A DNA stretch of 64,000 nucleotides from Streptomyces cellostaticus (GTDB taxonomy: Bacteria; Actinomycetota; Actinomycetes; Streptomycetales; Streptomycetaceae), in the NCBI RefSeq assembly GCF_023630175.1, contig NZ_JALLIN010000009.1:101888-165887 (forward strand). The letters are read 5' to 3'. The translations under genes were made by a program, and so were the position numbers. Below, in pieces: positions 1 to 64,000 of this stretch. The notes below the pieces were generated by a model that saw nothing but the letters and a program-made list of their open reading frames with translations, ran no database searches and was not told the origin of the DNA. Position 1 is the stretch's first letter. Every line of letters begins with the position of its first letter.

Positions 1-504
1 TCCCTGGACGAACTCCACGACCCGAAGCGGGTCTGGTCCCTGGGCTCGGACAACCCGGCGGAGCTGGCCGCGGAGATCTCCCGCCTCAACGCCGAACTGG
101 GCGCCTACCGGGAAGCCCTCTCCCGCCCGTTCCCGGTGGCGGTCCTGCACTGGCCGGCCCCCGAGCTGACGGAACTGCTGGCGGCCTACGCCGGCCTGGA
201 GGCGGAGTACCCCTCCCACGACGCCCACCTGGCGACGATAGAGGCCTCCCTCCGTGAACTGGCGTCCTCGGGCACGCCCAACCTGGGCATCGTCACCGGC
301 ACGGTCCCGTCCTACGAGGCCTTCGCGGCCTCCGAGGGCTCCAGCCCGTCCGACACGACCCTCCTGCCCCAGTACGCGACGACCCTCGCGGCGCGCGGCC
401 GCGCCGTGGCCTGGCCCCCGCAGCGCACGGCGCACTGCTGGTGCGGTTCGGGCCACGCGTACGGCGACTGCCACGGAGCGCCGGAGCCCGCGGCGGCCGT
501 CTAG
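1..504 (+). CDS. SEC-C motif protein, 3' end only
   Basis: The reading frame is open from the first base and ends with TAG at 502-504, so the N-terminus lies outside the window and 167 residues are visible. The visible part is mostly helical, with no membrane segment. Its C-terminus carries CWCGSGHAYGDCHG, which matches the SEC-C zinc-binding motif (CxCGSGxxxxxCHG) found at the end of SecA and of many uncharacterised bacterial proteins. The motif binds zinc and usually mediates protein contacts; the specific role here is unknown. A palindromic intergenic repeat begins a few bases after the stop. The coding call is firm, the function is not. Confidence 0.8.
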   Translation, partial: SLDELHDPKRVWSLGSDNPAELAAEISRLNAELGAYREALSRPFPVAVLHWPAPELTELLAAYAGLEAEYPSHDAHLATIEASLRELASSGTPNLGIVTGTVPSYEAFAASEGSSPSDTTLLPQYATTLAARGRAVAWPPQRTAHCWCGSGHAYGDCHGAPEPAAAV

Positions 505-509
505 GGCCT

Positions 510-700
510 GCTGCTGCCGGGAAGGTCCGCCGGAAAGCCCGCGGCGTCCGGTGCGGTGCGTCGCAAGGCGGAGCTCCGCCCGCGTCCAGGACGTACTCGG
601 GCCGGGCATACGCGGGCCGGGCATACTCGGGGCACGACGCGGCGAGGCGCCGTGCCGGACGCCGCGAACCGGTGAACCCCTCCCGGACCACGGCACGGCA
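510..700. repeat. Large palindromic intergenic repeat, copy 1
   Basis: This stretch lies between two genes and has an imperfect inverted-repeat layout. A left arm containing ccggaaagcccgcggcgtcc faces a right arm containing ggacgccgcgaaccggtgaa. Close to the same sequence occurs at 24661-24822, and a fragment occurs near 54085-54140. In this copy the central part holds a short duplication, gggccgggcatac twice in tandem around 602-630. It looks like a member of a dispersed Streptomyces intergenic element family. No coding capacity is evident. Confidence 0.75.
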
Positions 701-739
701 GTGAGCCCGGCGAACGAGACGGAGGGTGGTGGCGCGGCC

Positions 740-1183
740 GTGTCCCAGCCCTGGCTGACCTGCTCCCTCCTCTTCGCCGCCTTCTGGACGTTCGTCGGCG
801 CCCACGGCACCCGCGCCGCCCTGCGCGCCCGCCGGTCCCTGGGCCGGCTCGGTGTGCGGGGCGTCCGGACGCGGGGCGAGGTGGCCAACTCCGCCCGCCG
901 AGTGGGCACGTCCTACCATCCACCCCAGATCCGCTACCAGGCCCCGCCCCCGGGCCACCCCACGGCCCCCGCCACCCATACCTACCGCCAGGTCCCCCTG
1001 AACACCGACTCCCCCAACGCCCTGTACCGCGGCACGCCGGTCATCCTGCGCTACGACCCGCAGGACCCGCGGCGGGCGGTGGTGGTGCGCACGGCGAAGG
1101 CGTACTCGCCCACCGCGAACCTGGTGTGGTGCGTGTGCTGCGTGGCGTTCGGGGTCGGCGTAGCGGCCTTCTCCCTCATGTAA
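740..1183 (+). CDS. DUF3592-type small membrane protein
   Basis: A 147-residue protein with a hydrophobic segment near the N-terminus (CSLLFAAFWTFVGA) and another at the C-terminus (LVWCVCCVAFGVGVAAFSLM). Between them lies a soluble loop with GTPVILRYDPQDPRRAVV. This two-helix plan and the YDPxDPxRA stretch are typical of the DUF3592 family, whose function is unknown. The start is uncertain: GTG at 740 has GGAG at 721, rather far upstream, and GTG at 701 in the same frame would add 13 residues. The preceding repeat ends at 700, so no promoter elements stand out. Confidence 0.65.
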   Translation: MSQPWLTCSLLFAAFWTFVGAHGTRAALRARRSLGRLGVRGVRTRGEVANSARRVGTSYHPPQIRYQAPPPGHPTAPATHTYRQVPLNTDSPNALYRGTPVILRYDPQDPRRAVVVRTAKAYSPTANLVWCVCCVAFGVGVAAFSLM

Positions 1184-1251
1184 CCGGGGACTTCTGTCAG
1201 TGCCCCCTGCTACAACAGATGCACGTTGAACATGCTCTAGGGGGGGTCAAG

Positions 1252-4200
1252 GTGGCGGAGCCGGGGGGACCTGTGAAGCCGGTCGCCGGCGTGTACGAGC
1301 GGCTGATCACCGACGACGTGAGCGAGGCGCTGGGGCGGCTCGCGGCCACGGGGTGGACGGCCGTCGACGCGGAGGTCAGCGCGGAGTCGGCGCCCCATGT
1401 GCTTGCCCGTCACATCGGAGAGGTGGTCGCTCACAAGCTCCATCAGCTCCCGCCCGCCCAGCGGGTCCGGTTCGCCAACGAGATCCTCACGTCCCTGGAT
1501 ACCGCCGCTCCTGAGCACGGCGAACCCGAGCCGGTCCGCACGGTGGCAGAAGGCCCACGGCAGTTGCTGGCCCTGGCGAAGCAGGAGGCACCCGGGGCGT
1601 ACGCGATCCGGCCGCTCACCCCGCTGTCCGAGACATCGCTGCTCACGAACTCGCCGGAGGACCTCAGTCTGGGCTCCGAGCTGCGGGCCGAACTGGCCAC
1701 CGCCGACCGTATCGATCTGCTCTGCGCCTTCGTGAAGTGGTACGGCATCCGGGTACTCGAGGACGCCCTGCGTGCCGCCAAGGAGCGAGGCGTACCGATC
1801 CGGGTCATCACCACCACGTACATGGGCGCCACCGACCGCCACGCGCTCGACCGCCTGGTGCGCGACTTCGGTGCCACGGTCAAGGTGAACTACGAGATCC
1901 GCTCCACCCGCCTGCACGCCAAGGCATGGCTGTTTCGACGCAGCACGGGATTCGACACGGCGTACGTCGGCAGTTCAAACCTCTCCAGGGCCGCACTGCT
2001 CGATGGCCTGGAGTGGAACGTACGCCTGTCCTCGATCGCGACACCCGCGGTGCTGGACAAGTTCGAGGCGACCTTCGACGCGTACTGGAACGACACGGCC
2101 TTCGAGACGTACGACCCCGATCTGCACGGTGAGCGCCTCGACGGAGCACTGGCCCAGGCAGGCGGCGGAGCACCCGCCACCGAGCTGAAGATCAACCTTT
2201 CGGGCCTGGAGGTACGGCCCTTCCCCCATCAGCGGGACATGCTGGAGCGGCTCAGCGTCGAACGGGAGATCCGAGGGCGGCACCGGAACCTGCTGGTCGC
2301 GGCAACCGGCACCGGCAAGACCGTGATGGCAGCCCTGGACTACCGGGGCCTTTGCGGACCGGCGAAGAGCGGTCGGCCGAGACTGCTGTTCGTGGCCCAC
2401 CGCAAGGAGATCCTTCGGCAGTCGCTGCGCACCTACCGGGAGGTTCTGGACGACGCCTCGTTCGGCGAACTGCTGCACGCCGGCACGGAACCCCGGGCCT
2501 GGGAGCACGTGTTCGCGAGCGTTCAGTCACTCAACGTCTCGAGGCTTGAGCGACTGGCACCCGAGCACTTCGACATCATCGTCATCGACGAGTTCCACCA
2601 CGCCACGGCCACCACGTACCGGCGGGTGATCGACCACTTCACCCCGCGGGAACTGCTGGGACTCACCGCGACGCCCGAGCGGATGGACGGCCGGAACGTC
2701 CAGGACGAGTTCTTCGACGGCCGGATCGCCGCCGAAATGCGGCTGTGGGAGGCGCTGGAGAACGACCTGCTCTGCCCCTTCCACTACTTCGGCATTCCGG
2801 ACGGTACGGATCTGACGAACCTTGGCTGGCAGAAGGGCGCGTACGCCGACCAGGAACTCGGCAACCTCTACACGGGCGACCACGCCCGCGCCCGGATCGT
2901 GGTGAGGCAGATCCGGGACAAGGTCTCCGACCCCGGCGCCATGAGGGCGCTGGGTTTCTGCGTCACCAAGGCGCACGCCCACTTCATGGCCGGCTTCTTC
3001 CGCCAGGCCGGTTTCCAGGCGATGGCGCTCGACAGCGACTCCCCCGCCGAAGTGCGCGCCCGGGCCCTCGCCGAACTACGCGAGGGCAGGCTTCAGGTGA
3101 TCTTCTCGGTCGACCTGTTCAACGAGGGGCTGGACATCCCCGACGTGGACACCCTGCTCCTGCTCCGCCCCACCAACAGCGCGACCGTCTTCCTCCAGCA
3201 GTTGGGGCGCGGGCTCAGGCGCACCGACAGCAAGCCCGTACTCACCGTCCTCGACTTCATCGGGCAGCACCGGACCGAGTTCCGCTTCGAGGAGCAGTTC
3301 CGGGCTCTGACCAACCTCTCGCGGAACCGGCTCGTCGATCACATCGAGCACGACTTCCCGCAACTGCCTTCCGGCTGCCAGATCATCCTGGAGGGCAAGT
3401 CCAAGGACCTCGTCCTGGACAACATTCGTACCCAGCTCGGCGCCACCGTGAAGACCCTGGTGAACGAGGTCAGGGCGTACCGCACCCCTCGCCTCGCCGA
3501 CTATCTTCGTGAAAGCCGCCGGGAGATCAAGGAGCTCTACAAGAGCGAGAACTCCTGGACCGCCGTCCTTCGGCGAGCCGGCCTGATCGACGGGACGGCG
3601 GAACCCGGAGAGGCGGCGCTACTCAAGCGGGTCCACGCGTTTCTTCACGTCGACGACCCGGAGCGCGCCGGAGCCTATCTCCGACTCCTCGAAGACGACG
3701 CCCCGCCGTACGAGGAACTGCCTCCGACCGACCAGTCGTACGCCCGCATGCTGTTCTTCAACCTGTGGGACGACGCGGGCGGGTTCGCCAGCTTCCAGGA
3801 GGGCCTTGCGTCGCTGCGCTCCCAGCGGGCCTTCCGCGATGAGCTGCGGCAGGTGCTGTCGCACGTCATGGAGCAAATGGACCACCTCCCGATCCCGCTG
3901 TCCGGCAGTCTCAGCCGCGTTCCGCTGAGGGTCCACAGCGCGTACAACCGTTCCGAGATCCTCGCCGCCCTCGGGGTGGCCCGCTTCGGCGGGCAGATGC
4001 CGCGGTCCTTCGCCCAGGGCGTGCAGTGGGTCGCGGAGCTGAGGACGGACACCCTGCTCATCACGCTGGAGAAGAACGAGAAGGACTTCTCACCCACCGT
4101 CCGTTACAAGGACTATGCGTTGAGCCCGGCGCTCTTCCACTGGGAATCCCAGAACTCCACGGCGGAGAACTCGCGTACCGGCCTGCGGTACCGGCAGCAC

Positions 4201-4398
4201 GAACAGCGCGGAAGCCACGTCCTTCTGTTCGTGCGCCGCTACAAGAACACCGACATAGGCAAGTCCCAGCCGTGGATGCTCCTCGGCCCGGCCACCTACG
4301 AGAGCCACACCGGCAGCAAGCCGATGGCGATCACGTGGCGCCTGGAGCACGACCTTCCGGCGGACGTCTGGACCTATTCGGCAGTCGCCACCGGATAG
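1252..4398 (+). CDS. PLD-nuclease-like / SF2 helicase / DUF3427 protein
   Basis: About 1048 residues from GTG 1252, which follows an aGGGGGG stretch at 1240-1246; the frame stays open upstream to 1126, so the start could be earlier. A phospholipase-D-like domain comes first, with the HxK motif (RLHAKAWLF, near residue 221) and a downstream GSSNLSRAAL. A superfamily 2 helicase core follows: Walker A ATGTGKT near 351, a DEAH-type box IDEFHH near 446 and the motif VI segment QLGRGLRR near 650. The C-terminal third resembles DUF3427. The family is thought to act on nucleic acids, and PLD-helicase proteins often occur in restriction or defence contexts. Here it stands alone between a membrane protein and a convergent kinase, so a defence role is inference. 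Codon use looks slightly less GC-extreme than in its neighbours. Confidence 0.88.
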   Translation: MAEPGGPVKPVAGVYERLITDDVSEALGRLAATGWTAVDAEVSAESAPHVLARHIGEVVAHKLHQLPPAQRVRFANEILTSLDTAAPEHGEPEPVRTVAEGPRQLLALAKQEAPGAYAIRPLTPLSETSLLTNSPEDLSLGSELRAELATADRIDLLCAFVKWYGIRVLEDALRAAKERGVPIRVITTTYMGATDRHALDRLVRDFGATVKVNYEIRSTRLHAKAWLFRRSTGFDTAYVGSSNLSRAALLDGLEWNVRLSSIATPAVLDKFEATFDAYWNDTAFETYDPDLHGERLDGALAQAGGGAPATELKINLSGLEVRPFPHQRDMLERLSVEREIRGRHRNLLVAATGTGKTVMAALDYRGLCGPAKSGRPRLLFVAHRKEILRQSLRTYREVLDDASFGELLHAGTEPRAWEHVFASVQSLNVSRLERLAPEHFDIIVIDEFHHATATTYRRVIDHFTPRELLGLTATPERMDGRNVQDEFFDGRIAAEMRLWEALENDLLCPFHYFGIPDGTDLTNLGWQKGAYADQELGNLYTGDHARARIVVRQIRDKVSDPGAMRALGFCVTKAHAHFMAGFFRQAGFQAMALDSDSPAEVRARALAELREGRLQVIFSVDLFNEGLDIPDVDTLLLLRPTNSATVFLQQLGRGLRRTDSKPVLTVLDFIGQHRTEFRFEEQFRALTNLSRNRLVDHIEHDFPQLPSGCQIILEGKSKDLVLDNIRTQLGATVKTLVNEVRAYRTPRLADYLRESRREIKELYKSENSWTAVLRRAGLIDGTAEPGEAALLKRVHAFLHVDDPERAGAYLRLLEDDAPPYEELPPTDQSYARMLFFNLWDDAGGFASFQEGLASLRSQRAFRDELRQVLSHVMEQMDHLPIPLSGSLSRVPLRVHSAYNRSEILAALGVARFGGQMPRSFAQGVQWVAELRTDTLLITLEKNEKDFSPTVRYKDYALSPALFHWESQNSTAENSRTGLRYRQHEQRGSHVLLFVRRYKNTDIGKSQPWMLLGPATYESHTGSKPMAITWRLEHDLPADVWTYSAVATG

Positions 4399-4481
4399 GA
4401 CCCGGAGCCGCCTGGCCGGCAGGGGGGCGACGACGAACCGGCGGACCCGCCTGCTGTGGGCCTGGTCTTGTGGGAGGCATG

Positions 4482-4530
4482 GAGACCCGGCAGGACGCGC
4501 CGTGCCTGCCCCACCGGGACGCCGGGTCTC
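4482..4530. terminator. Inverted repeat between convergent genes
   Basis: The arms gagacccggc (4482-4491) and gccgggtctc (4521-4530) are perfectly complementary over 10 bp around a 29-base loop. They lie between the stop of the helicase on the plus strand and the stop of the kinase on the minus strand. This position suits a bidirectional terminator. There is no T tract, which is common in high-GC actinomycetes. Confidence 0.45.
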
Positions 4531-4536
4531 GGGGCC

Positions 4537-6009
4537 TCAGTCCTCGGTGTTCCGTTTCGCGTGCTTCGGAGAGTTCTTTCCCTTGTCCGTGGTGTCCGCC
4601 GTGGTACCGGGCGCTTGCCCGGCTTTGCCGCGGTGGTGGGCGGAGGCGCCGTGGGGGTCGGCGCCGTCGTTGCCGGACCTGTGGGACCTCGGGGTCACCC
4701 GGTCGGGCGACGGCAGGCTCCTGGAGACGGCCTGGGTGTGAGGGTCGGAGGCCGTGGACGGCGGGGTGTGCGGGCCGGCGCTCCTCACGTCCGGCCGGTC
4801 GCCGGCCGGCGAGGCGGTGCCGGCCTTGTCGCGGGGGGTGGTCGCCTTGCCGGACGAGTGGCGGTCCGGTGTCGTCGAGGTGGAGGCGGTGTCGGCACGG
4901 TCGTCGCCGGCTCCGCTGGTGCCCGGTGCGAGTGCGAGGGTCGCGCCCACGGCCACGGAGAGGGCGGCGAGGGCGGTGCCCACCGCGAGGCGGCGGCCGT
5001 GCGGCGGGCGGTCCGCGTGGGCATGCCCTCGGACCGCCGCCGGAGCGACGGAGCGGCCGGGCCGGATCACCGCCGTCCTCGGTCCCTGCGTACGGGTGGG
5101 GTGGTTCGCCGCCGGACCCCGGGGCACGGCGGGCTCGTTCACGGCCGCGGGGGCCGCGGCGCCGGGTGCGTTCAGGGTGGCCAGGGTCAGCGCACACTGT
5201 TCGGCGTCGGGACGTGCCGCGGGGTCCTTCGCGGTCATGGTGTGCAGCAGGGTCGCCAGGTCCGGGGAGACCCAGGTGGGGATCTCGGGCGCGCGCAGCA
5301 GGCGGGCGACCGCGGCCTCCAGGGGGGTGCCCGGGTATTCCAGGCCCCCTTTCAGGCACTCCAGCAGGACGAGGCCGAGCGCGTAGACGTCGGTGGGCGG
5401 TCCGACGTACCCGCCCTCGACCTGCTCGGGCGCCAGATACGCGGCGGTGCCGGTCAGCACGTCGGGTGCGGTCTGACGGGTGGCGTCGGCAAGGCGCGCG
5501 ATGCCGAAGTCGGCCAGATGGGGGTCGCCGGCCGGGTCCAGCAGGACGTTCGACGGTTTGACGTCGCGGTGCACTATCTCGGCCCGGTGCACGTGGGCGA
5601 GTGCCCGTGCGAGGGCGGCGCCCAGGGTCGCCACGCGACGCTCGGGCAGGGGGCCGCCGTCCAGGAGGCTGTGCAGCGTGGGGCCCTCGACCAGTTCCAT
5701 GACCAGGTAGGTGCGGTCGTCCTCGCGGCCGGAGTCGTAGACCGTGATGAGGCCGGGGTGCTGGAGGCCGGCGAGGAGGACGGCCTCCGCGGTGAGGCGG
5801 TCCTCGGTCTGCGGGCCCGGGCCGGGCCGGAACATCTTGACGGCGACGGGCCGGCCGAGGCGCGTGTCGACGCCCTCGTAGACGTGGGCCATGCCTCCGG
5901 ATCCGATTCTCGCGCCCAGTCGGTAGCGTCCGGCCAGAAGGTGCGCGGGCCGCGGTTCCGCTGTGACCGGCGCGGGGGGCGGCGGGGCTGCTGATCGGCT
6001 GGCCTTCAT
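4537..6009 (-). CDS. Membrane Ser/Thr protein kinase (PknB type)
   Basis: A 490-residue Hanks-type kinase with all core motifs: glycine loop IGSGGMAHVYEG (35-46), ATP lysine AVKMF (K58), catalytic loop HRDVKPSN (147-154), DFGIA (168) and APE (193-195). After the kinase domain comes a Pro/Ala-rich linker, one membrane helix near 341-361, and an external Thr/Ser/Asp-rich tail of about 130 residues without PASTA or other recognisable sensor repeats. It should phosphorylate cytoplasmic targets in response to an unknown external cue. The start ATG at 6009 fits the usual distance to the glycine loop. It faces the helicase gene convergently and has a long upstream gap, so it is probably transcribed alone. 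Confidence 0.93.
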   Translation of the reverse strand: MKASRSAAPPPPAPVTAEPRPAHLLAGRYRLGARIGSGGMAHVYEGVDTRLGRPVAVKMFRPGPGPQTEDRLTAEAVLLAGLQHPGLITVYDSGREDDRTYLVMELVEGPTLHSLLDGGPLPERRVATLGAALARALAHVHRAEIVHRDVKPSNVLLDPAGDPHLADFGIARLADATRQTAPDVLTGTAAYLAPEQVEGGYVGPPTDVYALGLVLLECLKGGLEYPGTPLEAAVARLLRAPEIPTWVSPDLATLLHTMTAKDPAARPDAEQCALTLATLNAPGAAAPAAVNEPAVPRGPAANHPTRTQGPRTAVIRPGRSVAPAAVRGHAHADRPPHGRRLAVGTALAALSVAVGATLALAPGTSGAGDDRADTASTSTTPDRHSSGKATTPRDKAGTASPAGDRPDVRSAGPHTPPSTASDPHTQAVSRSLPSPDRVTPRSHRSGNDGADPHGASAHHRGKAGQAPGTTADTTDKGKNSPKHAKRNTED

Positions 6010-6482
6010 CTGGGTCTCCGTTGCTGTCGCCTCGTGCCGGACGCGGCCGTGGGCCGTGCTCCGATGCGGGTACCCGAGCCCGTGTCAGGTAGGCGGACGA
6101 ACTCGCGGTGGATCGACGAGCGTGGGGGCCCCGGCCGGGTGACGCGCCGTGCCGGTGCCCCGGGTCCGTCGCTCGGCCGGGGTGCGCGGTGCGCCCCCTG
6201 GCGGGGCCTCGGGGCTGCCGCCCGCTGCTACCCGCGCCGGGCCGCCATCGCGGCCCCGACCAGCCATCCGGCCCCTGCGGGGAGGCGCCGATCGCGTGTC
6301 CGTCCCGCGCATCGGCTTTCCCCGGTTGCGCGAGGTGAGGAGGTCGGGCTGGTTCGCCCGTGCCTGGTCGCGCACGAGCGCCGAGAACAACGACACCGAC
6401 GGACACGGCGACGCGCGGTACGGCCGGCCGTGCACGGCATCGGCAACGATGCCCGGCCGGTCGGCGGAGTGGGGGTACGGGC
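6010..6482. other. Intergenic region, nothing recognised
   Basis: This 473-base gap lies between the divergent kinase gene and a small conserved gene. It must hold the kinase promoter and probably the promoter of the next gene. I found no RNA gene, no convincing small protein with a ribosome binding site and no strong palindrome. Open frames here have ordinary high-GC shadow character. Confidence 0.4.
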
Positions 6483-6851
6483 ATGGTGACGCCGACGGGT
6501 CGGTTGCGTCTGCTGCCTTGGTCCGGGCCGGAGGGCAAGCCGTGCCATCCCGCCGCTGAGGGAACGGGACACCTCTCCCGGCTCGCGGACACCATGGAGT
6601 CCGCCCAGATCGGTCCGGCCGGTCGGCTCCTCAGGAAAGCACGACGTGCTCTGGACGGGCGTCAGTGGACGCTAGGTGAACTGCGCCTGCTTGCCATCCA
6701 CTTGCCCGAGGCGCCGGCCCATGTGCACCGGATCGCGGTGAGCCGGGGCGAGCGCCTGCCCTCGCCGGCGTACGCAGACCTCGACACCCTCGGCGACGAG
6801 GACGACGAGGACGACGATCTGGACGCCTCGCGGATGCCCCGGCGCGCCTGA
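6483..6851 (+). CDS. Conserved Streptomyces hypothetical protein
   Basis: A 122-residue protein beginning MVTPTGRLRLLPWSGPEGKP, a beginning I recall from many small Streptomyces proteins of unknown function. The middle is helical (residues about 30-85). The C-terminus carries a strongly acidic run (GDEDDEDDDLD) followed by a short basic end. There is no signal peptide or membrane segment, so it is probably a soluble cytoplasmic protein. The start ATG at 6483 was chosen because the family usually begins at MVTPTGR; the frame stays open upstream, but that part has arginine/threonine-rich shadow composition. No functional assignment is possible. Confidence 0.68.
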   Translation: MVTPTGRLRLLPWSGPEGKPCHPAAEGTGHLSRLADTMESAQIGPAGRLLRKARRALDGRQWTLGELRLLAIHLPEAPAHVHRIAVSRGERLPSPAYADLDTLGDEDDEDDDLDASRMPRRA

Positions 6852-7199
6852 CCTGTCCCCCGCCGTAGGCGTTTGCGTCTCCCCGTGTCGACGACGCCGC
6901 GCCGGACGTCCAGGCTGCGCGGGCGGCAAGCGTCCCGAGGCCGTCCAGGCCGCGGTGGGCGGCGGGCCTCCGAAGGCCTCCAGGCCGCGTGGGCGACGGG
7001 CGGCCGGCGGGCACGGGGCGCGACCCCGAGTGGCCCGGGCCCGGACGATCACCCGAGTCCCGGCACCTCCGGGCGCGGGCCCCGGTGCGCGGGCCCCGGT
7101 GCGCGGGTCGTGCCCCGCCGGGCGGCGTGGGAGCGGGCGGCCTCCGGCGGTGGCCATGCCGTGGAACGGGCGGAGGCCGGCCGGTGGCGGGCCGGAGTC
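6852..7199. other. Intergenic region with short direct repeats
   Basis: This 348-base gap lies between convergent genes, so it should hold terminators rather than promoters. It is extremely GC-rich. A 14-base direct repeat, gggccccggtgcgc, occurs twice in tandem near 7078-7105, and several similar gtccaggccgc stretches occur near 6940-6990. No convincing gene is present. Confidence 0.35.
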
Positions 7200-7700
7200 C
7201 TATGCCGTCGCCGCCAGGTCCGCGCGGCCGAACAGCAGGGCGTAGCCGGGAGGGAGCTGCGCCAGGACGCGGGTCGTCAGGGACTCGCCGGCGATGTCCG
7301 CCACGACACCCAGGACCGAGCTGACGTCCCAGCGGGCCGTGGCCGGGGTGGCGTCGCCGAGGTGGTCCGCCACGGACTCGACGAAATCGCGTGCGGACAG
7401 CGGGGTGTTCGCGGGGATCCGGGAGGCGACCAGGGTGCCCGCCTCCCGGGGCAGGGCCTGGGCGAGGGCGACTCGTTCCTCACCGGTCACATGGCCGCCG
7501 AGGGCGGTGAGGACGGTACGGGTGACGCGCTCGGCCTCGGCCGCCGTCGAGTAGCGACCGGCCTCGCGCACCGCCTCGGTGAGCGCCTCCCAGCGCGCGG
7601 CGTCGGTGTCGGCCCCGGGGGTGAGGGGGCGCGGCGACGGGGCCCCGGTGGGGGCGGGAGCGGGGATGGTCGTTCTCGGCTGCGGGGTCGTCACGGTCAT
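7200..7700 (-). CDS. DUF2267 family protein
   Basis: A 166-residue protein. The first 35 residues are Pro/Thr/Ala-rich and probably disordered. The rest matches DUF2267: a helical region with VTRTVLTALGGHVTGEE, then DFVESVADHLG and a terminal RVLAQLPPGYALLFGR. DUF2267 proteins are small, soluble and of unknown biochemical role; in actinomycetes they often sit near stress genes. The start ATG at 7700 is preceded by GGAAGAGGAG at a good distance; a longer frame upstream to 7898 looks non-coding. The neighbour on the same strand is an Hsp20 gene with its own promoter, so joint stress expression is possible but not shown. Confidence 0.78.
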   Translation of the reverse strand: MTVTTPQPRTTIPAPAPTGAPSPRPLTPGADTDAARWEALTEAVREAGRYSTAAEAERVTRTVLTALGGHVTGEERVALAQALPREAGTLVASRIPANTPLSARDFVESVADHLGDATPATARWDVSSVLGVVADIAGESLTTRVLAQLPPGYALLFGRADLAATA

Positions 7701-7923
7701 CGTGGGATGGCTCCTCTTCCAGGACGCTTCGGGACACCGGAAGCCCGGTACCCCGTAAGGCGACGCGCATGAGCGGGAATTCGGCCAAAGCGCGGCATGT
7801 GGTGGCATGCGGCCCGTGGGGCGGTATCCGCCCCGGTGGGGAGGCGGACCACCGCGCCCCGGGCCCCGGCGGGGGCCACGGGGCGCGGAGCCCGCCACCG
7901 GTGGGTGGTCGGGCCGGGGGCGG

Positions 7924-8361
7924 TCAGCGGGTGATCTGCTTGCGGCCGTCGTCGCCGCCGCTGATCCGGATGCGGCGCGGCTTGGCCTGTTCGGCCACCG
8001 GGATGCGCAGGGTCAGGACGCCGGCCTCGTACGAGGCGTCGATGCGCTCGGTGTCGAGCGTGTCGCCGAGGAAGAGCTGACGGGTGGAGACGCCCGTGGG
8101 GCGCTCGGCGACGATCATCTCGGCACCCTCGGGTGCGGGGGTGCGGCGTTCGGCGCGGACGCTGAGGACGTTGCGCTCGACGTCCAGCTCGATCGTCTCG
8201 GGGTCGATCCCCGGAAGGTCGAAGTGGACCAGGAACTCGTCACCGGAGCGGTAGGCGTCCATCGGCATGGCCGACGGGCGGCCGGCGGTGGTGTTCGCGG
8301 TGCCGAAGACCTGCTGCGCGAGTCGGTCGAAGTCACGGAACGGGTCCGTACGCATGAGCAT
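7924..8361 (-). CDS. Hsp20 / alpha-crystallin small heat-shock protein
   Basis: A 145-residue small heat-shock protein beginning [14 protein letters not shown], closely similar in plan to Hsp18 of Streptomyces albus. It has a short N-terminal arm, then the alpha-crystallin domain with [20 protein letters not shown] and the conserved A-x-x-x-n-G-V-L motif seen as [15 protein letters not shown] short basic tail follows ([10 protein letters not shown]). It should form oligomers that hold unfolding proteins during heat stress. ATG at 8361 was preferred over the adjacent GTG at 8364 because of GAGGAG upstream and family starts. A strong-looking promoter with a palindrome over the -10 box lies upstream, which fits repression at normal temperature. 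Confidence 0.92.
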
Positions 8362-8404
8362 CACTGCTCACTCCTCTCCTCGGGTGCTGGGTGCGATGCC
8401 CTTC

Positions 8405-8439
8405 GCTATTTATATAGCTCGCGGCCGGAAAGTTGACAA
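8405..8439 (-). promoter_or_regulatory. Hsp20 promoter with palindrome over the -10 box
   Basis: Read on the minus strand, TTGTCA (8434-8439) and TATATA (8411-8416) are separated by exactly 17 bases, an excellent vegetative promoter. The -10 box lies inside a 14-base inverted repeat (GCTAT-TTAT-ATAGC, 8405-8418 on the plus strand), a natural place for a repressor. In S. albus hsp18 is repressed by RheA, but I cannot confirm that the site type is the same. Confidence 0.65.
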
Positions 8440-8564
8440 GCCCAGACTCAGCTTGTTGGAGTCCAGGAGGCGCTCGATAGTCTCGGGCCAGCCACAGGAG
8501 GCAGCCGTCGCGGACCGGTCCGCGACGACGTGCATGACGGACACGACGTACGTGGAGGCAGCTC

Positions 8565-8867
8565 ATGGCCAGGATTCCCAGCGCGGTGGTCGCGGCGACC
8601 GGGCTCGTCGGCGGGTACGGCGTCGCCCGCTGGACCGGTGAGCGGCGGCTCGGCGGGGTCGTCCTGGCCGCCGCGGGCGCCGCCGCCGCGCAGCGGTGGC
8701 GCAGGCAGGCGGGCGGGAAGGCAGCGGGCGCGCTGACCGCCGGGTACGTCGCCGCGTTCGCCGGGTCGCACCCGCTGGCCAGGAGGATCGGCGCCTGGCC
8801 GTCCGTCCTCGGCGTCGCGGGCGCCGTCGCACTGGCCTCCTGGGCCGTCGCCGACCGGCGCGGCTGA
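8565..8867 (+). CDS. Small membrane protein
   Basis: A 100-residue Ala/Gly-rich protein with probably three hydrophobic segments (VVAATGLVGGYGVA, GVVLAAAGAAAA, and SVLGVAGAVALASWAVA near the end) separated by arginine-rich turns. GGAGG at 8554-8558 sits a good distance before ATG 8565. Similar small membrane proteins are common in Streptomyces and have no known function. It is divergent from the Hsp20 gene, so both promoters lie in 8362-8564. Confidence 0.72.
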   Translation: MARIPSAVVAATGLVGGYGVARWTGERRLGGVVLAAAGAAAAQRWRRQAGGKAAGALTAGYVAAFAGSHPLARRIGAWPSVLGVAGAVALASWAVADRRG

Positions 8868-9102
8868 ACCGGCGGCCGGCGCCGCGGACGTCACCGGGGC
8901 TCCCGGCTCCGAAGGCGGGGCCGGCCGGGGGGAACACCGCGGCCGGCCCGCGCACCGGCGTGCTCGACCCGCTGCGGGCGGCCGTCCCGGCGCCGGTGGC
9001 CGTGCGAACCGGCGCCAGGGGCGGTTGCGGGCGGCCGGAACCCGTCCCGGGCCCGCCGGGGCCGGCCCCCGGCCAGCCGTTCCGCCGTCCCGGCGCCGCC
9101 CG

Positions 9103-10437
9103 TTACAGCTCCGCCTGGCCCGCGCCCTTGAGCGCGCCCAGGTCGAAGACGCCGCCCATCCTGGCGAAGCCCAGGTCACTGGGGTGCAGATGGTCGCCGG
9201 AGTCGTACTGGGGGCGCAGCCGGCGCGCGTCGTACGGGTCCCGCAGGGCCTGGTCGAAGTCGACGACCGAGTCGTAGACCCGGCCGGACCGGATCTCCGC
9301 GTTGACCTGCCGGCGCACCTCCTCGCGGGCCGGCGTCCAGCCGCGGTGGCCGCGGAACGGCATCAGGGTCGCGCCCACCACCCTCAGCCCGCGGGCGTGC
9401 GCCTGGCGCACCAGGGTGCGCAGGCCCTCGGTGATCCGGTCCGGGTCGGCGAGGGCCGGGTTGCGGAGGATGTCGTTGATGCCGAGGTCGATGACGACGA
9501 CCTTCACATTGGTCCGGGACAGCGCGTCCCGGCCGAAGCGGCCGAGGCCGCTCTGGTTCTCCGCCGGGCGGCCCAGGCCGTCCGCGAGGACCTGGTTGCC
9601 GCTGATGCCCTCGTTGACGATGCCGTAGCGCGGCAGGGCGTCACCGCCCGCCACCGCCGTGTGGAGCCGGCCCGCGAGGACGTCGGTCCAGCGGCGGTTG
9701 GCGCCGACCGTGGACGTGATGCCGTCGGTTATCGAGTCGCCGAAGACGACCACCGTGCCCGTCGCCTCGTTGCTCAGCACGTCAAGGGCCGTCAGATAGC
9801 GCCAGTACGGCGTCTGTTCGGTGTACGCGGCGCCCGTCGCGTCCTCCGTGCGGTCGCCCCGGGCGACGTACGACATCTGCTGCGCGTGCGGGTGGTAGGT
9901 GACCGGGCCCGACTGGGTCGGCGCGTACGTGGTGACCAGCACGTCCGAGTCGCGCGGGACGATGACGCGGACGGCGTCGCTGAGCACCTGGCCGCCGGCC
10001 GGGACGACCACGCCGGGCGCGCCGTTGAACGTCAGCCGGCGCATCGTCGCCGCGTCGGCCTCGGCCGTGTCGTGACCCGACGCCACGGCCAGGGAGGCGT
10101 GCGTGATGGTCAGCGGGGACTGCCCGTAGAGGTTGGACAGCGTGATGCGGGCACTCGTACCCGCGGTGCTCGCGTGGACGACGTTGCGCACCGAGCGGCC
10201 GGCGAGACCGGTGGTCTCGGTGCCCGGCTCGCCGCCCACGGGCGCCGTGGACCAGGCGCCGACCCAGGTGCCGGTCGACGCGGGAGCGACGGAGGAGCCA
10301 TGGCGTGGACGGCCGTCGGTGACAGTGCTGCTGGGGGTGCCGTGGCCCATGGCCACCGTGACGTAGACGGCTGCGGATACGGCCACGATCAGCGCGACCA
10401 GGGCGCTGAGTACGGCATAACCATGACGCTTGGTCAT
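9103..10437 (-). CDS. Secreted SGNH/GDSL-family hydrolase
   Basis: A 444-residue exported esterase or lipase. The N-terminus has basic residues then a hydrophobic stretch (AVLSALVALIVAVSAAVYVTVA), which is a signal peptide or membrane anchor. A beta-rich domain of roughly 150 residues precedes the catalytic domain. All four SGNH blocks are present: GDSIT with the nucleophile serine, the glycine in GISGN, the asparagine in GIND, and DHLHP near the C-terminus carrying the catalytic Asp-His pair. Such enzymes remove acyl or acetyl groups from polysaccharides, lipids or other esters; the substrate cannot be read from sequence. The upstream gap shared with the divergent DUF445 gene contains a perfect 24-base palindrome. 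Confidence 0.9.
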   Translation of the reverse strand: MTKRHGYAVLSALVALIVAVSAAVYVTVAMGHGTPSSTVTDGRPRHGSSVAPASTGTWVGAWSTAPVGGEPGTETTGLAGRSVRNVVHASTAGTSARITLSNLYGQSPLTITHASLAVASGHDTAEADAATMRRLTFNGAPGVVVPAGGQVLSDAVRVIVPRDSDVLVTTYAPTQSGPVTYHPHAQQMSYVARGDRTEDATGAAYTEQTPYWRYLTALDVLSNEATGTVVVFGDSITDGITSTVGANRRWTDVLAGRLHTAVAGGDALPRYGIVNEGISGNQVLADGLGRPAENQSGLGRFGRDALSRTNVKVVVIDLGINDILRNPALADPDRITEGLRTLVRQAHARGLRVVGATLMPFRGHRGWTPAREEVRRQVNAEIRSGRVYDSVVDFDQALRDPYDARRLRPQYDSGDHLHPSDLGFARMGGVFDLGALKGAGQAEL

Positions 10438-10487
10438 GCTTGCGTTGTTCTCCTCGGGAGACGGGAGCCCGGGGCTCCGATCTTGAT

Positions 10488-10511
10488 GAACCCATGATGC
10501 GTCATGGGTTC
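10488..10511. promoter_or_regulatory. Perfect palindrome in divergent promoter region
   Basis: The arms gaacccatga (10488-10497) and tcatgggttc (10502-10511) are perfectly complementary over 10 bp around the four bases tgcg. The site lies between the divergent SGNH hydrolase and DUF445 genes, where a terminator makes no sense, so a regulator-binding operator is more likely. The regulator is unknown. Confidence 0.55.
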
Positions 10512-10644
10512 GGGAGACCTGACAGGGCCCTGCCCGAAACCCCCTGGGAACAGACGCCGGGAACTCCCGTTCCGTTCCGGGAGTCGGTCAGGAAGGGACA
10601 ATTGTGGGCGGGATCACCGCACGGGTGGAGTACGGGTGGAGCTG

Positions 10645-11973
10645 ATGGAAAGCACCGAGACACGAACAGCGGACCGGACGACGGCACGGCAGACCGCGTC
10701 GCACCGGACGATGACCGCCTTCACGCCCGCCGACGAGGAACGGCGGCGGGGCGTGCGGCGCATGAAACTCACCGCGACCGGGCTGCTGCTGTTCGTCGCC
10801 CTCGTCTACGTGCTCGCCCGGCTCGCCACGCACCAGGGCGCGGGCGCCTGGGCGGGATACGTGGCCGCCGCGGCCGAGGCCGGCATGGTGGGCGCCCTCG
10901 CCGACTGGTTCGCCGTCACCGCCCTCTTCCGGCACCCCCTCGGGCTGCCCATCCCGCACACGGCGATCATCCCCACCAAGAAGGACCAGCTCGGCGTCTC
11001 CCTGGGCGAGTTCGTCGGGGAGAACTTCCTCTCCCAGGACGTCGTGCGGCAGCGGCTGCGCGCCGTCGGCATCGGCAGCCGGCTCGGCGCCTGGCTCGCC
11101 CGGCCCGAGCACGCCGACCGGGTCACCGCCGAACTCGCCACCGCGCTGCGCGGCGCGCTCACCGTGATGCGCGACCGGGACGTCCAGGCCGTCGTCACGG
11201 AGGCCGTCACCCGGCGGGCCGACGTCCAGGAGATCGCGCCCGGCCTCGGCAAGATGCTGGAGCGGATCGTCGCCGACGGCGGCCACAACCGCGTCGTCGA
11301 CCTCGTCGTCGCCCGCGCCCACGACTGGCTGGAACTGCACCGCGCCGACGTGATGAGCGCCGTCGAGGGCGGGGCGCCCGGCTGGACCCCGCGCTTCGTC
11401 GACAAGAAGGTCGGCGACCGCGTGTACAAGGAACTGCTGCGCTTCGTCACCGAGATGCGCGACATGCCCTCCCACCCGGCCCGCGGCGCCCTCGACCGCT
11501 TCCTCACGGACTTCGCCTCCGACCTGCAGTCCGACACCGACACCCGCGGACGGGTGGAACGGCTCAAGGGCGACATCCTCGGCCGCGGCGAGGTGCAGGA
11601 CCTGATCGCCTCCGCCTGGACCGCCGTACGCTCCATGGTCGTCGCGGCCGCCGGGGACGAGCGCAGCGAGCTGCGCACGCGGGTGCGGGCCGCCCTGCTC
11701 TCGCTCGGCACCCGGATGGCGAACGAGCCGAGGGTGCAGCAGAAGGTCGACGGCTGGGTGGAAGGCGTGGCCGTGCACGTCGTCACCACGTACCGCAAGG
11801 AGATCACCTCGCTGATCACCGAAACCGTCGCCGGCTGGGACGCCGAGCACACCACCCGCAAGATCGAGGCGCACATCGGCCGCGACCTCCAGTTCATCCG
11901 CATCAACGGCACGGTCGTCGGTTCGCTGGCGGGCCTGCTCATCTACGTCGTCACCCGCGCCGTGGGCGCCTGA
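10645..11973 (+). CDS. DUF445 family membrane protein
   Basis: A 442-residue protein of the DUF445 family. After about 45 polar residues there is a hydrophobic segment (GLLLFVALVYVLARLA), then a conserved region AAAEAGMVGALADWFAVTALFRHPLGLPIPHTAIIP that marks the family. A long charged helical domain follows, and a final membrane helix (VVGSLAGLLIYVVTRAV) ends the protein. Two terminal membrane helices with a large helical domain between them suggest an envelope-associated role; the function is unknown. ATG at 10645 is preceded by GGTGGAGCTG; the open frame upstream to 10504 overlaps the palindrome and looks non-coding. Confidence 0.85.
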   Translation: MESTETRTADRTTARQTASHRTMTAFTPADEERRRGVRRMKLTATGLLLFVALVYVLARLATHQGAGAWAGYVAAAAEAGMVGALADWFAVTALFRHPLGLPIPHTAIIPTKKDQLGVSLGEFVGENFLSQDVVRQRLRAVGIGSRLGAWLARPEHADRVTAELATALRGALTVMRDRDVQAVVTEAVTRRADVQEIAPGLGKMLERIVADGGHNRVVDLVVARAHDWLELHRADVMSAVEGGAPGWTPRFVDKKVGDRVYKELLRFVTEMRDMPSHPARGALDRFLTDFASDLQSDTDTRGRVERLKGDILGRGEVQDLIASAWTAVRSMVVAAAGDERSELRTRVRAALLSLGTRMANEPRVQQKVDGWVEGVAVHVVTTYRKEITSLITETVAGWDAEHTTRKIEAHIGRDLQFIRINGTVVGSLAGLLIYVVTRAVGA

Positions 11974-12104
11974 GACCGGTCCGCCCCGGGCCTGCCGCGG
12001 AACCTCTCCGAACCTGCCCGGTCCCCCTTGCGCGGGCCTGCCCCGGGCCTACCCGGGCCACGCGAGGGCACCCGTATCCCGTCCTTCGGCGTTGAGGGGA
12101 GCCC

Positions 12105-13643
12105 ATGAGCACTGCCGCGGCACCGGCACCGCAGAGCGGCCGGACCATCACCACGAACATCCCCGCCCGACTCGACCGCCTGCCCTGGTCCCGGTGGCAC
12201 TGGTCGATCGTCATCGGCCTGGGCACCGTATGGATCCTCGACGGCCTCGAGGTCACGGTCGTCGGCAACATCGCCGGCCGGCTGTCCGAGCCGGGCAGCG
12301 GGCTGAGCATCAGCTCCGGGCAGGTCACCGGCGTCGCCGCCGCGCTCTACGTGGCCGGCGCCTGCGTCGGCGCGCTGTTCTGGGGCCGGCTCACCGACCG
12401 CTTCGGCCGCAAGAAGCTGTTCATGATCACGCTCGCGGTGTACCTCGCGGCGACGGCCCTCACCGCGGTGTCCACCGAGGCCTGGTGGTTCTTCCTGTTC
12501 CGGTTCCTGACCGGCTTCGGCATCGGCGGCGAGTACGCGGCGATCAACAGCGCCATCGACGAGCTCATCCCCGCGAACTACCGGGGCCGCGTCGACCTCG
12601 TCATCAACGGCAGCTTCTGGCTCGGCGCGGTCGGCGGCTCCCTGCTCTCCATCCTCGCCCTCAACACCGACGTGCTCCCGGCCGGTGTCGGCTGGCGCCT
12701 CACCTTCGCGCTCGGCGCCGTCCTCGCCCTGGTCATCCTCCTCGTCCGCCGGCACGTCCCGGAGAGCCCGCGGTGGCTGCTCATCCACGGCCGCGACGGC
12801 GAGGCGGAGGAGATCGTCACCGGCATCGAACGCCGGGTCCGGGCGGAGAAGGGCGAAGCCCTCGCCGAGCCCGAGGGCGAGCTGGAGATCCACCAGCGCA
12901 AGAGCGTCACCTTCACGGAGATCGCGCGCACCGTCTTCGGCCGGTACCGCAAGCGCGCGGTCCTCGGCTTCTCCCTCTTCATCGGCCAGGCGTTCCTCTA
13001 CAACGCCATCACCTTCGGCTTCGGCGCGATCCTCACCAAGTTCTTCGACGTGCCCGCCGACCACACGGGCTACTACTTCGCCGTGATCGCCGTCGGCAAC
13101 TTCTGCGGCCCGTTGCTGCTCGGCCACCTCTTCGACACCGTCGGCCGCCGCGTGATGATCTCCTCGACCTATCTGCTGTCGGGCCTGCTGCTGTTCGGCA
13201 CCGCCTGGCTCTTCGACCGCGGCTCGCTCGGTGCCGGCACGCTCACCGCCTGCTGGTGCGCGGTGCTCTTCTTCGCCTCCGCCGGCGCCTCCAGCGCGTA
13301 CCTCACGGTCTCCGAGATCTTCCCGATGGAGACCCGGGCCATGTCGATCGCCTTCTTCTACGCCCTCGGCACCGCCGCCGGCGGCATCAGCGGCCCGCTG
13401 CTCTTCGCCGACCTCACCAGCACCGGCAAGGTCGGTGACACCGTCCTGGCGTTCCAGATCGGCGCCGGGCTGATGTGCGCGGCCGGTCTCGTCGCCGTGT
13501 TCCTCGCGGTGAACGCCGAGCGCCGGTCCCTCGAGGACATCGCCCGCCCGCTGACCGCGGCCGCCGGCCGGGCCAGGGCGGCGGCGCGGCCGGCCGACGG
13601 CCCGCAGGGCCCCTCGGCACCGCCCGCGGCCGGCAGGACCTGA
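12105..13643 (+). CDS. MFS transporter, metabolite:H+ symporter type
   Basis: A 512-residue major facilitator with about 12 membrane segments. It shows the signature GRLTDRFGRKKLF after segment 2, FLTGFGIGGEYAA in segment 4 and HVPESPRWLL in the central loop, placing it in the sugar/aromatic-acid symporter group. The acidic residue in ILDGLEVTVVG of segment 1 fits proton coupling. A disordered Pro/Ala tail of about 35 residues ends the protein. The start ATG at 12105 follows GAGGGGAG. No catabolic enzyme lies next to it, so the substrate is unknown. It is in the same direction as rdgB, 38 bases apart, and may share a transcript. Confidence 0.88.
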   Translation: MSTAAAPAPQSGRTITTNIPARLDRLPWSRWHWSIVIGLGTVWILDGLEVTVVGNIAGRLSEPGSGLSISSGQVTGVAAALYVAGACVGALFWGRLTDRFGRKKLFMITLAVYLAATALTAVSTEAWWFFLFRFLTGFGIGGEYAAINSAIDELIPANYRGRVDLVINGSFWLGAVGGSLLSILALNTDVLPAGVGWRLTFALGAVLALVILLVRRHVPESPRWLLIHGRDGEAEEIVTGIERRVRAEKGEALAEPEGELEIHQRKSVTFTEIARTVFGRYRKRAVLGFSLFIGQAFLYNAITFGFGAILTKFFDVPADHTGYYFAVIAVGNFCGPLLLGHLFDTVGRRVMISSTYLLSGLLLFGTAWLFDRGSLGAGTLTACWCAVLFFASAGASSAYLTVSEIFPMETRAMSIAFFYALGTAAGGISGPLLFADLTSTGKVGDTVLAFQIGAGLMCAAGLVAVFLAVNAERRSLEDIARPLTAAAGRARAAARPADGPQGPSAPPAAGRT

Positions 13644-13681
13644 CGGCCGCGGGACCGGTCCGCCGGGGGATACTGGCCCCC

Positions 13682-14284
13682 ATGACCCGCCTGATCCTCG
13701 CCACCCGCAACGCCGGAAAGATCACCGAACTGAGGGCCGTCCTCACCGAAGCAGGCCTCCCCCACGAGCTGATCGGCGCCGACGCCTTCCCCGACGTCCC
13801 CGACGTCCGGGAGACCGGTGTCACCTTCGCGGAGAACGCCCTGCTCAAGGCGCACGCCCTGGCCCGGGCCACCGGCCTCCCGGCCGTCGCCGACGACTCG
13901 GGCCTGTGCGTCGACGTCCTGAACGGCGCCCCCGGCATCTTCTCCGCCCGCTGGGCGGGCGCCCACGGCGACGACAAGGCCAACCTGGACCTCCTGCTGG
14001 CCCAGCTCTCCGACATCGCGGAGGAGCACCGGGGAGCGCACTTCGCCTGCGCGGCCGCGCTGGCCCTGCCGGACGGCACGGAGCGCGTGGTCGAGGGGCA
14101 GCTCCGGGGCGTCCTGCGGCACGCCCCGGCCGGTACGAACGGCTTCGGCTACGACCCGGTCCTCCAGCCGGACGGCGAGAGCCGTACCTGCGCGGAGCTG
14201 AGCGCCGACGAGAAGAACGCGATCAGCCACCGGGGCAAGGCGTTCCGGGCGCTGGTGCCGGTTGTGCGGGAGCTGCTGGGCTGA
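13682..14284 (+). CDS. rdgB: XTP/dITP diphosphatase (RdgB/HAM1)
   Basis: A 200-residue house-cleaning pyrophosphatase that hydrolyses XTP, ITP and dITP to the monophosphates, keeping deaminated purines out of nucleic acids. Family motifs are complete: LATRNAGKITEL at the N-terminus, FAENALLKAHA, ADDSGLCVDVLNGAPGIFSARWAG, FGYDPVL, and a final SHRGKAFRAL. ATG at 13682 fits the family start. In many actinobacteria this gene directly follows rph; here rph lies about 11 kb away on the other strand. A strong hairpin terminator begins 9 bases after the stop. Confidence 0.96.
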   Translation: MTRLILATRNAGKITELRAVLTEAGLPHELIGADAFPDVPDVRETGVTFAENALLKAHALARATGLPAVADDSGLCVDVLNGAPGIFSARWAGAHGDDKANLDLLLAQLSDIAEEHRGAHFACAAALALPDGTERVVEGQLRGVLRHAPAGTNGFGYDPVLQPDGESRTCAELSADEKNAISHRGKAFRALVPVVRELLG

Positions 14285-14293
14285 CATGCGAAA

Positions 14294-14326
14294 CGCCTCC
14301 CGCCTTCGGGTCGAAGGCGGGAGGCG
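14294..14326. terminator. Hairpin between rdgB and tRNA-Leu
   Basis: A perfect 14-bp stem (cgcctcccgccttc / gaaggcgggaggcg) closes on a five-base loop gggtc. It sits between the convergent rdgB gene and the tRNA-Leu gene, so it can end transcription from both sides. No T tract follows. Confidence 0.8.
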
Positions 14327-14327
14327 G

Positions 14328-14411
14328 TGCGGCCGGTGGGATTCGAACCCACACGGGCGTGAACCCACTGGGACCTAAACCCAGCATGACTGCCAGTTCC
14401 ATCACGGCCGC
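14328..14411 (-). tRNA. tRNA-Leu, anticodon UAG
   Basis: On the minus strand the RNA begins GCGGCCGTGATGGAACTGG and ends with GGTTCGAATCCCACC and the acceptor strand CGGCCGC plus discriminator A. The seven acceptor pairs are perfect. The anticodon stem CTGGG/CCCAG encloses the loop TTTAGGT, giving anticodon UAG (leucine, CUA codons). A long variable arm follows, as expected of a class II tRNA. CCA is not encoded. Confidence 0.95.
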
Positions 14412-14506
14412 CTGAGGCGCGGCCCACTTTACTGTGCCGCGCCGTACGCCGTCCGCCCCCTGCGCGGCTGCTGTCGCCGGCCGCGCGGCGGGTGGGTCCC
14501 GGACCG

Positions 14507-14854
14507 CTATCCGGCGTCACCGGTACCGCTGGGGCACCGGCCGGAACTCGGTACGACGTAGAACTTCACGGCCCGCATCTCGGGGACCGGCCGCTGGGAG
14601 CAGATCGTGTAGCGGGCCGCGGACTCCAGGCCGATGGCCCGGTGCGGGTCCGTCGGGTCGACGAAGGTGGCCCCCAGGCCGGCCTTCTTGGCGCCCTCGA
14701 TGCCCTTCGTGAGCTTCTGGCCGACCGCCGAGCCCAGAGTGGGCATCGGCGTACGGCTCTCCTCCTCCGCGCCCGGATCGTGCGTGGCGCAGGCGGCCAG
14801 CAGAAGGGGCGTCGCGATCAGGCTCCCCAGCCGCGCGAGGCGTCGTGCCCTCAT
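14507..14854 (-). CDS. Small lipoprotein of unknown function
   Basis: A 115-residue protein with a clear lipoprotein signal: arginine-rich start, hydrophobic core and lipobox LLAAC near residue 22. The mature part contains TLGSAVGQKLTKGIEGAKKA and ends with AVKFYVVPSSGRCP. It should be anchored on the outer face of the membrane. It lies 7 bases downstream of the next secreted protein gene on the same strand, so the two are probably co-transcribed. No family is recognised. Confidence 0.75.
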   Translation of the reverse strand: MRARRLARLGSLIATPLLLAACATHDPGAEEESRTPMPTLGSAVGQKLTKGIEGAKKAGLGATFVDPTDPHRAIGLESAARYTICSQRPVPEMRAVKFYVVPSSGRCPSGTGDAG

Positions 14855-14861
14855 CGCGTCG

Positions 14862-15245
14862 TCACGAGGTCATGACCGTCTGCGTGCTGAGGCAGGAGAA
14901 GTCCAGCCCGCCGGTCGGGGTGCCGTGCCAGTCACCGGTCATCGCGCCGAGGGCGATCGCCCGGTTCTCGGGCAGGTCGAGGTCGACGTGACGGGTCGTG
15001 CCGTTGCCGTTCGAGTTCCAGTAGAAGTACTTGGTGCCGTTCTCGATGACACCCACGGCGGAGTGCCCGTCGGCCTCGATGTCCGAGATGTACAGGTGGT
15101 CGCCGTACGTCTTGAAGACGGACTTGGCGCCGCAGCCGGGCGCCGCGTACACCGTGTAGGTGGTGTTGGCGTAGGCGGCGGTGGACGTCAGAGCGATGCC
15201 GGCGGCCACGCCGCCGGTCAGGACGGCACGCATGATCTTGCGCAT
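14862..15245 (-). CDS. Small secreted protein of unknown function
   Basis: A 127-residue protein with a classical signal peptide (MRKIMRAVLTGGVAAGIALT, cleavage probably after AAYA). The mature part is about 100 residues with two cysteines, one near APGCGAKS and one in DFSCLS close to the end, likely a disulfide, and is beta-rich. ATG at 15245 is preceded by AAGGGGAAGAAG; the open frame upstream lacks coding character. Together with the lipoprotein gene downstream it may form a small envelope operon. No known domain is recognised. Confidence 0.75.
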   Translation of the reverse strand: MRKIMRAVLTGGVAAGIALTSTAAYANTTYTVYAAPGCGAKSVFKTYGDHLYISDIEADGHSAVGVIENGTKYFYWNSNGNGTTRHVDLDLPENRAIALGAMTGDWHGTPTGGLDFSCLSTQTVMTS

Positions 15246-15584
15246 CTTCTTCCCCTTTGCACAGATGGAGCTCCAGCGGAACGGTTCGGCCCGGAACGGC
15301 GCGCGTGAACTCGACCTGTTGGAAGGCATGACGATGCGAACCCCCATGGCGACGTGTCCCCCCGGTCGTCGGTGATGCCCGGTCATGGCTGGTCAGGCGA
15401 ACCGAACTTGGTGATCACCCTAGGCACGTACCGAACCGGAGGTCAAAGAGTTTGCGGTGGCGGACACGTGAAGTGCGTTGCCCTCAGGGCCAGTTGGGCG
15501 CCCGGCAGACCAACGGCCCGCAACCGGGACTCCGGTGCGGGCCGCACGGAAGGCGGGGAGGCGCCTTCGGGGCGCCCCGGGGCG
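15246..15584. other. Intergenic region upstream of the secreted protein gene
   Basis: This 339-base gap holds the promoter of the minus-strand secreted protein gene and the region downstream of bcp. It is somewhat AT-richer near 15395-15460 (tggtgatcaccctaggcac). No gene, RNA or strong palindrome was recognised. Confidence 0.35.
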
Positions 15585-16052
15585 TCAGATCCCCAGGTCC
15601 TTGATGATCTTGGCCACATGACCGGTGGCACGGACGTTGTAGAGGGCCCGGTCGACCTTGCCCTCCTCGTCCACGACGATCGTGGAGCGGATGACGCCCA
15701 TGTAGGTCTTGCCGTAGTTCTTCTTCTCGCCGTAGGCGCCGTAGGCCTCGGTGGTCGTCTTCTCGGGGTCGGCGAGCAGGGTGATCTTCAGGGACTCCTT
15801 CTCGCGGAACCTGGCCAGCTTCTCCGGCTGGTCCGGGGAGATGCCGATGACGTCGTAGCCGGCGTCGGCGAGGAGGGAGAGGTTGTCCGTGAAGTCGCAG
15901 GCCTGCTTGGTGCAGCCGGGGGTCAGCGCCGCGGGGTAGAAGTAGACGATGACCTTGCGGCCCTTGCGGTCCGACAGGGACACCTGGTTGCCGTCGGCGT
16001 CCGGGAGGGTGAAGGCGGGGGCCACGTCGCCGGGCTGGAGTCGCTCGCTCAT
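15585..16052 (-). CDS. bcp: Thioredoxin-dependent thiol peroxidase (Bcp/PrxQ)
   Basis: A 155-residue peroxiredoxin of the BCP/PrxQ group, which reduces hydroperoxides in the cytoplasm with electrons from thioredoxin. The peroxidatic cysteine is C47 in TPGCTKQACDF and the resolving cysteine is C52 in the same motif, the spacing typical of atypical 2-Cys Bcp. The catalytic threonine and arginine context is present (VYFYPAALTPGCT; GVIRSTIVVDEEG). Start ATG at 16052 gives the usual family length; the open frame upstream lacks conservation. It is divergent from a DUF3618 gene, with about 90 bases between the starts. Confidence 0.95.
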   Translation of the reverse strand: MSERLQPGDVAPAFTLPDADGNQVSLSDRKGRKVIVYFYPAALTPGCTKQACDFTDNLSLLADAGYDVIGISPDQPEKLARFREKESLKITLLADPEKTTTEAYGAYGEKKNYGKTYMGVIRSTIVVDEEGKVDRALYNVRATGHVAKIIKDLGI

Positions 16053-16144
16053 CGGTCCAGCGTAACGGGGGGCATTGCGGTACGGCCCGACCGGGAACTG
16101 ACAGACTGTCCAGGACAGCATCAGGAGACTTCGGAGGCCGTACG

Positions 16145-16474
16145 GTGGCGGACACGTCGGACACCAGAACCCCGGCAGAGATCGAGGCGGACATCAGGCG
16201 CCGCCGCGAAGTACTGGCCGAGACGCTCGACGAGATCGGGGTGCGGGTGCACCCGAAGACGATCGTCGGGGACGCCAAGGCCAAGGTCGTCGCCAATCTC
16301 GATCACACGGTTGGACGGGCGTATGTCCAGGTCAACCGGGTGGTGAGTGACGTCAGGGCGCAGTTCGTGGACGAGGAGGGCGCGCCGCGTCTGGAGCGGG
16401 TGGTGCCGGTGGCACTGGTCGCGGTGGGCCTGGTGGGGCTGCTGGCGCTGGGTGTGCGGCGGCGCGGCCGCTGA
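16145..16474 (+). CDS. DUF3618 membrane protein
   Basis: A 109-residue protein starting at GTG 16145. The DUF3618 signature lies at the N-terminus: RTPAEIEADIRRRREVLAETLDEIGVRVHP. A helical stretch and a single membrane segment near the C-terminus (VVPVALVAVGLVGLLALGV) follow, ending in basic residues. Such proteins are thought to be envelope-associated in actinobacteria; no activity is known. The next gene starts 55 bases downstream on the same strand. Confidence 0.82.
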   Translation: MADTSDTRTPAEIEADIRRRREVLAETLDEIGVRVHPKTIVGDAKAKVVANLDHTVGRAYVQVNRVVSDVRAQFVDEEGAPRLERVVPVALVAVGLVGLLALGVRRRGR

Positions 16475-16529
16475 GCGGCTCGGCGCCCCGGGCTCGTACG
16501 GGCGCGCCGAAGGCAGGTAGGTTCGGAGC

Positions 16530-16889
16530 GTGAGCGCCAACAGAAACGTACAGAGCACCCCCCATCACGACAAGCTGCCCATTCGGATGCTGCATGACCG
16601 GGTGCTGGTCAGGCAGGAGACGGGCGAGGGTGAGCGGCGGTCGGGCGGCGGCATCCTGATTCCCGCCACGGCGGCGGTCGGGCGCCGGCTGGCCTGGGCC
16701 GAGGTGGTCGCGGTGGGCCAGAACGTGCGCACCGTGGAGCCGGGCGACCGGGTGCTGTTCGACCCGGAGGACCGGGCCGAGGTCGAGGTGCGGGGCGTGG
16801 CGTACGTGCTGATGCGGGAGCGGGATCTGCACGCGGTGGCCGCGGACCGCTTCGAGGGCGCGGAGGACTCCACGGGGCTCTACCTCTGA
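16530..16889 (+). CDS. GroES-like co-chaperonin, no GroEL partner nearby
   Basis: A 119-residue protein of the GroES fold from GTG 16530. It has LPIRMLHDRVLVRQ, a mobile-loop segment GEGERRSGGGILIPATA, then AWAEVVAVGQNVRTVEPGDRVLFD and a final VLMRERDLHAV. Compared with canonical GroES (about 100 residues) it has extra residues at both ends and a changed mobile loop. No groEL gene is adjacent, and streptomycetes keep groES-groEL1 and groEL2 elsewhere, so this is a paralogue. It may cap a chaperonin under special conditions or have another role. Confidence 0.85.
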   Translation: MSANRNVQSTPHHDKLPIRMLHDRVLVRQETGEGERRSGGGILIPATAAVGRRLAWAEVVAVGQNVRTVEPGDRVLFDPEDRAEVEVRGVAYVLMRERDLHAVAADRFEGAEDSTGLYL

Positions 16890-16929
16890 GGTACCGCTTG
16901 CCGCCGTCGCTTTGCTACGTTCGGGGGAG

Positions 16930-16972
16930 CCCGACGAGACGCGCCGTACCGGGATGCAGGCAAAGACGACGC
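16930..16972 (+). promoter_or_regulatory. Guanidine-III (ykkC-III) riboswitch
   Basis: The segment reads CCCGACGAGACGCGCCGTAC, then cggg, a linker, then CAAAGACGACGC. As I remember it, this matches the compact ykkC-III consensus known from Thermobifida fusca (ACGAG, GCGCCGUAC, AAGACGGCGC). P1 forms from CCCG (16930-16933) and CGGG (16950-16953). The pseudoknot forms from GCGCCGT (16941-16947) and ACGACGC (16966-16972) with one C-A mismatch. It lies upstream of a SugE/Gdx-type exporter, the classic target. The GGAGG of that gene is 22 bases downstream, so translational control is likely. Confidence 0.83.
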
Positions 16973-17008
16973 ACCAGGAATGGGTTCGTCCACCGGAGGT
17001 GTGTCGTC

Positions 17009-17329
17009 GTGGCGTGGGTTCTGCTGATCGTCGCCGGGCTGCTCGAGGTAGCCTGGTCGGTGGGGATGAAGTACACCGACGGGTTCACCCGGCCGGTCCC
17101 CAGTGTGTTCACGGGGGCCGGGATCGTGGCCAGCATGGTGCTGCTGTCGTACGCGGCGAGGTCGTTGCCGATCGGCACGGCCTACGGCGTGTGGGTCGGG
17201 ATCGGGGCGGCCGGGGCGGCGGTGCTCGGCATGGTGGTGCTGGGTGAGCCGGTCACCGCCGCCCGGGTCTTCTTCGTCTGCCTGCTGCTGGTCGCCGTGG
17301 TGGGGCTCAAGGCGACCGGCGGTCACTGA
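17009..17329 (+). CDS. gdx: SMR-family guanidinium exporter (Gdx/SugE type)
   Basis: A 106-residue protein with four membrane helices. It carries the SugE/Gdx pattern: GLLEVAWSVGMKYTDGFTR around the essential glutamate in helix 1, then SLPIGTAYGVWVGIGAAGAAVLG in helix 3 and a final VVGLKATGG. Members of this subgroup exchange guanidinium for protons and need dual-topology dimers. GTG at 17009 is 8 bases after GGAGG at 16995-16999. A guanidine-III riboswitch precedes it, which supports the substrate assignment strongly. It converges on the penicillin-binding protein gene with 9 bases between stops. Confidence 0.93.
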   Translation: MAWVLLIVAGLLEVAWSVGMKYTDGFTRPVPSVFTGAGIVASMVLLSYAARSLPIGTAYGVWVGIGAAGAAVLGMVVLGEPVTAARVFFVCLLLVAVVGLKATGGH

Positions 17330-17338
17330 CGGGCGGGC

Positions 17339-20300
17339 CTACTGCTGGCCCCCGGTGGCCCCGGTGTCGGTACCGCCGCCCGTGTCCAGCCCTCCTCCGG
17401 TGCTGCCGCCGGGGGTGCCGCCGCCGGTGTCCGTGCCACCGCCCGTGGTCGTCGCACCACCGTCGGCGCCGCCGCCCGTGGTCGTCGCCCCGCCGTCGGT
17501 GGTGCCTCCGCCGTCGGTGGTGCCGCCGTCGGTGGTGGTGCCGCCGCCGTCGGTGGTGGGGGTACCGCCGGTGGTGGGGGTGCCGCCGGTGGTGCCCCCG
17601 TCGGTGCTGGGGGTCCCGCCGGTGGTGCCCCCGTCGGTGCTGGGGGTCCCGCCGGTGGTGCCGCCGCCGTCCGGGGAGCCGGTGCCCGGGTCGCCGGTGG
17701 GGTCGGCGGGGGCCTGGGTCTGGTCGGCGCCCGGCTGGAGCCGGAGGTCGAAGTCGCTGACCGGCTTCCCCTTCAGGGCGTCGCGGGTGTACTGGGCCCA
17801 GATGGCGGTGGGCGGGCCACCACCGTTCATCCGGGGCTGGCCCAGGGCGTAGTACAGCGACTTGTGGGCCGCGGTGACCGGGTCCTGGCCCATGACGGAG
17901 ACCACGGTGGCGAGGTTCGGGGTGTAGCCCGCGAACCAGGCGGCGGTGTCCTCCTCGGCGGTGCCGGTCTTGCCCGCCGCGGGACGGCCCGCGGCCTGGG
18001 CGGCGACGGCGGTGCCGTTGTCGACGACGCTCCGCAGGACCGAGGTGGTCGTGTCGGCGGCCTCGCGGGTGACGGCCCGCCTGGTCTGCCGCTCGGGCAG
18101 CTCGATCTGCTGGGTGCCGTTCTTGGTGACCTTCTTGACCATGGTGTACGTGGCGCGCTGACCGTGGTTGGCGAGCGTGGCGTAGGCCTCCGCCATGTCG
18201 AGGACGCTGGCGGTGGCGGTGCCGAGGGCGATGGACGGGTAGGGCTGGAGGTCCTTGGTGCCCTCGGGGATGCCGAGCTGGACGGCGGTCTGCTTCACCT
18301 TGGCGGGGCCGACGTCGACGGCCATCTGGGCGTAGACGGAGTTGACCGACAGATCGGTGGCCTTGCGGACGGTGATGTCGCCGTACGACCTCTCGTCCTC
18401 GTTGGCCGGGCTGTAGCCGCCGCCGGTCCAGCCCTGCACGGGGCGCCTGCTCGTGCCGTCGTAGATGGTGTTCGGGGTGATGGGCCGGCTGTCCTGCGTG
18501 GTGGAGCTGTTCTGGACGGCCGAGGTGAACACGAAGGGCTTGAAGGTGGAGCCGACCTGGAAGTCACCCCGGGTGGCGCCGTTGGTGTACTGCTTCACGT
18601 AGTCGATGCCGCCGTACATGGCGACGATCTCGCCGGTCTTGGGGTCGACGGAGGCGCCGCCGGCCCGGACGTAGTTGTCGGCCTTGCGGTTCTTCTTGTC
18701 GAGCTTGGAGATGAGCTGGTCGTCGACGGCCTTGACGAAGGCGTTCTGCCGGCCCTTCTGGATGGTGGTGGTGATCCGGTAGCCGCCGGCCTCGAGTTCG
18801 TCGGAGGTGACGATGTCGTTGCTGATCAGGTACTTCCTGACCGCGTCGACGAGGTAGCCGCGCTGGCCGGACAGGCCGTTGGGGACGATCTGGTCCCTGG
18901 TCGTGGGGAACTTCAGTCCCGCGCGCTCACCCTGGTCGAGCCAGCCCTCCTTGACCATGCCGTCCAGGACGTAGTTCCAGCGGGCGACGGCGGCGGGCTT
19001 GTTCTCGGGGTGCGCGACGACGTCGTACTCGCTGGGGGCGTTGACGAGGGCGGCGAGGTAGGCGGCGCGGGCCGGGTCGAGGTCCGCGGCGTCCTTGCCG
19101 TAGTAGGCCTGGGCGGCGGCCTGGATGCCGTAGGCGCCGCGGCCGAAGTAGCTGGTGTTGAGGTAGCCCTCCAGGATCTCGTCCTTGGACTTCTCCCGGT
19201 CCAGCTTCATCGAGATGAAGAACTCCTTGGCCTTGCGGGTGACGGTCTGCTCCTGGCCCAGGTAGTAGTTCTTCACGTACTGCTGGGTGATGGTCGAGCC
19301 GGACTGCTTGCCCTTGCCCAGGGCCGTGTTCCAGCCGGCGCGGAGCATGGCCTTGGGGTCGACGGCGGACTCCGAGTAGAAGTCGCGGTCCTCGGCGGCC
19401 AGGACGGCGTGCTGGGCCGCCTTGGAGACCTTGGCGAGGCTGACGTTCTCGCGGTTGACCTTGCTGTCGCGGGTGTCGCGGGCGAGCTGGGAGCCGTCGG
19501 CGTAGAGGTAGACGTTGCTCTGCTTGGTCGCGAGGGCGTTGGCGGACGGGATCTGCACCATCGAGTAGCCGAGGAAGAACAGGCCGATGACCAGCATGAC
19601 GCCGATCACGAAGGTGCCGAGCAGCATGCGCCAGGTGGGCACGAGGCGCCGCCACCCGGTCCGCTTGGGCCGCTTGGGCTTCCTGCCCTTGCCGCCTCCG
19701 CCGCCGTCGGCTCCGCCGCCGCTGTCCGCGTCGGTGGTGGTGGCGGGGGATTCGGCGGCGGTGGTCTTCCCGGTGGCTGCGGCGGACGCGGCGGCGCCCG
19801 CGGCGGCAGCCCCGGCCTTGGCCGCGCCGCCACCGGCCGTCGTGGCCGGGGCGTCCTCGGCCGCGCCGCTGCCCGTGGCGGCCAGGGCCGCCGTGCCGGC
19901 ACCGCTTCCCGTGGCGGCACGGGGGCCCGTCCTGGGGCCGCCGGGCGCGGCGGCCGGGCCGTCGCTCTTCGCGGCGGTGGTGCCGTCGCCCGGCCGGGCC
20001 GGCTCGGACGTGGTGGAGGCCTTGACCTTGCGGAGGACCTGCGTCGTCTCGGGCGCCTGGGCGTCCCCGGGTCCCCGTCCGCCGGACGTCTTCCCGTCGC
20101 CCGCCTCACGGGCCGCCGAGGCGCCCTCGGCGGCGGAGGCACCGGATGCGTCGACGCGACGGAGCACCTGGGTGCTCTCGGCCGCTTCGGGCTCCCCGGT
20201 CCCGGGCCGCTGCGTCTCCCGCGACCGGGCGGACTCCTGCGGCTGCCCGGCCCGGCCGGGCGCTCCGGGGCGCCGGGGGGTCGCGGGCCGCTCGGCCGCC

Positions 20301-21139
20301 GGGTTCCGGGTGCCGTCGGCGCCGGACTTCGCGGGCCCCTGCGGCTCCCCCGCCTGGCCGGGCACCCCGGGCCGCCCGGGCGCGGGGGAACGCCCTGCCG
20401 CCCGCTGCTCGGAGTCCTGGGACTTCCCGGACCCCGGCGACCGCCCCGGCTGCCGGGGCAGGCCGGAGCGCGGGGAACCGTCGGCACGTCCGGCCGCCCG
20501 GCCCTCGGGGCCCTCGGGCTTGCCGGGGCCCTGCGGCTTGCCCGACTGCTGAGGTACGCCGGGACGCCACGCCCCCTCGGCTTCCGGCTTCCGGGGCCCG
20601 TCGCCCTTCCCCGGCGCCTGCGCGGGCACACCGGTGCGGTGGCCCTCGGCGCCCCCGGGCCCGCCCGGTTCCCCGGACCTTCCGGCCTGCTGGGCGGGCA
20701 GGCCGGACCGCGGCTCGCGGGGCGCCCCGGCCCCGGTGTCCGGGGCGTCCGGGCCGTTCGCGCGGGCGGCCCGGCCCATCTGGGCGGCCAGGGCCGCGCG
20801 GCGGGCCCGGGCGGCCTGGTCCGCGCCGGCGGCCGAAGACGACTGACCGCCAAGGGTGCCGTCGACCGGCGATCCGGCCTTCTCCTCCCGGCCACCCCGG
20901 TTGGGCCCGGCGGCCGCGGCTTCCCGGTCCGTGTTCCGGCCCTGGCCCCGGCCCTGGTCCTGATTCGACCCCGGCCGGTCCTTGCTGCTGCCCCGGTCCC
21001 GGCCGTCGCCGTCTGCGGGCCGGCTGTCTGCGCCGGCACCGCCGGCGGCCTCACCGGATCGTGCGGGCCCTGCAGCCGGCAGCGGTCGTTCCGGTGCCCC
21101 GCCCTCGTTCGGCTGCTGCGGCTGCGGCTCGTCGCTCAT
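17339..21139 (-). CDS. Class A penicillin-binding protein with long tails
   Basis: A 1266-residue bifunctional peptidoglycan synthase. The first roughly 480 residues are a Pro/Gly/Arg/Ala-rich, low-complexity cytoplasmic tail. A membrane helix follows near 500-525 (MLLGTFVIGVMLVIGLFFLG). The glycosyltransferase (GT51) domain includes AAEDRDFYSESAVDPKA near 580 with the catalytic glutamate, and GSTITQQYVKN. The transpeptidase domain has the active serine in GSTFKPF near 865 and KTGTAEED near 1057. A Gly/Thr-rich external tail ends the protein with 33-base repeats. ATG 21139 was chosen as start, although GTG 21145 is closer to AGGAG. It polymerises and cross-links the cell wall. Confidence 0.94.
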   Translation of the reverse strand: MSDEPQPQQPNEGGAPERPLPAAGPARSGEAAGGAGADSRPADGDGRDRGSSKDRPGSNQDQGRGQGRNTDREAAAAGPNRGGREEKAGSPVDGTLGGQSSSAAGADQAARARRAALAAQMGRAARANGPDAPDTGAGAPREPRSGLPAQQAGRSGEPGGPGGAEGHRTGVPAQAPGKGDGPRKPEAEGAWRPGVPQQSGKPQGPGKPEGPEGRAAGRADGSPRSGLPRQPGRSPGSGKSQDSEQRAAGRSPAPGRPGVPGQAGEPQGPAKSGADGTRNPAAERPATPRRPGAPGRAGQPQESARSRETQRPGTGEPEAAESTQVLRRVDASGASAAEGASAAREAGDGKTSGGRGPGDAQAPETTQVLRKVKASTTSEPARPGDGTTAAKSDGPAAAPGGPRTGPRAATGSGAGTAALAATGSGAAEDAPATTAGGGAAKAGAAAAGAAASAAATGKTTAAESPATTTDADSGGGADGGGGGKGRKPKRPKRTGWRRLVPTWRMLLGTFVIGVMLVIGLFFLGYSMVQIPSANALATKQSNVYLYADGSQLARDTRDSKVNRENVSLAKVSKAAQHAVLAAEDRDFYSESAVDPKAMLRAGWNTALGKGKQSGSTITQQYVKNYYLGQEQTVTRKAKEFFISMKLDREKSKDEILEGYLNTSYFGRGAYGIQAAAQAYYGKDAADLDPARAAYLAALVNAPSEYDVVAHPENKPAAVARWNYVLDGMVKEGWLDQGERAGLKFPTTRDQIVPNGLSGQRGYLVDAVRKYLISNDIVTSDELEAGGYRITTTIQKGRQNAFVKAVDDQLISKLDKKNRKADNYVRAGGASVDPKTGEIVAMYGGIDYVKQYTNGATRGDFQVGSTFKPFVFTSAVQNSSTTQDSRPITPNTIYDGTSRRPVQGWTGGGYSPANEDERSYGDITVRKATDLSVNSVYAQMAVDVGPAKVKQTAVQLGIPEGTKDLQPYPSIALGTATASVLDMAEAYATLANHGQRATYTMVKKVTKNGTQQIELPERQTRRAVTREAADTTTSVLRSVVDNGTAVAAQAAGRPAAGKTGTAEEDTAAWFAGYTPNLATVVSVMGQDPVTAAHKSLYYALGQPRMNGGGPPTAIWAQYTRDALKGKPVSDFDLRLQPGADQTQAPADPTGDPGTGSPDGGGTTGGTPSTDGGTTGGTPSTDGGTTGGTPTTGGTPTTDGGGTTTDGGTTDGGGTTDGGATTTGGGADGGATTTGGGTDTGGGTPGGSTGGGLDTGGGTDTGATGGQQ
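17583..17648. repeat. 33-bp tandem repeat in the PBP C-terminal tail
   Basis: Two full 33-base units beginning CCGCCGGTGGTGCC at 17583 and 17616, with a third partial unit at 17649, encode the 11-residue unit GGTTGGTPSTD on the minus strand. Surrounding codons give looser variants of the same Gly/Thr pattern. Such repeats readily change copy number between strains. Confidence 0.85.
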
Positions 21140-21340
21140 GTCGTGCACGGACTCCTGTTTCGCGTCGTACGTTTCCCGTACGCCTCGTACGCCTTCTGCC
21201 CCCGGTTGGAAGACTCTCGCACCTGGCGATCCGTTCCCGGATCCCGGCACGCTTCCGGCACGAAAATGCGTCGCCGGTCGCGGGCCTCAGGACTAGGCTC
21301 CTGCGCTTCGGTGTCGAGCGGCCCGGGGAGGTTGACTGAC

Positions 21341-22141
21341 GTGGGCGCGGGACGGTTGTACGCCGCAGTCGCGACGGGGGGATTCAGACGGTACGCGACG
21401 TATCGGGCGGCCACTGCGGCAGGGGTGTTCACGAACACGGCCTTCGGGCTGATCCTCGTCTACACCTATCTGGCGTTGTGGGAGGAGAAGCCGCATCTCG
21501 GGGGCTACGACCAGGCCCAGGCCGTCACGTTCGTCTGGCTGGGGCAGGCCCTGTACGCGACGCTGGCGATCCAAGGGGGCGGCTTCGAGGTCGAGTTCAT
21601 GGAGCGCATCCGCACGGGCGAGGTCGCGATCGACCTCTACCGGCCGGTGGACCTGCAAGGGTGGTGGCTGGCCAACGACTTGGGCCGGGCACTGTTCCAG
21701 TTGCTCGGGCGCGGGGTGGTCCCGTTCGCCTTCGGCGCGCTGGTCTTCGAGACGGCGCTGCCCGACGACGTGGGGACCTGGTCGGCGTTCCTGGTCTCCG
21801 TGGCGCTCGCGATGGTCGTCAGCTTCGGCATCCGCTACCTGGTGGCACTGACCGGGTTCTGGCTGATAGACGGCACCGGGGCGCTGCAGGCGCTGATGGT
21901 CACCGGCATCTTCTGCTCGGGGATGACACTGCCGCTGAACGCCTTCCCCGGGACGCTCGGCGAGATCGTACGGGCGCTGCCGTGGGCGGCGCAGGTCCAG
22001 GTGCCGGCGGATGTGCTGATGGGGACGGCCGCCCCGCTCCCCTCGTTCCTCTTCCAGGGGGCCTGGGCGGTGGTGCTGCTGGCGGCGGGACGGCTGCTGC
22101 AGACGGCGGCGGCCCGGCGGGTGGTGGTCCAGGGTGGGTGA
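21341..22141 (+). CDS. ABC-2 family transporter permease 1
   Basis: A 266-residue membrane protein from GTG 21341, with GGGGAGG upstream. It has about six hydrophobic segments, and the pattern YRAATAAGVFTNTAFGLILVY at the start and EVAIDLYRPVDLQGWWLANDLGRALFQLLGRG in the middle fit the ABC2_membrane_6 (former DUF990) family. The stop overlaps the next permease gene by 8 bases, and an ATPase gene follows. Together they should form an ABC exporter with a heterodimeric membrane part. The substrate is unknown. Confidence 0.88.
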   Translation: MGAGRLYAAVATGGFRRYATYRAATAAGVFTNTAFGLILVYTYLALWEEKPHLGGYDQAQAVTFVWLGQALYATLAIQGGGFEVEFMERIRTGEVAIDLYRPVDLQGWWLANDLGRALFQLLGRGVVPFAFGALVFETALPDDVGTWSAFLVSVALAMVVSFGIRYLVALTGFWLIDGTGALQALMVTGIFCSGMTLPLNAFPGTLGEIVRALPWAAQVQVPADVLMGTAAPLPSFLFQGAWAVVLLAAGRLLQTAAARRVVVQGG

Positions 22142-22958
22142 GTACCGGCCGCTGACCGAGGGGCTGCGCGCCTACCGGCTGATCGCGGGGATGTGGGTCC
22201 GCTCCACGCTGACCTACCGGGCCTCCTTCGCGATGACCGCGTTCGGCGGGCTGGTCGTGACCGGACTGGACTTCGTGACGATCGTCCTGATGTTCTCCCG
22301 GGTGGACGTCCTCGGCGGCTACTCGCTGCCCGAGGTGGCGTTCCTGTACGGGCTGTCGGCGACGTCCTTCGGTCTCGCGGACCTGGCGATCGGTTCGGCC
22401 GACCGGCTGGGCCGCCGGGTGCGCGACGGAACCCTCGACATTCTGCTGGTGCGGCCCGCGCCGGTGCTGGCGCAGGTCGCCGCCGACCGGTTCGCGCTGC
22501 GCCGGATCGGCCGGGTCGCCCAGGGATCGCTGGTGCTGGGCTACGCGCTCATCGCGTCGGACATCGCCTGGACACCGGTCAAGGCGCTGATGGTGCCGGG
22601 GATGCTGGTCTGCGGTGGTGCGATCTTCTCCGCGGTGTTCGTGGCGGGGGCGGCCTTCCAGTTCGTGGCGCAGGACGCGTCCGAGGTGCAGCACGCGTTC
22701 ACGTACGGCGGCCAGACGCTGCTGCAGTACCCGCCGACGGTGTTCGGCAAGGAGCTGGTGCGGGGGGTGACCTTCATGTTCCCGCTGGCCTTCGTCAACT
22801 GGGTGCCGGCCGCCTATGTGCTGGGGCGGCCGTACCCGCTGGGCGGGCTGCCCCGGTGGGCGGCCTTCGCACCGCCGCTGGTGGCGGTGGGGTGCTGCGC
22901 GGCGGCGGCGCTGGCGTGGCGGGCGGGCCTTCGGTCGTATCGGAGTACAGGGAGTTAG
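22134..22958 (+). CDS. ABC-2 family transporter permease 2
   Basis: A 274-residue membrane protein starting at GTG 22134, inside the end of the first permease gene, which indicates translational coupling. It has about six hydrophobic segments and the family features AGMWVRSTLTYRASFAMTAF and LGRRVRDGTLDILLVRPAPVL, again ABC2_membrane_6 type. The paired permeases and following ATPase form one transporter. In other actinobacteria such three-gene sets are annotated as multidrug or daunorubicin-type exporters; the actual cargo here is unknown. Confidence 0.88.
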   Translation: MGEYRPLTEGLRAYRLIAGMWVRSTLTYRASFAMTAFGGLVVTGLDFVTIVLMFSRVDVLGGYSLPEVAFLYGLSATSFGLADLAIGSADRLGRRVRDGTLDILLVRPAPVLAQVAADRFALRRIGRVAQGSLVLGYALIASDIAWTPVKALMVPGMLVCGGAIFSAVFVAGAAFQFVAQDASEVQHAFTYGGQTLLQYPPTVFGKELVRGVTFMFPLAFVNWVPAAYVLGRPYPLGGLPRWAAFAPPLVAVGCCAAAALAWRAGLRSYRSTGS

Positions 22959-22960
22959 CG

Positions 22961-23923
22961 GTGGACGCGTTCATCGAGGTGGACAGGGTCGAGAAGGTCT
23001 TCGAGGTGCGCCGGAGGACCGGGTTCATGAAGCGGGTCAAGCGGCAGGTCCGGGCGGTGGACTCCCTCTCGTTCACCGTGGCGCGCGGCGAGATGGTCGG
23101 CTACATCGGCCCGAACGGAGCCGGGAAGTCGACGACGGTCAAGATGCTGACCGGGATCCTCATGCCGAGCGCCGGCCGGCTGCGGGTGGCGGGGATCGAT
23201 CCGTCGCGGGACCGGACCAGGCTGGCGCACCGGATCGGCGTGGTGTTCGGGCAGCGGACGACGCTGTGGTGGGACCTGCCGCTGATCGACTCCTACCGGC
23301 TGGCGCACCGGATGTACCGGATCCCGGACGCCCGTTACCGGGAGAACCTGGAGCGCTGTGTCGAACTGCTGGAACTGGGCGCGCTGCTGGACGTTCCGGT
23401 GCGGCAGCTGTCGCTCGGGCAGCGGATGCGCGGGGACATCGCGGCGGCCCTGCTGCACGATCCGGAGGTGCTCTACCTGGACGAGCCGACGATCGGTCTG
23501 GACGTGGTGTCCAAGGCCAAGGTGCGGGGCTTCCTGAAGGAGCTGAACGCCGGGAGCGGTACGACGGTGCTGCTGACGACGCACGACCTGCAGGACATCG
23601 AGCAGTTGTGCTCGCGGGTGATGGTGATCGACCACGGGCGGCTGATGTACGACGGTGCCCTGGCCGGGCTGCACGAGGCCGGGGAGGGCGAGCGCACGCT
23701 GGTGGTGGACCTGGAGCGGGAGCTGCCGCCGATCGAGGCGCCCTCGTGCCGGGTGGTGCGGGTGGCGGGTCCGCGGCAGTGGCTGGCGTTCCCGGCCGGG
23801 CGGTCGGCGGCGCCGCTGGTGGCGCACATCGCGGCCGAGTACCCGCTGGTGGACCTGTCGGTGCGGGAGCCGGACATCGAGGCGGTCATCGCGAAGATGT
23901 ACGCCGAGAAGGCGGTCTCGTAG
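22961..23923 (+). CDS. ABC exporter ATP-binding protein
   Basis: A 320-residue ATPase from GTG 22961, two bases after the stop of permease 2. Motifs: Walker A GPNGAGKST, Q-loop GQRTTLWWDL, signature LSLGQRMR in place of LSGGQ, Walker B VLYLDEPTIGLD and switch histidine TTHDLQD. The C-terminal 90 residues form a small extra domain seen in this exporter class. It energises the two ABC-2 permeases upstream. The reading frame, spacing and class agree, so the operon call is firm while the exported compound is unknown. Confidence 0.93.
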   Translation: MDAFIEVDRVEKVFEVRRRTGFMKRVKRQVRAVDSLSFTVARGEMVGYIGPNGAGKSTTVKMLTGILMPSAGRLRVAGIDPSRDRTRLAHRIGVVFGQRTTLWWDLPLIDSYRLAHRMYRIPDARYRENLERCVELLELGALLDVPVRQLSLGQRMRGDIAAALLHDPEVLYLDEPTIGLDVVSKAKVRGFLKELNAGSGTTVLLTTHDLQDIEQLCSRVMVIDHGRLMYDGALAGLHEAGEGERTLVVDLERELPPIEAPSCRVVRVAGPRQWLAFPAGRSAAPLVAHIAAEYPLVDLSVREPDIEAVIAKMYAEKAVS

Positions 23924-23932
23924 GCTGCTGCC

Positions 23933-24661
23933 ATGACCGACGACGCAGTCCCGGACCTCCGGGCGTCCGACGCCGACCGCGAGCGGGTCGCCGAGGTCCT
24001 GCGCGACGCCCTCGCCGAAGGGCGCCTGGACATGGGGGAGTTCGAAGAACGGCTGGAGGCGACGTACCAGGCGCGTACGTACGGTGAGCTGACGCCGATC
24101 ACCCGCGATCTGCCGGCCGGCGGCGCGGCGGCGCCCGCACCCGTCTCGTTCTCGAAGGCGCCCGTGGAGCAGGGCGGCTGGGCGGCCCGGATCGTCGGGG
24201 GCGAGGCCTCCTCGACGGGCGGGTTCGCGGTGCTGTCGGGGTTCGAACGCAGGGGCCGCTGGACGGTGCCGAAGCGGTTCAACTGCTTCGCCTTCATGGG
24301 CGGCGGCGAGATCGACCTCCGGGAGGCGAACTTCGCGGACCGCGAGGTGGAGATCAACTGCGTGGCGGTCATGGGCGGGGTGCAGGTGATCGTGCCGCCG
24401 GGCGTCGAGGTGGTGGTCCGGGGCATCGGTGTGATGGGCGGCTTCGAGCATCCGCGCGACGACGGCCCGCCGGATCCGGGCGCCCCGCGGGTGGTCGTCG
24501 GCGGCTTCGCGTTCTGGGGCGGGGTGGGCGTCGAGCGCAAGGTGACGCGGGCCGAGCGGCAGCGGCTGAGGGAGCAGCGCCGGCAGGAGCGGCTGGAGCG
24601 CAGGGAGGCCCGGCACGAACTGCAGCGGGAACGGCGCGAGGAGCGGCGGCGGGACCGCTAG
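23933..24661 (+). CDS. DUF1707 / LiaF-like stress-response protein
   Basis: A 242-residue protein, ATG at 23933, 9 bases after the ABC ATPase gene. It has an N-terminal DUF1707 domain (LRASDADRERVAEVLRDALAEGRLDMGEFEERLEAT, residues 8-50) and a C-terminal beta-helical LiaF-like part (FNCFAFMGGGEIDLREANF, then VAVMGGVQVIVPPGVEV). A strongly basic/acidic helical tail of about 40 residues, rich in RQRLREQRRQERLER, ends the protein. There is no membrane segment. DUF1707 proteins of actinobacteria are linked to envelope sensing; the exact role is unknown. The stop codon touches copy 2 of the intergenic repeat. Confidence 0.85.
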   Translation: MTDDAVPDLRASDADRERVAEVLRDALAEGRLDMGEFEERLEATYQARTYGELTPITRDLPAGGAAAPAPVSFSKAPVEQGGWAARIVGGEASSTGGFAVLSGFERRGRWTVPKRFNCFAFMGGGEIDLREANFADREVEINCVAVMGGVQVIVPPGVEVVVRGIGVMGGFEHPRDDGPPDPGAPRVVVGGFAFWGGVGVERKVTRAERQRLREQRRQERLERREARHELQRERREERRRDR

Positions 24662-24822
24662 TGCTGTGACCGGAAGGGTTTGCCGGAAAGCTCGCGGCGT
24701 CCCGTGCGGTGCAGCGCAAGGTGGAGCATCGCCCGCGTACCGGACGTACTCGGGTGAAGCGACAACGCGGCGAGGTGCCGTGCCGGGCGCCGCGAGCCGG
24801 TGAACCCTTGCGGTCGCGGCAC
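24661..24822. repeat. Large palindromic intergenic repeat, copy 2
   Basis: The best-preserved copy. The left arm starts gtgctgtgaccggaagggtt and the right arm ends with gaacccttgcggtcgcggcac, which is its near-perfect reverse complement; inner arms ctcgcggcg and cgccgcgag also pair. The core contains ggacgtactcgggtgaagcg followed by acaacgcggcgaggtgccg. The element begins on the last base of the DUF1707 stop codon, so it may serve as that gene's 3' end. It is related to 510-700 and to a fragment near 54085. Confidence 0.82.
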
Positions 24823-24938
24823 CAGGGCCTGGCGCGCACGAGGGGCCCTGGTGGCCGGCGCGTGGCCGGCTCCGGGGCGGTGCCGGGCCCGGCGCGGGGG
24901 TGCTCGGCGCACTCCCCCCGGGCTCCGGCGGTCCGCTT

Positions 24939-25340
24939 CTACGAGGTGCAGACCTTGGTCAGTTCGCCCGCGGCGTCCGTGACGGGGCCGACGTCGGGGG
25001 TCCGGTCGCCGTTCTCGATGGCGGTACGGACGTTGTCGACGGCCTTGGAGAGGCCGTCGACGGCCTCGTCGATGTCGGTGTCGCCGGTCCTGTCGCCGAT
25101 CTTGTCCAGGTTCCTCTCGATGGAGTCGAGGGAGGCGTCGGCCCGGGCGGGGTCGTCGCCGGCGTTCTCCACGGCCTGCTGGAGGTCGGTGACGCCGTCG
25201 GCGATGGAGTCGGCGGTCTGTACGCAGTCCAGGGCCTTGTGCACGGCGTCGCAGCCGGTGGTGAGGCCGGCGGTCAGCGCGGCGGTCGCTAGGGCGGCGG
25301 CGACGGCGGTGAGCCGTCTGCGGCGTCGGCTGGCGGCCAT
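24939..25340 (-). CDS. Helical lipoprotein of unknown function
   Basis: A 133-residue protein with an arginine-rich start, hydrophobic core and lipobox LTTGC near residue 30. The mature part is strongly helical and acidic (TADSIADGVTDLQQAVENAG, LDSIERNLDKIGD, VDGLSKAVDNVRTAIENG) and ends in a second cysteine pair region (KVCTS). It is likely a coiled, surface-anchored lipoprotein. Similar lipoproteins are found near rph in streptomycetes. No function is known. Confidence 0.78.
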   Translation of the reverse strand: MAASRRRRRLTAVAAALATAALTAGLTTGCDAVHKALDCVQTADSIADGVTDLQQAVENAGDDPARADASLDSIERNLDKIGDRTGDTDIDEAVDGLSKAVDNVRTAIENGDRTPDVGPVTDAAGELTKVCTS

Positions 25341-25466
25341 GGTGTGGTGTCCCTCCCCTGGTACGGCTGGCCGGGCGCGTGACGGTGGGCCGCGCGCCCG
25401 TACCCATACGGACGTCGGGAGGGATGCGGGGGTTGCCCCCGCGTTCCGGCTTCTTCGGCGGTCCCT

Positions 25467-26204
<738 letters not shown>

Positions 26205-26281
26205 GCGGACGAGCCTAGCCGTACGCGCGGAAGGGGCCGCTCCCGCATCGGGAAGTGCCCCTTCCAGGTGAACCGCGGGGC

Positions 26282-26515
26282 TCACATCATGTCTTCGATC
26301 TCCGCGGCGATCGGGTCGGCGTCGGTACCGATGACGACCTGGATGGCGGTGCCCATCTTGACGACGCCGTGGGCGCCGGCGGCCTTCAGGGCGGTGTCGT
26401 CGACGAGCGAGGGGTCGGAGACCTCGGTGCGGAGCCGGGTGATGCAGCCCTCGATCTCCTCGATGTTCTCGATGCCGCCGAGGCCGGCGACGATCTTCTC
26501 AGCCTTGCTGGCCAT
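26282..26515 (-). CDS. nagF: PTS EIIB, N-acetylglucosamine
   Basis: A 77-residue glucose-family EIIB protein. The phosphorylated cysteine is C24 in [15 protein letters not shown], and the phosphoryl-acceptor surroundings ([20 protein letters not shown]) are typical. It passes phosphate from EIIA to N-acetylglucosamine during import by the IIC proteins encoded by the divergent nagE1 gene and by nagE2. ATG at 26515 has GGGAGAAG upstream. The upstream gap shared with nagE1 contains a DasR-type operator. Confidence 0.95.
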
Positions 26516-26633
26516 GTTGCTTCTCCCTGATCCGAACCGCTTTGTCGCAGTAACCCACAGTTGGCCCATCTTCGCGAGCGGCCGTGCGGTACGTGCCCAA
26601 TGATGGCGATCACCACAGCGGAACCGTCCGCCG

Positions 26634-26649
26634 ACTGGTCTACACCACC
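26634..26649. promoter_or_regulatory. DasR operator (dre) between nagF and nagE1
   Basis: ACTGGTCTACACCACC matches the DasR-responsive element consensus (close to ACTGGTCTAGACCACT) at nearly all positions. It lies 118 bases upstream of nagF and 88 bases upstream of nagE1, between the divergent starts, so one operator can serve both. DasR is a GntR-family repressor released by glucosamine-6-phosphate. Confidence 0.88.
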
Positions 26650-26737
26650 GGGTGGACGACAGCCAAACCGGCTTGCGCGCCGAGCGGTTCGGCCGCCGGG
26701 CGGGACTCCGAGTCCGAGTGGTTCAGGGAGGACGCCG

Positions 26738-28027
26738 ATGAGCGCCGACAGCACGGCCGGCCCCGCGCACGCCCGGCTGCACCGGCTGTACCAGGGCCTG
26801 CAGAAGATGGGCCGCAGCCTGCAACTGCCGATCGCGGTGCTGCCGGCCGCGGGCATCCTGATCGGGCTGGCCCAGCCGGGCGTGGTCGGCGAGGGGGGCC
26901 TCGGCTGGAACGCGGTCGCCAAGGTGATGCTGGGCGCGGGCGGCGCGCTGCTCGACGGCTCGCTGGGGCTGCCGCTGCTGTTCTGCGTGGGCGTGGCGAT
27001 CGGCATGGCCAGGAAGGCCGACGGGTCGACGGCGCTCGCGGCGGTGGCGGGCTTCCTCGTCTACTACGGCGTGCTGCACGAGTTCCCGGAGGACTGCCCG
27101 GCCGGCTCGAAGGCGGTCGAGCACGTCGGCTGCCAGGTGACGGACGGGTCGGTGACGGCCTTCACCTTCCAGAACCCGGGTGTCTTCGGAGGCATCGTGA
27201 TGGGCCTGCTGGCCGCCTTCTTCTGGGCCCGCTTCCACCGCACCCGGCTGGTGGACTGGCTGGGCTTCTTCAACGGCCGCCGACTGGTGCCGATCATCAT
27301 GTCGTTCGTCGCCATCCTCTTCGCGGGCCTGTGCCTGTGGGTCTGGCCGCCGGTCGGCAGCGGACTGGAGAGCTTCGGCCACTGGCTGCGGGACGCGGGC
27401 TCGTGGGGCGCGGGGCTGTTCGGCGTCGCCAACCGGGCGCTGCTGGTGATCGGGCTGCACCAGTTCCTGAACGTGCCCCTGTGGTTCCAGTTCGGCAGCT
27501 ACACCAAGCCCGACGGCACGGTGGTCCACGGCGACATCAACATGTTCCTGTCGGGCGACCCGAACGCGGGGCAGTTCACCTCCGGCTTCTTCCCGATCAT
27601 GATGTTCGCGCTGCCGGCGGCGGCGCTGGCCATCACGCACTGCGCGCGGCCGGAGCGGCGCAAGGAGGTCGGCGGACTGATGCTGTCGGTGGCGCTGACG
27701 TCGTTCGTGACGGGCATCACCGAGCCGATCGAGTACTCCTTCCTGTTCGTCGCACCGGCGCTGTACGCGGTCCACGCGGTGCTGACGGGGGCCTCGATGG
27801 CGGTGACGTGGGCACTGGGCGTGCACGACGGCTTCGCCTTCTCGGCCGGCCTGATCGACTACGTCATCAACTGGCACCTGGCGACGAAGCCGTGGCTCAT
27901 CGTCCCGATCGGCCTGTGCTTCGCGGCGGTGTACTACGCGGTCTTCCGCTTCGCGATCACCAGGTTCGACCTGAGGACACCGGGGCGGGAGCCGGCCGAG
28001 GAGGTGGAGGACGTCACCAAGGCATAG
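26738..28027 (+). CDS. nagE1: PTS EIIC, N-acetylglucosamine permease 1
   Basis: A 429-residue membrane permease of the glucose-family PTS, IIC domain only. Typical segments are LQLPIAVLPAAGILIGLAQPG at the start, GVANRALLVIGLHQFLNVPLWF in the middle, and SFVTGITEPIEYSFLFVAP, the substrate-binding motif. It needs NagF (IIB) and a IIA encoded elsewhere. ATG at 26738 is preceded by AGGGAGGA. It carries an extra 25-residue external loop (PEDCPAGSKAVEHVGC) absent from nagE2. It is probably the secondary GlcNAc permease. Confidence 0.93.
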   Translation: MSADSTAGPAHARLHRLYQGLQKMGRSLQLPIAVLPAAGILIGLAQPGVVGEGGLGWNAVAKVMLGAGGALLDGSLGLPLLFCVGVAIGMARKADGSTALAAVAGFLVYYGVLHEFPEDCPAGSKAVEHVGCQVTDGSVTAFTFQNPGVFGGIVMGLLAAFFWARFHRTRLVDWLGFFNGRRLVPIIMSFVAILFAGLCLWVWPPVGSGLESFGHWLRDAGSWGAGLFGVANRALLVIGLHQFLNVPLWFQFGSYTKPDGTVVHGDINMFLSGDPNAGQFTSGFFPIMMFALPAAALAITHCARPERRKEVGGLMLSVALTSFVTGITEPIEYSFLFVAPALYAVHAVLTGASMAVTWALGVHDGFAFSAGLIDYVINWHLATKPWLIVPIGLCFAAVYYAVFRFAITRFDLRTPGREPAEEVEDVTKA

Positions 28028-28104
28028 GCGCCTTCGGGGGCACGGCGAGTAGCGCGCCGGTAACGGGAATCGCGGGTTCCTTACACCGCCTTCATCGTGC
28101 TACA

Positions 28105-28137
28105 ACAGGTCTACACCACTGAGTGGTGTAGACCAGA
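28105..28137. promoter_or_regulatory. Double dre site forming one 27-bp palindrome
   Basis: Two DasR-type sites lie side by side: ACAGGTCTACACCACT (28105-28120) and AGTGGTGTAGACCAGA (28122-28137). The inner part is a perfect palindrome: GGTCTACACCACT (28108-28120), one base, then AGTGGTGTAGACC (28122-28134). It sits about 60 bases upstream of the nagE2 start and should give tight DasR control. Confidence 0.88.
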
Positions 28138-28196
28138 GACGCCGCCGTCCTCCCTCCCCCACGCACGGGCGGCGCCATGCCCACATGGAGGAAGTT

Positions 28197-29462
28197 GTGA
28201 CCACGGCCAGCGCCGCTCCCGCGGCCGAGAAGAAGAAGGGCGCCGGCGCGATGGCTGTGCTGCAGCGCATCGGCCGCAGCCTCATGCTGCCGGTGGCGGT
28301 CCTGCCGGCCGCCGCCCTGCTGGTGCGCCTCGGCAACACCGACATGCTGGGGCGCCCGTCGTTCCCCACGTTCCTGACGAAGACCGCGGGCTTCATGGCC
28401 GCCGGCGGGAACGCGATCCTCGACAACATGGCGCTGCTCTTCGCCGTGGGCATCGCCATCGGTTTCGCCAGGAAGTCGGACGGCTCGACGGCGCTCGCGG
28501 CGGTGGTCGGCTACCTGGTCTTCAAGAACGTGCTGGGCACGTTCACCGACAAGAACCTCCCGAAGGTGGCGACCGCCGTCGACGGCAAGGTCGTCATGGT
28601 GGACGCTCCGGTGGACGCCAAGGTCCTCGGCGGCGTCGTGATGGGCATCGTGGTCGCCCTGATCTACCAGCGCTTCTACCGCACCAAGCTGCCCGACTGG
28701 GCGGGCTTCTTCGGCGGCCGGCGCCTGGTGCCGATCCTGTCGGCCTTCGCCGGTCTGGTCCTCGGCATCGTGTTCGGCTACATCTGGCCGGTCCTGGGCA
28801 CCGGTCTGCACAACTTCGGTGAGTGGCTGGTCGGGTCGGGCGCGGTCGGGGCGGGCATCTTCGGTGTGGCCAACCGCGCGCTGATCCCGATCGGCATGCA
28901 CCACCTGCTCAACTCGTTCCCGTGGTTCCAGGCCGGCGACTACCACGGCAAGAGCGGCGACATCGCCCGCTTCCTGGCCGGCGACCCGGCCGCCGGCCAG
29001 TTCATGACCGGTTTCTTCCCGATCATGATGTTCGGCCTCCCGGCGGCCTGCCTGGCCATCGTGCACTGCGCCCGTCCGGAGCGCCGCAAGGTGGTCGGCG
29101 GCATGATGTTCTCGATCGCGCTGACCTCGTTCGTGACCGGTGTGACCGAGCCGATCGAGTTCACCTTCATGTTCATCGCGCCGGTCCTGTACGGCATCCA
29201 CGCGGTCCTCACCGGGGTCGCGCTGGCGCTGACCTGGGCGCTGGGCATGAAGGACGGATTCGGGTTCTCCGCGGGCGTGGTCGACTTCGGCCTGAACCTG
29301 GGCATCGCGACCAACCCCTGGGGCCTGGTCCTGGTCGGGCTGTGCTTCGCGGTCGTCTACTACGTGATCTTCCGCTTCGCCATCATCAGGTTCAACCTGC
29401 CGACACCGGGCCGCGAGTCCGACGAGGAACTGGCCGAGCTGCAGAAGGCGGAGGCCAAGTAG
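28197..29462 (+). CDS. nagE2: PTS EIIC, N-acetylglucosamine permease 2
   Basis: A 421-residue IIC permease, about 60 percent similar by eye to NagE1, with LMLPVAVLPAAALLVRLG, GVANRALIPIGMHHLLN and SFVTGVTEPIEFTFMFIAP. GTG at 28197 is chosen because GGAGGAAG lies just upstream; an in-frame ATG at 28185 would put that binding site inside the gene. In S. coelicolor the equivalent gene is the main route of GlcNAc uptake and sensing. A double dre site upstream and a strong hairpin after the stop suggest a monocistronic unit. Confidence 0.94.
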   Translation: MTTASAAPAAEKKKGAGAMAVLQRIGRSLMLPVAVLPAAALLVRLGNTDMLGRPSFPTFLTKTAGFMAAGGNAILDNMALLFAVGIAIGFARKSDGSTALAAVVGYLVFKNVLGTFTDKNLPKVATAVDGKVVMVDAPVDAKVLGGVVMGIVVALIYQRFYRTKLPDWAGFFGGRRLVPILSAFAGLVLGIVFGYIWPVLGTGLHNFGEWLVGSGAVGAGIFGVANRALIPIGMHHLLNSFPWFQAGDYHGKSGDIARFLAGDPAAGQFMTGFFPIMMFGLPAACLAIVHCARPERRKVVGGMMFSIALTSFVTGVTEPIEFTFMFIAPVLYGIHAVLTGVALALTWALGMKDGFGFSAGVVDFGLNLGIATNPWGLVLVGLCFAVVYYVIFRFAIIRFNLPTPGRESDEELAELQKAEAK

Positions 29463-29469
29463 CCTCCCT

Positions 29470-29525
29470 GGTACGCGTGGAAGGGCCCCGGAGCCGATCG
29501 ACTCCGGGGCCCTTCCACGTGTACC
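29470..29525. terminator. Long hairpin between nagE2 and a convergent gene
   Basis: The arms ggtacgcgtggaagggcccc (from 29470) and ggggcccttccacgtgtacc (to 29525) pair with two mismatches, and ggag/ctcc extends the stem inward to the loop ccgatcga. It separates the convergent nagE2 and metallohydrolase genes and should stop transcription from both. Confidence 0.85.
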
Positions 29526-29530
29526 AGGGG

Positions 29531-30283
29531 TCAGATCTCGTACGTCGTTCCCGGGACCGCCAGGTCCACCCGGCCGGTGAAGACCTCTCGGGCGTGGGCC
29601 GCGTTGAGCTGGGGATCGGTCCAGGGCGGGATGTGGGTGAGGACCAGGTGGCGGGCGTTCGCGCGGGCCGCCGTCTCGCCGGCCTCCCGGCCGTTGAGGT
29701 GCAGGTCCGGGATGTCCTCCTTGCCGTACGTGAACGCGGCCTCGCACAGGAACAGGTCCGCGTCCCGGGCCAGCTCGTCCAGCGCCGCGGTGACTCCCGT
29801 GTCGCCGGAGTACGTCAGCACCTTGCCGCCGTGCTCGATCCGGATCCCGTACGCCTCCACGGGGTGCCGCACCCGCTCGGTGTGCACGCGGAACGGGCCG
29901 ATCTCGAACGTGGACGGCTTGACCGTGTGGAAGTCGAAGACCTCGCTCATGGACGAGGCGGAGGGGGTGTCGGCGTAGGCCGTGGTCAGGCGGTGCTCGG
30001 TGCCCTCGGGGCCGTAGACCGGGATCGGGGCGCAGCGGCCGCCGTCGAAGCGGTAGTAGCGCGCGACGAAGTAGGCGCACATGTCGATGCAGTGGTCGAC
30101 GTGCAGATGGCTCAGGAAGATCGCGTCGAGGTCGTAGAGACCGCAGTGGCGCTGCAGCTCGCCGAGGGCGCCGTTGCCCATGTCGAGGAGCAGCCGGAAG
30201 CCGTCGGCCTCGACGAGGTAGCTCGAGCAGGCCGATTCCGCGGAGGGGAACGACCCCGAGCAGCCGACGACGGTGAGCTTCAT
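29531..30283 (-). CDS. MBL-fold hydrolase, cAMP-phosphodiesterase-like
   Basis: A 250-residue metallo-beta-lactamase fold enzyme. It starts MKLTVVGCSGSFPSAESACS and has the metal motif SHLHVDHCIDM, then YSGDTG, CEAAFTYGKEDIPDLHLNGREAG and LTHIPPW. These segments match Mycobacterium tuberculosis Rv1339 (recalled from memory), reported as an atypical class IV cAMP phosphodiesterase and encoded beside rph in that species. The enzyme probably uses two metal ions in the cytoplasm to cleave a cyclic nucleotide or another phosphodiester. ATG at 30283 fits the family start. Confidence 0.85.
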   Translation of the reverse strand: MKLTVVGCSGSFPSAESACSSYLVEADGFRLLLDMGNGALGELQRHCGLYDLDAIFLSHLHVDHCIDMCAYFVARYYRFDGGRCAPIPVYGPEGTEHRLTTAYADTPSASSMSEVFDFHTVKPSTFEIGPFRVHTERVRHPVEAYGIRIEHGGKVLTYSGDTGVTAALDELARDADLFLCEAAFTYGKEDIPDLHLNGREAGETAARANARHLVLTHIPPWTDPQLNAAHAREVFTGRVDLAVPGTTYEI

Positions 30284-30523
30284 GAAGCAGAAACCTCCGT
30301 TGGCAGAAAGGCGGCGGGCGGGGAGCCGGCACAACGGGCCGGGGCATGGCAGAGGGGGGTCGTGCGGTCCGTCGAGCGTAAGGCGCAAAAGCACGGGTCG
30401 CTCCTCCACCAGGGGCCGTTGTGGGCGAACTCACCTGCGCTGTCACCGGTTCGGCTGGACCAGGAGCGCGTGAGAACAGAGGAGGGCGCGCGTTGTCGTT
30501 CGCGCGCCGGTAACGTCGTCCTC

Positions 30524-30982
30524 ATGGACACGTCCTGGTGGCTGGCGCTCGCGGCGGTGGTACTGCTGGCGCTGGTCGCCACGCTCGTCGACGGCTGGGG
30601 GCGGAGCCGGCGGCCCCGCGGGCGCAGACTGCGGCCGCCCGGACGCCCGGGGGCCCGGGACCGGACCCTGACACGCCCGCGCCCCGGGGACATCTGGTGG
30701 GCGAACGTGCCCTACGAGGACCGGGCGGAGGCCAAGGACCGCCCCTGTCTGGTGCTGGCCGTGCGCGGCAACCGGGCCACGGTGGCGAAGATCACCAGCA
30801 AGTACCACGACGAGCGCGCCGGGGTCATCCCGCTGCCGCCCGGCGCGGTCGGCGACGCGCACGGGCGGCCCAGCTTCCTGCAGACCGACGAGCTGCGGGA
30901 GGTGCCGGTGGGGGACTTCCGGCGCCGGGTGGGCGTGGTCGACCCGGTCCTGTGGGACCAGGTGCGCCACCTCGCGGGCTGA
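30524..30982 (+). CDS. PemK/MazF-like protein with a membrane anchor
   Basis: A 152-residue protein from ATG 30524. The first 25 residues contain a membrane helix (WWLALAAVVLLALVATLVDGW), followed by an arginine/proline-rich linker. The C-terminal 95 residues match the MazF/PemK fold: RPRPGDIWWANVPYEDRAEAKDRPCLVLAVRGN, VAKITSKYHDERAG and FLQTDELREVPV. MazF proteins are mRNA-cutting toxins, but no antitoxin gene lies next to it and the membrane anchor is unusual. It may be a domesticated family member rather than an active toxin. Confidence 0.83.
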   Translation: MDTSWWLALAAVVLLALVATLVDGWGRSRRPRGRRLRPPGRPGARDRTLTRPRPGDIWWANVPYEDRAEAKDRPCLVLAVRGNRATVAKITSKYHDERAGVIPLPPGAVGDAHGRPSFLQTDELREVPVGDFRRRVGVVDPVLWDQVRHLAG

Positions 30983-30996
30983 GCGGGGCCGAGCGG

Positions 30997-31467
30997 CTAC
31001 GGGCGGACCGTCACCGTGACCGTCCACTCCTGCAGGCCCTTGCAGGAGACCTGGCCGGAGGCCGTGGGCTCGGGACACAGGGGCCGGGAGGACGTGAGTT
31101 TCGTGGTGCCGGCGGCCTTCGCCCGGTAGGCGGCGGTGGCGTCGCCCGGCTGGATGACGAAGCCCGAGTTGATCGCCTCCAGGGCGGGGCCGTCGGCCGC
31201 GACCGGCCTCCAGGGGCGCTCCTTGGTGCCGTCGAGGGTGAGCCGCAGCTCACCGCCCCCGGTCAGGCAGACGGTGTGGCCGTCGTCGGCGGCGGTCAGC
31301 TCCGCGTGGGAGACGCACCCGCCGGAGGCCGGCGAGCCGCTCGCCGACGGTGACACCCGGCCGCTGCCGCCCCCGGTGTCGTCCCCGCCGTCCCCGCCGC
31401 TCTGCGAGCCGCAGCCCGCGAGGAGCAGCGCGGCTGCCGCGAGGGCGAGGGTCGTCGTTCGACGCAT
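30997..31467 (-). CDS. Lipoprotein of unknown function
   Basis: A 156-residue protein with signal peptide and lipobox LLAGC near residue 19. A Gly/Ser/Asp-rich linker of about 30 residues follows. The C-terminal domain of about 105 residues has four cysteines (GGCVSH, TVCLTG, PLCPEP, VSCKGL), which probably form two disulfides outside the membrane. ATG at 31467 was chosen because it begins the signal peptide. It converges on the PemK-like gene with 14 bases between the stops. No family is recognised. Confidence 0.8.
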   Translation of the reverse strand: MRRTTTLALAAAALLLAGCGSQSGGDGGDDTGGGSGRVSPSASGSPASGGCVSHAELTAADDGHTVCLTGGGELRLTLDGTKERPWRPVAADGPALEAINSGFVIQPGDATAAYRAKAAGTTKLTSSRPLCPEPTASGQVSCKGLQEWTVTVTVRP

Positions 31468-31582
31468 GGGGTCCGCCTTTCGTCCGTGGCCGGCCGTCCG
31501 GCCGCTGGTACCGATGTGACGTGGCAGCGGCGCGGACGGATCCCGCGCACGGAGGGCGGAATTCCCCGGCGGGCGCACGGAC

Positions 31583-32875
<1,293 letters not shown>

Positions 32876-32989
32876 TCAGGGCTCCTGTCGGAATGAGTCA
32901 GGTCGGTGGGCGCGACAGCGCGGGCGTCTCGTGTACGCGGGAGGGGGCGCCGTCGGCTCATGGCCGTACGGCGGCAGGGGCGCGTTGCG

Positions 32990-33085
32990 TCAACAGATGG
33001 CGCTGGCCAGCCTGCACAGGTCGACGTGCAGCCGCGCCACGAGCAGCATGCCCGGCGTCTTGTCGCTCACGTCTCGGATAACCAT
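32990..33085 (-). CDS. 31-residue leader peptide upstream of cysO-cysM
   Basis: A short gene on the minus strand reads MVIRDVSDKTPGMLLVARLH, continues VDLCRLASAI and ends with cysteine before TGA. It matches the small 'putative leader peptide' seen upstream of sulfur genes in many streptomycetes. Cysteines are residues 24 and 31, the last one directly before the stop. The position, 118 bases before cysO, suggests that translation of cysteine codons is read out to control cysO-cysM, by attenuation or coupling. No ribosome binding site is visible; a -10-like TACGAT ends 6 bases upstream of ATG, so the message may be leaderless. Confidence 0.85.
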   Translation of the reverse strand: MVIRDVSDKTPGMLLVARLHVDLCRLASAIC

Positions 33086-33091
33086 GAGGTC

Positions 33092-33097
33092 ATCGTA
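33092..33097 (-). promoter_or_regulatory. Putative -10 box giving a leaderless transcript
   Basis: TACGAT on the minus strand is followed by only six bases (GACCTC) before the leader peptide ATG at 33085. A start point 6-7 bases downstream of a -10 box would fall on the ATG itself. No convincing -35 box is seen. Confidence 0.45.
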
Positions 33098-33185
33098 TCG
33101 ATTCCCGCCCCCATCTCCGGAGTGTCGTCCCACACTTCGGATGATCGCCGGCCAGTGGATGAGACTTCCGAGATCAGCGCACCTG

Positions 33186-33608
33186 TCAGTACGCCTGGAC
33201 GACCGTGACCTCCTCCTCCGTGACCTCGCCGTCGAGGATGCGGAAGGAGCGGAACTGGAAATCGCCGAGGCCGTCGGTGTCGGCGGTGGAGACGAGGACG
33301 TAGTGGGCGCCGGGCTCGTTGGCGTAGCCGATGTCGGTGCGGGAGGGATGGGCCTCGGTCGCGGTGTGGGAGTGGTAGATGATCACCGGCTCCTCGTCGC
33401 GGTCGTCCATCTCGCGGTAGAGCTTCAGCAGGTCCTGCGAGTCGAACTCGTAGAAGGTGGGCGAGCGGGCCGCGTTCAGCATCGGGATGAAGCGCTCCGG
33501 GCGGCCGGCGCCCACCGGGCCCGCGACGACGCCGCACGCCTCGTCGGGGTGGTCCTCGCGCGCGTGGGCGACGATCTGGTCGTACAGGGCCTGGGTGATG
33601 GTCAGCAT
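33186..33608 (-). CDS. mec: JAMM/M67 metallopeptidase Mec
   Basis: A 140-residue zinc peptidase with the complete JAMM motif: glutamate in DEACGVVAG, then HSHTATEAHPSRTD (HxH-x7-S-x2-D). In mycobacteria Mec hydrolyses the CysO-cysteine adduct made by CysM to free cysteine. The C-terminal extension on CysO in this genome gives it a second possible job, trimming CysO to Gly-Gly. ATG at 33608 matches the family start. It is upstream of the cysO-cysM pair, separated by about 100 bases in which the leader peptide promoter seems to lie. Confidence 0.92.
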   Translation of the reverse strand: MLTITQALYDQIVAHAREDHPDEACGVVAGPVGAGRPERFIPMLNAARSPTFYEFDSQDLLKLYREMDDRDEEPVIIYHSHTATEAHPSRTDIGYANEPGAHYVLVSTADTDGLGDFQFRSFRILDGEVTEEEVTVVQAY

Positions 33609-33634
33609 GGGGGCCAGGATAAGCAGAGGAGCCA

Positions 33635-33659
33635 CCCCGTACCGAGGTTCGGTACGGGG
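33635..33659 (-). terminator. Hairpin terminator after the amino-acid permease
   Basis: The arms ccccgtaccga (33635-33645) and tcggtacgggg (33649-33659) form a perfect 11-bp stem on a three-base loop. It lies about 95 bases past the permease stop and just before the mec start, so it should end permease transcription and isolate mec. Confidence 0.75.
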
Positions 33660-33754
33660 CGGCCCACATGGTGGACGCCCTGAGCGGCGGCGGCCGGGAC
33701 TGCCACGAGTACTCCCGGCGACCGGACGTCCTGGGGGAGGGGTTTCCGCCCTGG

Positions 33755-35173
33755 TCAGCCGACCTTCTCGAACACCTGCTCGTCGCGGTCCGTGACCTGC
33801 GGCGCGCGGTTCTTCATGACCCTCCAGCCGATGCCGAGCGCGATCGCCCAGCCGGCCATCACGTACAGGCAGATCCGGGAGTCGGCGTCGTAGGCGATCA
33901 GGCCGGTGACGAAGAGCAGGAAGACGATGGCGATGTACGAGCACACCGCGCCGCCCGGCGCCGGGAAGGAGGACGCGGGCAGCCGCCCCGCGTCGACCGC
34001 GCGGCGGTAGAGGACGTGGCTGACCAGGATCATCAGCCAGGTCCAGATGCCGGCCGCGGTGGCCACGGAGGTGACGTAGCCGAAGGCCTTCTCCGGGACG
34101 ACGTAGTTGAGGATCACGCCGATCCCCATGAACAGCATCGACACGGTGATGCCGAGCGCCGGGGTCTTGGTCGTCGACAGCTTCGCGAAGACGCGCGGGG
34201 CCTCGCCGTTGTCGGCCAGGGTGCGCAGCATGCGGCCGGTGGAGTACATGCCCGAGTTGCAGGAGGACAGGGCCGCGGTGAGCACCACGAAGTTGACGAT
34301 GCCGGCGCCGGCCGGGATGCCGATGACCGCGAACGCCTTCACGAAGGGACTGACACCCTCGGCGAACTCGGTCCACTTGACCACGCACAGGATGACGGTG
34401 AGGGCGCCCACGTAGAACAGGGCGATGCGCCACGGCAGGGTGTTGATCGCCTTGGGGAGGGTCTTCTCCGGGTTCTCGGACTCGCCCGCGGTGACGCCGA
34501 CCAGCTCGACGGCGAGGTAGGCGAACATCACGCCCTGCAGCGTCATCAGCGAGGAGCCGACGCCCTTCGGGAAGAAGCCGTCGAACTGCCACAGGTTCGC
34601 CACGTGCGCGGTGTCACCGGCGGCGCTGAAGCCGAAGGTGAGCACGCCCAGACCGATCACGATCATGCCGATCAGGGCGGTGACCTTGACCATGGAGAAC
34701 CAGAACTCGATCTCGCCGAACAGCTTGACCGAGATCAGGTTGGCCACGAACAGGACCACCAGGAAGACCAGTGCCGTGACCCACTGCGGGACGGCCGGGA
34801 ACCAGTAGTTGACGTAGATGGCGGCGGCCGTCAGCTCGGCCATGCCGGTGACCACCCACATCAGCCAGTACGTCCAGCCGGTGAAGTAGCCGAAGAACGG
34901 GCCGAGGAACTCGCGGGAGTACTCGGCGAAGGAGCCGGAGACGGGACGGTAGAGCAGCAGCTCGCCCAGGGCCCGCATGATGAAGAAGATGATCACGCCG
35001 GCGAGGGCGTACATGAGGATGAGGCTGGGACCGGCCTTGGCGATGTTCGCCCCGGCTCCCAGGAACAGGCCGACGCCGATGGCGCCGCCAATGGCGATCA
35101 TCTGGACCTGACGGCTGCCGAGCCCGCGTTCGTACCCCTCTTCAGGGGTTTCCGTGACCCTCTCGGAGGCCAT
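33755..35173 (-). CDS. Amino-acid permease, APC superfamily (GABA/AAT type)
   Basis: A 472-residue permease with about 12 membrane segments. Signature regions are RQVQMIAIGGAIGVGLFLGAG in segment 1, EFLGPFFGYFTGWTYWLMW, and GVTAGESENPEKTLPKAINTLPWRI in the middle. The group imports amino acids such as GABA, lysine or aromatic residues with protons; substrate cannot be fixed from sequence. ATG at 35173 has AAAGG about 11 bases upstream; an in-frame ATG at 35194 is an alternative. The long upstream gap contains an operator-like TGTGA/TCACA site. Confidence 0.9.
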   Translation of the reverse strand: MASERVTETPEEGYERGLGSRQVQMIAIGGAIGVGLFLGAGANIAKAGPSLILMYALAGVIIFFIMRALGELLLYRPVSGSFAEYSREFLGPFFGYFTGWTYWLMWVVTGMAELTAAAIYVNYWFPAVPQWVTALVFLVVLFVANLISVKLFGEIEFWFSMVKVTALIGMIVIGLGVLTFGFSAAGDTAHVANLWQFDGFFPKGVGSSLMTLQGVMFAYLAVELVGVTAGESENPEKTLPKAINTLPWRIALFYVGALTVILCVVKWTEFAEGVSPFVKAFAVIGIPAGAGIVNFVVLTAALSSCNSGMYSTGRMLRTLADNGEAPRVFAKLSTTKTPALGITVSMLFMGIGVILNYVVPEKAFGYVTSVATAAGIWTWLMILVSHVLYRRAVDAGRLPASSFPAPGGAVCSYIAIVFLLFVTGLIAYDADSRICLYVMAGWAIALGIGWRVMKNRAPQVTDRDEQVFEKVG

Positions 35174-35514
35174 GTGTGGTGCGCCTTTCTCCATGCCGAC
35201 CCAGGCCTTGCGTCGGCCTCGGATCGGGTTTCGATCCCCCCGGATTGATGGAGCTGGGCGGAGCTGCGGGAGCCCGCCCGTGCCTGGCCGGCGGTTGCCG
35301 GCTCGGTGGCGCACCCGGCCGGACATGGGTGGTGTCGGCCGGGCGGTCGTGAAGATCTATCACGGCCGCAATATCGAGCACCGGAGGCGGTTGTGACGCA
35401 TCACACAGGGAGAAGCGGACAAAGAGCGCCCGAATGAGGCAAAAAGGACCTCAGTGGTGACATGATCGTTATCCGGATTTGAGTGTCCTCTGAGCGAACA
35501 CGAAAGAGGGACGA
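35174..35514. other. Regulatory gap upstream of the amino-acid permease
   Basis: A 341-base gap between the permease start and the DUF2017 stop. The half near 35396-35510 is clearly less GC-rich and probably carries the permease promoter, implying a long untranslated leader. A palindromic TGTGA/TCACA site lies at 35392-35405. No RNA gene was recognised. Confidence 0.45.
35392..35405. promoter_or_regulatory. TGTGA-N4-TCACA palindrome upstream of permease
   Basis: The bases tgtga cgca tcaca form a perfect 5-bp inverted repeat around four bases, about 220 bases upstream of the permease start. It resembles half-sites of the CRP type but with a spacer of four rather than six. The regulator is unknown. 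Confidence 0.4.
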
Positions 35515-36114
35515 TCAGGGCATCAAGGTCGCCACAAGCGTTTCCTGGAGCCCGCCCAGCCACAGGTAGGCCATCACCATCGGCTTGCGCGGGTCCTCGT
35601 CCGGCAGCCGGTAGAGCAGCTCGGTGTCACCCTCGTCGGAGACCTCCAGCCGGGCGCCGATCGCCAGCCGGAGGTCGTTGAGGGCGCCGAGCCACCAGCG
35701 GGACTCCTCCGGGGACAGCTTGAGAACCGCCGCGCCCGCGTCGGAGGCGTTCAGCGCGTCCAGGGTGCGGATCACCGCGAGCGCGTTCTCCCGCTTGCCC
35801 GCACGCAGGTCGTTCTCGGTGTAGCGGCGGAACTCGGCGGAGTGCGCCTGCCGCTCCTCCGCCTCGGCCGGCGAGGCGGGCGTCCGTTCGGGGTCGGTGT
35901 AGGCGTCGGGGAAGAGCCTCCTGAGGACCGGGTCGGCGGGCGGCTCGCTCGGCCCGTCGGCGAACAGCTCGGCCAGCGGGTCGGCGTCCTCGGCGGGGCC
36001 GGGGCCGATGAGCTCCAGGAGCTGCACGGCCAGCGACCGGATGATGGAGATCTCGACGTCGTCGAGGGCGACGGCCGCGCCGCCACCGGGAATCGGTTCG
36101 AAGGTTCCGGGCAT
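35515..36114 (-). CDS. DUF2017 family protein
   Basis: A 199-residue soluble, helical, acidic protein of the DUF2017 family (VALDDVEISIIRSLAVQLLELIG, then FRRYTENDLRAGKRENALAVIRTLDAL and WWLGALNDLRLAIGARL). The gene follows clpS by 11 bases and is linked to clpS across actinobacteria, for example Rv1332 after Rv1331. The function is unknown; the tie to clpS suggests a part in proteolysis. The start ATG at 36114 avoids overlap with clpS. Confidence 0.88.
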   Translation of the reverse strand: MPGTFEPIPGGGAAVALDDVEISIIRSLAVQLLELIGPGPAEDADPLAELFADGPSEPPADPVLRRLFPDAYTDPERTPASPAEAEERQAHSAEFRRYTENDLRAGKRENALAVIRTLDALNASDAGAAVLKLSPEESRWWLGALNDLRLAIGARLEVSDEGDTELLYRLPDEDPRKPMVMAYLWLGGLQETLVATLMP

Positions 36115-36125
36115 GGAGGGGATCG

Positions 36126-36443
36126 CTACTTCCGGTCCTGCTGGAGGGTGGCCCACAGTCCGTAACCGTGCATCGCCTGCACGTCGCGCTCCATCTCCTC
36201 GCGGGTACCGCTGGAGACGACCGCCCGGCCCTTGTGGTGGACGTCGAGCATGAGCTTGGTCGCCTTGTCCTTCGGGTAGCCGAAATAGGACTGGAAGACG
36301 TAGGTCACGTAGCTCATGAGGTTGACCGGGTCGTTGTGCACGATCGTGACCCAGGGGACGTCGGGCTCGGGTACGGCGAAGACCTCCTCCGCCGACTCGG
36401 TGCGTTCGATCTCTACGGGCGCGGGTGACGTCACACCGCCCAT
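36126..36443 (-). CDS. clpS: ClpS, adaptor for N-end-rule proteolysis
   Basis: A 105-residue adaptor that delivers proteins with destabilising N-termini to the ClpAP/ClpCP protease. The core matches ClpS well: [26 protein letters not shown], then [21 protein letters not shown] and [20 protein letters not shown]. The start is uncertain: ATG at 36443 has no good ribosome binding site, and GTG at 36470 and GTG at 36434 are alternatives. Upstream, a 17-base palindrome lies between clpS and pncB. Confidence 0.94.
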
Positions 36444-36462
36444 GCTGCCACGCGCGGCACTA

Positions 36463-36479
36463 TTCGTCACACTGACGAA
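36463..36479. promoter_or_regulatory. 17-bp palindrome between clpS and pncB
   Basis: The bases ttcgtca cac tgacgaa form a perfect 7-bp inverted repeat with a three-base centre, in the divergent gap between clpS and pncB. It could be an operator controlling NAD salvage or clpS. The regulator is unknown. Confidence 0.45.
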
Positions 36480-36581
36480 ATGGGGGTAGCATCCCCGTCA
36501 TGCTGCACACACCGGGGCCGGTCCCCGGACCCCCGGCCGGGCCCGGGGGAGCCGGGCAGCCACGAGCTGACGGAGGTAGTG

Positions 36582-37928
36582 GTGGACGTGGCGGACCTTG
36601 GGCTGCCGGTGGACGTTCCCTCGACGGCGCTCTTCACGGACCAGTACGAGCTGACGATGCTGCAGGCCGCCCTCAGGGGCGGCACGGCCGAGCGGCGCAG
36701 CGTCTTCGAGGTCTTCACCCGGAGGCTGCCCCACGGGCGCCGCTACGGCGTCGTGGCGGGCACCGGGCGGGTGCTGGACGCGGTCGAGAACTTCCGCTTC
36801 GACGAGGGCGTCCTCGGCTTCCTGCGGGAGCGCGGGATCGTCGACGAGGAGACCCTGAAGTGGCTCGCCGGCTACCGCTTCAGCGGTGACGTGTGGGGCT
36901 ACCCCGAGGGCGAGGTCTACTTCCCGGGCTCGCCCGTCCTGCGGGTCGAGGGCTCCTTCGCGGAGTGCGTGCTGCTGGAGACCGTGATCCTCTCCATCCT
37001 CAACCACGACTCGGCGATCGCGGCCGCCGCGTCCCGGATGGCCTCCGCCGCCGGCGACCGGCCGCTGATCGAGATGGGCGCCCGCCGCACCCACGAGCTG
37101 GCCGCCGTGGCCGCCTCCCGGGCCGCGTACGTCGGCGGCTTCGCGACCACCTCCGACCTCGCGGCCGGCTTCCGGTACGGCATCCCGACGGTCGGCACCT
37201 CCGCGCACGCCTTCACCCTGCTGCACGACCGGGAGCGGGACGCCTTCCAGGCCCAGGTGGAGTCCCTCGGCCGGGGCACCACGCTCCTGGTGGACACCTA
37301 CGACGTCGCCGAGGCCGTCCGCACGGCGGTGGAGGTGGCCGGTCCCGAGCTGGGCGCGGTGCGCATCGACTCCGGGGACCTGCTGCTGGTCGCGCACCGG
37401 GTGCGGCAGCAGCTCGACGAGCTGGGCGCGACCGACACGAAGATCGTCGTCACCTCCGACCTGGACGAGTACGCCATCGCCTCGCTGGCGGCCGCGCCCG
37501 TGGACGCGTACGGCGTCGGCACCCAGCTCGTGACCGGCTCCGGGCACCCGACCTGCTCGATGGTCTACAAGCTGGTCGCGCGGGCCGCCTCCGCCGACGC
37601 GGCGGCGCCGCTGGTGCCGGTGGCGAAGAGGTCCAGCGGGGGGAAGGTCTCCGTCGGCGGCCGCAAGTGGGCGGCCCGGCGGCTGGACCGGGACGGCATC
37701 GCGGAGGCCGAGGTCGTGGGCACCGGGCCGGTACCCGAGGAGCTGGCCGGACAGCAGCTCCTGGTGCGGCTGGTCGAGGGCGGCGAGGTCGTCGCCCGCG
37801 AGTCGCTGGACGTGCCCCGCGACCGGCACATCGCGGCGCGCGCCGCCCTGCCGCTGTCCGCGACGCAGCTCTCCCGGGGCGAGCCCGTCCTCCCGACGGA
37901 GTACGCGCAGGGCCTCTCGGGTAACTAA
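36582..37928 (+). CDS. pncB: Nicotinate phosphoribosyltransferase
   Basis: A 448-residue enzyme that makes nicotinate mononucleotide from nicotinate and PRPP, the first step of the Preiss-Handler route to NAD. Markers: LFTDQYELTMLQAAL at the start, ILNHDSAIAAAASRM, EMGARRTHELAAV, GTSAHAFTLLHD, DTYDVAEAV, VRIDSGDLL and VGTQLVTGSGHPTCSMVYKLV. GTG at 36582 follows GGAGG at 36572-36576 by five bases; the open frame upstream is not conserved. The nicotinamidase gene follows about 100 bases downstream. Confidence 0.95.
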   Translation: MDVADLGLPVDVPSTALFTDQYELTMLQAALRGGTAERRSVFEVFTRRLPHGRRYGVVAGTGRVLDAVENFRFDEGVLGFLRERGIVDEETLKWLAGYRFSGDVWGYPEGEVYFPGSPVLRVEGSFAECVLLETVILSILNHDSAIAAAASRMASAAGDRPLIEMGARRTHELAAVAASRAAYVGGFATTSDLAAGFRYGIPTVGTSAHAFTLLHDRERDAFQAQVESLGRGTTLLVDTYDVAEAVRTAVEVAGPELGAVRIDSGDLLLVAHRVRQQLDELGATDTKIVVTSDLDEYAIASLAAAPVDAYGVGTQLVTGSGHPTCSMVYKLVARAASADAAAPLVPVAKRSSGGKVSVGGRKWAARRLDRDGIAEAEVVGTGPVPEELAGQQLLVRLVEGGEVVARESLDVPRDRHIAARAALPLSATQLSRGEPVLPTEYAQGLSGN

Positions 37929-38029
37929 AGCAGGACGACCTCCGCTCCCCCGCCCACCGACCCCCTCCCGCAGGGACCTCTAGGACTCCAGGCTCAGTCA
38001 CTCAACCGGACAGTCGAAGGACACCCACC

Positions 38030-38623
38030 ATGCGCCGCGCCTTGATCGTCGTAGACGTGCAGAACGACTTCTGCGAGGGAGGCAGCCTGGCGGTGGCCGG
38101 CGGCGCGGACGTGGCCGCCGCCGTCACCGAGCTGATCGGACAGGCGGGGGGCACCGGGTACCGCCATGTGGTGGCCACCCGCGACCACCACATCGCGCCC
38201 GGCGGTCACTTCGCCGACGACCCCGACTTCGTCCACTCCTGGCCCGCGCACTGCGTCGCGGGGACCGAGGGGGTCGGCTTCCACCCGAACTTCGCGCCCG
38301 CCGTCGCCTCCGGCGCGGTGGACGCGGTCTTCGACAAGGGCGCGTACTCGGCGGCCTACAGCGGCTTCGAGGGCGCCGACGAGAACGGGGTCCCGCTGGC
38401 CGAGTGGCTGCGCGCCCGGCACGTCGACGAGGTGGACGTGGTCGGCATAGCCACCGACCACTGCGTACGGGCCACGGCGCTGGACGCGCTCCGGGAGGGT
38501 TTCCGCACGCAGGTCCTCCTGGACCTGACCGCGGGCGTCGCACCGGAGACCACGGAGCGGGCCCTGGAGGAGCTGCGCGAGGCCGGGGTGGAGCTCACCG
38601 GCAAGCCGGTGGTCGGCGGCTGA
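38030..38623 (+). CDS. pncA: Nicotinamidase
   Basis: A 197-residue isochorismatase-fold enzyme that hydrolyses nicotinamide to nicotinate. The catalytic triad is visible: D9 in VVDVQNDF, K103 in FDKGAYSAAYSGF and C145 in ATDHCVRATALDAL. The metal-binding region DHHIAPGGHFAD is also present. It follows pncB in the same direction, so the two supply successive steps of NAD salvage and are probably co-transcribed. It has the usual family length. Confidence 0.95.
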   Translation: MRRALIVVDVQNDFCEGGSLAVAGGADVAAAVTELIGQAGGTGYRHVVATRDHHIAPGGHFADDPDFVHSWPAHCVAGTEGVGFHPNFAPAVASGAVDAVFDKGAYSAAYSGFEGADENGVPLAEWLRARHVDEVDVVGIATDHCVRATALDALREGFRTQVLLDLTAGVAPETTERALEELREAGVELTGKPVVGG

Positions 38624-38657
38624 GGGCCGGCTGCCGCCCGGATCCGGCCTGATCCGA

Positions 38658-38692
38658 ACGGGCGGCCCCGGGCCCCCCGGGCCGCCGCCCGT
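38658..38692. terminator. GC-rich hairpin after pncA
   Basis: The arms acgggcggccccggg (from 38658) and ccccgggccgccgcccgt (to 38692) pair with a small bulge. The site lies between the convergent pncA and a minus-strand hypothetical gene, a good place for a bidirectional terminator. Confidence 0.55.
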
Positions 38693-38701
38693 CCGGGACG
38701 C

Positions 38702-39040
38702 TCAGCCGCGCCGGGCCACGGCCGGTGCGCGCAGCAGGGCGCGGATGGGATGCCACAGCTCGGTCACCGCGACCCCGGCGTCCGGTGCCGTGCGCCATAT
38801 CAGGCCGTCGGGATGGTGCAGCACCGCGGTGATCTCGTCCGGGGTCGGCGGGGCGGCGTTGCCCCGCAGGTAGATGGCGCGCAGACCCAGGTTGCGGAGC
38901 CTGGTCAGGGCTCGTGCCCGGTTCTGGGCGTGCACCAGGACGCGTACCCCGGTGGAGCCGCCTGCCGGACTGGGGCTGGGCAGGTTGAGTGCCACCACCA
39001 CCGTGCCGTTCGGCAGTTTGCTGAAGCCTCCTGCGGCCAT
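38702..39040 (-). CDS. Conserved small hypothetical protein
   Basis: A 112-residue protein with no signal peptide or membrane helix. It has an N-terminal KLPNGTVVVALNLPSPSP, a central RVLVHAQNRARALTRLRNLGLRAIYLRGNAAPPTPDEITAVLHHPDGLIWR, and a short basic end. The alternating hydrophobic strands suggest an alpha/beta fold. ATG at 39040 sets the start. The role is unknown; it lies between NAD salvage genes and a secreted protease gene without obvious operon links. Confidence 0.7.
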   Translation of the reverse strand: MAAGGFSKLPNGTVVVALNLPSPSPAGGSTGVRVLVHAQNRARALTRLRNLGLRAIYLRGNAAPPTPDEITAVLHHPDGLIWRTAPDAGVAVTELWHPIRALLRAPAVARRG

Positions 39041-39161
39041 GCGGTCACATCCCCGTTTCGGTCGGTGTCAATAAGCGAGCCACAGGACGCACCTAAACAC
39101 GATCGGCGGCGACCCGCCAGGGGGTCACCGCCGATACGCTTCTGACCTGCGGAAATATCCG

Positions 39162-41519
39162 CTACTTCACCGCGGGGCCGACTTCCAGCTCGAGCGTCGT
39201 GCCGCCGTGGCCCTGCTTGACGATCTTGACCTTGGTGTTGGTGTCAGTGATCTTGACGCCACCGGTCGGGTTGGACGCGTCGTAGTAGGTGCTGGTGTGG
39301 TCGTTGAAGACCCGCACGCCCTTGTGCGACTTGATCTTGAGCGCCTTGTCGGCCTTGTGCAGCGTGAAGGCGTCCGTGGCGCCCAGGCCGAAGGTCGAGT
39401 CGAAGGCCTGGATCCGGTTGCGCACCAGGGTGCCGTCGGCCCACTTGAGCGCCTTGTAGTGCGCGTCCACGGGCAGGATCAGACCGGTGCCCGGGTGGCC
39501 GTTGGCGCTGTTGGTGTTGTTGTCCGCCTGGGAGGTGTCCCACTTCCAGATCAGCAGGCCGTTCTGGTACGGGTAGTGCTCCACCCAGTCCGGGCGCGAC
39601 GAGAAGCCGAAGTTGTACGGGCCGACCTTGAGGGTCTTGTCGTACGACACGTACTGACGGTTCTCGGCGAGGTAGTACTGCTTGTAGTCCTTGGTGAAGG
39701 ACTCGCCGACGCGGGAGAAGCCCTTGGCGGTCCAAGCGGCGTCCGCGGACTCGGCGTTGTCGGAGAACAGCGGCGTGCCGTCGGCCGTCACCGTGATCTC
39801 GTCGGCCGTGAAGCCCTTCAGGGCCACGCCGCCGTCGGTCTGGTAGCGGAAGCGAAGCTGCACCTTCTGGCCGGCGTAGGCGTCCAGCGGGTACGACAGC
39901 TTCTTGTAGCTGTCGACCGTGCCGGTCAGGGCCGGCTTGCCGGAGGCGTCACGCGGGATGGCCTGGCCGTCCACCGTGCCGTCGACGGCGGTCCAGTTGG
40001 CGCCACCGTCGGTCGACACCTCGGTGTAGAGGTAGTCGTACTCGGACTCGATGTCGTACCAGCCGTCGAGCGAGAGGGTGGCCGACGACTTGCCCGTGAG
40101 GTCCACGGAGCGGGTCAGCGTGTTCTTGAGGTCGTCGCCGCTGCCGCTCCACCACTGGGTGGCGCCCTCGGCCGGGGTGACGATCTCGGTCTTCACGGCC
40201 TTGTCCGGCAGCGAGACGACCAGCGCCTGGCGGTACTTGGTGTTGTACTCGGCGACACCCAGCTTGTGCCAGGACTTGACGCCCGCCTTGGCGGTGTCGT
40301 AGTTCAGCCAGCCGAGCTGCATCTTGTCCCAGGCGTTCATGTCGCCGGGCATGTCGCCGATGGACTCCTTGCCGGTGCCCAGCCAGGAACCGGAGGACAT
40401 CAGCGTCCAGAAGCCGGTGGAGTTGTCACCGCCGGCGGTGTCGTACTCGTCCGGCAGACCGAGGTCGTGGCCGTACTCGTGGGCGAAGACACCGAGGCCG
40501 CCGTTCTCCGGCTGGATGGTGTAGTCGCCGACCCAGATGCCGGTGTCGCCGACCTGCGTGCCACCGAGCTTGTTGTCGCTCGGGCCGGTCGCGCCGGCGT
40601 CGGTGCCGAAGGCGTACCAGCGGTGCGCCCAGATGGCGTCCGTGCCCTGGGCGCCGCCGCCCGCGGACTCGTCCTCACCGGCGTGCACGAGCTGGAAGTG
40701 GTCGACGTAGCCGTCGGGCTCGTTGAAGTTGCCGTCGCCGTCGTAGTCGTACCGGTCCCACTGGTCGTACTTGGCCAGGTCCGCCTTGATGGCGGCGTCG
40801 GACTTGCCGGCCTTCTTCTGGTCGGCGACCCAGGCGTTGAGGCCGTCGCGGACGACGTTCCACACGCTGGAGCAGTTCGTCTGACCGCAGGCGTTGTTGC
40901 CGTAACGGGCCTCGTTGTAGGGGACCTTGACCCAGTCCGAGACCTCGCCGTCGACCGAGTAGCGGCCCGAGGACTGCTTCTCGTAGTACTTCTTCAGCGA
41001 CTGCTTCTTCGAGCCGGTGCCGAAGTAGAGGTCCTGGAAGTGCTTCTGGTTGTAGTCCTGCTGCCAGGCCGTCGAGTTGTCCTTCTTGCGGTTCGGCTTG
41101 GCGATCGTGTTGTGCAGCGGGCCGGCGGTGCCCCCGTACTTGGGGTCCGTCTGGTCGCCGAACTCGACCAGGATGGTGAAGATCTTGTCGGTCTTCTCCC
41201 GGCTCAGCTCGACGTACTTGCTGTCGCCCTTCCTGCTCTTGAGCTGGACGACCTTCGAGCCGTTGCGGTTCTTGGCCTTCGTCTTGCCCGCTATGAGCTG
41301 GTTCAGGGCCTCCTGACGCTGGGCGCGCTGCGTCTTGCTCAGCGGGCCGTCGAGGTCGTGGGCCTTCTGGTGCACCGGGGCCGGGTCGTGCCGGTTCGCG
41401 GCTGCCGACGGGGCCTGGGTGCTCGCCTCGGCGACCGCGAAGGTCGCGTACGTGGCGGAGGCCGTCGCGAGCGCCACGCCTATCGCGGCGGCTCTGAACG
41501 TCCAGGTTCTGCTGGTCAC
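39162..41519 (-). CDS. Secreted M6 metalloprotease (immune inhibitor A family)
   Basis: A 785-residue exported protease from GTG 41519, with GGGGGAGG at seven bases. A signal peptide (AAAIGVALATASATYATFAVAEA) and propeptide come first. The catalytic domain has the zinc motif HEYGHD at 347-352, with a downstream EYDTAGGDNSTGFWTLMSSGSW. The C-terminal part has two beta-rich domains (GWYDIESEYDYLYTEVSTDGG; YYLAENRQYVSYDKTLK). It degrades proteins outside the cell, like InhA of Bacillus. Its upstream gap contains an AT-rich stretch with a palindrome. Confidence 0.94.
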   Translation of the reverse strand: MTSRTWTFRAAAIGVALATASATYATFAVAEASTQAPSAAANRHDPAPVHQKAHDLDGPLSKTQRAQRQEALNQLIAGKTKAKNRNGSKVVQLKSRKGDSKYVELSREKTDKIFTILVEFGDQTDPKYGGTAGPLHNTIAKPNRKKDNSTAWQQDYNQKHFQDLYFGTGSKKQSLKKYYEKQSSGRYSVDGEVSDWVKVPYNEARYGNNACGQTNCSSVWNVVRDGLNAWVADQKKAGKSDAAIKADLAKYDQWDRYDYDGDGNFNEPDGYVDHFQLVHAGEDESAGGGAQGTDAIWAHRWYAFGTDAGATGPSDNKLGGTQVGDTGIWVGDYTIQPENGGLGVFAHEYGHDLGLPDEYDTAGGDNSTGFWTLMSSGSWLGTGKESIGDMPGDMNAWDKMQLGWLNYDTAKAGVKSWHKLGVAEYNTKYRQALVVSLPDKAVKTEIVTPAEGATQWWSGSGDDLKNTLTRSVDLTGKSSATLSLDGWYDIESEYDYLYTEVSTDGGANWTAVDGTVDGQAIPRDASGKPALTGTVDSYKKLSYPLDAYAGQKVQLRFRYQTDGGVALKGFTADEITVTADGTPLFSDNAESADAAWTAKGFSRVGESFTKDYKQYYLAENRQYVSYDKTLKVGPYNFGFSSRPDWVEHYPYQNGLLIWKWDTSQADNNTNSANGHPGTGLILPVDAHYKALKWADGTLVRNRIQAFDSTFGLGATDAFTLHKADKALKIKSHKGVRVFNDHTSTYYDASNPTGGVKITDTNTKVKIVKQGHGGTTLELEVGPAVK

Positions 41520-41887
41520 TTGAGTTCCTCCCCCGCGCCGCGCACACGGACAGGGGGTTCCCATTGGATGGAGGATTCCGTGCGCGCACGTTCAACGCGT
41601 GTATCAAGTGACGTCATTTGACTAGAGGTTTAGAAGAAAAAACAGACCTTGACTTGAGCAGGACAAGTGCACTATGCGGAGACGGGGTTCGCTTTACGAA
41701 CGCCGGAAGGTGCCACCCGACGGCGCGTGCGACCGGCCACTTCCCGGACCCCATGACTCCGTGCGCCCCCTGTGCACCGGTACCGTGGGTTAGGGCATGC
41801 TTACCGGGCGCGCCGCTCGGGCATGCACCGCGCAGAGAGTCGAACGGCACCCCGAATCCCCCGAGATGTTCCGAGGACACGATTGCC
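41520..41887. other. Divergent promoter region, AT-rich core
   Basis: A 368-base gap between the protease gene and a divergent small membrane protein gene. The part at 41600-41690 is far less GC-rich than the rest of the window (for example gaggtttagaagaaaaaaca), which marks a promoter region. A TGACGTCA-centred palindrome is at 41604-41621. Confidence 0.5.
41604..41621. promoter_or_regulatory. TGACGTCA-centred palindrome upstream of protease
   Basis: The bases tcaag tgacgtca tttga form an 18-base palindrome with one mismatched pair around the perfect 8-base TGACGTCA. It lies about 85 bases upstream of the protease start, in an operator-like position. The regulator is unknown. Confidence 0.45.
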
Positions 41888-42124
41888 ATGCCTCGTCCGA
41901 CGCCCGCACAGCTCGCCTACGGTTCGTGCACCGTGATCCTGTCGACACTCGCCATGCTGCTGCTGTCGCAGGCGAGTTCGGTTCTCGCGGTCGCCGTCAT
42001 CGCCCTGGCCGCGCTCGCCCTGGGGCTGCTCGTCGCGATGACGGTTCCCCTGCCCGGGACGGGGGCCGCGGTGCGGCCCGCGGAGCCGGCGCGGGAGAGC
42101 GAGCGGGTCCCGACCACGCTCTGA
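41888..42124 (+). CDS. Small two-helix membrane protein
   Basis: A 78-residue protein from ATG 41888. Two hydrophobic segments are visible (YGSCTVILSTLAMLLLSQA and SSVLAVAVIALAALALGLLVAMTV) joined by a very short turn, then a polar tail ending RVPTTL. No family is recognised. The start was chosen because the hydrophobic segments follow directly; upstream frame is shadow-like. A perfect 18-bp hairpin follows the stop. Confidence 0.65.
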   Translation: MPRPTPAQLAYGSCTVILSTLAMLLLSQASSVLAVAVIALAALALGLLVAMTVPLPGTGAAVRPAEPARESERVPTTL

Positions 42125-42136
42125 AGGGCGCGCACA

Positions 42137-42175
42137 CGAGCGGCGGGCCCGTGGCATCCACGGGCCCGCCGCTCG
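42137..42175. terminator. 18-bp hairpin between convergent genes
   Basis: The arm cgagcggcgggcccgtgg (42137-42154) pairs perfectly with the bases ending at 42175 around a three-base loop cat. It lies between the small membrane protein gene and the convergent RDD gene, so it can serve both. Confidence 0.85.
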
Positions 42176-42194
42176 CGCACCGGCACACCGCGCC

Positions 42195-42959
42195 TCAGCG
42201 GGTGTCGACCTCCACCGTCTTGGCGGCCTTGTCGTGCAGGCCCTGTTTGTACGGCTTGTCGAAGTAGCTCCAGCCGCCGCAGATCACCGTCCAGACACAG
42301 GCGCAGCAGAAGGCGAACGGCAGCCACAGCACCAGGGCGCGGACCAGCGAGGTCTGCGTCGAGGGCGTGGCACCGTCGTTCAGGTTGGCCACCCGCATCT
42401 TGAGCCACTTCTTGCCCAGGGTCTGCCCCGACCTGGCGATCATGATCGTGTCGTAGGCGACGTAGAGGACGGCGGCGACGAAGGACTGCCACAGGGACCG
42501 GCCGACCTCCATCCGGTTCCCGTTCACCTCGTACTGGTGCACCCCGAGGGGCCAGGTGACCAGCCAGACGACGACGCCCACGAGGATCATGTCGATGATG
42601 CGGGCCAGGGTGCGCCTGCCGCTGTCCGCGAGCGGAGGCATGCCGGCGAGGGGGTCGGCGGGACCGCCGTACGGGCCACCGCCGTAGGGTCCGCCGGCAC
42701 CGTACGGCCCGCCCCCGTAGGGGCCGCCGCCATGGGGGTCACCACCGCCGTAGGGGGGCGGCTGCTGCCCTTCCCCGGGCGGCGGGGGCTGCCCGCCCTC
42801 ACCGGGAGGCGGCTGCCCGCCGCCCGGCGGCGGGGGCTGCCGGTCGCCGTACGGGCTGCCGTAGGGCGAGCCCGCCCCCTGGTCCGACGGGGGCCGCTTC
42901 CTGAACGGGTCGTCCTCGGGGGGCTCCGCGCCGGAGCCCGGGGGCGGTTCGCTGCTCAT
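42195..42959 (-). CDS. RDD family membrane protein 1
   Basis: A 254-residue protein. The first 110 residues are Pro/Gly/Tyr-rich with repeats such as GGGPYGGGPYG and PPPGEGGQPPPPGEG, probably an unstructured cytoplasmic tail. The C-terminal RDD domain has three or four membrane helices with RRTLARIIDMILVGVVVWLV, YDTIMIARSGQTLGKKWLKMRV and CCACVWTVICGG. RDD proteins often act as small transporters or membrane partners; the function is unknown. ATG at 42959 fits the family. A second RDD gene lies upstream on the same strand, 79 bases away. Confidence 0.85.
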   Translation of the reverse strand: MSSEPPPGSGAEPPEDDPFRKRPPSDQGAGSPYGSPYGDRQPPPPGGGQPPPGEGGQPPPPGEGQQPPPYGGGDPHGGGPYGGGPYGAGGPYGGGPYGGPADPLAGMPPLADSGRRTLARIIDMILVGVVVWLVTWPLGVHQYEVNGNRMEVGRSLWQSFVAAVLYVAYDTIMIARSGQTLGKKWLKMRVANLNDGATPSTQTSLVRALVLWLPFAFCCACVWTVICGGWSYFDKPYKQGLHDKAAKTVEVDTR

Positions 42960-43038
42960 GTGCCCGAGTGGACCGCGAACGCGCCGGCTCCGCATCCGGC
43001 GGGCGGCCGTACGGGTCACGCGGACCCGCCGGCCCGCC

Positions 43039-44541
43039 TCAGTCGGCCACGAAGGTGTGGGCGGCCTTGTCGTGCCAGCACTGGCGCCAGGGCCGGTCGA
43101 ACAGGCACCACAGCACCCCGATCAGGCCGACGCCGAGCAGGCCGGGAACGCTGTAGACCAGCCAGCGGCGCAGGGCCGCGCCGAACCCCGGCGGCTCGTG
43201 GCCCTCGATGTCCCGGACCTCGATCCCGCACAGCTTCTTGCCCAGCGTGCGGCCCCACTTGGCGGTGGGCAGCGCCTCGTACAGCACGCCGAAGACCAGC
43301 AGGACGCCGAGGACGACGGCGAGCGCGGTGCCGGTCGTGCCGTCGATCAGCCAGACGGTGACGGTGCGGCCGGACAGCCTGGCCGCGTCGATCTTGTCCT
43401 GGATGTGGTCGACCGCCCGGGTGCCGAGCGGGACGGCGGCGGCCGCGGTGACGGCGCCGACGACCAGGCTGTCGACCAGACGGGCGGCGAACCGCTTGCC
43501 CAGGCCGGCCGGGCGGGCCGCGGCCTGCCGGCGGGCCACCGCCTGGAACGGGTCCTCCACCGGCGGCTTCCACGGCGCCACGGGCTGTTCGTCCGCTGCC
43601 CCGGCCAGCCGGTGCACCTGCTGCGCCCAGGACGCCTGGCCGCCGCCCGGCCCGGCGGTCAGCGGGGTGCCGGAGTCGCCGGGCTGCCGGGCCGCCGACT
43701 GGTGGGGCACGCCCTGCCGGGGTGCGGCCCGCTCCGGTCCGGCGGAGGCCGCGGCTGCCGGAGCGGTCGAGGCCTGGGGAGCGGGCGGGGTCCGGGTGTC
43801 CGCCGCACGCGCGGCGGCCGCCTTGCCGGCGCCGAAGCCTGGGCCCGCGGCCGGTCCCGGCGCGCCCTTGCCACCGGATCCGCCCGCCCCGCCAGGACCC
43901 GCCTGCGGCGCGACGGTCGGACCCTGGGCGCCGAAGCCCGCGGGTGGCTCACCGCCGGAACCGGTGGCCGCCGGGCCGAACCCGGGGGTGCCGGAGGTAC
44001 CGGGGGCACCACCCGGGCCGGAGGCCGCGGGCGCGCCGGACTGCTGCTCCGGGGCCGGGTTCTGCCCCTGCCCCGGGACCTGACGGAACGTCATGGTCCC
44101 GGAGTCCTGGACGGCCGCGGGACCCGGGACCGGACGGCGGAAGATGAACGTGCCGCTGGGATCCGGCTCTTCCCCGGCCGGCGGGATCGGCGCCGTGCCG
44201 TCGGTACGGGCGGCGTGGCCGGACGGATGGGACGGACCGACCGCGGGGACCCCGGGACCGGCGTCCCAGGCGGGCGCCTGCCGCTGGTCGGGCCGCTCCG
44301 CGGCGGGCCCCGGCTGCGGGTCCTCGTCGAAGAAGTGCGGGCCCGTCTCCTCCACGGCCGGGACCGCCGGGCGGAAGCCGGGCGGCGGGTTGAGCGGTAC
44401 GCCGTCCCGCGGCGCCGGCCTGCTGGTGCCCGGCACCCAGGAGGCGCCGTTCCAGTACCGGACGTAACCGGGGATGGACGGGTCCGGGTAGTAGCCCTCG
44501 CGGGGCCTGTCGTCACCGGGGGCCGGGGTTGGGGCGCTCAT
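43039..44541 (-). CDS. DUF2510-RDD membrane protein 2
   Basis: A 500-residue protein from ATG 44541. DUF2510 is at the N-terminus (EGYYPDPSIPGYVRYWNGASW). A long Pro/Gly/Ala-rich, low-complexity stretch of about 300 residues follows. The RDD domain ends the protein, with GKRFAARLVDSLVVGAVTAA, ALPTAKWGRTLGKKLCGIEV and GVGLIGVLWCLFDRPWRQCWHDKAAHTFV. DUF2510 is a short membrane-proximal motif of actinobacteria. The paired RDD genes are probably paralogues transcribed together. Confidence 0.85.
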   Translation of the reverse strand: MSAPTPAPGDDRPREGYYPDPSIPGYVRYWNGASWVPGTSRPAPRDGVPLNPPPGFRPAVPAVEETGPHFFDEDPQPGPAAERPDQRQAPAWDAGPGVPAVGPSHPSGHAARTDGTAPIPPAGEEPDPSGTFIFRRPVPGPAAVQDSGTMTFRQVPGQGQNPAPEQQSGAPAASGPGGAPGTSGTPGFGPAATGSGGEPPAGFGAQGPTVAPQAGPGGAGGSGGKGAPGPAAGPGFGAGKAAAARAADTRTPPAPQASTAPAAAASAGPERAAPRQGVPHQSAARQPGDSGTPLTAGPGGGQASWAQQVHRLAGAADEQPVAPWKPPVEDPFQAVARRQAAARPAGLGKRFAARLVDSLVVGAVTAAAAVPLGTRAVDHIQDKIDAARLSGRTVTVWLIDGTTGTALAVVLGVLLVFGVLYEALPTAKWGRTLGKKLCGIEVRDIEGHEPPGFGAALRRWLVYSVPGLLGVGLIGVLWCLFDRPWRQCWHDKAAHTFVAD

Positions 44542-44772
44542 GTCCGTCGTCCCGTATCTGCTCGGGGGTGGTAAGGGGCTCCACATCTATCAGACCGGGG
44601 CATGCCGCACCGCCAGTCCCGCCGTACCCGCCCCTTTCCGGGCAACGCCGTCCACGGCTCCCGCACGCGGCCGGAGAAACTTCCCCGGACCCGCGTAATG
44701 GTCGCCCCCCTGCTCCCTCTCCCCCGGTGCGGGCCCGCGCAGAGCGGCCCCGGAAGAGAGGAAACACAGGTC

Positions 44773-45186
44773 ATGCAGCAGACCGTGGTGGAACGGGAGC
44801 TGGAGATCCAGCTCGTCCTGTCGCCCGAACGGAGCGTCCCGGTGCCGGCCCGGCTGGGCTACCGCTCCGGCGACCCCTACGCCGTGCGCCTCACCTTCCA
44901 CACCACCTCCGAGCACCCCGTCGAGTGGACGTTCGCCCGGGACCTGCTGGTGGACGGGGTGTTCCGGCCCTGCGGGCACGGGGACGTGCGCGTCTGGCCG
45001 ACGAAGGCCGAGGGCCGCGGCGTCGTCCTCGTCGCGCTGAGTTCGCCGGACGGCGACGCCCTGCTGGAGCTGCCGGCCACGCCGGTGTCCGCCTGGCTGG
45101 AGCGGACGCTGCGGGCGGTGCCGCCGGGCACCGAGGACGCGCGGCTCGGCCTCGACGACGCGCTCGACGAGCTGCTCGCCGGGTGA
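44773..45186 (+). CDS. ssgG: SsgA-like sporulation/cell-division protein
   Basis: A 137-residue protein of the SsgA-like family, found only in sporulating actinomycetes. The family core is clear: VERELEIQLVLSPERSVPVPARLGYRSGDPYAVRLTFHTTSEHPVEWTFARDLLVDG and SPDGDALLELPATPVSAWLERT. In S. coelicolor a family member named SsgG lies in the corresponding region and helps place sporulation septa, so I use that name; the paralogue could differ. ATG at 44773 is the start. The gene converges on the GlcD-like gene with 10 bases between the stops. Confidence 0.9.
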   Translation: MQQTVVERELEIQLVLSPERSVPVPARLGYRSGDPYAVRLTFHTTSEHPVEWTFARDLLVDGVFRPCGHGDVRVWPTKAEGRGVVLVALSSPDGDALLELPATPVSAWLERTLRAVPPGTEDARLGLDDALDELLAG

Positions 45187-45196
45187 GGCCGGCGGC

Positions 45197-46597
45197 TCAG
45201 AAGAGCTTGCCCGGGTTGAGGATGCCGAGCGGGTCGAAGACGTCCTTCACCGCGCGCTGCATCTCCACGCCGACCGGCCCGATCTCCCGCGCCAGCCACT
45301 CCTTCTTGAGCACGCCCACACCGTGCTCACCGGTGATGGTGCCGCCGAGCGCCAGGCCGAGCGCCATGATCTCGTCGAAGGACTCACGGGCCCGCCGGGA
45401 CTCGTCGTCGTCCTGGGCGTCGAAGCAGACGGTGGGGTGGGTGTTGCCGTCGCCGGCGTGCGCGCAGACGCCGATGGTGAGGCCGTACTCGGCGCCGATC
45501 CGCTCGACGCCCTCGAGCATCGCGCCCAGCTTCGAGCGGGGCACGCACACGTCGTCGATCATCGTCGTGCCCTTGACCGCCTCCAGCGCGGTCAGCGAGA
45601 GCCGCCGGGCCTGGAGGAGGAGTTCGGACTCGGCGGCGTCGTCGGCGGGCACCACCTGGGTGGCGCCGGCCGCCTCGCACAGCGCGCCGACGGCGGCGAG
45701 GTCGGCGGCGGGGTGCGGGGTGTCGAAGGCGGCCAGCAGCAGTGCCTCGGTGGTCTCCGGCAGGCCCATGTGGGCGAGGTCGTTGACCGCCTTGACGGTC
45801 GTACGGTCCATCAGTTCGAGGAGGGACGGCACGTGTCCGCCCTCCATGATCCGGCAGACGGCGTCGCAGGCGGCGGCCGACGAGGCGAACTCGGCCGCCA
45901 GCACGAGCTGCTGGGGCGGCTTCGGCCTCAGCGCCAGCACGGCCCGCACGACGATGCCGAGGGACCCCTCGGAGCCCACGAAGAGACGGGTCAGGTCGTA
46001 GCCCGCCACGCCCTTGGCGGTGCGCCGGCCGGTGGACATCAGCCGGCCGTCGGCGAGGACGACGTCCAGGCCGAGCACGTACTCGGCCGTCACGCCGTAC
46101 TTCACGCAGCACAGACCGCCGGACGCCGTGCCGATGTTGCCCCCGATGGTGCACGTCTCCCAGCTCGAAGGATCCGGCGGGTAGTACAGGCCGTGCTTCT
46201 CCACCTCGCGGGAGAGCGCCGCGTTGACGACGCCCGGTTCGACGACGGCGATCCGGTCGACCGGGCTGACCTCCAGGATGCGGTCCATCCGGGTCAGGGA
46301 CAGCACGATGGAGCCGTCCGTGGCGTTGGCGCCGCCGGACAGGCCCGTGCGGGCACCCTGCGGGACCACGGGGACGCGCAGCCCGGACGCGGTGCGCATG
46401 ACGTGCTGCACCTGTTCCACGGTGCGCGGCAGCACCACCACGGCCGGGGCGCCGGACGGGCAGAAGCTCGCCATGTCGTTGGCGTAGGAGGCCGTGACGT
46501 CGGGATCGGTCAGGACGGCCTCGGGCGGCAGGCCGGCCAGGAGCCGGTCGGTGAGGTTGCTCGTCTCTTCGTCGCGGGGCGCTTCGATACGGCTCAC
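45197..46597 (-). CDS. FAD-linked oxidase (GlcD / D-lactate dehydrogenase type)
   Basis: A 466-residue flavoenzyme from GTG 46597. The FAD domain has VVLPRTVEQVQHVMRTA, VVPQGARTGLSGGA and GLYYPPDPSSWETCTIGGNIGTASGG with NIGTASGG around the flavin. The C-terminal FAD-oxidase domain ends with GEHGVGVLKKEWL and LGILNPGKLF. Such enzymes oxidise glycolate, D-lactate or other D-2-hydroxy acids. No partner subunit (GlcE/GlcF) is adjacent, so it probably works alone. The start is not fixed; ATG at 46624 would add nine residues. Confidence 0.9.
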   Translation of the reverse strand: MSRIEAPRDEETSNLTDRLLAGLPPEAVLTDPDVTASYANDMASFCPSGAPAVVVLPRTVEQVQHVMRTASGLRVPVVPQGARTGLSGGANATDGSIVLSLTRMDRILEVSPVDRIAVVEPGVVNAALSREVEKHGLYYPPDPSSWETCTIGGNIGTASGGLCCVKYGVTAEYVLGLDVVLADGRLMSTGRRTAKGVAGYDLTRLFVGSEGSLGIVVRAVLALRPKPPQQLVLAAEFASSAAACDAVCRIMEGGHVPSLLELMDRTTVKAVNDLAHMGLPETTEALLLAAFDTPHPAADLAAVGALCEAAGATQVVPADDAAESELLLQARRLSLTALEAVKGTTMIDDVCVPRSKLGAMLEGVERIGAEYGLTIGVCAHAGDGNTHPTVCFDAQDDDESRRARESFDEIMALGLALGGTITGEHGVGVLKKEWLAREIGPVGVEMQRAVKDVFDPLGILNPGKLF

Positions 46598-46695
46598 GAT
46601 CACAGCGTGACACTCGGGGGCCATCGGTGTGAACCCCGTCCGTGCCGCCCTTGGGCCACCCGGACGTGCCCGGTGCGCTGCCGCACAGTGAAGGT

Positions 46696-48189
46696 ATGGA
46701 GATCCGACCGCACGGCAGCTCCGCCCCCGGAACGTCCCTGGTGGCCGGGCCGCCCCCGCCGCGCCGCACCCGGCGCCTGCTGCGGCGCCTGCTGGTCACC
46801 GTGCTGGCGGGCTCGGCCGCGGCGGGCGGGGTGCTGATGCTGCTGCCGCCGGAGCCGGCGCACCACCGTGCGGCACCGCCCGCCGCGGGACCGCGGGCGC
46901 AGTCGCCGGCGCTGACCGCCGCCGCGGTGACCTCCGGGGTCCCGGCCGCGTTGCCGGACCTGTCGGCGCTCATCGGGCGGCAGGAGGCCGCGGTGCGGGC
47001 CCGGCCCCGGGACGCGCGGGCCTGGGCGGTGCTGGGGGCCGCGTATGTGCAGCGGGGTCGGAGCGCCTCCGACGCGGCGGACTTCCCGAAGGCGGACCGG
47101 GCGCTGCGGACCTCGCTGGAGGCGGCCGGCACCCGGCCGGCGGAGCGCGCGGCGGCGCTCGGCGGGCTGACCTCGCTGGCGAACGCTCGGCGGGACTTCC
47201 CGGCGGCGAAACGGTACGGCGAGCAGGCGCTGAAGCTGACCCCGAAGCGCTGGTCGGCGTATCCGCCGCTGATCGACGCCTACACCGGGCTCGGCGACTA
47301 CAAGGCGGCCCGGGACGCCCTGGACAAGCTGCTGGGGCTGCGCACCGCGGCGGCCGACCGGCCGGCGGTGATGGCGCGGGCCTCGGCCGTCTACCGGGAC
47401 CGGGGCTGGCGGGAGGACTCCGTGGCCCAGCTCACGGACGCGGCGGCGGCCGCCCGCACCCCCGCCGAGCAGGCCGCGTACCTCACCGGGGTGGGCCGGC
47501 TCGCCTGGGAGCGGGGCGACCGGGAGGACGCGCTGCGGCACTTCGAGGCGGCGCTGCGGCTGGCCCCCGGCCACCGGGCGGCGCTGTCGGGCAGGGGGCG
47601 GGCGCTGGCGGCGCTGGGCCGCACGGACGAGGCGGTGGCCGCGTACCGCGCGGCGCTGGCCCGGCAGCCGGACCCGCGCGACGCGCTGGAGCTGGGCGAG
47701 CTGTACGAGTCGCTGGGCCGGTACGAGGACGCGGAGGAGAGTTACGACCTGCTGCGCGAGCGGGTCCGGCTCTCGGCGGCGGGCGGGGTGGACGAGGAGC
47801 TGCTGATCGGGCGGTTCGAGGCGGACCACGCCGACGCCCGGGACGCGGTGGAGCGGCTGCGGGAGGAGTGGCGGCGCCAGCCCGGGATCGAGGTGGCCGA
47901 CGCCCTCGGCTGGGCGCTGCACCGGGCCGGCGAGGACACGGAGGCGCTGACCTACGCCTCGGTCGCGACGGACAAGGCGAAGGGCGGTGGCGTGCTCAGT
48001 GCCCCGTACGCGTTCCACCGCGGCATGATCGAGCGTGAGCTGGGGCTGGACGGGCCGGCCCGGCGGCACCTGGAGGAAGCGCTGCGGATCAACCCGTACT
48101 TCTCGCCGACCGGGGCCGGGGCCGCGCGAGAGGCCCTGCGGGAGCTCGGGGAGATTCCCGACGAGCCCCCGCCGGACGACATGTCCTGA
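46696..48189 (+). CDS. TPR-repeat membrane-anchored protein
   Basis: A 497-residue protein from ATG 46696. A membrane helix lies near residues 35-53 (LLVTVLAGSAAAGGVLMLL). The rest is outside the cytoplasm and holds repeated tetratricopeptide units, for example ARAWAVLGAAYVQRG, DALRHFEAALRLAPGHRAALSGRGRALAALGRTDEAVAAY and LELGELYESLGRYEDAEESY. The TPR array should bind partner proteins or peptides. Such proteins are widespread and uncharacterised in streptomycetes. It ends 9 bases before the convergent hppD stop. Confidence 0.85.
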   Translation: MEIRPHGSSAPGTSLVAGPPPPRRTRRLLRRLLVTVLAGSAAAGGVLMLLPPEPAHHRAAPPAAGPRAQSPALTAAAVTSGVPAALPDLSALIGRQEAAVRARPRDARAWAVLGAAYVQRGRSASDAADFPKADRALRTSLEAAGTRPAERAAALGGLTSLANARRDFPAAKRYGEQALKLTPKRWSAYPPLIDAYTGLGDYKAARDALDKLLGLRTAAADRPAVMARASAVYRDRGWREDSVAQLTDAAAAARTPAEQAAYLTGVGRLAWERGDREDALRHFEAALRLAPGHRAALSGRGRALAALGRTDEAVAAYRAALARQPDPRDALELGELYESLGRYEDAEESYDLLRERVRLSAAGGVDEELLIGRFEADHADARDAVERLREEWRRQPGIEVADALGWALHRAGEDTEALTYASVATDKAKGGGVLSAPYAFHRGMIERELGLDGPARRHLEEALRINPYFSPTGAGAAREALRELGEIPDEPPPDDMS

Positions 48190-48198
48190 GGGACGCCG

Positions 48199-49383
<1,185 letters not shown>

Positions 49384-49467
49384 TCACATCATCACTGGTC
49401 AATATGTTCAGCCGAAGAGCCCCTTCAGCGGACTTTCTGTACAGGATGACCATCCCCGGGAGGTGCT

Positions 49468-49938
49468 GTGGCGATCGATCGCCTGGACGGCCGGATCATC
49501 GTGCTGCTGGCGCGGGAGCCGCGGATCGGGGTGCTGGAGATGTCCCGTCGGCTGGGGGTCGCCCGGGGGACGGTGCAGGCGCGTCTGGACCGGCTTCAGT
49601 CGAATGGAGTCATCCGCGGCTTCGGGCCCCAGGTGGACCCGGCGGCGCTCGGCTACCCGGTCACCGCGTTCGCCACGCTGCAGATCCGGCAGGGCCAAGG
49701 GGCCGATGTACGGGCGCACTTGGCGACGGTGCCGGAGGTGCTGGAGCTGCTGACCACCACCGGCAGCGGGGACATGCTGTGCCGGCTCGTGGCCCGGTCC
49801 AACGCCGATCTCCAGCGGGTGATCGACCGGGTCGTCGGTTTTGATGGCATCGTCCGGGCCTCCACGGCGATCGTCATGGAGAACCCCGTTCCGCTGCGGA
49901 TCATCCCGCTGGTGGAGCAGGCCGCCGTCGGCGAGTGA
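49468..49938 (+). CDS. Lrp/AsnC-family regulator, divergent from hppD
   Basis: A 156-residue transcription factor from GTG 49468, preceded by GGGAGG. The helix-turn-helix lies at 20-45 (IGVLEMSRRLGVARGTVQARLDRLQSNGVIRGFG), and the C-terminal ligand domain includes VLELLTTTGSGDMLCRLVARSNADLQRVID. Lrp/AsnC proteins bind amino acids and sit beside their targets. The location back-to-back with hppD points to control of tyrosine catabolism, probably in response to tyrosine or phenylalanine. Another possibility is the transporter operon just downstream, 65 bases away on the same strand. Confidence 0.92.
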   Translation: MAIDRLDGRIIVLLAREPRIGVLEMSRRLGVARGTVQARLDRLQSNGVIRGFGPQVDPAALGYPVTAFATLQIRQGQGADVRAHLATVPEVLELLTTTGSGDMLCRLVARSNADLQRVIDRVVGFDGIVRASTAIVMENPVPLRIIPLVEQAAVGE

Positions 49939-50003
49939 GCCGGAGGCGGGCGAGCGCGCGGCTCGGACGCCGGGAAGGTTCCGACGAGCCGGAGTGAGGG
50001 CGC

Positions 50004-50651
50004 GTGAGCTTCTGGGAGTATCTGGGCAGCCGGCACCAGCAACTGCTCGCGGACGGCTATCAGCATGCCAGCGCGGTCTTCCAGTGCATGGTGGTGGCGA
50101 CCGTCCTGGGTGTGCTGATCGGGATCGCCACCTACCACTCCGAGTGGGCGGGCAACCTGGCCACCACGACCACGGCGACCTTCCTGACCATCCCCTCGCT
50201 CGCGATGATCGGCCTGCTCATCCCGATCGTGGGCCTCGGGGTGGCGCCCACCGTGATCGCGCTGACCCTGTACGGACTGCTGCCGATCGTGCGGAACTCC
50301 ATCGTGGGCCTGCGCGGGGTCGATCCGGCGCTGGTGGACGCGGCCCGCGGCATCGGCATGTCGCGGTCGGCGCGGCTGCTGCGCGTCGAGCTGCCGCTGG
50401 CCTGGCCGCCCATCCTGACCGGGATCCGGGTCGCCACGCAGATGCTCATGGGCATCGCGGCCATCGCCGCCTACGCCTCCGGCCCCGGCCTGGGCAATGA
50501 GATCTTCCGCGGGCTCGCCTCGCTGGGCAGCAAGAACGCCCTGAACCAGGTGCTCGCCGGCACCATCGGCATCGTCATCCTCGCCCTGCTGTTCGACGCC
50601 GCGTACGTGCTGCTCGGCCGGCTGACCATTCCCAGGGGGATCCGTGGCTGA
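50004..50651 (+). CDS. OpuC/ProU-type ABC transporter, permease 1
   Basis: A 215-residue permease from GTG 50004, with five to six membrane helices. The inner-membrane EAA-like loop is seen as VDPALVDAARGIGMSRSARLLRVELPLAWPPILTGIRVA, which contacts the ATPase. The family imports glycine betaine, choline, carnitine or related osmolytes. The stop overlaps the ATPase start by 8 bases, which indicates coupled translation in a four-gene operon. Confidence 0.9.
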   Translation: MSFWEYLGSRHQQLLADGYQHASAVFQCMVVATVLGVLIGIATYHSEWAGNLATTTTATFLTIPSLAMIGLLIPIVGLGVAPTVIALTLYGLLPIVRNSIVGLRGVDPALVDAARGIGMSRSARLLRVELPLAWPPILTGIRVATQMLMGIAAIAAYASGPGLGNEIFRGLASLGSKNALNQVLAGTIGIVILALLFDAAYVLLGRLTIPRGIRG

Positions 50652-51885
50652 GACGACCTCCACGCACGGCGCCACGATCGAGCTGGAGAACCTGACCAAG
50701 CGCTACCCGGGCAATCCGCAGCCCGCCGTCGACAACGTCAGCATGGAGATCAGGGCCGGCGAGACGGTGATCTTCGTCGGCCCCTCCGGTTGCGGCAAGT
50801 CCACCACACTGAAGATGATCAACCGGCTGATCGAGCCGACCGGCGGGCGCATCCGCATCGACGGCGAGGACGTCACCCGCATCGACCCGGTGCGGCTGCG
50901 CCGCAAGGTCGGGTACGCCATCCAGTCCTCGGGGCTGTTCCCGCACATGACGGTCGCGCAGAACATCGCCCTGGTGCCGAAGATGGTCGGCTGGTCCACG
51001 AGCCGGGTGCGCGAGCGGGTCGAGGAGATGCTGGACCTCGTCGGGCTCGACCCGGGCGAGTTCCGCGACCGCTATCCGCGCCAGCTCTCCGGCGGCCAGC
51101 AGCAGCGCGTCGGCGTGGCCCGGGCCCTGGCCGCCGATCCCCCGGTGCTGCTGATGGACGAGCCGTTCGGCGCGGTCGACCCGATCACCCGCGACCACCT
51201 CCAGGACGAGCTGATCCGGCTCCAGCGCGAGCTGCACAAGACGATCGTCTTCGTCACCCATGACTTCGACGAGGCGATCAAGCTGGGCGACCGGATCGCC
51301 GTCCTGCGCGAGCACTCGCACATCGCGCAGTTCGACACCCCGGAGGCCATCCTGACCAACCCGTCGGACGACTTCGTCTCCGGGTTCGTCGGCGCGGGCG
51401 CGGCCCTGAAGCGGCTCAACCTGACCCGGGTCCGGGACGTGGAGATGCGGGACTACCCGACGGTGACCGTGGACACCCCGCTGCAGCAGATCTTCGGGAT
51501 GCTGCGCGGCGGCGGCACCAACGAGATCCTGCTGCTCGACAAGCGGGGCCGCCCCTACAAGTGGCTGCGGCGCGGCGACCTGATGCGCGCCCGGGGCTCG
51601 CTGGCCCGCGCGGGCACGCTGGTGCACGACACGGTGACCCGGGACGCGACCCTGCGGGACGCGCTGGAGGCGGTGCTCACCGACAACGCCGGACGGGTGG
51701 CCGTGACCGGGCGGCGCGGGGCGTACATCGGCGTCGTGGACATGGAGACGCTGATCAACTCCGTGCACGAACTGCTGGAGGCCGACCGGCTGGAGGCCAT
51801 GGAGGCGCAGGCCGAGCTGGAGGAGGCCCGCAGCCAGCAGACCCATTTCGAGCAGGAGGGGCACGGAGGGGAGACGAAGGCGTGA
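50644..51885 (+). CDS. OpuC/ProU-type ABC transporter, ATPase with CBS domains
   Basis: A 413-residue ATPase from GTG 50644. Walker A GPSGCGKST is at 46-54; LSGGQQQRVGVARAL is the signature; VLLMDEPFGAVD is Walker B and VFVTHDFDEA the switch region. Two CBS-type modules follow at roughly 275-385 (VTVDTPLQQIFGMLRGGG and VTRDATLRDALEAVLTDNAG). In OpuA-type importers CBS domains sense ionic strength and gate osmolyte uptake. A final acidic helix ends the protein. It energises both permeases of the operon. Confidence 0.93.
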   Translation: MAETTSTHGATIELENLTKRYPGNPQPAVDNVSMEIRAGETVIFVGPSGCGKSTTLKMINRLIEPTGGRIRIDGEDVTRIDPVRLRRKVGYAIQSSGLFPHMTVAQNIALVPKMVGWSTSRVRERVEEMLDLVGLDPGEFRDRYPRQLSGGQQQRVGVARALAADPPVLLMDEPFGAVDPITRDHLQDELIRLQRELHKTIVFVTHDFDEAIKLGDRIAVLREHSHIAQFDTPEAILTNPSDDFVSGFVGAGAALKRLNLTRVRDVEMRDYPTVTVDTPLQQIFGMLRGGGTNEILLLDKRGRPYKWLRRGDLMRARGSLARAGTLVHDTVTRDATLRDALEAVLTDNAGRVAVTGRRGAYIGVVDMETLINSVHELLEADRLEAMEAQAELEEARSQQTHFEQEGHGGETKA

Positions 51886-52742
51886 GCACCGAGCAGCGGC
51901 CCGGGGACGAGCACGAGGCCGGGGAGCCGCCCCCGCGGGACGAGGGCGAGGCGGAACCGACGGCGGATCAACAGGCCCCGCCGCCCCGGCGGCGCCCGCA
52001 CGCAGGCCGGCTGAGCTGGCAGCAGCTGACCGTCCTGCCCACGTTCCTGGTCCTGCTGCTGCTGGCGACCTGGCTGTGGTTCCGCCAGGCGGACCTGGAC
52101 ACGATCTCGCGAAACGCGCTCTCGGGCGGCCAGGTCTCCAAGGCGCTGTGGCAGCACGTGCAGTTGACGGTGATCTCGACGTTCTTCGTGTTGATCATCG
52201 CGATCCCGCTGGGGATCCTGCTCACCCGCGGGGCCATGCGGAAGGCGACCCCGCTGGCGATGACGATCGCCAACATGGGCCAGGCGACCCCGGCGATCGG
52301 CCTGCTGGCACTGCTGGTGATCGCGCTGGGGACGGGCACGAGGGCGGCCCTGATCGGCATCATCGTCTACGCCGTGCTCCCCGTGCTGGCCAACACCATC
52401 GCCGGCCTGAAGGCCAACGACCCGACCCTGCTGGAGGCGGCCCGCGGCATCGGCATGTCCCCGCTGGGGGTCCTCACCCGCATCGAACTGCCCCTCGCCG
52501 TACCGCTGATCCTCGCCGGTGTCCGTACGGCGCTGGTCCTCAACGTCGGTACGGCGACCCTGGCGACCTTCGGCGGGGGCGGCGGCCTGGGCGTGCTGAT
52601 CACCACCGGCATCACCACCCAGCGCATGCCGGTGCTGGTGCTCGGCGCCCTCCTCACCATCTCCCTGGCCCTGCTGGTCGACTGGCTGGCGCTGCTGGCG
52701 GAGATCATGCTGCGGCCGCGCGGACTCGAGGCGGGAACATGA
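51882..52742 (+). CDS. OpuC/ProU-type ABC transporter, permease 2
   Basis: A 286-residue permease starting at GTG 51882, four bases inside the ATPase gene. The first 45 residues are polar and disordered (acidic, Pro-rich), an unusual extension. Six membrane helices follow, with the coupling loop NDPTLLEAARGIGMSPLGVLTRIELPLAVPLILAGVRTALV and GGGGLGVLITTGI. It pairs with the first permease to form a heterodimeric channel. The stop overlaps the next start by four bases. Confidence 0.92.
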   Translation: MSTEQRPGDEHEAGEPPPRDEGEAEPTADQQAPPPRRRPHAGRLSWQQLTVLPTFLVLLLLATWLWFRQADLDTISRNALSGGQVSKALWQHVQLTVISTFFVLIIAIPLGILLTRGAMRKATPLAMTIANMGQATPAIGLLALLVIALGTGTRAALIGIIVYAVLPVLANTIAGLKANDPTLLEAARGIGMSPLGVLTRIELPLAVPLILAGVRTALVLNVGTATLATFGGGGGLGVLITTGITTQRMPVLVLGALLTISLALLVDWLALLAEIMLRPRGLEAGT

Positions 52743-53698
52743 GGCGCCTGGTGTCGCTGCCGCTGGCGGCGCTGCTCGTCGTACCGGCCGGCTGCGGCCT
52801 GACCAGCGGCTCCCCGATGGTCGACGACGTCCGGCCGGGCTCCATCGGGGCGGGCGAGCCGCTGAAGGGCGCCCATCTCACCGTCACCTCCAAGGAGTTC
52901 ACCGAGCAGCTCATCCTCGGCGCGATCATGGGGATCGCCTTCCAGGCCGCCGGCGCGGACGTCCTGGACCGGACCGGCATCCAGGGCTCCATCGGGTCGC
53001 GGGAGGCGGTCAAGAGCGGTGACGCGGACGCGCAGTACGAGTACACGGGCACGGGCTGGATCACCTACCTGGGCAACAGCCGGCCGATCCCCGACCCGCG
53101 CAAGCAGTGGGAGGCGGTGCGAGCCGCGGACCTGAGGAACGGGCTGACCTGGCTGGAGCCGTCGAAGCTCGACAACACCTACGCGCTCGCCATGAACCAG
53201 GCCAACTTCAAGAAGTACGGCACGAGGACGCTGTCCGAGGTGGCCGAGCTGTCCGAGCGGGACCCGGGAGCCGTCACCCTGTGCGTGGAGAGCGAGTTCG
53301 CCAACCGGGCGGACGGGCTGCCCGGCATGGAGAAGGCGTACGGCATGAGCGTGCCGGCGAAGAACATCACGCAGATGGACACCGGGATCATCTACACCCA
53401 GGTGGAGAAGGGGGCGTGCACCTACGGCGAGGTGTTCACCACCGACGGGCGCATCAAGTCGATGAACCTGGTGGTGATGGCGGACGACAAGAAGTTCTTC
53501 CCCAACTACAACGCGACGCCGGTGATCAACAGCAAGGTGCTCGAGAAGTGGCCCGCCATCGCGAAGGTCATCGAACCGGTCAACGCCAGGCTGGACAACT
53601 CGGTGGCGCAGACGCTGAACGCCCGGGTCGACGTGGACGGACAGGACCCGCACCAGGTGGCACTGGACTGGATGAAGGCGGAGGGGTTCGTGAAGTAG
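52739..53698 (+). CDS. Osmolyte-binding lipoprotein (OpuAC type)
   Basis: A 319-residue substrate-binding protein from ATG 52739. The signal peptide ends at lipobox VPAGC (C19). The OpuAC domain starts at HLTVTSKEFTEQLILGAIMGIAFQAAGADVLDRTGIQGSIGSREAVKSGDADAQYEYTG, with the typical YEYTGTGW and later RIKSMNLVVMADDKKFFPNYNATPVI. It captures quaternary amines for the operon's permease pair. Similar binding proteins can prefer choline, glycine betaine or ergothioneine; the substrate here cannot be decided. Confidence 0.92.
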   Translation: MRRLVSLPLAALLVVPAGCGLTSGSPMVDDVRPGSIGAGEPLKGAHLTVTSKEFTEQLILGAIMGIAFQAAGADVLDRTGIQGSIGSREAVKSGDADAQYEYTGTGWITYLGNSRPIPDPRKQWEAVRAADLRNGLTWLEPSKLDNTYALAMNQANFKKYGTRTLSEVAELSERDPGAVTLCVESEFANRADGLPGMEKAYGMSVPAKNITQMDTGIIYTQVEKGACTYGEVFTTDGRIKSMNLVVMADDKKFFPNYNATPVINSKVLEKWPAIAKVIEPVNARLDNSVAQTLNARVDVDGQDPHQVALDWMKAEGFVK

Positions 53699-53732
53699 CC
53701 GCTCCCCCGGCCCGGCCGCCCCGGAGCACCAC

Positions 53733-53897
53733 ACCACCAGTCTGCGCGGGGCCGCCGCCGCGCATCACCTCGCCGCCGAGGCCAAGCCCCCGGTCGAACC
53801 GCGCACCCGCGTCGGCTGGACGCTGGTCGAGCTCGGTCTGCGGCTCGCCGCCGCCCCGGAGCCCGCCCCGGAGCCCGTCCCGGCGCCGGCCCGGTGA
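53733..53897 (+). pseudogene. Possible small gene lacking a start codon
   Basis: Read in one frame the stretch encodes TTSLRGAAAAHHLAAEAKPP and continues with EPRTRVGWTLVELGLRLA before a Pro/Ala-rich end and TGA at 53895-53897. The composition looks like a real small Streptomyces protein, but no ATG, GTG or TTG precedes it in frame; CAC stands where a start would fit. CTG at 53742 is the only alternative. It may be a decayed gene or use a rare start. Confidence 0.35.
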
Positions 53898-54084
53898 GGC
53901 CCCGGGCCGCGTCACAGGAGCGCGCCCCCGCGGGGCGGGCGCCGCGGCGGGGCGGCGCCGGTGGGCGCCGCGACGGGCGCCGCGACGGGCCGACCCCGTT
54001 CCCGCACCCCGAGGGCTGTCCCGTGCCCCCGGTGGATCGGCGCACGGCGTCGGACGCGGTGGGCCGACAGGCGCGGGGCCGTCC

Positions 54085-54140
54085 TCGTGCCGGGCGTACC
54101 CGGGTGATCCGACAACGCGGCGGGGTGCCGTGGTTGCCGT
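54085..54140. repeat. Fragment of the intergenic palindromic repeat, copy 3
   Basis: The bases cgtgccgggcgtacccgggt gatccgacaacgcggcgggg tgccgtgg match the centre and part of the right arm of the element at 24661-24822. The outer arms are missing or diverged. It lies in a non-coding gap. Confidence 0.6.
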
Positions 54141-54171
54141 CGTGCGCCCGCCGGGGATCGCGGGACAGCCC

Positions 54172-54963
54172 TCAGCAGCTCGGGACCGCGCCCTTGCCCT
54201 GCTCCAGGGCCACCAGGGCGTCCACCGCCCCCTCGAGGGTGGTCACCGGGACCAGCCGCAGGCCCTTCGGCAGCTCCGACTCGGCGTCGGCGCACTCGGC
54301 CTTCGGCACCAGGAAGACGGTGGCCCCGTCCCGCCGGGCGGCCTGGGTCTTCAGGGCCACCCCGCCCACCGCGCCGACCTTGCCGGCCGCGTCGATCGTG
54401 CCCGTTCCGGCGATGGTGCGGCCGCCCGTGAGGTCGCCGCCGCGGCCGTCGCCGTCCAGCGTGTCGACGATCCCCAGGGTGAACAGCAGCCCCGCGCTCG
54501 GCCCGCCCACGTCCGCGAGCTTCAACCGGACCTTGACCTTGTCGGGGCTCAGGTCCAGGTACCTCAGCGCCGCCTGCGTCGCCGCGTCCTGGGACTGCCG
54601 CATCTGCCTGGCGTTGTACCGCTCGATCTCCTTGACGCTGTTCCCGCTCGGGTAGACCGCGTCCCGGGGCATCACGGCCCGGTCGGTGCGGAACCAGTTG
54701 CCGAGCACGTCCGCGAGCGACACCCGGGCGTCCGGGCCGGTCGCCTCGATGGTCGTCATCCGCAACTGCCCGCTGGTCTTCCGGGCCGGCGCGCCCGACA
54801 CGGTGATCACCTGGGTGCTCCGGTTCTTGCCGAGCACGTTCGCCGTCATCCCGGGCTGCGCCACCGAGAACGGCAGCGGCGCGAAGACCGCCGTGGCGAG
54901 CAGGGCCACGACGGGCAGGGTGCAGACGGCGACGGCCTGGGAACGCGTGAGACGTGAGAGCAC
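54172..54963 (-). CDS. Lon-like S16 peptidase-domain protein
   Basis: A 263-residue protein from GTG 54963. An N-terminal membrane helix (AVCTLPVVALLATAVFAPL) anchors it with the bulk outside. The C-terminal half is a Lon-type protease domain with the catalytic serine S156 in VGGPSAGLLF and the lysine K205 in GKVGAVGGVALKTQAA, giving the expected Ser-Lys dyad. It resembles the YlbL/PDZ-S16 family, but the PDZ region between anchor and protease is short and not clear. Its substrates are unknown; it may process envelope or secreted proteins. Confidence 0.88.
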   Translation of the reverse strand: MLSRLTRSQAVAVCTLPVVALLATAVFAPLPFSVAQPGMTANVLGKNRSTQVITVSGAPARKTSGQLRMTTIEATGPDARVSLADVLGNWFRTDRAVMPRDAVYPSGNSVKEIERYNARQMRQSQDAATQAALRYLDLSPDKVKVRLKLADVGGPSAGLLFTLGIVDTLDGDGRGGDLTGGRTIAGTGTIDAAGKVGAVGGVALKTQAARRDGATVFLVPKAECADAESELPKGLRLVPVTTLEGAVDALVALEQGKGAVPSC

Positions 54964-55016
54964 GCAATCAATCTACGTGACCCCTCGGTGGCGGCCCACC
55001 ACAGCTCAGCGCAAGC

Positions 55017-55658
55017 TCAGCGCAGCGCCTCCGCGACCTCCCGGGCCGCGTCCATCACCCGCGGCCCCACCCGCTCCGGCACGGAGTCCGCCAGCATCAC
55101 CACGCCCACGCTGCCCTCGACGCCCGTCACCCCGACGAGGGGTGCCGCGGCCCCGCAGGCGCCGGCCTCCAGCTCCCCGTGCGTCAGGGTGTACCCGGGG
55201 TCGGCCTGCGGCGACTGGCGGGCGGAGAGGATCGCCCGGCCCGCGGCCCCCCGGTCCAGCGGGTGCCGGAAACCGGCCCGGTAGGCCACGTGGTAGTCCG
55301 TCCAGGTCGGCTCCACCACCGCGACGGCCAGCGCCTCGGTCCCGTCCACCAGGGTCAGGTGCGCCGTCGCCCCGATGTCCTCGGCGAGCGACCGCAGCGC
55401 GGGCAGCGCCGCCTCCCGTACCAGCGGATGCACCTGGCGGCCGAGCCGCAGCACCCCGAGCCCGACCCTGGCACGCCCGCCCAGGTCACGCCGCACCAAC
55501 GCGTGCTGCTCCAGCGTGGCGAGCAACCGGTACACCACGGTCCGGTTGACGCCCAGTTTGTTGGAAAGCTCGGTGACGGTCAGCCCGTGGTCGGTGTCGG
55601 CCAGCAGCTTGAGGACACGCAGTCCCCGGTCGAGCGTCTGGGAGGTCTCCGCGGTCAC
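55017..55658 (-). CDS. IclR-family transcriptional regulator
   Basis: A 213-residue regulator. The winged helix-turn-helix is at the N-terminus (TLDRGLRVLKLLADTDHGLTVTELSNKLGVNRTVVYRLLATLEQHALVRRD), followed by the ligand-binding domain (LRSLAEDIGATAHLTLVDGTEALAVAVVEPTWTDYHVAYRAGFRHPLDRGAAGRAIL). GTG at 55658 is eight bases after AAGGAG and is preferred over GTG at 55667. IclR proteins respond to small organic acids and usually control neighbouring catabolic genes; the target here is not evident. It lies 53 bases upstream of the Lon-like gene. Confidence 0.92.
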   Translation of the reverse strand: MTAETSQTLDRGLRVLKLLADTDHGLTVTELSNKLGVNRTVVYRLLATLEQHALVRRDLGGRARVGLGVLRLGRQVHPLVREAALPALRSLAEDIGATAHLTLVDGTEALAVAVVEPTWTDYHVAYRAGFRHPLDRGAAGRAILSARQSPQADPGYTLTHGELEAGACGAAAPLVGVTGVEGSVGVVMLADSVPERVGPRVMDAAREVAEALR

Positions 55659-55941
55659 GACGCCCACTCCTTCGGCGGTGAGGTCGGCGGACCCCGGAGC
55701 GACGGATGCGGCACCGAGTCCCGACGGCGACGCGCTTCAGAGGCCGCCGATCGGCAGGACGCCCGGCGGCTCCGGGCCATGTCGCTTCACGGCTGCGCTC
55801 CGCGGCGGCGCTGCCACGGGGCGTGTGCGTAGCCGGACAGTAGCGAAGGCGGTTCGCTGAGCGGAAGCCTCCGTCCAGAATCCGGTCAAGACCGGATCCG
55901 GACTGCCTGTATTCGTCCCCATACGCACGTACCCCAGGCTT

Positions 55942-57741
55942 TTACCGCATGCGAGTCGCCCACTCCTGAACCTTGGCGATCCGCTGCCGGAGCTGCCCGG
56001 CCGTCGCCTCGGCGCTGGCCGGCCCCCCGCACACCCGGCGCAGCTCGGTGTGGATGACACCGTGCGGCTTGCCGCTCTGGTGGACGTAGGCGCCGACCAG
56101 GGTGTTGAGCCGCTTGCGCAGCTCCATCATCTCCTTGTGGCTGACCACGGGCCGGCGCTCGGCGGGCACTTCCAGCAGGTCGGCCTCGGTGTCCGGTTTC
56201 TTGCGGCTGTGCGCGATCTGCCGGGCCTGCCGCTTCTGCAGCAGCATCTGCACCTGGTCGGGTTCCAGCAGGCCGGGGATGCCGAGGTAGTCCTGCTCCT
56301 CCTCGCTGCCCGGGTGGGCCTGCATGCCGAACTCGGCGCCGTCGTAGAGGACCCGGTCGAAGACGGCCTCGGACTCCAGCGCCTCGAAGGAGAACTGCTC
56401 CTGCTCGCCGGTGTCCTCGTCCTGCTCCTTGTTCGCCTCCTCCATCTCCTTCTCGGATTCGGCGTACGGGTCCTCCTCGCCCTCCTTCTTGGGCTTGTCG
56501 AGGGCGTGGTCGCGTTCCTTCTCCATCTCGTTGGCGAAGGTCAGCAGGTCCGGGACGGTCGGCAGGAACACGGACGCGGTCTCGCCGCGGCGCCGGGACC
56601 GCACGAAACGGCCGACGGCCTGGGCGAAGAACAGCGGGGTCGAGATGGTGGTGGCGTACACCCCGACCGCGAGCCGGGGCACGTCGACGCCCTCGGACAC
56701 CATGCGGACCGCGACCATCCAGCGGTCCGAGCCGCCGCTGAAGTCGTCGATCCGCTGCGAGGCGCCGGCGTCGTCGGAGAGCACGAGGGTCGCCTTCGTG
56801 CCGGTGATCTCCCGGATGAGTTTGGCGTAGGCGCGGGCGGAGTCCTGGTCGGAGGCGATGACCAGGGCGCCGGCGTCCGGGATGGCCTTCCTGACCTCGG
56901 TGAGCCGCTGGTCGGCGGCGCGCAGCACGCTGGGCATCCACTCCCCGCGCGGATCGAGGGCGGTGCGCCAGGCCTGGCTGACCGCGTCCTTGGTCATCGG
57001 CTCGCCCAGCCGGGCGGCGATCTCGTCGCCGGCCTTCGTGCGCCAGCGCATGTTGCCGCTGTAGGAGAGGAAGATGACGGGCCGGACGACGTGGTCGGCG
57101 AGGGCGTTGCCGTAGCCGTAGGTGTAGTCGGCGGCGGAGCGGCGGATCCCGTCCTGTCCCTCCGCGTACGTGACGAAGGGGATCGGGTTGGTGTCGGACC
57201 GGAACGGCGTACCGGTCAGCGCGAGCCGCCGGGTCGCGGGCTCGAACGCCTCCAGGCAGGCCTCGCCCCAGGACTTGGAGTCACCGGCGTGGTGGATCTC
57301 GTCGAGGATCACCAGTGTCTTGCGCTGCTCGACGCGGTTGCGGTGCAGCATCGGGCGGACGCCGACGCCCGCGTAGGTGACCGCGACGCCGTGGTAGTCC
57401 TTGCCGAGCGGGCCGGCGCTGTACTCGGGGTCGAGCTTGATGCCTATCCGGGCCGCGGCCTCCGCCCACTGCTTCTTGAGGTGCTCGGTCGGCGCGACGA
57501 CGGTCACCTGCTGCACGACGTGGTGGTGCAGCAGCCAGGAGGCGAGGGTCAGCGCGAAGGTCGTCTTGCCGGCGCCGGGCGTGGCCACCGCGAGGAAGTC
57601 ACGCGGCTGCTCCTGGATGTACTTCTCCATCGCCCCCTGCTGCCAGGCACGCAGCTTGCTGGCGGTGCCCCAGGGGGCACGGCCGGGGAAGGCGGGCGAG
57701 AGGTGGTGCGAGTGCGCGGAGGAAGCGGCGGTGGTAGTCAC
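55942..57741 (-). CDS. Superfamily 2 DEAD/DEAH helicase (XPB-like)
   Basis: A 599-residue helicase from GTG 57741. Walker A is PGAGKTT near 55-61, the DEAH-type box is LVILDEIHHAG near 143, and motif III is ALTGTPFRSD. The second helicase domain has VRMVSEGVDVPRLAVGVYATTISTPLFFAQAVGRFVR, with the arginine-finger motif. A charged insertion near 400-440 (KPKKEGEEDPYAESEKEMEE) and an extra C-terminal helical region are present. It resembles the actinobacterial XPB/Rad25-like group used in DNA repair or transcription. The exact task is unknown. Confidence 0.9.
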   Translation of the reverse strand: MTTTAASSAHSHHLSPAFPGRAPWGTASKLRAWQQGAMEKYIQEQPRDFLAVATPGAGKTTFALTLASWLLHHHVVQQVTVVAPTEHLKKQWAEAAARIGIKLDPEYSAGPLGKDYHGVAVTYAGVGVRPMLHRNRVEQRKTLVILDEIHHAGDSKSWGEACLEAFEPATRRLALTGTPFRSDTNPIPFVTYAEGQDGIRRSAADYTYGYGNALADHVVRPVIFLSYSGNMRWRTKAGDEIAARLGEPMTKDAVSQAWRTALDPRGEWMPSVLRAADQRLTEVRKAIPDAGALVIASDQDSARAYAKLIREITGTKATLVLSDDAGASQRIDDFSGGSDRWMVAVRMVSEGVDVPRLAVGVYATTISTPLFFAQAVGRFVRSRRRGETASVFLPTVPDLLTFANEMEKERDHALDKPKKEGEEDPYAESEKEMEEANKEQDEDTGEQEQFSFEALESEAVFDRVLYDGAEFGMQAHPGSEEEQDYLGIPGLLEPDQVQMLLQKRQARQIAHSRKKPDTEADLLEVPAERRPVVSHKEMMELRKRLNTLVGAYVHQSGKPHGVIHTELRRVCGGPASAEATAGQLRQRIAKVQEWATRMR

Positions 57742-57890
57742 GGTCTCCGTGGGTCAAGGGGTGGGACGGCTCGGCTGCGTACGACGACCGGGCCACCCTA
57801 CCGGCGGCCCGGCGACGCCCACGCGCGAACGGAGCCGGGTCGCCCGCGGGTGCGACTCACATCACAGTCGGGGCGCGGTGCCGCACGGTG

Positions 57891-59333
57891 TCACTCGGGG
57901 GACCGCAGCCGCCGCGTCACCCACGCACCCACCAGTGCCACCGCCGCCATCGGCAGGAAGACGGCGGCGAAGGCGGCGGAGTGGGAACCGCCGGTCGCCG
58001 CGGTCGACGCGGCCGCCGCGTCCCCGCCGCCCAGGGCCGAGAAGGCCGCGCCGGTCGCCGCGAGCAGGACGACGTTGGACAGGGCGTCGGAGATCTGGAG
58101 CGCCGCCGAGTTGGCACCGGCGTCCCTCGGCGCGGAGAGCTTGAGCAGCAGCACGCTGGTGGAGGAGATCACCAGCCCCATGCCGAAGCAGCCGAAACCC
58201 CAGGCGACGGCGACGCTCCAGACGGGGACGGAGGGCAGCAGCACGCCCGGCGCGGTGACGATCGCGGCGGCGACCAGCGCCATGCCCGCCGTCATCAGCC
58301 GTTCCCGGTAGGGCTCCACGCGGGGCCGCGACTGCACCCACGAGCCCAGCGCCCAGGTGACCCCGCCGGCCGCCAGCGAGAACCCGGCGAGCGTCGGCGA
58401 CAGCCCCCGCTGGGTGACCAGCATCAGCGGGACGAAGGACTCGGCGGCGATGAAGGACCCGGCGGACAGTCCGCGCAGCAGCACGACGGACGGCAGACCG
58501 CGCACCGCACGGTAGGTGCCGCGCGGAAGCAGCCCCAGCACGGCGGGGACGAGCAGCGCCGCACCGGCGAGACCGGGGACCAGCGAGAGCCATCGCAGGT
58601 CCTGGGCGGCGTACTGCAGGAGTCCCGCGCCGAGGGAGATCGCGAGGGCGAGCCGGATGCGGCGCCGGTCGAAGGAGGCGGCGCCGTCGGCGCCGTCCAC
58701 GGGGCCCGCCGCCCGGACCCGTATCTGCGGCAGTGCCAGCACGAGCGGGAGGACGACCAGGGCGGGTATGCCGAGGAAGACCCAGCGCCAGCCGAGGTGC
58801 TCGGTGACGGCGCCCGCGGCGAGCGGGCCGACGATGGACGGTACGACCCACCCCGCGGCGAACGACGCCATGATCGCGGGCCGCAGCCGCTCGGGATAGG
58901 CCCGCCCGACGACGACGTACAGCGCCACGATGACCAGCCCGCCGCCGAGACCCTGTACGGCCCGCCCCAGGACGAACACCCACATGGCACCGGCGGTCCC
59001 GGCGACCACGAGTCCGGCGGCGAAGGCGGCGATGCCCGTGGTCAGCGCGCCGAGCGGGCCGCTCCGGTCGGACCACTGGCCGGCGAGCACCATGCCGAAC
59101 AGGCTGGTGGTGAAGTACGCGGAGAACGCGAACGCGTACAGCGCCACCCCGTGCAGCTCGCGTGCGGCAACGGGCATCGCGGTCCCGACTGCGGTCGCCT
59201 CGAAGGCGATGAGGCACACGACGGAGACGATCCCGACACTGAGCGCCCGGCGGTCCCGGCTCAGCACACCACCGCCGTCCTTCTCGGCGGCGTCGGCCGG
59301 CACAGCGGTGTCACGGGACTCGAGGGCACTCAT
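57891..59333 (-). CDS. MFS drug-efflux-type transporter
   Basis: A 480-residue membrane protein with 12 or more helices. Family marks: GQWSDRSGPLGAL after helix 2, VLGRAVQGLGGGLVIVALYVVVGRAYPERLRP in helices 4-5, and SFAAGWVVPSIVGPLAAGAVTEHLGWRWVF in the middle, the DHA-type antiporter motif C. It should export drugs or metabolites with protons. ATG at 59333 is chosen; there is no clear ribosome binding site, so the message may be leaderless or the start earlier (59354). The neighbours give no clue to the substrate. Confidence 0.88.
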   Translation of the reverse strand: MSALESRDTAVPADAAEKDGGGVLSRDRRALSVGIVSVVCLIAFEATAVGTAMPVAARELHGVALYAFAFSAYFTTSLFGMVLAGQWSDRSGPLGALTTGIAAFAAGLVVAGTAGAMWVFVLGRAVQGLGGGLVIVALYVVVGRAYPERLRPAIMASFAAGWVVPSIVGPLAAGAVTEHLGWRWVFLGIPALVVLPLVLALPQIRVRAAGPVDGADGAASFDRRRIRLALAISLGAGLLQYAAQDLRWLSLVPGLAGAALLVPAVLGLLPRGTYRAVRGLPSVVLLRGLSAGSFIAAESFVPLMLVTQRGLSPTLAGFSLAAGGVTWALGSWVQSRPRVEPYRERLMTAGMALVAAAIVTAPGVLLPSVPVWSVAVAWGFGCFGMGLVISSTSVLLLKLSAPRDAGANSAALQISDALSNVVLLAATGAAFSALGGGDAAAASTAATGGSHSAAFAAVFLPMAAVALVGAWVTRRLRSPE

Positions 59334-59555
59334 GGTCGCCAGAGTAAGGTGCACAGCCGCCTTTGACCCCTGTCGGTGGTCCCGCTCGCGCTCCGACCTT
59401 GGTCGTAGACCCCCGATCCGCGCCGGCCCCGTACCGCGTCCGCCGGGGAGTCGGCTTCGCGGGGACCCGGGCGGGTTCGGTTCCGGACGCGGCCCGCGGT
59501 TGGCGTCCCTCGACGGGCCGGACCAGCGAGCCCGGCACGATCCGGACGGGCGGCA

Positions 59556-60716
59556 CTAGAGCTCCCCGCCCGCCCCGTCCTGGAGCAGTTGGGTCCAGTA
59601 GTGCCAGGCGGTGTCCGGCAGGGTGGCCGCGGGGTCGACCGCGGTCAGGGTGTGGATCATGGCGGCGGCCAGGTGGTCGTAGGCCTGCGTGCTCAGCTCG
59701 TTCGACAGGTGTCCGTCGATGGTGCGCTCGTGGTGCAGGAGCCAGAGGGTGAACGCCAGGGTGGAGACATCGGTGTTCAGCGGGTGGAGCGTCGCCCCGG
59801 GCCCGCTGAGGGTGAGCACCGCGCCCGTTCTTCCGTCGACCACCAGGCTGTCGTCCTCGGCCAGGTGACCGAGGCGGATCAGGTGGCCGGCGTGCGCGGG
59901 CAGGGCGTCCAGGAGGTGGTCGTCGCAGTGCTCGGCGCTGAAGTACTCGGTGAGCGTCGGCAGCGGGGCGTCGGTGTCGGCGTGGAGGACGGCCGCCTCC
60001 TCCGGCAGGCCCGTCTCCCGCAGGAAGCGGCGGGTCGGCTCGTGGGTGAGCGTGGCGGGGAAGTCGACCTCCTCGAACCTGGCCACCCGGCCGTGGCCGA
60101 ACTCCTGGTCCAGCAGGCGGGCCGGAACGTCGAGGGTGAGACCGGACGTGGTGCCCGGCCCCGCGACGAGGGCCAGCGGACGGATCAGGGCCGCGGCCTT
60201 CCAGTAGGGCGGGACACGGCCGTCCGTGCCCTTCGCGAACAGCGCGAGCAGGCGGCGCGACGCCTCGGTCACCGTCCTCGGGCCGTACGTGCCCGCCAGG
60301 GACGCGAAACGGCCGCGCAGCCCCGCCAGTTCCTCCGTGACCGCGGCGAAACGCAGCAGGGTGGCCAGCGAGGGCGCGAAAGGACGCGGGGCGCCCGGGC
60401 CGGCGAGGTAGGCCGTGGTCAGCTCGCCGGTGTCGCCGTCGAGCAGGATCGACTCGCGCTCCATGCCGCCCGGGTTGAGCAGTTCGCCGATCACCAGGCG
60501 GTCGCGCAGTTCCTCCGCGAGGTGGAAGGGGCCGTCGGTGGCGTCGCCGAGGGTGCGCAGGCCGTGCGCGCGCAGCGGGGAGAAGGTCAACAGGTCGGTC
60601 TCGGCGGGCAGTCCGGGACCCGCGAGCAGCCCGCGGGTCGGCGCGTGGGCGATGTGCCGGCCCAGTTCCGCCTCGGTCAGTGTGATCGCCGGGACCCCGG
60701 CGTCGGTCGTGCTCAT
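59556..60716 (-). CDS. Double SUKH-4 domain protein
   Basis: A 386-residue soluble protein made of two similar halves. The first (residues about 10-150) has HIAHAPTRGLLAGPGLPAE and NPGGMERESILLDGDTGEL. The second (about 215-370) has TLTHEPTRRFLRETGLPEE and AEDDSLVVDGRTGAVLTLSG. Both patterns resemble the SUKH-4 family, whose members are usually immunity proteins against polymorphic or deaminase toxins. No toxin gene lies nearby, so it is either an orphan immunity protein or a derived function. ATG at 60716 is the start. Confidence 0.7.
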   Translation of the reverse strand: MSTTDAGVPAITLTEAELGRHIAHAPTRGLLAGPGLPAETDLLTFSPLRAHGLRTLGDATDGPFHLAEELRDRLVIGELLNPGGMERESILLDGDTGELTTAYLAGPGAPRPFAPSLATLLRFAAVTEELAGLRGRFASLAGTYGPRTVTEASRRLLALFAKGTDGRVPPYWKAAALIRPLALVAGPGTTSGLTLDVPARLLDQEFGHGRVARFEEVDFPATLTHEPTRRFLRETGLPEEAAVLHADTDAPLPTLTEYFSAEHCDDHLLDALPAHAGHLIRLGHLAEDDSLVVDGRTGAVLTLSGPGATLHPLNTDVSTLAFTLWLLHHERTIDGHLSNELSTQAYDHLAAAMIHTLTAVDPAATLPDTAWHYWTQLLQDGAGGEL

Positions 60717-60908
60717 CGCTCCCCCGCGATCGTCCCCGTGCGTGCCTGTGTGCGCGTCGTCGTGCGCGGTGCCCGGGCAGGTGCCCCCGACTGCTCGGCA
60801 CACTACGCCGCACCACTGACAACGGCCCTCGGCAGGAAGGACGTCAGACGGGCCGGGTCCGTTGCCCGCCCGGCCCGGGCACGGCCGCCGCCGTGCGCCG
60901 GGGTGTGG

Positions 60909-63218
60909 TCACGGGGACGTCACCACGGCCGCCTGCGGGCGGATCGGGAGACGGTTGACCGGACGGCCCGTGGCCGCCCGGACGGCGGAGGCGATCGCCG
61001 CCGGAGACGTCACCACCGGGACCGCGCTGACCGACTTCGCGCCGAAGGGCGCGACCACGTCCCGTTCCTCGACCAGCTTCACGATCCGGATGTCCGGCGC
61101 GTCCAGGGCGGTCGGCAGCGCGTACCCGGTCAGGTCGGGGTGGCGGACGAGGCCGCGCGGGGCGCGCAGGTTCTCGGTGAGGGCGATGCCCACGCCCTGG
61201 GTGACGCCCGCCTCGATACGGGCCTCGAGCTGGGCGGGGTTGAGGATCCGGCCGACGTCCTGGGCGACCGCCAGTTCCACCACCCGGACCGAGCCGATCT
61301 CGATGTCGACGTCCACCACCGCGCGGATCGCGCAGAAGGCGAGCCCCACGAAGGCGTCGCCCTGGCCGGCGGCGTCCAGCGGCTCGGTGGGGTGCGGGCG
61401 GCACTGGGCCGTGGCCCACAGTTCCTTGCCCTCCATCGCCTCGGTGACGGTGGTCGACAGCACTCCGTCGTAGGAGGTGATCTTGCCGTCCGTGATCTGG
61501 AGCAGCTCGGTGGACATGCCGAACTTGTGGGCCAGGGGCTGCAGGAGCTGGGTGCGGACCATCTTCGCCGCCCGCTCCACCGCGCCGCCCGACACCCAGG
61601 TGTGGCGGCCGCGGCAGCCCGCGCCGGCCGGCGGCTGGTCGGTGTCGACGGGGGCCACGTGCACCTCGTCGATGCCGAGCGTCTCCTGGACGATCTGGCG
61701 GGCCAGGGTGGTGAAGCCCTGGCCCGTCTCCACGGCCCCGCAGAGCACGGTGGCCACGCCGTCGTGCACCTTCACCGTCGCCGTGGAGACCTCGTCGGCG
61801 CCCTCGGCGCCGAGCATGTGCACCATGCCCAGGCCGTAGCCGACGCCCCGGCGCACCGCGCCCGGCTCGCCCGCGCCCTCGGGGCCGCCGGGCAGCAGCC
61901 ACTCCTCCTCGGGGGTGTCCACGGGCAGCTCGGGCAGCGGGAAGTCACGGACCGCCTGCAGGAGTTCGGCCACCGGGGCCGGGCAGGTCACGGTCTGCCC
62001 GATGGGCAGGACGTCGCCGGTCGCGAGGGCGTTGCGCAGGCGCAGCTCGGCCGGGTCCAGGCCGAGTTTCCTCGCCAGCTTGTCCATCTGCGCCTCGTAG
62101 GCGGCGCAGACCTGCATGGCGCCCTCTCCGCGCACGTGGCCGGAGGGCGGGTTGTTGGTGCGCACGGCCCAGCCCTCGATGAAGGCGTTCGGGACGACGT
62201 AGGGGCCGCACGCGAAGGAGACCGCGGCGGCGAGGGCCTCGGCGGAGGTGTCCGCGTAGGCGCCCGCGTCGAGCAGGATCTGCGCCTCCACCTTCACCAG
62301 CCTGCCGTCGGCGTCCGCGTGGTGGCGGTAGCGCAGCAGGGTGGGGTGGCGGTGGGCGTGTCCGAGGAAGGACTCCTCGCGGGTGGCCGTGAGCTTCACC
62401 GGGCAGCCGGTCTTCAGGGCGAGCAGACCGAGCGGGAGCTGGAAGCCCTGGTCCTCGCGGTCGGCCGTGGCGCCGGGGACCCCGGTGACGACGATCCTCA
62501 CCCGATCCGGGGACAGGCCGTAGCAGGCGGCGGCCGTGTTGCGGTCGGTGTGCGGGTCGGTGGAGGCGAGGTACAGCTCCACACCGCCGTCGGGCCGCGG
62601 CACCGCGAGGCCGGCCTCGGCTCCGATGGGGGCCGGGTCCTGGCGGCCGATGCGGTACTGGCCCTCGACGACGACCTCGCCGGCCGCCTCCGGGTCGCCG
62701 TGGTGCAACGGGATGTGCCGGATCAGGTTGCCGTCCGGGTGCAGCGGCGCGGCCTCGAAGGAGTGCTCGGGGTCGGTGACCGGGTCGAGCACCTCGTACT
62801 CGACGATGACGGCCGCGGCCGCCATCCGCGCGGTGTCGGGGTGGTCGGCGGCGACGGCGGCGATGGGCTCGCCGTGGTGCCGCACGACCTCGGAGGCGAA
62901 CACCGGGCGGTCCGGCGTGCCCCGGCCGTGGCGGGGGGTGCCGGGGATGTCGTCGTGGGTGACGACGGCGTGCACGCCGGGCATCTCCCGCGCGTGGGTG
63001 GTGTCGATGGAGACGATGCGCGCGTGCGCGTGCGGGGAGCGCAGCACGGCGGCCCACAGCAGTCCCTCGGCCCACAGGTCGGCCGCGTAGGGGAAGGTGC
63101 CCTCGGTCTTGGCGCGGGCGTCGGCGTGCGGCAGCGAGGCGCCGAGGCCGTGCGGCGGCTCGGGCTCGGCGGCGGGTGCCGCCGTGGCGGCGGTCGCGGT
63201 GGCGGCTTCGTCGGTCAC
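60909..63218 (-). CDS. Xanthine dehydrogenase-family molybdopterin subunit
   Basis: A 769-residue large subunit from GTG 63218, six bases after GGAGG and overlapping the upstream 2Fe-2S gene by four bases. The N-terminal aldehyde oxidase domain has LPHADARAKTEGTFPYAADL; cofactor-binding segments include LLDAGAYADTSAEALAAAVSFACGPY and VETGQGFTTLARQIVQETLG. At the active site, the usual GxGE glutamate is missing: the segment reads GAKSVSAVPVVTSP. That residue starts hydroxylation in known enzymes, so either this protein uses a different mechanism or substrate, or it is inactive. Confidence 0.86.
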   Translation of the reverse strand: MTDEAATATAATAAPAAEPEPPHGLGASLPHADARAKTEGTFPYAADLWAEGLLWAAVLRSPHAHARIVSIDTTHAREMPGVHAVVTHDDIPGTPRHGRGTPDRPVFASEVVRHHGEPIAAVAADHPDTARMAAAAVIVEYEVLDPVTDPEHSFEAAPLHPDGNLIRHIPLHHGDPEAAGEVVVEGQYRIGRQDPAPIGAEAGLAVPRPDGGVELYLASTDPHTDRNTAAACYGLSPDRVRIVVTGVPGATADREDQGFQLPLGLLALKTGCPVKLTATREESFLGHAHRHPTLLRYRHHADADGRLVKVEAQILLDAGAYADTSAEALAAAVSFACGPYVVPNAFIEGWAVRTNNPPSGHVRGEGAMQVCAAYEAQMDKLARKLGLDPAELRLRNALATGDVLPIGQTVTCPAPVAELLQAVRDFPLPELPVDTPEEEWLLPGGPEGAGEPGAVRRGVGYGLGMVHMLGAEGADEVSTATVKVHDGVATVLCGAVETGQGFTTLARQIVQETLGIDEVHVAPVDTDQPPAGAGCRGRHTWVSGGAVERAAKMVRTQLLQPLAHKFGMSTELLQITDGKITSYDGVLSTTVTEAMEGKELWATAQCRPHPTEPLDAAGQGDAFVGLAFCAIRAVVDVDIEIGSVRVVELAVAQDVGRILNPAQLEARIEAGVTQGVGIALTENLRAPRGLVRHPDLTGYALPTALDAPDIRIVKLVEERDVVAPFGAKSVSAVPVVTSPAAIASAVRAATGRPVNRLPIRPQAAVVTSP

Positions 63219-64000
63219 GCCTGGCCTCCGTCCTGGCCGTACTGCTGGTCGTGCGGTTCCGGTGCGCCGAAGGCGGTGGGGCTGCCGAAGAGCCCCGGTG
63301 ACTCGAAGGCCGCCGGGTTGACGCCGCCGGCGCCGGGACCCGCCTGGTGCGGGATGCGCGCCTCCTCGGTGTCCGGCCCGTCGCCGTCGGCGGTGTGCGC
63401 CTCGCGCTCGGCGACGACCTCCTTGACGGCGTCCAGGACGCCCCGGTAGCCGGAGCAGCGGCACAGGTTGCCGCACAGGGCCTGGCGGGTCTCCAGCTCG
63501 GTCGGCGCGGGGTTGCCCTCGAGGAGGTCGTGCAGGGTCATCGCCATGCCGGGCACGCAGAAGCCGCACTGCACGGCGCCGCACCGGGCGAGCGCGCGCT
63601 GCACGTCGGAGGGCCGCCCGTCGGCGGCCAGGCCCTCGACGGTGCGCACCTCGCTGCCGGCCGCGGTGACGGCCGGGACCAGGCACGATGCCACCAGGCG
63701 GCCGTCGACCTGCACGTTGCAGGCGCCGCACTCGCCCTGCGAGCAGCCGTCCTTGGCCCCGGCGAGACCGAGCCGCTCGCGCAGGACGTACAGCAGGGAC
63801 TCGCCGATCCAGGCGTCGGTGACGGGCCGGTCGGTTCCGTTGACCCGCAGGACGTAGGCGGCGAGGGGGTGGTCGTCGTGCGCCGGGAGGGCGGCGGGGT
63901 CGTCGTCGGGCGCTTCGTCGTGGTCCGGGGTCCGGGCCGCCGGGCCGCCGTCGGCCGCCGCGTCCTCGGGCGCCGTCGCGGGTGCCCCGTCCCGCGGCGC
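63215..64000 (-). CDS. [2Fe-2S] subunit of a molybdenum hydroxylase, partial
   Basis: The frame is open to the right edge, so the N-terminus is not seen; 261 residues are visible. A Pro/Ala/Asp-rich low-complexity stretch comes first. The plant-ferredoxin-type domain follows (KDGCSQGECGACNVQVDG with its Cys ligands), then the second [2Fe-2S] domain (CGAVQCGFCVPGMAMT and LCGNLCRCSGYRG). A tail of about 60 residues after that is unusual and Gly/Pro/Phe-rich. It passes electrons from the molybdenum subunit encoded directly downstream. The FAD subunit, if separate, should lie beyond the window. Confidence 0.92.
   Translation of the reverse strand, partial: APRDGAPATAPEDAAADGGPAARTPDHDEAPDDDPAALPAHDDHPLAAYVLRVNGTDRPVTDAWIGESLLYVLRERLGLAGAKDGCSQGECGACNVQVDGRLVASCLVPAVTAAGSEVRTVEGLAADGRPSDVQRALARCGAVQCGFCVPGMAMTLHDLLEGNPAPTELETRQALCGNLCRCSGYRGVLDAVKEVVAEREAHTADGDGPDTEEARIPHQAGPGAGGVNPAAFESPGLFGSPTAFGAPEPHDQQYGQDGGQA

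Follow-up and report, generated by a model that had tools for sequence, protein, structure and literature searches.

A predicted guanidine-III riboswitch before a Gdx-type SMR gene of Streptomyces cellostaticus, with a candidate off helix at its ribosome binding site

Guanidine-III riboswitches have 237 unique representatives, mainly in Actinobacteria, and in the part of the J Bacteriol 2025 review available to us (PMC12186494) they are described as working by release of the Shine-Dalgarno (SD) sequence and by protection from RNase E. For example, the Thermobifida fusca aptamer (PDB 5NWQ, PMC5696562) lies upstream of an SMR exporter, with the ribosome binding site (RBS) 16 nt downstream, and has been suggested to be a translational ON switch. 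According to the sections of PMC5696562 at hand, it is an H-type pseudoknot with an ACGAG core, the words GUACC and AAGAC, and the ligand-contacting bases C6, G7, and G17; its stem P2 has seven pairs and triplexes with G9, G10, and U11, of which G10 and U11 sit on the pairs C15-G38 and G14-C39. The same sections describe the vicinity of the RBS as prone to structure formation and expect bound guanidine to destabilise the competing structures. Gdx-Clo (PDB 6WK5, 8VXU) is a guanidinium exporter of the SMR family, and Trp16 separates Gdx from Qac proteins, the Qac subtype having Gly or Ala (PMC7695847, in the part available). Guanidine is released by Streptomyces lusitanus during naphthyridinomycin synthesis (PMC12186494, same part), which fits the remark in a first-pass annotation of our locus that streptomycetes meet guanidine.

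In this study, we analysed a window of 64,000 nucleotides from Streptomyces cellostaticus (assembly GCF_023630175.1, contig NZ_JALLIN010000009.1, positions 101,888 to 165,887 of the forward strand), to which all coordinates refer. The locus is an ordinary, genus-wide example of a guanidine-III switch before an exporter gene. Its RNA class, gene class, logic, and host group were already known, and the element added here is a candidate off helix.

Aptamer and exporter gene

The window was scanned with 4227 Rfam families, and the guanidine-III covariance model RF01763 scored 38.3 bits at 16909-16975 (+) (E 0.00019; gathering score 36), so the check that the first-pass annotation had named came out above the cut-off. 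In the whole 7.14 Mb genome, this is the only RF01763 match (E 5.0e-6). The aptamer core spans 16930-16972 and the Gdx-type SMR gene lies downstream:

16530-16889, + strand: gene of a GroES-like protein (PF00166, 67.9 bits against 21.1), an upstream neighbour outside the switch
16930-16933, + strand: 5' strand CCCG of the pseudoknot helix (P1 of PMC5696562), pairing with 16950-16953
16934-16938, + strand: ACGAG core, from the sequence, including the equivalents of C6 and G7, ligand contacts in the part of PMC5696562 at hand
16939-16940, + strand: third-strand bases A10 C11 (G10 U11 in the T. fusca crystal RNA, same source)
16941-16947, + strand: P2 5' strand GCGCCGU, with C16944 mismatched and G16946 equivalent to the ligand-binding G17
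16941-16949, + strand: GCGCCGTAC motif, from the sequence
16950-16953, + strand: 3' strand CGGG of the pseudoknot helix, from sequence and covariation
16963-16972, + strand: AAGACGACGC motif, from the sequence
16966-16972, + strand: P2 3' strand ACGACGC, with A16969 opposite C16944
16995-16999, + strand: SD sequence GGAGG, from the sequence
17009-17329, + strand: gdx-type SMR gene (SugE/Gdx), GTG start, 106 aa

All four pseudoknot pairs CCCG/CGGG are perfect, and the words GUACC and AAGAC are both present in the core. C6, G7, and G17, aligned to the numbering of PMC5696562 (sections at hand), are kept as 16935, 16936, and 16946. In P2 (GCGCCGU/ACGACGC), six of the seven pairs are standard, the third strand reads GAC, and the C-A mismatch at pair 15/38 is scored positive in Rfam's own RF01763 alignment. 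Compared with the T. fusca RNA as given in that source, the pseudoknot is CCCG/CGGG, the third strand carries A10 C11, pair C15-A38 is mismatched, and the RBS lies 22 nt downstream. The compact ykkC-III pattern that had been claimed from the letters (ACGAG at 16934-16938, GCGCCGTAC, and AAGACGACGC) was found in the sequence, as was the stem and pseudoknot with one mismatch, which is C16944/A16969. The annotation had called this stem P1; the stem itself stands, but the available text of the crystal-structure paper (PMC5696562) names it P2. The 22 bases that it had counted between stem and RBS are 16973-16994, which separate the stem end from GGAGG. By family match, the RNA at 16930-16972 is a guanidine-III aptamer, predicted to bind guanidine.

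The encoded protein carries the SMR domain PF00893 (Pfam, 90.9 bits against a cut-off of 23.7), and its nearest solved structures are the Gdx-Clo entries 6wk5 (E 1.1e-32) and 8vxu (E 2.3e-32), with similarity over the full length, whereas EmrE chains reach E 1.3e-7 or worse. The Gdx-Clo residues Glu13, Trp16, Ser42, and Trp62 are all kept. The best NCBIfam match is the model of E. coli SugE (NF008512) with 121.9 bits, which is under the curated cut-off of 126, and we therefore name the protein Gdx-type and not a SugE equivalog. Compared with Gdx-Clo, it is an actinobacterial sequence with a GTG start, for which transport is predicted by similarity. These matches agree with the earlier assignment to the guanidinium-exporter type of SMR protein, and 17009-17329 likely encodes a guanidinium exporter. 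The observation of this RNA and this gene was real, and the reading of both classes is supported.

The GroES-like neighbour at 16530-16889 matched NCBIfam GroES models at scores under their cut-offs. The gene at 17339-21250 (-) is convergent with the exporter gene; its product is a penicillin-binding protein of the PBP1A family, which scored 420.1 bits where the NCBIfam cut-off is 508.75 and carries a long C-terminal repeat rich in Gly, Thr, and Asp. At 14328-14411 (-), the tRNA model (51.1 bits) marks a tRNA gene whose variable arm is long. RF00442 had no match in this genome, so there is no second guanidine switch of that family; for classes II and IV, the scan with all Rfam families covered the 64-kb window. 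For a urea or guanidine carboxylase, the genome gave partial matches only, none above the cut-off of TIGR02712, a model that gave below-cut-off matches in most controls too.

Inheritance, promoter, and P2 mismatch

RF01763 was found in 249 of 295 genomes of the same genus, 243 of them above the cut-off, and in 146 of 345 genomes drawn from the class, 140 of them above the cut-off. The 80 nearest loci were picked by protein similarity only, and all their records are titled Streptomyces; the motif lies upstream in 78 of them by script, and in the remaining two (L240, L259) it was recognised by eye, with AAGGAC for AAAGAC as the single core change. The AAAGAC core is called over 97% conserved in the part of PMC5696562 at hand, and the change in these two loci possibly means lost or altered binding. 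Some SMR protein occurs in 45 of the 46 genus genomes without RF01763. No stretch of at least 70% identity to the exporter protein was found in 42 of the 46; partial stretches occur in G104, G105, and G117, and a full-length one in G145 only. In G145 the gene is intact and the aptamer, seen by eye, is present with a long loop insert, because of which the model missed it. In G104 (locus L183), inspection by eye showed the aptamer, the promoter, and about the first 41 codons deleted together; the 3' part of the gene remains, and the GroES-like gene is retained. As judged from these genome sequences, RNA and gene travel together across the genus, and the earlier statement that they support each other is borne out by their joint inheritance and loss. 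A guanidine sensor with its exporter is a usual part of Streptomyces genomes.

The comparisons below draw on 181 loci, sampled mostly by RF01763 score or from chosen genera and therefore non-random, of which 176 were parsed (L024, L043, L063, L107, and L180 were missed by the pattern). The stem and RBS tallies use the 150 parsed loci whose called start resembled an SMR start; the other 26, with other genes or doubtful starts, were dropped.

One further feature lies eight bases before the pseudoknot:

16913-16921, + strand: TGCTACGTT, predicted extended -10 element, from TGnTAnnnT conservation

TGnTAnnnT occurs within 60 bases upstream in 75 of the 85 loci of the same type, compared with 2.3% of shuffled upstream sequences, and 74 of those 75 elements end 7-11 nt before the pseudoknot. 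Among the protein-chosen loci, 73 of 78 carry it, 63 of these at 7-11 nt. From this conserved element we infer that the mRNA starts at the aptamer, near 16928, with the pseudoknot at its 5' end. Bases 16909-16929, the initial 21 of the Rfam match, probably belong to the promoter rather than to an RNA stem. Of the five pairs in the Rfam 5' stem, two are marked non-canonical at this locus. That stem as real RNA in Streptomyces is disfavoured, since TGnTAnnnT occupies its place in 75 of the 85 loci; compared with T. fusca and Rfam, our locus probably has a -10 element in place of the Rfam 5' stem. A GC-rich inverted repeat precedes the -10 element in many relatives (by eye, 25 sequences); none was found in the window.

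If the pseudoknot forms the extreme 5' end, which the -10 element suggests, it would suit a role in mRNA stability, in which the ligand-bound pseudoknot blocks RNase E type scanning and the RBS pairing described below is a side effect. This mechanism is stated for guanidine-III in the available part of the J Bacteriol 2025 review, which cites Richards and Belasco 2021 (PMC12186494). It is compatible with, and not exclusive of, the control of translation that we prefer; as it leaves the fit of stem strand to RBS across stem classes unexplained, we consider it unlikely to be the main action of the switch.

Covariation was measured on 70 of 157 distinct aptamers, hand-picked for spread. Pairing was found in 94.0% of cells against 84.6% after shuffling, both partners vary in 8 of 11 pairs, and the covariation score is 0.241 against 0.083; in the pseudoknot helix, 99.6% of cells are paired and three of the four pairs vary on both sides. 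A functionless chance match, to which a bit score just 2.3 above the cut-off would lend some weight, was rejected on this covariation, the genus-wide presence, and the joint loss with the gene, and its probability seems to us negligible.

Pair 15/38 is exceptional, being non-standard in 23 of the 70 aptamers. Of the 150 SMR-linked aptamers, 85 have the third strand GAC, and 84 of these show C15-A38 (the remaining one has U-A), a combination absent from all 65 with other third strands. Six of the 84 loci come from another family of the class (f17). The mismatch is also found in 77 of the 78 protein-chosen loci. Judged by these alignments, the C16944/A16969 mismatch is a lineage feature tied to the altered third strand. 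With G10 and U11 sitting on C15-G38 and G14-C39 in the crystal (PMC5696562, sections at hand), both G10 and G38 have become A here. The combination may stem from one old event, so the counts speak for linkage and do not prove a new triple.

Because its third strand and P2 depart from those of the crystal RNA, with A10, C11, and C15-A38 in place of G10, U11, and C15-G38, the RNA might sense a ligand other than guanidine. We believe this to be very improbable: the ligand-touching C6, G7, and G17 are unchanged, the changed triplets lie above the pocket according to the available text of PMC5696562, and the gene is nearest to guanidinium exporters.

Candidate off helix and proposed mechanism

Two stretches around the aptamer's 3' strand and the RBS can pair with each other:

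16965-16975, + strand: GACGACGCACC, P2 3' strand and tail, predicted anti-RBS strand, from duplex energy and pair probability
16998-17008, + strand: GGUGUGUCGUC, last two SD bases and onward to the start codon, predicted to pair with 16965-16975

The helix has 11 bp with one G-U, and A16969, unpaired in P2, pairs with U17004 in it. All folding energies given here ignore ligand, pseudoknot, and triplex. The duplex energy of -20.9 kcal/mol is the best of the 150 loci; no other 21-mer among 42568 taken from both strands of the window, at every third position, equalled it, nor did any of 197 other SD-start sites, the best of which reached -14.6. Computed alone, P2 has -5.3 and the off helix -19.0 kcal/mol. 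The pair probability of the off helix is 1.00 in the transcripts 16928-17040 and 16928-17060, and 0.77 in the shortest one tested (16926-17024), where the off fold has -42.9 and a rival pairing is best at -43.2.

In relatives, the two equivalent stretches fit with bulges. An energy of -13 or lower was reached in 61 of the 85 same-type relatives, compared with 4 of the 197 background SD sites; among protein-chosen loci, 28 of 78 reach -13 and 68 of 78 reach -10, compared with 12 of 197 background sites at -10. The relatives in these tallies are related to each other and are not independent loci. Across eight P2 stem classes, the own RBS fits the stem strand better than swapped RBSs (exact p 0.0007, about 29 of 40320 permutations), and five controls (reversed strand, P2a, codons 2-8, codons 9-15, and an upstream stretch) gave p 0.20-0.34. 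This class signal fell to p = 0.088 once the SD was masked and the strand shortened to 8 nt. In the class matrix, the RBS of the main type pairs better with the stem strands of some other classes (-14.3) than with its own (-12.9). Outside the main type, the RBS was also compared with P2a for plain shared words, with no signal of imitation (3.03 own, 2.93 swapped). When P2 was forced, the predicted mean SD accessibility went from 0.27 to 0.30 in the 85 same-type loci and from 0.50 to 0.48 in the 65 others, with a gain above 0.3 in only 6 of the 85 and 8 of the 65, and at this locus it went from 0.49 to 0.47. Against the off helix stand this lack of a general SD release, the masked class test, the rival pairing in the shortest transcript, and the 28 of 78 protein-chosen loci at -13.

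Pairing of 16965-16975 with 16998-17008 is likely the off state. The available part of PMC5696562 speaks solely of competing structures, and the off helix was not found in the literature searched, which lacked the primary validation paper of the class; it may already be published. The 2017 structure paper named no off state in the sections at hand, and a concrete, mutable candidate for the class is thus given here.

We believe that the aptamer probably turns on exporter translation upon guanidine binding by keeping its own 3' strand off the RBS. Transcription would start near 16928, with the pseudoknot at the mRNA 5' end, as inferred above. By similarity and covariation, the aptamer would then fold as an H-type pseudoknot with a triplex, guanidine binding being predicted. 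Without guanidine, 16998-17008 is predicted to take 16965-16975 from the free ACC tail inward, so that the weak, mismatched P2 is displaced and the ribosome site is buried. With guanidine, the aptamer would retain its 3' strand and leave the ribosome site free, and the encoded protein, going by its family, would export guanidinium. The best fold of -43.2 compares with -16.6 for the forced aptamer, both computed without pseudoknot, triplex, and ligand. With such a large gap, either switching has to be kinetic or this copy is mostly off; the model needs co-transcriptional folding, with the aptamer already formed when the RBS is transcribed.

An off helix too strong for switching, which would leave the gene locked off or leaky-low and the switch decaying, is quite improbable in our view. 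It would agree with the strongest off helix of the 150 loci, the mismatch in P2, and 38.3 bits being among the lower RF01763 scores in the genus listing. Yet the mismatch is a lineage rule (84 of 85 GAC aptamers, 77 of 78 protein-chosen loci), the core bases are all kept, the identical perfect helix is present in the neighbour Streptomyces sp. 1-11 (L228), and bit scores drop as loops lengthen (L3 measures 7-44 nt across 78 loci).

Beyond ligand-controlled access to the RBS, we tentatively speculate, and are inclined to doubt, that the Streptomyces-type guanidine-III RNA forms a sub-class of its own. It would have a 5'-terminal pseudoknot and a fixed C-A mismatch held by an A10-A38 third-strand contact; the RBS would mimic the P2 strand of the aptamer and invade P2 from the ACC tail, guanidine would decide the strand-exchange race, and the mismatch would set the trigger level. 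The conserved mismatch and the strand exchange are open to point-mutant analysis.

Other genes behind guanidine-III aptamers

In the part of Weinberg 2010 at hand, speB is among the ykkC-III genes. Some of our loci also have genes other than SMR genes behind the aptamer. In 7 of the 176 parsed loci (L042, L053, L061, L082, L165, L166, and L178, aptamer mid-locus), the aptamer precedes a metallo-beta-lactamase-fold protein sharing the words WIHGSPSAKHNTDPDIQVH; the one protein of this type that was scanned (L212:4075-4953) matched PF00753 with 44.1 bits. It is possibly a guanidine-related hydrolase, going by its sequence.

A small CBU_0592-type membrane protein lies behind the aptamer in L140, L154, L160, L161, and L163, and by eye in L121. 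The CBU_0592 name was not found in the literature searched. The one protein of this type that was scanned (L213:3890-4138) matched NF047864 with 44.5 bits against a cut-off of 25, and we regard the type as a candidate non-SMR guanidine exporter. In L094, L096, L098, L099, and L105, the aptamer is followed by a longer protein that contains the words EAAPTINDR.
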